13,939 nt of DNA from Candidatus Omnitrophota bacterium. GTDB taxonomy: Bacteria; Omnitrophota; Gorgyraeia; Gygaellales; Profunditerraquicolaceae. Where the stretch lies: contig CAIVOB010000044.1 of assembly GCA_903907475.1 (NCBI GenBank), forward strand, positions 1 to 13,939, in the 5' to 3' direction. Under the pieces are notes generated by a model. The model was not told the DNA's origin. It searched no databases and saw only the letters and a program-made list of their open reading frames with translations. Shown here one piece after another: positions 1-13,939 of this stretch (the first letter of the stretch is position 1; every line of letters starts with the position of its first letter). The position numbers were made by a program, and so were the translations under genes.

Positions 1-306
1 GCGGATATTGATATTCTCGCCCACCCGGGTTTAATTACCGATGACGATACAAAATTAGCCAAAGCACGTAATATATTTTTAGAAATTACCAGCCGCAGAG
101 GACATAACGAAACTAATCAACATATCGTAAATCAGGCGAAAAAATTTGGCGCAAAATTAATTTTAAATAATGACAGCCATAGCCCGGAAGATATTATTAG
201 CCCGGAACAATTAATTAAAATCGGGCTGGATCTGGGGCTAACCCAAATTGAAATTGATAAAATTTATCAAAATACGAAAGATTTCTTAACCAGGAGGGAG
301 CGCTAA
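1..306 (+). CDS. PHP-domain phosphoesterase, C-terminal fragment
   Basis: This is the last 101 codons of a gene whose start lies before the window; it reads in frame from base 1 to TAA at 304-306. It looks like the C-terminal part of a PHP (polymerase and histidinol phosphatase) domain. An early DILAHPG segment and a later NNDSHS segment match the metal-binding His and Asp-x-His motifs that close the PHP barrel in stand-alone members. Family knowledge: such proteins use a multinuclear metal centre to hydrolyse phosphoesters; the substrate here cannot be told. Histidinol phosphatase is one possibility, but small PHP proteins have varied substrates. The stop codon shares one base with the start of the following lipoprotein gene, so the two are probably cotranscribed and translationally coupled. 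The family is fairly secure, the substrate unknown. Confidence 0.8.
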   Translation, partial: ADIDILAHPGLITDDDTKLAKARNIFLEITSRRGHNETNQHIVNQAKKFGAKLILNNDSHSPEDIISPEQLIKIGLDLGLTQIEIDKIYQNTKDFLTRRER

Positions 307-761
307 TGAAAATTTTTAAAAAGTTACTTTTCCTGTCTGCTATCGGCTACCTACTAACGACTGCTTTAATGGGTTGCGCCACGACTTCAAGTAGCAATCT
401 TCAATCTCAGGCGATTTTAAAATTTGCGGATGTCCCAATTCCAGTGGGCTTAAAACCGCTACCGCAAATTTCATATTCTTTTGAAAATGCCGGTGTGCGC
501 GTGGGAGTCTTAAAATATCAGGGCCGCGCTAACATCGATCAAATTATTAATTTCTATAAAGAACAAATGCCGATGTTTAATTGGAACCTGGTAAATATTA
601 TCGAGTATGGCCCGCGGCTCATGAATTTTGAACGCGATAATGAGACCTGTATTATCACTCTACAGATTGCCGGTTTCTGGAACGAGGATGTCTTGGTGAC
701 GCTATCTTTAGGCCCTAAATCCCAGGGATTAACCAAGAAGAATAAAGCACCGCTGAAGTAA
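306..761 (+). CDS. small outer-envelope lipoprotein of unknown function
   Basis: This is a 151-residue protein with a lipoprotein signal: basic start (MKIFKK), hydrophobic stretch and lipobox LMGC, so Cys24 would be lipidated. The mature part is about 128 residues and soluble, with a VPIPVGLKP segment, then a stretch like INFYKEQMPMFNWNLV followed by beta-rich sequence. This resembles small uncharacterised lipoproteins of diderm bacteria that carry a VPxPxG motif and an FYKxxMPxxGW-like motif; I cannot name the family with certainty. The start is well supported: AGGAGGGAG at 292-300 precedes the ATG, which overlaps the upstream stop as TAATG. It is probably the last gene of its operon, since a hairpin follows at 771-797. 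No function is proposed. Confidence 0.8.
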   Translation: MKIFKKLLFLSAIGYLLTTALMGCATTSSSNLQSQAILKFADVPIPVGLKPLPQISYSFENAGVRVGVLKYQGRANIDQIINFYKEQMPMFNWNLVNIIEYGPRLMNFERDNETCIITLQIAGFWNEDVLVTLSLGPKSQGLTKKNKAPLK

Positions 762-770
762 GTAAAGAAC

Positions 771-797
771 ATCCAAAAGTAGCTGACACTTTTGGAT
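771..797 (+). terminator. weak intrinsic terminator-like hairpin
   Basis: A perfect 10-bp inverted repeat, ATCCAAAAGT (771-780) and ACTTTTGGAT (788-797), is separated by a 7-base loop. It sits 10 bases after the lipoprotein stop and before the porin promoter. The stem has only three G-C pairs, and the following sequence is T-rich but has no clean U-tract directly after it, so termination is likely partial. Its position between two transcription units supports the reading. Confidence 0.5.
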
Positions 798-829
798 TTA
801 AAGCTTATTTTTGCGTAAATAAAAAACTC

Positions 830-857
830 TTGACAAACAAAAAGATCTAAGTAGAAT
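830..857 (+). promoter_or_regulatory. sigma-70-type promoter of the porin gene
   Basis: A perfect -35 hexamer TTGACA (830-835) and a -10 hexamer TAGAAT (852-857, five of six consensus bases) are separated by 16 bases. Transcription would begin near 864, giving a leader of about 95 bases before the porin ATG at 958. The promoter lies just after the terminator-like hairpin of the upstream unit, so the porin appears to be its own transcription unit. Confidence 0.7.
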
Positions 858-885
858 AGACATAAGTAACGAGTGAGAAATCATT

Positions 886-936
886 CTAGGCAATACAATT
901 ATTGGCCTAGTTAACTATAAAACCACAACAGTTAAC
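886..936 (+). promoter_or_regulatory. structured 5' leader of the porin mRNA
   Basis: Within the leader, CTAGGCAAT (886-894) can pair with ATTGGCCTAG (901-910), giving a 9-bp stem with one bulged G and a 6-base loop. Directly after it, GTTAACT (910-916) and AGTTAAC (930-936) form a second 7-bp inverted repeat that shares base 910 with the first stem, so the two structures abut or compete. Outer-membrane porin mRNAs in other bacteria often have structured leaders that set mRNA stability or bind small RNAs; no known riboswitch or motif is recognised here. Confidence 0.4.
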
Positions 937-957
937 AAAAAAAGGAGGAGTAAAAAA

Positions 958-2277
958 ATGGGTAAACGCTTGATTGCAATATTAGCGCTTGCTTTAGTAG
1001 TCGGCCTAACTTTTGGCGCCGCCTATGCAGAAGTGCAGAATGTGAAAGTTTCCGGAGATATCAATATTCTCGGAGTATTAAGAAATAATTTTGACCTTGC
1101 TAACCCAGCAACCAATCAGTCTCCCATATCAGCAACAAAAGAGAACGATAAAGCTGGATTTTTCGCTACTCAAACTCGGGTTAGAATTGATGCCGACTTG
1201 ACGGATAACGTTATGGCAACGGTAAGATTAATTAATGAAAGAAATTGGACAAGTGAAACAAATAGTAGCACGGATATTGATCTAGATTTAGCTTATGTTA
1301 CTTTAAAAGAATTTTTATATTCACCTTTAACCTTAACTCTTGGTCGTCAAGAACTAAGATTTGGTAACCAGATGATTATCGGAGCTAACAATACATACAA
1401 TTTCAATGCTGTAAATGGTTTACCTACTGATTTAAGTGAAAGAGCTTCATTTGACGCCTTGCGCGCCACCTTAAATTACGATCCACTGGTAATTGATCTT
1501 GTTTACTCAAAAATTGGTAATTCTAATGTTAATACTAGCAATGATGTTGATTTATTTGGCGTTAATGCTACCTATGATATTAACAAAAAAATCAATGTCC
1601 AAGGATACATTTGGGACAGAAAAGATAAATCAGCTAATGTAGTAATGGGTAAAAAAGATGATACTTACACCGTGGGTGGTTTAGTTACCATTACACCGGT
1701 TGAGAATTTAAAGACCTCTTTAGAAGGTGCTTGGCAATTTGGTAAAAATAGAATTGTCGCTGGTGATGTCACGAGCCGTAATGCATTTGCTCTACAAGCC
1801 AGAGCAGATTATGCTTTTACCAAAATGAAGATGATTCCTGGTTTTGGTGCTAGCTATACTTACTTATCTGGCGATGGTAAACAAGCCGCTTGGGATTCAA
1901 TGTATTATAATGAGAATCTCGGCAACATTGCTTACGCGATTCTTCCTTTTAGCAATATGCATGTAGCTAATTTAAGAGGCAGCGTCAAGCCGATGGAAGA
2001 TGTAACTTTGTCCGCTTTATATGGTTATTACAGGCTTGCTAATACAGTTAATAGTATAACCAGCAATAAAGTTGATAGCAATGGCTTTGCTTACCTCAAT
2101 ACTGTTTTAAATAAAAATAAAAATAACCTTGGACAAGAAGTTGATTTAACGGTTGCTTATGACTACACGGAAGATGTGCAGTTAGGTTTAACGATGGGTT
2201 GCTTTGCTCCCGGAGATGCTTTCCCGGATAGCCGTTTGGCGACTCAAGCTGTTGCATCAATGAAAGTAACATTCTAA
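958..2277 (+). CDS. outer-membrane beta-barrel porin, alginate-export family-like
   Basis: This is a 439-residue exported protein. The Sec signal peptide ends in AYA, with likely cleavage after Ala24. The mature part has alternating polar and hydrophobic strands separated by Asn/Asp-rich turns. The segment GRQELRFGNQMIIG (about residues 127-140) closely resembles a hallmark of alginate-export (AlgE-like) family porins, and the C-terminus ends in MKVTF, the terminal-Phe beta-signal used by the BAM machinery. The size suits a barrel of roughly 16-18 strands. A perfect AGGAGGAG (943-950) seven bases before ATG fixes the start. It has its own promoter and a strong terminator, so it is monocistronic and likely highly expressed. 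Codon use is richer in A/T third bases than in the downstream operon. Despite the family name, alginate transport is not implied; such porins are common general or substrate-specific channels in environmental diderms. Confidence 0.8.
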   Translation: MGKRLIAILALALVVGLTFGAAYAEVQNVKVSGDINILGVLRNNFDLANPATNQSPISATKENDKAGFFATQTRVRIDADLTDNVMATVRLINERNWTSETNSSTDIDLDLAYVTLKEFLYSPLTLTLGRQELRFGNQMIIGANNTYNFNAVNGLPTDLSERASFDALRATLNYDPLVIDLVYSKIGNSNVNTSNDVDLFGVNATYDINKKINVQGYIWDRKDKSANVVMGKKDDTYTVGGLVTITPVENLKTSLEGAWQFGKNRIVAGDVTSRNAFALQARADYAFTKMKMIPGFGASYTYLSGDGKQAAWDSMYYNENLGNIAYAILPFSNMHVANLRGSVKPMEDVTLSALYGYYRLANTVNSITSNKVDSNGFAYLNTVLNKNKNNLGQEVDLTVAYDYTEDVQLGLTMGCFAPGDAFPDSRLATQAVASMKVTF

Positions 2278-2298
2278 GAAATTGATCGAGCGACACTT

Positions 2299-2335
2299 AA
2301 ACCCTCGGAGGGTGAAAATCCTCCGAGGGTTTTTT
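2299..2335 (+). terminator. strong rho-independent terminator after the porin
   Basis: The stem is 13 bp: 2299-2311 pairs perfectly with 2320-2332, with core ACCCTCGGAGG and its complement. The loop is 8 bases (GTGAAAAT), and six consecutive T residues run from 2330 to 2335. It begins 21 bases after the porin stop. This is the clearest terminator in the window and separates the porin from the biosynthetic operon. Confidence 0.95.
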
Positions 2336-2366
2336 ACTATTGCGCTACTTAGCGCGTACCAATCTC

Positions 2367-3098
2367 ATGTCAAAAAACAAAAAAATTGCTTTAATTATTG
2401 GTGGAAGCAGAGGAATTGGTAAAGCCATTGCTTTACGCTTAGCCAAATCCGGATTTGATCTTTGGCTCACCTACCGCAACAATCACGTTGCCGCAGAGGC
2501 GACAAAGAAAGAAATTGAGCAACTGGGAAGCACTTGCACGCTGTTTTCTTTTGACGTTAGCAACTACGAAGCCACTAAAACCGCATTAGGCAAGGTTACC
2601 GATACCACTGCACCAGACGTTTTAGTCTTTAATGCCGGCGTGGCGCGGGATAACCTGATGGTCTGGATGACCAAAGAAGAGTGGGATACGGTTATTTCCA
2701 CAAATTTAAATGGTTTTTATAATATTATGCACGTTTTGCTTTTTCCAATGTTAAGGGAAAAACGCGGCCGGATTGTAATTATTTCCTCAACTTCCGGTCA
2801 AATTGGCCAAGCAGGACAAGTTAATTATTCCGCTTCCAAGGCCGGCTTAATTGGCGCCGCCAAGGCTTTAGCGCGCGAAGTCGGCAAAAAAAATATTTAC
2901 GTTAATGTCGTCTGTCCGGGAGTAATCGAAACCGAAATGACTGATAATTTACCCAAAGATAAAATTTTACCTTTAATTCCTTTAGGACGTTTCGGTAAAA
3001 CGGAAGATGTAGCGAGTGTGGTAAATTTTTTATGTTGCGAAGAAAATATGTATATCCATGGCCAAGTAATCGGCATTAACGGCGGCTTGGCAATTTAG
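2367..3098 (+). CDS. fabG: 3-oxoacyl-ACP reductase (FabG-type ketoreductase)
   Basis: This is a 243-residue short-chain dehydrogenase, the usual FabG length. It should reduce the 3-keto group of ACP-bound intermediates with NAD(P)H in the cytoplasm. Visible motifs: the Rossmann glycine motif GGSRGIGKAIA near the N-terminus, the NAG motif in FNAGVARDN, and a catalytic Ser141, Tyr154 and Lys158 in ISSTSG and NYSASKAG, with the PGVIETEMT segment after the active site. I chose the ATG at 2367; an in-frame TTG at 2340 would add nine residues but lies in the edge of the upstream terminator and has no family support. No good Shine-Dalgarno precedes either start. It is the first gene of the polyene-type operon, where it would act with the downstream ketosynthase, ACP and dehydratases (role like ApeQ of aryl-polyene clusters). 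It could alternatively serve housekeeping fatty-acid synthesis, which the context makes less likely. Confidence 0.92.
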   Translation: MSKNKKIALIIGGSRGIGKAIALRLAKSGFDLWLTYRNNHVAAEATKKEIEQLGSTCTLFSFDVSNYEATKTALGKVTDTTAPDVLVFNAGVARDNLMVWMTKEEWDTVISTNLNGFYNIMHVLLFPMLREKRGRIVIISSTSGQIGQAGQVNYSASKAGLIGAAKALAREVGKKNIYVNVVCPGVIETEMTDNLPKDKILPLIPLGRFGKTEDVASVVNFLCCEENMYIHGQVIGINGGLAI

Positions 3099-3108
3099 AT
3101 TTTTCTCC

Positions 3109-4611
3109 ATGAAAAAATATGATCAAATAGTTGTCGGAGGCGGGGTGAGCGGTTTAACCTTAAGCCTGCTTCTAGCCAAAAATGGCAAAAAAGTACTGCT
3201 CTTAGAAAAAGGCCCGCATTTGGGCGGTAGCCTCATACGTTTTTATAAAAAAAATATTCCTTTTGATACTGGTTTCCATTTTACGGCCGGATTTTCTCGC
3301 GGTGGAATTTTATCCGAGATGCTTAAAGTTTTAGGCATCCAAGATCAGATTAAGCCGATTTTTCTTTCCGCTCCGGGGAGCGGAGTTTTTGTCTTTGAAA
3401 AAGACAATTTAGTTTATGATATGCCTTCCGGGACCGAGAATTTTCGCTTAAAATTACATCAATATTTTCCTCAAGAAATCCAAGCGATCGATGCTTATTT
3501 TTTAAAAGTCAAAAAAGTCTACCAAGCGACGATTTCACTGGATCTGCGTAAAATTGGGCTACACGCGCAAGCGGTGGATGAAGATTATCTTAGCCTCCAG
3601 GAAGTTTTGGATGCTTTAACTACTAATGTACATCTTAAAGCATTACTTTCGGCATTTTGTGTTTGCTACGGGGCAAACCCGAAGGAAACATCATTCGCCA
3701 ATCATGCCCGCGTTGCCGGAGGCCTTTATGAGTCGGTGGCGCGCATTGAAAACGGCGGAGAGGCATTTATTCGGGCTTTTAACGAGCGCTTTAGCCAATC
3801 TAACATCGAGGTTTGTTGCAACACGACAATTAGTGAATGCGCCGAGATTAAAAATGACGCGGTGGGCAGATTTATTCTCAGTAATGGAGAGAGCGTCACG
3901 GCAACAGAGTGCACCTTTACGATTCATCCCCAGGAAGTTTTAAAAATTCTCCCCCGCCAATATTTCAGAAAGGCATTTTTAGAACGTGTCGCGGCTTTTG
4001 AAACATCTTATGGGTTTTTTTCGGTTTTTGGGATTGTGGAAAATGCTTGCCCTAACGAATTTGGCCCCAGCATTACTTCGCTTTTACCATCGACAAATTT
4101 AAATACTTTACTTGATCCAAACCAAAAAGAGGATACCGCTTTGGCAATTATCCGCAGCGTCGAAGCCGGAAAGGACGGCAAAAAATATTGCGTCGTCAAT
4201 GCTTTCCAACCGGAATTTTATTCCAATCTTAAACAGTGGGCAGATTCTTCAATCGGAAAGCGGCCGGCGGCATATAACGAGTACAAGGCGCGCCAGGCCC
4301 AAAGAATCACCGAGCGCTTTTCTAATTTTTTTCCACAATACCGTAATGATTTTAAGATCATCGACGCGGCATCAGTTTTAACCTTCCGGGATTATTTATT
4401 CTCTCCTGAAGGTAACGCTTACGGAATAAAGCAGAAAATGGGCCAATTTAATCTTTTTGGTAAATTGCCGCTGGTTAATATTTATGTTGCCGGCCAAAGC
4501 GCGGTTTTACCAGGTATTGTCGGAGCAATGTTATCATCTTTTATTGTCGCCCGAAATTTAATCGGAAAAGAAGAATTTAACCATTTTATTGCCGGAGAAC
4601 TAACAAATTGA
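3109..4611 (+). CDS. CrtI/phytoene-desaturase-like FAD-dependent oxidoreductase
   Basis: This is a 500-residue flavoprotein. The N-terminal dinucleotide-binding motif is VVGGGVSGLTLSLLLAKNG followed by LLLEK, whose acidic residue would hold the FAD ribose, and then LGGS. The C-terminal segment YVAGQSAVLPGIVGAMLSS matches the second FAD contact of the amine-oxidase/CrtI superfamily (phytoene desaturases, carotenoid isomerases, retinol saturases). These enzymes desaturate, saturate or isomerise long conjugated chains. Here it sits ten bases after the ketoreductase and overlaps the ketosynthase start by four bases, so a polyene or acyl chain is a likely substrate; that is inference. No carotenoid gene (phytoene synthase, cyclase) is nearby, which argues against ordinary carotenoid synthesis. 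The start ATG at 3109 lacks a visible Shine-Dalgarno and probably relies on coupling. Standard aryl-polyene clusters, as I know them, do not carry this gene. The exact reaction is unknown. Confidence 0.8.
   Translation: MKKYDQIVVGGGVSGLTLSLLLAKNGKKVLLLEKGPHLGGSLIRFYKKNIPFDTGFHFTAGFSRGGILSEMLKVLGIQDQIKPIFLSAPGSGVFVFEKDNLVYDMPSGTENFRLKLHQYFPQEIQAIDAYFLKVKKVYQATISLDLRKIGLHAQAVDEDYLSLQEVLDALTTNVHLKALLSAFCVCYGANPKETSFANHARVAGGLYESVARIENGGEAFIRAFNERFSQSNIEVCCNTTISECAEIKNDAVGRFILSNGESVTATECTFTIHPQEVLKILPRQYFRKAFLERVAAFETSYGFFSVFGIVENACPNEFGPSITSLLPSTNLNTLLDPNQKEDTALAIIRSVEAGKDGKKYCVVNAFQPEFYSNLKQWADSSIGKRPAAYNEYKARQAQRITERFSNFFPQYRNDFKIIDAASVLTFRDYLFSPEGNAYGIKQKMGQFNLFGKLPLVNIYVAGQSAVLPGIVGAMLSSFIVARNLIGKEEFNHFIAGELTN
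3367..3390 (+). repeat. terminator-like inverted repeat inside the CrtI-like gene
   Basis: TCCGCTCC (3367-3374) and GGAGCGGA (3377-3384) are perfect reverse complements; sterically the hairpin would be 7 bp with a 4-base loop. A G and five T residues follow (3386-3390). This resembles an intrinsic terminator but lies within the coding sequence, where ribosomes would normally disrupt it. Confidence 0.35.
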
Positions 4612-5828
4612 AAAGAGTCGCGATTACCGGAGCAGGCGTCATTACTCCTTTAGGCAATAATGTCGCCACACTTATTAACGGCCTAGAACAGGGAAAAAAC
4701 TCTACGGTTTATATTCCGGAGTGGGAAAAATATAAAGGATTACGCTCATTAGTCGGAGCACCGGCGGTTTTAGAAAATGAAAAATTAATTCCCCGGCAAA
4801 ATCGCCGCTCGATGGGCCGGCTCAGTATTTTTGCCGTCCAAGCGGCAGAGCAGGCACTCCGTGACGCTAATATCCCTCAAGACGCATTATCTGGCGGCCG
4901 GCTAGGCTGCGTCATCGGCTCGACCATGGGCAGCGCGGAAAGTATTGCCGAAGCTTTTGAAACGCTACTTCCGGATAATGATCTTTCTAAACTTACCTCA
5001 ACTAAATTTTTCCAATGCGTTTCGCATACCGCTGCCTTAAACGTCGGACAATGCCTAGGCATTACCGGAACGGTAATGTCCACTAATGCCGCTTGCGCTT
5101 CGGCACTACAAGCAATTGGCACCGGATACGACTTGATTCGCCTGGGAGAACAGGATATAATGCTCTGCGGGGGCGCGGAAGGTTTGCATCCCACAGTCGT
5201 CGGTTCTTTTGATGTCCTTTTTGCCACTTCCACTAAGTTTAACCAAAACCCAAAAGCTACTCCGCGGCCTTTTGATGCCCAGCGTGATGGGCTAGTTTGC
5301 GGTGAAGGCAGCGGAATTGTCGTCTTAGAAGATTATGACTGCGCTAAAAAAAGAGGCGCCAAAATTTACGCGGAAATTATCGGATTTAACAGTTTTGGTA
5401 ATGGCAGCCATGTGAGCGAATCCAGTCGCGAAGCGATTACAGCTTGTATCAAAGAAACTTTAAAAAGAGCGCAAGTGAGCCCTCAGGAGATTGATTACAT
5501 TAACGCGCATGCTACTGCCACAATTCAAGGGGACAAGGAAGAGGCCGCTGCACTGCGCGAAATTTTCGGAGCAAACGTTCCGGTAAGTAGCCTCAAAGGA
5601 AATCTTGGCCACACTTTAGGCGCATCCGGAGCAATCGAATTAATCGCCTCGTTGATGATGATGGAAAAAAGTATTATTTATCCGACTTTAAATTTAACCT
5701 CGCCCGATAAAGAGTGCCAGGGGATAAATCATATCATGCAACCGTTAAGAAAAAAAATAAACCTGCTGCTCAAAAATTGTTTTGCTTTTGGCGGAATCAA
5801 CGCCAGCTTAGTTTGTAAAAAAGAGTAA
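4608..5828 (+). CDS. beta-ketoacyl-ACP synthase, FabF/ApeO-like
   Basis: This 406-residue ketosynthase catalyses decarboxylative condensation of malonyl-ACP with the growing chain. The thiolase-fold active site is complete: nucleophile Cys163 in AACASAL, His301 in NAHATA, Lys330 and His335 in SLKGNLGHTLGASG. The VCGEGSGIVVLE segment typical of FabF-type enzymes is also present. It starts at TTG (4608), supported by the family-typical N-terminus MKRVAITGAGVITPLG and by GGAG at 4594-4597; the start overlaps the preceding TGA by four bases (TTGA). The rare start codon may lower its yield. The intact Cys shows it is a true condensing enzyme and not a chain-length factor; no partner chain-length factor is seen in the window. 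It could also be a stand-alone FabF, but the ACP, ligase and exporter context favours a dedicated polyene ketosynthase. Confidence 0.9.
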   Translation: MKRVAITGAGVITPLGNNVATLINGLEQGKNSTVYIPEWEKYKGLRSLVGAPAVLENEKLIPRQNRRSMGRLSIFAVQAAEQALRDANIPQDALSGGRLGCVIGSTMGSAESIAEAFETLLPDNDLSKLTSTKFFQCVSHTAALNVGQCLGITGTVMSTNAACASALQAIGTGYDLIRLGEQDIMLCGGAEGLHPTVVGSFDVLFATSTKFNQNPKATPRPFDAQRDGLVCGEGSGIVVLEDYDCAKKRGAKIYAEIIGFNSFGNGSHVSESSREAITACIKETLKRAQVSPQEIDYINAHATATIQGDKEEAAALREIFGANVPVSSLKGNLGHTLGASGAIELIASLMMMEKSIIYPTLNLTSPDKECQGINHIMQPLRKKINLLLKNCFAFGGINASLVCKKE

Positions 5829-5866
5829 TGGAAGTGAATTTTTAAGAATACCAATAGGAGGAACTA

Positions 5867-6124
5867 ATGACCGAACAAGATGTAATACGCCTGGTAAATG
5901 AAGTTTTCGTGGATTCCTTTGAAATTGAAAAATCCCGGCTCGTTCCGGAAGCCAATATTTTTATGGACCTAGGATTAGACAGCCTGGATATCGTGGATTT
6001 AGTGGTCGCGCTACAAAAGAAATTCGGCGTTACCATTCGTGACGATGAGAGAGTGCGCACCATCCGCACGCTCGGGGATCTGCAACAGTTTATTCTGACC
6101 TTAAAAAAAGAAATTGGAAAATAA
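5867..6124 (+). CDS. acyl carrier protein
   Basis: This is an 85-residue acidic-helical ACP. The phosphopantetheine site is Ser39 in DLGLDSLDIVDLV, the classic GxDS motif with a following Leu, and the helix-III region VTIRDDERVRTIRTLGDL is typical. It would carry starter and chain intermediates as thioesters. AGGAGGA at 5856-5862 lies four bases before the ATG, the best ribosome site in the operon and consistent with the high copy number such a carrier needs. It follows the ketosynthase by 38 bases, the longest gap in the operon, and its stop overlaps the acyltransferase start by one base (TAATG). The dedicated position indicates it serves this pathway and not general fatty-acid synthesis. 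Confidence 0.93.
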   Translation: MTEQDVIRLVNEVFVDSFEIEKSRLVPEANIFMDLGLDSLDIVDLVVALQKKFGVTIRDDERVRTIRTLGDLQQFILTLKKEIGK

Positions 6125-6873
6125 TGCGATTTTTACGCATCGCCTGGTTAAATTTTTGTTTTTACCCGTTCTTTATTATATTTTCTTTAATCGCATTTGT
6201 AAGTTTCGGCTGTTTGATTATTCTTTCCATACCTTTTTTATCCAAACGTAAAATCTTTAAATTCTTACGTTTAGCGATTCGTTGGTATGGGGCAGCGATT
6301 ATTCGTATTTTGCCTTGGCCATTAATTCGTTTAGAATATAAAAATTTCGGCCAAAATGACCCGTCCGGGCCGTATTTATTTATTTCTAATCACCGCTCCG
6401 CTTGTGATCCATTTTTAATGGGCGTTTTTCCTTATGAAATCGTGCAAGTAGTAAATATTTGGCCTTTTCGCTTGCCAGCGTTAGGAATAATTGCTAAAAT
6501 TGCCGGATACTTAAGTGTTAGAGAAATGCCTTATGAAGAATTTGCAAAAAAAACTCTTCAATTAATTGATGCTGGAGTTTCGCTGGCGGCATTTCCGGAA
6601 GGTACCCGCGCGCGGCATAAATCCGTAGGCCAGTTTCATAGCGCAATCTTCCGTACCGCGCTAGAGACGCACGCGGCGATTGTTCCGGTATGTATCACCG
6701 GCAATGAGCGCGTGCCACCAATTGGTTCGCCTTTTTTACGGCCGAGTTTAATTAAAATTCACCGCCTCCCGGCAATCACTTGGGAGGAATATAAAACTTT
6801 TAATGCCTTTAAGCTTAAAAATTATTGTCGCGCTATAATCGCCAAAGAAGTACTGCTCATGGACCAAACGTGA
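6124..6873 (+). CDS. PlsC-type 1-acylglycerol-phosphate acyltransferase-like
   Basis: This 249-residue membrane-associated acyltransferase has one or two N-terminal hydrophobic segments (about residues 8-40). It carries the two signature blocks of the PlsC/LPLAT family: NHRSACD, an H-x4-D catalytic motif (His90 and Asp95), and FPEGTR (157-162), the phosphate-binding block. Family members transfer an acyl chain from ACP or CoA to an alcohol, most often lysophosphatidate. Aryl-polyene clusters contain acyltransferases of this kind that are thought to attach the chain to a lipid or glycan anchor, and that role fits here. It overlaps the ACP gene by one base and the ligase start by one base (TGATG). 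The acceptor cannot be read from sequence. A housekeeping PlsC is possible but unlikely in this position. Confidence 0.88.
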   Translation: MRFLRIAWLNFCFYPFFIIFSLIAFVSFGCLIILSIPFLSKRKIFKFLRLAIRWYGAAIIRILPWPLIRLEYKNFGQNDPSGPYLFISNHRSACDPFLMGVFPYEIVQVVNIWPFRLPALGIIAKIAGYLSVREMPYEEFAKKTLQLIDAGVSLAAFPEGTRARHKSVGQFHSAIFRTALETHAAIVPVCITGNERVPPIGSPFLRPSLIKIHRLPAITWEEYKTFNAFKLKNYCRAIIAKEVLLMDQT

Positions 6874-8168
6874 TGAAAAACTTAGAGTTTTATAAAAATT
6901 TAGAGTTTGCGGCGGAAAAGAAAATAAAAACTGCACAAAACACCTTACTTAAAGAGCATTTACTATACTGCCAAAAAAACTCTCCTTATTATCGAAAGTA
7001 TTTTAAAAAAGAGGGTTTAGATATTAAAAAAATAAACTTGGGTAATTTAGCGACGCTTAAATTTACCTCTAAGGCAGACCTCGAAAAATACAATGATGAT
7101 TTTTTAGCTGTCAGCCCCCAAAAGATAGCGGAGATTGTTTTATCCAGCGGCACGACCGGTGAACCGACAAAAATAGCCTATAGCGCTGGAGATTTAAAAC
7201 GCCTGGCTTTTAACGAAGCACAATCGTTTCGCGCTTGCGGTTTTACGAATCAAGATATCGTGCTTTTAACCTGCACGATTGACCGCTGTTTTATCGCCGG
7301 ATTAGCGTATTATTCCGGTATTCGAGCCATCGGAGCAACCGCAATCCGCAATGGTTTAAATAGTTTAGAAAGCCATTTTGAACTCATTAAACGTTTACAA
7401 CCAACGGCCATTGTAGGCGTGCCCAGTTTTTTAAAGAAACTCGGGCTTTACTTAAATCAAAATAAGAAAAGCGCGAGCAAAAATAGTGTCAAAAAAATCG
7501 TCTGTATTGGTGAACCTTTGCGCGACCAAAATTTAAAATTTTTAAAAATCGGTCAGGATTTAGAAAAAATTTGGCAAGCTAAAGTTTATTCTACCTATTC
7601 CACCACTGAAATTGTTACTACCTTTTGTGAGTGCCGTGCTCAAAACGGGGGGCACCTGCATCCGGATTTAGCACTGGTCGAGATTGTTGATGACCACGGC
7701 AGAAACTTACCTGACGGTCAAAGTGGAGAGGTAGTGGTTACTCCGCTGAGAATTGAAGCGCTACCTTTAATACGTTTTAAAACCGGGGATATCAGTTTCT
7801 TAATTAACAAACCTTGCGCTTGTGGCAGAAAATCTTTAAGGCTCGGGCCAATTTTAGGCCGAAAAAAACAAATGATGAAAGTACAGGGGACAACTTTTTA
7901 TCCCCAAGCAATTTATTCCTGTTTAGAACAAATTAAAGGCATTAGTGATTATTATATTAGCGTTTCCAGCGCCGGATTACTTTCAGATAATCTAGAGATT
8001 TATGTCGCGCTCGAAAACCCCGCTTGCACAAAACTTGAGATTCAAGAAAAACTTCAAGCGCGTTTAAGAGTTAAACCAAAAATTTTTATTTGTGACGAGG
8101 AATTAATTAAAGAACAGGTCTTTACCAGCGGCTCCCGCAAGCCGGTGCGTTTTATTGATCGGAGATAA
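6873..8168 (+). CDS. PaaK-type AMP-forming acyl/aryl acid ligase
   Basis: This 431-residue adenylate-forming enzyme is similar to phenylacetate-CoA ligase. Motifs: the phosphate-binding loop LSSGTTGEPTK near residue 88, YSTTE in the A5 region, FKTGD in the A7 region, and the CACGR cysteine cluster characteristic of PaaK-like members, followed by a C-terminal lid domain that ends in a GSRKPVRF segment. Such enzymes activate a carboxylic acid as acyl-AMP and load it onto CoA or ACP. In aryl-polyene and flexirubin-type clusters an AMP ligase activates the aromatic starter, so that role is likely. The start is taken as ATG at 6873, overlapping the acyltransferase stop (TGATG); an in-frame TTG at 6825 would add 16 residues inside the upstream gene. 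Shine-Dalgarno support is weak. The substrate is not predictable; no aromatic ammonia-lyase is visible to supply a cinnamate. Confidence 0.87.
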   Translation: MKNLEFYKNLEFAAEKKIKTAQNTLLKEHLLYCQKNSPYYRKYFKKEGLDIKKINLGNLATLKFTSKADLEKYNDDFLAVSPQKIAEIVLSSGTTGEPTKIAYSAGDLKRLAFNEAQSFRACGFTNQDIVLLTCTIDRCFIAGLAYYSGIRAIGATAIRNGLNSLESHFELIKRLQPTAIVGVPSFLKKLGLYLNQNKKSASKNSVKKIVCIGEPLRDQNLKFLKIGQDLEKIWQAKVYSTYSTTEIVTTFCECRAQNGGHLHPDLALVEIVDDHGRNLPDGQSGEVVVTPLRIEALPLIRFKTGDISFLINKPCACGRKSLRLGPILGRKKQMMKVQGTTFYPQAIYSCLEQIKGISDYYISVSSAGLLSDNLEIYVALENPACTKLEIQEKLQARLRVKPKIFICDEELIKEQVFTSGSRKPVRFIDRR

Positions 8169-8171
8169 AAA

Positions 8172-9653
8172 GTGGCGAATTGTCAGACGATTGTGCCGAA
8201 TTTTGAATTTAGCCAACAGGAAATCAAAGCAGCACTAGAAAATAACCGCCTGCTTTCAATGGAGATGGAATTTTCTTTGCGTTGTAATTTTCATTGTCAA
8301 TATTGCTATATTCCCGATAAATCAAAATTTGAAAATGAATTAAGTTATGAAGAATTGCTCGACGCGGTATTACAGGCTAAAAACTTAGGAGTAAAAAAAA
8401 TTATTGTTTTAGGTGGTGAACCCATGGTTTATCCACAGGCCTTAAAAATGCTTAAATTTATCCGCGCGCAAAATTTAGATGTCGAAATGTTTACTAATGG
8501 TTTTGGGATTACCCCTGAAGTCGCCCAGCAACTCTTTAGTTTAGGAGTGCTGGTAGTTTTAAAAATGAACAGCCGCAAAGAAGATGTCCAGGACGCTTTG
8601 GCGGGGAAAAAAGGCGCCTATAAGATTATTCAGGATGCCTTTAATAATTTAAAACGCGCGGGATTTCCGACAAAAAATAAGCATTTCGGAGTAAGCACAA
8701 TTATCTGTCAGCAAAATTTTGATGAAATTATACCAATGTGGGAGTGGTTGCGCCAACAGGGAATCCAACCATATTTTGAAATTATTACCCCGCAAGGAAA
8801 AGGGCGGGAGAATGAATGGCTGCATGTTGATTCACAAAAGTTAAAAGAAACTTTTTTTAAGATCGCTAAAATTGATCAAGAGAAATTCGGAATTCACTGG
8901 GATCCTCAACCGCCACTCATTGGAATTAAATGCCTGCGGCATCAATTCTCCTGCCTCTTAAACTCTCAAGGTTACGTTTTGCCTTGCGTGGGAATTAATA
9001 TTCCTTTAGGTAATATCCGTGAGCATAAACTTGCTGACATTATTAAAGATAGTGAAGTCGTCCAAGATTTAAGAAATTACCGGACGCATATTAAGGGGCC
9101 TTGCCGGCAGTGCGTAAAAATTGAAAACTGTTATGGTTGCCGCGGGGCGGCATATCAAATTACCGGAGATTATCTGGCGTCTGACCCGTTGTGCTGGAAT
9201 AATACCGAACACCAAAGCCAAATTGTACATTTACCAGCCGCAGTAGGACGATTCATTCCGCAACAACCGCCGATGCAAATTATCGACACCCTCACTAGTA
9301 TCGGTGAACGCACGGCAAATATTAGCGTCACGATTTCTAACGATATGTTATTCGTCCGTGATGACGGCACGCTGGATGAAACCGCTTATCTAGAACTTAT
9401 CGCCCAAAGTATTGCCGCTCAAGCAGGATTTAAGCAGGTCGGAGTAGAGAATCAACCCATCGAGGGATTCTTATTAGGGGCAAAAAATTTAGAAATTTAC
9501 GCACCGGCGCATATCGGAGACACACTCACAATCTCTATTGTAAAATACGCGCGTTTCGGAGATTTTGGAATATTCAAAGGACAGATTTTTCGCAAAGAAG
9601 AGTTACTCGCAAAAGGAGAAGTAAAAGTTTGGGAGAATAAAAAGAAACCATGA
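8172..9653 (+). CDS. radical SAM/SPASM protein fused to an ApeP-like hotdog dehydratase domain
   Basis: This 493-residue protein has two parts. Residues about 25-345 form a radical SAM enzyme: CNFHCQYC (Cys38, Cys42, Cys45) binds the [4Fe-4S]-SAM cluster, and LGGEP follows. A full SPASM-type cysteine set sits at 254, 261, 272, 311, 314, 320, 323 and 341, able to hold auxiliary clusters. From about 353 the sequence becomes a hotdog domain: FIPQQPPMQIID resembles the LPHRPPMLLVD start of FabZ/ApeP proteins, and LELIAQSIAAQAG (from Leu407) matches the central helix, keeping the catalytic-type Glu408. The His that should lie about 14 residues earlier is missing; position 394 is Phe. GTG start with GGAGA at 8161-8165. 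The LolA-like start overlaps its stop by four bases (ATGA). The radical chemistry is unknown; dehydrogenation, cyclisation or another modification of an ACP-bound chain is inferred. The reading frame is open throughout, so the fusion is real in this assembly. Confidence 0.85.
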   Translation: MANCQTIVPNFEFSQQEIKAALENNRLLSMEMEFSLRCNFHCQYCYIPDKSKFENELSYEELLDAVLQAKNLGVKKIIVLGGEPMVYPQALKMLKFIRAQNLDVEMFTNGFGITPEVAQQLFSLGVLVVLKMNSRKEDVQDALAGKKGAYKIIQDAFNNLKRAGFPTKNKHFGVSTIICQQNFDEIIPMWEWLRQQGIQPYFEIITPQGKGRENEWLHVDSQKLKETFFKIAKIDQEKFGIHWDPQPPLIGIKCLRHQFSCLLNSQGYVLPCVGINIPLGNIREHKLADIIKDSEVVQDLRNYRTHIKGPCRQCVKIENCYGCRGAAYQITGDYLASDPLCWNNTEHQSQIVHLPAAVGRFIPQQPPMQIIDTLTSIGERTANISVTISNDMLFVRDDGTLDETAYLELIAQSIAAQAGFKQVGVENQPIEGFLLGAKNLEIYAPAHIGDTLTISIVKYARFGDFGIFKGQIFRKEELLAKGEVKVWENKKKP

Positions 9654-10285
9654 AAAAATTTATCTTACTATTATTTATTACTTTAAATATTACTCCACTT
9701 TATGCTGGCACTCCCGCTAAAGAAATTGATACAATTTTAGGGGCGCTGCAGGAAAAAATGGCTAAAGTATCCACGATTCAAACGGATTTTATCCAAGAAA
9801 AGAATCTGGCGCTTTTTAAAGCAAAGTTAATTTTAAAAGGGAAAATTTATATTCAAAAACCGGGAATGCTTGCCTGGCGAGTTTTTTCTCCCTTACGTTA
9901 TACTTTAATAATTAGTGGGAGCAACATCAGCCAGTGGGACGAAGATTCTAAAGCAGTACAATCGGTATCGATGGCCAGAAATCCTAGTTTTCAAGTTGCG
10001 ATTGATCAAATGCAAAATTGGTTTTCCGGTACCTATAAAGCGATGCAAGGGGATTATGATATTAACTTAATCAGCCAACATCCTTTAAAACTTGAATTTG
10101 TGCCCAAGGAAAAATCTCTGGCGCGTAATTTTATTCAACGCGTGGCGGTACTTTTTCAAACAGATGATCAATATATTAAAGAAATAAATATTTTGGAAAA
10201 AAGCGGAGACCAGACTTTACTAAAATTTATTAACCCCCAACTTAATCAAATAATTTCCCCGCAAGCCTGGGAGGTTAAAGCTTAA
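9650..10285 (+). CDS. LolA-like periplasmic lipid/lipoprotein carrier
   Basis: This is a 211-residue exported protein. The signal peptide is MKKFILLLFITLNITPLYA with probable cleavage after Ala19. The mature part shows the LolA/LolB-type layout: an N-terminal helix (IDTILGALQEKMAKVSTIQ), a TDFIQEK strand, then KGKIYIQKPGMLAWRV, typical of the LolA family, where a PGxxRW-like stretch is usual. Family knowledge: LolA carries lipoproteins through the periplasm in a hydrophobic cavity; LolA-like members are standard in aryl-polyene clusters and are thought to carry the lipid product. It lies directly before the MMPL exporter (TAATG overlap), so it probably receives the exporter's cargo. It is unlikely to be the housekeeping LolA because of this linkage. 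Confidence is high for the family, moderate for the cargo. Confidence 0.87.
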   Translation: MKKFILLLFITLNITPLYAGTPAKEIDTILGALQEKMAKVSTIQTDFIQEKNLALFKAKLILKGKIYIQKPGMLAWRVFSPLRYTLIISGSNISQWDEDSKAVQSVSMARNPSFQVAIDQMQNWFSGTYKAMQGDYDINLISQHPLKLEFVPKEKSLARNFIQRVAVLFQTDDQYIKEINILEKSGDQTLLKFINPQLNQIISPQAWEVKA

Positions 10286-12684
10286 TGGCAACTCGTATTT
10301 TAGTGCAAATAAATTCCTGCGTTAAAAGCAATAAAAAAATCATTACCGGATTATTGGGTTTAATAATTTTAGCTTCTTTAATTGGCTTAAAATTTATTAA
10401 ATATAATAACAACATTGAATTAATGCTGCCGACAGATAGCCAGGTACAGCAATCAATGCAATTTTTACGGGAATCTAATTTTTCGGATAAACTCGTGCTT
10501 TCCTTGAAACTTAACGATCAAAAACATACAACTGACGACCTAATTTTAGTGACCGATAAACTGGCAGACTCCCTAAAATCACCCTTAGTGAAACAAGTTA
10601 TAAATAATATCTCGAGCGTTAATTTTATGCCAGAAATGCTTTTTTTTTTACAGTATTCCCCGCAACTATTCGGCCCTGAAACTCTACTAAAAATTCAAAA
10701 TCAATTAAATCCTTTGGGAATAAAAGAGCGCTTAGGCTTTATCTACCGTCAAAGCCTGGCTCCGGGAAGCGCATTAATGCTGCCTTTTTTACGTGCTGAC
10801 CCGCTGAATCTGAGCTCCGCGATCTTAAGTAATATTCAAAAACTTTCTCAAGCTTCAGGATATGATGTCACAATAAATCGCGGCCACTTTGTAAGTAAGG
10901 ATGGACGGGCAACAATGATCATCGTAAAAACCGCAGTACTTTTAACCGAAGGGTTTGGCAGCCGAAAAATCGTTAGTTATTTACAAGAAAAATTACGCCT
11001 ACTTCCTGACTATGTAAGCGCCGATATTATCGCCGGGCATATGCATACCGTAAAAAACGAAGACCTTATCAAAAGAGACATCTTGCTCACTTCAATTATT
11101 GCCACTTTAGGGTTCTTACTTTTATTTTTACTAGTTTTTCGCGATTGGCGCGCAATGATTATTTTTTTAATGCCTTTCGTGGCCGTGCTAGTCTCCACTC
11201 ACGTGGGGTTTTTAATTTTTAAAAGCCTTTCTTATTTTGTGATTGGCTTAAGTTCGGTGATTGCCGGAATTACGATTGATTATGGAATTTATGTTTATAT
11301 GGCAGTACGTAAAGCTGGAAACAGCGTGGAAACTTTAAACAAAATTATTCAACCCGTAATTTTTGGAGCCTTAACCACAATTAGTGTTTTTGCGGTGTTT
11401 TTCTTTTCCAGTGTTAAAGGCTACCACCAGTTAGCATTTTTTTCTAATTTTACGATTATTCTCTGCCTAGGGTTTGCATTATTTATTCTGCCGCACTTTA
11501 TAAAAGAAGAGCCAAAAGCAAAGTTGACTCCGAACCTTAACTCGGAGTCACAAAAGAATTACTCCAGTATTTCAGACCGACTTTGGTTAACTACTTGGTG
11601 TATACTGCTTGTTATAATGTTCGGATTTGGAAGCCGGGTAAAATTCAATAATGACATCACGCAATTTGACGGCGCCGGCCTAAAAGTCGCTAAAAGCGAA
11701 GCAGCATTTCACGACACTTGGGGAGGCAAGGATTTACCGGCGGTATTTGTAGTTTCCGCTCCCACGCTCAAAGAGGCTTACGAACTTAACACCACAGTAT
11801 ATGCAGCGGCAACAAAAGCAATCGGTAAAGATAATTTTAATAGTCTGGCTTCAATCTGGCCGGGAACAAAAATTCGCCAAGCAAATTTAAACGCTTGGAA
11901 TAATTTCTGGAGCGCGGAAAAGAAAACTTCCTTGAAAAAACTATTATTAGAGGAGGGAAAGGCATTTAATTTCTCGGCAGAAGCTTTTACGCCATTTCTT
12001 AAACAACTCACGGCGCCATTAAATGTGACGCTCGAACCTCAAGGCCTAACTTTTTTTGAACAATTAAAAGAACAATTTATCTTAGAAAAAGATAACTACT
12101 ATCAAATTCTATCTTACTTCCCCGACCAAGAGGAATACATTGCCAAGCTTACTCAGATTAAAGCTACTTTTCCCGGAAGTTTCTTAGTTTCACGCAAAAA
12201 CTTTTCACAGCAAGTATCTAAAGCTTTGAGCAGTGAATTTATTTTTTTAGGATTTTTAGCACTTTTTTCTACTCTTGGCTTAACTTTCCTTTTATTAAAA
12301 AATTTGCGCTTAACCGCATTAGCCATGGTTCCGGTGGTCACGGCTTTAGCTTTAATTAGCGGAATAACATCTTTAGCGCGCCTAACGCTTAACATTCCCA
12401 GCGTAATTGCCGCAATGGTCGTAATCGGGATAGTCAGTGACTACGGAATGTTTATGGTGTATTATTGTAAATACAAGTATCAGACGGGAACGGTTACCGC
12501 CGTAACCCTGGCCGCAGTTACAACACTTATTGGAGCCGGGGTGCTCTTATTTGCTCAACATCCGGTATTATTTTCAATTGGCATCACCCTGGTATCCGGG
12601 GTTTTAGCAGGATATTTATCGAGTTTAATAATTATCCCGGCGTTTTATCGATTATGGAGATCCAAAGATGATCACACGCTTTAA
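10285..12684 (+). CDS. MMPL/RND-family lipid exporter
   Basis: This 799-residue inner-membrane transporter has the RND duplicated layout. TM1 is at about 20-38, a periplasmic domain runs to about 265, TM2-6 span about 268-408, TM7 is at about 433-450, a second periplasmic domain reaches about 645, and TM8-12 span about 650-792. The paired intramembrane motifs GITIDYGIYVY (Asp332) and GIVSDYGMFMVYY (Asp719) match the proton-relay positions of MMPL proteins. Family knowledge: MMPL exporters use the proton gradient to move lipids or polyketide lipids out of the inner membrane. A linker of about 25 residues between the halves (about 409-432) is cytoplasmic and Lys/Ser/Asn-rich. It overlaps LolA by one base and the downstream lipoprotein by 17 bases. 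GGGAGG at 10269-10274 provides the ribosome site. Export of the cluster product toward the outer membrane is the natural role. Confidence 0.92.
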   Translation: MATRILVQINSCVKSNKKIITGLLGLIILASLIGLKFIKYNNNIELMLPTDSQVQQSMQFLRESNFSDKLVLSLKLNDQKHTTDDLILVTDKLADSLKSPLVKQVINNISSVNFMPEMLFFLQYSPQLFGPETLLKIQNQLNPLGIKERLGFIYRQSLAPGSALMLPFLRADPLNLSSAILSNIQKLSQASGYDVTINRGHFVSKDGRATMIIVKTAVLLTEGFGSRKIVSYLQEKLRLLPDYVSADIIAGHMHTVKNEDLIKRDILLTSIIATLGFLLLFLLVFRDWRAMIIFLMPFVAVLVSTHVGFLIFKSLSYFVIGLSSVIAGITIDYGIYVYMAVRKAGNSVETLNKIIQPVIFGALTTISVFAVFFFSSVKGYHQLAFFSNFTIILCLGFALFILPHFIKEEPKAKLTPNLNSESQKNYSSISDRLWLTTWCILLVIMFGFGSRVKFNNDITQFDGAGLKVAKSEAAFHDTWGGKDLPAVFVVSAPTLKEAYELNTTVYAAATKAIGKDNFNSLASIWPGTKIRQANLNAWNNFWSAEKKTSLKKLLLEEGKAFNFSAEAFTPFLKQLTAPLNVTLEPQGLTFFEQLKEQFILEKDNYYQILSYFPDQEEYIAKLTQIKATFPGSFLVSRKNFSQQVSKALSSEFIFLGFLALFSTLGLTFLLLKNLRLTALAMVPVVTALALISGITSLARLTLNIPSVIAAMVVIGIVSDYGMFMVYYCKYKYQTGTVTAVTLAAVTTLIGAGVLLFAQHPVLFSIGITLVSGVLAGYLSSLIIIPAFYRLWRSKDDHTL
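11525..11550 (+). repeat. perfect inverted repeat in the exporter linker coding region
   Basis: TGACTCCGA (11525-11533) and TCGGAGTCA (11542-11550) are exact reverse complements, giving a 9-bp stem with an 8-base loop. It lies exactly in the codons for the non-conserved cytoplasmic linker between the two halves of the exporter. No U-tract follows, so it is not a terminator. Confidence 0.5.
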
Positions 12685-13339
12685 ATTAATATTTTTAGCG
12701 CTCATAATTTTATGTGGCTCCGGCTGCAGCTCGCTACCTTTTAAAAATATTGATTACGTATCTTTAGATGGCTTAAATCCTAACGCGCTGCGCCAAGAAT
12801 TCCAAGAACAACTAGCGCAAAATCTAGAAATAATAAATAGTATTGTTTTCCAATATAAATGGCAAAGCTTTTCAGCTTTAGGATACACGCAAATCGATTT
12901 AAAATCTGACACTTTTCGCGTCTCTTGCTTGAGCCCAGTAGGAATTAAATTATTTGAATTAACCGGAGACCGCCAAGAAGTTAAACCGATTTTTGTTTTA
13001 AAAGAATTACTCCAAAGAGGAGACCTGCCCCGGGCGGTCGGAGAGGATATTCGCAGGATTTATTTTGATTTTACGCCTCTGCCGGTGGCAAAAATAGAAT
13101 CCGAAAAATATAAAATCACCTTTACCCAACCAAGTGGAAAAGGAGAACTGCAATATGTCTTCGCCGGAAAAAACCATTGGTTGGTGGAAAAACATTACTT
13201 AGAAAAAAAACACAAACTTTGGAGTGTTTACTATTATGACTACGAACTCCATAACGGTAAACTTTACCCGACAAATTTAATTTTAAAACACCACCGTTTT
13301 GGCTATAATTTAATTATCCGTTTAAAAGAGGTGCCTTAA
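12668..13339 (+). CDS. LolB/DUF3261-like outer-membrane lipoprotein
   Basis: This 223-residue lipoprotein has a hydrophobic signal segment and the sequence CGSGCSS, placing the lipidated residue at Cys20. The lipobox is somewhat atypical, with Gly at -3. The mature part resembles LolB-type beta-rich proteins: strands around QSFSALGYTQIDLKSDTFRV, then SPVGIKLFELTGDR, and a C-terminal run of Tyr-rich strands. DUF3261 lipoproteins of this size are recurrent members of aryl-polyene clusters, next to the MMPL and LolA-like genes, and this gene has the same neighbourhood. It would receive the exported lipid from the LolA-like carrier and help insert it in the outer membrane, by analogy with LolB. 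The ATG lies 17 bases inside the exporter gene, with GGAGA at 12656-12660. Family assignment rests on context and fold-like pattern more than on strict motifs. Confidence 0.72.
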   Translation: MITRFKLIFLALIILCGSGCSSLPFKNIDYVSLDGLNPNALRQEFQEQLAQNLEIINSIVFQYKWQSFSALGYTQIDLKSDTFRVSCLSPVGIKLFELTGDRQEVKPIFVLKELLQRGDLPRAVGEDIRRIYFDFTPLPVAKIESEKYKITFTQPSGKGELQYVFAGKNHWLVEKHYLEKKHKLWSVYYYDYELHNGKLYPTNLILKHHRFGYNLIIRLKEVP

Positions 13340-13340
13340 G

Positions 13341-13712
13341 ATGAGCAAATTAAAACAAGAAATTAAATCCAGTCTTCAAGGAATCGAAGAAGTAAGCGCG
13401 CTAAAAAGCTGCGCGCGTTTTTTATTTCCTAAAAAATTTAGCGGTTTTAAGGGCCACTTCCCGAATAAACCGATTTTACCCGGAGTTTGTAAAATTCAAG
13501 CCGCTTTATTAGTTCTAGAAGCACGGAAACACAAAAACGTAAGATTGACCGAGATAATCTTAGCCAAGTTTTTTGCTCCAGTTACTTTTAACGAGGAACT
13601 CATTTTTAACTTAGAAGAAGAGCCGAAAAATGATACTGAATCTACCGTCACGGTTAAAGTAAGTTGCGGGAATAAAAAAATCGCGGAATTGAAATTAAGA
13701 GTTAATATCTAA
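13341..13712 (+). CDS. ApeI/FabZ-like 3-hydroxyacyl-ACP dehydratase, hotdog fold
   Basis: This is a 123-residue single hotdog domain. The motif FKGHFPNKPILPGVCKIQ is the FabZ/ApeI active-site block; His39 corresponds to the catalytic His of FabZ (GHFPxxPxxPGV). In FabZ a catalytic Glu lies 14 residues after that His; here that position is Gln53. It should dehydrate 3-hydroxyacyl-ACP to the enoyl form. Family knowledge: ApeI of aryl-polyene systems works as a heterodimer with the related ApeP. The only other hotdog dehydratase domain seen here is the C-terminus of the radical SAM fusion, which has the Glu but not the His. Starting one base after the lipoprotein stop, it has GAGGTG at 13328-13333 as ribosome site. 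It is shorter than FabZ (about 150) but normal for ApeI-like proteins. Confidence 0.85.
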   Translation: MSKLKQEIKSSLQGIEEVSALKSCARFLFPKKFSGFKGHFPNKPILPGVCKIQAALLVLEARKHKNVRLTEIILAKFFAPVTFNEELIFNLEEEPKNDTESTVTVKVSCGNKKIAELKLRVNI

Positions 13713-13723
13713 GGAGAGCACTC

Positions 13724-13939
13724 ATGCGCGAAAAAAATGAAAGTTATTTTGAAAAAATTCCCGGTGCCCCGAACCCCATAAGCTTTGAAATTAAAAGAAG
13801 GGTGAGTTTTAATGAAGTTGATATCATGGGAATTGTCTGGTACGGCCAGTATGCGATTTACTTCGAACAAGCGCAAACCGAACTTGGCAGGCGTTGCGGT
13901 TTATCGTTCCAAAATTTCTATTTAGCAAACCTGCGTGCC
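13724..13939 (+). CDS. 4HBT-family acyl thioesterase, N-terminal fragment
   Basis: The first 72 codons of a gene cut by the window end. The segment VSFNEVDIMGIVWYGQYAIYFEQA is split here as VSFNEVDIMGIVWYG and QYAIYFEQA; it carries the 4-hydroxybenzoyl-CoA/YbgC thioesterase signature DxxGIVxxxxY, with Asp33 as the expected catalytic acid, followed by ELGRRCGL. Members hydrolyse acyl- or aroyl-thioesters. Thioesterases with the same (N)EVDxMGIVW block are regular members of aryl-polyene clusters, where they may release or edit chains. AAGGAGAG at 13711-13718 precedes the ATG and overlaps the upstream stop. It shows that the operon extends past the window. Confidence 0.85.
   Translation, partial: MREKNESYFEKIPGAPNPISFEIKRRVSFNEVDIMGIVWYGQYAIYFEQAQTELGRRCGLSFQNFYLANLRA

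What the first reader, a model, noticed from the sequence alone, without database searches (positions are those of the whole stretch)
8172..9653. Radical SAM/SPASM enzyme fused in frame to an ApeP-like hotdog dehydratase domain
One open frame joins a complete radical SAM domain (Cys38/42/45) with eight SPASM-type cysteines to a C-terminal hotdog domain that resembles the ApeP half of an aryl-polyene dehydratase. The fusion would tether radical chemistry to the chain-dehydration site, which suggests that the radical enzyme acts on ACP-bound polyene intermediates. I know of no characterised enzyme with this architecture. That the radical domain acts on the chain is inference.
Basis: partly seen in the sequence, partly recalled or inferred. 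Interest (0 to 1): 0.78.

Follow-up and report, generated by a model that had tools for sequence, protein, structure and literature searches.

The report
Radical enzyme fused to dehydratase subunit
A gene from a small uncultured bacterium makes one protein that joins a radical-chemistry enzyme to half of a lipid dehydratase, and the same fusion recurs in several bacterial groups, in clusters that resemble those suspected of building the unexplained ladderane lipids.

Summary
The fusion is real. Window 8172-9653 encodes 493 residues: a radical SAM domain (C38/C42/C45), eight SPASM cysteines, and a C-terminal hotdog domain whose best PDB sequence match is ApeP of the ApeI:ApeP dehydratase (6QSR). 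It is no assembly error: 177 listed proteins of 450 aa or more keep the radical SAM cysteines and the hotdog acid; organism names, where given, are Omnitrophota, Ratteibacteria, Hydrogenedentes, Nitrospirota and Desulfuromonadales/Geobacteraceae MAGs.

The hotdog half has an invariant Glu (E408) but Phe where FabZ has its His. The ApeI-like protein at 13341-13712 has that His and no acid. This predicts one shared dehydratase site.

The radical half belongs to a family that also exists unfused, with relatives in anammox (Brocadia) MAGs; fused or close unfused, it sits beside a FlxY-like ligase. In Omnitrophota it co-occurs with TIGR04072, the 'ladder' B12-radical SAM family: 13 of the 15 genomes that have either. 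The fused form is one clade in the tree.

That the radical domain acts on the ACP-bound chain is inference; the product is unknown. Searches of the held library found no paper describing this architecture. New variant of a known kind.

The parts
8172..9653 (+). the fusion gene: radical SAM/SPASM (residues 1 to about 345) joined to an ApeP-like hotdog domain (about 354-493)
8283..8306 (+). CX3CX2C motif, residues 38-45 (CNFHCQYC), the radical SAM cluster ligands
   Evidence: 177 of 177 conserved
8931..9194 (+). SPASM region, residues 254-341, eight conserved cysteines
9231..9650 (+). ApeP-like hotdog domain, residues 354-493; F394 at the FabZ His place, E408 and Q412 invariant
13341..13712 (+). 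ApeI-like hotdog protein, predicted partner: H39 present, Q53 where FabZ has Glu
   Evidence: 23.8 bits against a Pfam cut-off of 28.5
6825..8168 (+). PaaK/FlxY-like AMP ligase, immediately upstream of the fusion (start uncertain)
   Evidence: NF053551 475 bits, cut-off 520; same place in the other 15 fused loci
6124..6873 (+). PlsC-like acyltransferase
   Evidence: PF01553 2.2e-17
5867..6124 (+). acyl carrier protein (GLDSLD motif)
   Evidence: PF00550 4.9e-11; sequence printed
4608..5828 (+). beta-ketoacyl-ACP synthase (KS1), NAACAS motif present
3109..4611 (+). CrtI/CrtD-like ('phytoene desaturase' type) FAD oxidoreductase
   Evidence: below the cut-offs of the named NCBIfam carotenoid models
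2340..3098 (+). FabG-type 3-oxoacyl-ACP reductase
9650..10285 (+). LolA-like periplasmic carrier
   Evidence: PF03548 1.7e-18; NF053544 115 bits, cut-off 125
10285..12684 (+). MMPL/HpnN-like RND exporter
   Evidence: TIGR03480 1.6e-22 and PF03176 0.15, both below cut-off
12668..13339 (+). DUF3261 / LolB-like lipoprotein
   Evidence: PF11659 26.4 bits, cut-off 22.3
13724..13939 (+). start of a 4HBT-type thioesterase gene, cut by the window end
   Evidence: weak; longer copies in relatives

Best explanation
It is a two-part subunit of a type II fatty-acid/polyketide-like pathway. (1) The C-terminal hotdog is an ApeP-type half-dehydratase: it pairs with the ApeI-like protein, and H39 of that protein and E408 of the fusion make one active site that removes water from 3-hydroxyacyl-ACP, leaving a double bond (predicted from sequence and fold; pairing not shown). 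(2) The N-terminal half is an intact radical SAM/SPASM enzyme of a family tied to FlxY-like ligases and TIGR04072 B12-radical SAM enzymes (shown by conservation and co-occurrence; activity not shown). (3) It most likely abstracts a hydrogen from the ACP-bound unsaturated chain and passes the electron to its auxiliary clusters, a net oxidation (desaturation or ring closure) without oxygen; the fusion would hold the radical site next to where the ACP docks for dehydration (inference). (4) LolA-, MMPL- and LolB-like proteins then carry the product to the outer membrane (inference from what is recalled of the APE pathway).
For: Hotdog = ApeP-like. Split catalytic residues: E408 in 177 of 177 and F394 in 174 of 177; His in 12 of 12 and acid in 0 of 12 ApeI-like partners; the 6qsr_B alignment also shows Phe 14 residues before its Glu. 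ApeI-like gene present in 11 of 11 fused genomes, in G135, G262 and G308 on another contig than the fusion (window). Close unfused clusters instead have one recognised FabZ with both His and Glu, 3 of 3. 62 rSAM positions, among them all 11 cluster cysteines, conserved at 97% or more in both 176 fused and 118 unfused proteins. TIGR04072 over cut-off in 10 of 11 fused and 3 of 3 close unfused genomes, the window's own on C77. Chain hypothesis: proposed for radical SAM enzymes of anammox clusters by Rattray 2009 (proposal only).
Against: Step 3 has no direct support. The radical half exists and is conserved without the hotdog, so the fusion cannot be essential for its reaction. Its steady neighbour is the FlxY-like ligase, which could point to a starter acid instead. 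The SPASM enzymes of the best structural matches act on peptides (SuiB, SkfB, AnSME). PF22817 and PF22818 cut-offs are not reached, and for the ApeI-like partner four FabZ entries score better than 6qsr_A in sequence and eight FabZ chains rank above it by E-value in fold. Expression of the Kuenenia operons quoted in Javidpour 2016 gave no new fatty acid in E. coli, and Kuste3342/3343 were not detected.
Confidence: 0.5

Rival explanations
1. The radical half makes or modifies the starter acid that the FlxY-like ligase activates; the fusion to ApeP only sets stoichiometry or brings the starter to the synthase.
For: FlxY-like ligase directly adjacent in all 16 fused loci examined (15 distinct; for 15, the window for one) and in the three close unfused ones. 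The pairing of radical SAM and ligase therefore seems older than the fusion (tree).
Against: A starter enzyme has no evident reason to be joined to the dehydratase that acts on the growing chain.
Confidence: 0.27
2. The radical SAM domain acts on something outside the chain (a peptide or cofactor), as the structurally most similar SPASM enzymes do, and the fusion is incidental co-expression.
Against: No precursor-peptide gene was recognised in the window, though ORFs under 60 aa were not looked at. The fused form and the close unfused form both sit in clusters rich in KS, ACP and dehydratase genes.
Confidence: 0.13
3. The hotdog half is not catalytic but a docking or scaffold domain that brings the radical domain to the ACP.
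For: It lacks the catalytic His.
Against: E408 and Q412 are invariant in 177 of 177 and an ApeI-like partner is encoded in 11 of 11 fused genomes, His-only in the 12 aligned, which is what a shared site predicts.
Confidence: 0.08
4. Assembly or frameshift artefact joining two genes.
For: None found.
Against: Same architecture in 177 listed proteins of 450 aa or more from several sources and in 11 of 384 genomes; no internal stop in 16 of 16 loci translated.
Confidence: 0.01

Closest known systems
ApeI:ApeP dehydratase of aryl polyene biosynthesis (PDB 6QSR, Xenorhabdus doucetiae)
   Same: C-terminal half matches chain B, the 13341-13712 protein matches chain A; Glu without His in one, His in the other; LolA-, MMPL- and DUF3261-like genes nearby
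   Different: ApeP is here fused behind a radical SAM/SPASM enzyme; the ApeI-like partner has Q/L/M/T where 6qsr_A has Asp; Pfam cut-offs not reached
Radical SAM genes of the anammox 'ladderane' and Desulfotalea FASII clusters (Kuste3342/3343, DP1853/DP1855; Rattray 2009)
   Same: Radical SAM near a phenylacetyl-CoA-ligase-like gene, phytoene-desaturase-like gene, KS, FabG, ACP, membrane protein; family relatives in Brocadia MAGs (49% to the unfused Omnitrophota form)
   Different: Fused to a dehydratase subunit here. Whether the Brocadia relatives are the Kuste3342/3343 orthologues, and whether those are fused, could not be tested; no such locus was available
TIGR04072 rSAM_ladder_B12 clusters
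   Same: Member over cut-off in the window's genome (C77) and in 10 of 11 fused genomes
   Different: TIGR04072 is a different, B12-binding radical SAM protein; the fusion is a further member of the same clusters
Flexirubin clusters (NCBIfam FlxY, FlxB, LolA2)
   Same: Best NCBIfam matches of the ligase, reductase and LolA genes
   Different: All three below the curated cut-offs; flexirubin ring genes were not searched for

Membership tests
Radical SAM/SPASM enzymes | CX3CX2C motif in a radical SAM domain | tested here: met
   PF04055 86.6 bits, cut-off 29.5; C38/C42/C45 in 177 of 177
Radical SAM/SPASM enzymes | SPASM domain with cysteines for two auxiliary clusters | tested here: met
   PF13186 34.1 bits, cut-off 21.5; eight Cys conserved, Ser at 261 in one protein
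Radical SAM/SPASM enzymes | Fold of a SPASM enzyme | tested here: met
Radical SAM/SPASM enzymes | [4Fe-4S] clusters and reductive SAM cleavage | not testable with these tools
   needs purified protein
ApeP (ApeI:ApeP dehydratase) | Hotdog fold | tested here: met
ApeP (ApeI:ApeP dehydratase) | Closer in sequence to ApeP than to FabZ | tested here: met
   6qsr_B 2.1e-8 against 0.23 for the next; profile 3.6e-14 against 1.2e-4
ApeP (ApeI:ApeP dehydratase) | Glu kept, His lost | tested here: met
   E408 177 of 177; position 394 F in 174, L 2, S 1; same in the 6qsr_B alignment
ApeP (ApeI:ApeP dehydratase) | Pfam PF22817 gathering score | tested here: not met
   16.0 bits against 27; 0 of 384 genomes over cut-off. 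The protein database's own labels, PF22817.3, do list it for P0002. Hence 'works like ApeP', not a formal Pfam member by this copy
ApeP (ApeI:ApeP dehydratase) | Heterodimer with ApeI | not testable with these tools
   only single chains could be modelled
Ladderane-type cluster | TIGR04072 gene in the cluster | tested here: met
   Own genome C77:1884-3272, 631 bits, cut-off 360, on another contig than the window; on one contig with the fusion in G114, G175, G176, G177, G187 and G309, and a relative of it in L004, L005 and L008
Ladderane-type cluster | Ladderane product | not testable with these tools
   no lipid data
Aryl polyene cluster | KS, KR, ACP, LolA and DUF3261 genes | tested here: met
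   Pfam over cut-off for each
Aryl polyene cluster | ApeI/ApeP-type dehydratase and MMPL exporter | tested here: inconclusive
   All three below their Pfam cut-offs; residues and folds fit for the dehydratase
Aryl polyene cluster | Aryl starter supply and loading | tested here: inconclusive
   FlxY-like ligase below cut-off; no starter-forming gene recognised in the window

The most novel reading that the evidence does not exclude
The fusion is the radical core of a ladderane-like machine outside anammox bacteria: the dehydratase half builds an ACP-bound polyene and the attached radical half, with the two B12-radical SAM enzymes and the CrtI-like oxidase, closes it into rings, so that Omnitrophota, Nitrospirota and Geobacteraceae make cyclised polyene lipids of a kind not yet seen and the anammox radical SAM genes act in the same way on ACP-bound chains.
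Probability: 0.12. Interest if true: 0.92.

Novelty: new variant of a known kind. Interest (0 to 1): 0.63.

Why it matters
How ladderane rings are made is unsolved, and ladderane-type clusters in non-anammox phyla have no known role (passages seen). A natural fusion of a radical SAM enzyme of such clusters to a dehydratase subunit suggests, without proving, that this radical enzyme works at the acyl-ACP assembly line, and it gives a single target on which the substrate question can be tested.

Tried and rejected
Assembly artefact: rejected. Plain FabZ fusion: rejected, since the His is missing and ApeP is the far better sequence match. HAD-hydrolase hits lie under cut-off inside the radical SAM domain and were ignored.

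Led nowhere: plasmid collection, no place covering 80% of the query; viral contigs with the Brocadia relative, none; PF22817 genome search, 0 of 384 over cut-off, too insensitive for this domain. Literature (full-text counts): radical SAM + aryl polyene + hotdog 0; radical SAM + aryl polyene 8, titles and abstract starts seen, nothing there points to this, and one of them, PMC9902471, read in passages; flexirubin + Omnitrophota 0; flexirubin + radical SAM 0; ApeP + ApeI + aryl polyene 2, listing only; two or more of ladderane, heterologous expression, kuste3336: 46, 10 listed; amxFabZ + anammox 0; ladderane + radical SAM + FabZ 3 and ladderane + radical SAM + gene cluster since 2017 9, listings, four of these papers read in passages; radical SAM + hotdog + fused 0. 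The library lacks most subscription journals, so these are no proof of absence.

Could not do: fetch the Brocadia or Kuenenia locus (the one genome scan returned five Omnitrophota and two weak archaeal loci); model the heterodimer; measure distances between the two active sites in the model.

Weak points: Fisher p 3.8e-22 is for 384 genomes not corrected for kinship, and the genes mostly share a cluster. It sets the close group by hand (11 fused + 3 unfused) and leaves out G143, which has a TIGR04072 match below cut-off and no radical SAM match listed at 1e-30. The sister relation of the fused clade to P0222 and P0242 is weak (87/75). The tree used 15 fused representatives of 176 and 28 unfused of 118 plus two loci and four distant rows, and dropped four rows with long or suspicious branches of an earlier 53-row run, which also gave one fused clade. 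Only 120 of 156 and 120 of 2036 proteins were listed.

Full report

NOT AN ARTEFACT. A search with the hotdog half, limited to candidates of 0.55 to 1.75 times the length of the fusion, gave 156 proteins at E 1e-3 or better, 120 listed; one with a distant member gave 109. Together 194 different proteins were listed, the window's own among them; I dropped 17 shorter than 450 aa. In the remaining 177 the three radical SAM cysteines and the SPASM cysteines are kept (one Ser at 261), and so are E408 and Q412. Organism names, where given, are MAGs of Omnitrophota/Omnitrophica, Ratteibacteria, Hydrogenedentes, Nitrospirota, Desulfuromonadales and Geobacteraceae, and one plain 'bacterium'. Five named Omnitrophota contigs carry it at 68-87% identity. 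In 384 Omnitrophota genomes, 22 have a match at 1e-30 or better: 11 carry the full fusion (the window's genome among them) and the other 11 only unfused relatives. G262 is flagged there with one TAA; its open frame of 489 aa has no internal stop, nor have the other 15 fused loci translated.

SHARED DEHYDRATASE SITE. In FabZ the catalytic His precedes the catalytic Glu by 14 residues (catalytic roles recalled; the three stand-alone FabZ proteins show this spacing). In the fusion that place is F394 (F in 174, L in 2, S in 1 of 177) and the Glu is E408. 6qsr_B shows the same Phe and Glu spacing in the printed alignment. The ApeI-like protein at 13341-13712 and 11 orthologues have the His in 12 of 12, while the Glu place is Q in 6, L in 4, M in 1, T in 1. 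6qsr_A keeps Asp there, a difference. The ApeI-like model is confident (pLDDT 93.9) and aligns to 6qsr_A at a target TM of 0.86, though eight FabZ chains rank above it by E-value, and four FabZ entries also score above it in sequence. An ApeI-like gene is present in all 11 fused genomes; in G135, G262 and G308 it lies on another contig than the fusion (window). So each hotdog has what the other lacks. That they pair is predicted, not shown.

NEIGHBOURHOOD. The order FabG, CrtI-like oxidase, KS, ACP, acyltransferase, FlxY-like ligase, fusion, LolA-like, MMPL, DUF3261, ApeI-like, thioesterase, second KS holds across the fused loci with enough DNA, with small departures: extra unlabelled ORFs in L036, no thioesterase recognised in L005 and L066. 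The ligase is directly upstream in all 16 fused loci, the window included; L006 and L011 are the same sequence, so 15 are distinct. Further downstream, relatives continue with two B12-binding radical SAM genes, and in L067 with a GT2-DUF2062 protein, a lipid A-type acyltransferase, another ACP and KS genes. The second B12-radical SAM protein is TIGR04072 'rSAM_ladder_B12', far over its cut-off (626 bits in L005 and 631 in the window's genome against 360). In the window's own genome these two genes lie on another contig, C77; that C77 continues this cluster is inferred from relatives. The B12 proteins keep CX3CX2C in 18 of 18 sequences looked at.

UNFUSED RELATIVES. Three Omnitrophota genomes have a close unfused radical SAM protein of 345-369 aa. 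It too lies directly beside a FlxY-like ligase, and the same clusters hold two B12-radical SAM genes, FabG, a CrtI-like gene, ACP, KS genes, a second radical SAM gene (SPASM by Pfam in L044), and one recognised stand-alone FabZ with both His and Glu. TIGR04072 is over cut-off in 14 of 384 genomes; 13 of these are among the 14 with the fusion or the close unfused form (counted; Fisher p 3.8e-22, not corrected for kinship or for shared clusters). The exceptions are G111, whose contig ends inside the first B12 gene, and G303, where the gene is on a 5.7-kb contig. Relatives of the unfused form, 2036 proteins of which 120 were listed, include Brocadia, Brocadiales and Brocadiaceae MAGs at 48-51% identity, and Nitrospirota, Planctomycetota and Kiritimatiellia. 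In a maximum-likelihood tree the 15 fused representatives form one clade (100/100), so one fusion event is enough; the anammox relatives lie among the unfused rows. Sixty-two positions of the radical half are conserved at 97% or more in both groups, so the reaction is probably the same. The other eight genomes with only unfused matches hold more distant radical SAM proteins, in loci of other make-up where I fetched them.

LITERATURE. Rattray 2009 (PMC2649909; passages and the whole of section 9 read) describes in Kuenenia and Desulfotalea FASII clusters with radical SAM, phytoene-dehydrogenase-like, phenylacetyl-CoA-ligase-like and membrane-protein genes and mentions similar ones in Geobacter and Pelobacter. 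Javidpour 2016 (PMC4790861; passages read) lists genes of kuste3335-3352 of the same kinds, reports no new fatty acid products from the re-made operons 3-8 and 10 in E. coli, and did not detect Kuste3342/3343. A 2023 methyltransferase paper (PMC9821293; passages) says that radical SAM action on ACP-bound chains is a hypothesis. A 2026 preprint (PMC13142503; [quoted passage not shown] The Cariaco paper (PMC9902471; passages) reports ladderane-type clusters of unknown function in Omnitrophota and other phyla. None of the passages I saw mentions a radical SAM-dehydratase fusion.

MECHANISM. Shown by sequence: intact radical SAM and SPASM ligands, ApeP-like hotdog, split catalytic residues, tight association with the FlxY-like ligase and TIGR04072. 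Predicted: heterodimer with the ApeI-like protein and dehydration of 3-hydroxyacyl-ACP. Inferred: that the radical half oxidises the ACP-bound unsaturated chain. For this speaks the fusion to an enzyme that itself handles ACP-bound chains; against it speaks that the older partner is the ligase, which fits a starter acid nearly as well. I put the chain reading at about 0.5 and the starter reading at 0.27.

VERDICT. The finding is real and wider than reported: a fusion that forms one clade, found in MAGs of several phyla, and in Omnitrophota, the only phylum whose fused loci I could read, inside clusters that combine APE-type export and dehydration genes with ladderane-type radical genes. New variant of a known kind; interest 0.63.

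Noticed in passing
G000 contig C77, 628-3272 (locus L062): Two B12-binding radical SAM genes, the second TIGR04072, preceded by a short conserved unknown gene; probably the continuation of the window's cluster on another contig.
   Followed up: partly
L046 9831-10949, L049 5193-6299, L050 9670-10758: A more distant radical SAM family sits directly before a weakly FlxY-like ligase in another kind of locus with further radical SAM genes; function unknown.
   Followed up: no
L044 4060-5091 and 7368-8357; L067 6647-7681: KS-like proteins without the usual active-site Cys (first two aligned, third read), reminiscent of the non-canonical FabF proteins that Rattray 2009 tabulates for anammox bacteria.
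   Followed up: partly
window 3109-4611: CrtI/CrtD-like oxidase within the cluster, of the kind that Kuste3336/3607 are in the anammox clusters; the NCBIfam carotenoid models shown did not reach their cut-offs.
   Followed up: partly
L004 2622-3994: The alginate-export-like porin upstream of the cluster (window 958-2277) appears as two separate ORFs in this relative.
   Followed up: no
G000 genus: The fusion is patchy: of 18 genomes of the window's genus listed, only G000 and G135 carry it, which suggests loss or transfer of the cluster.
   Followed up: no
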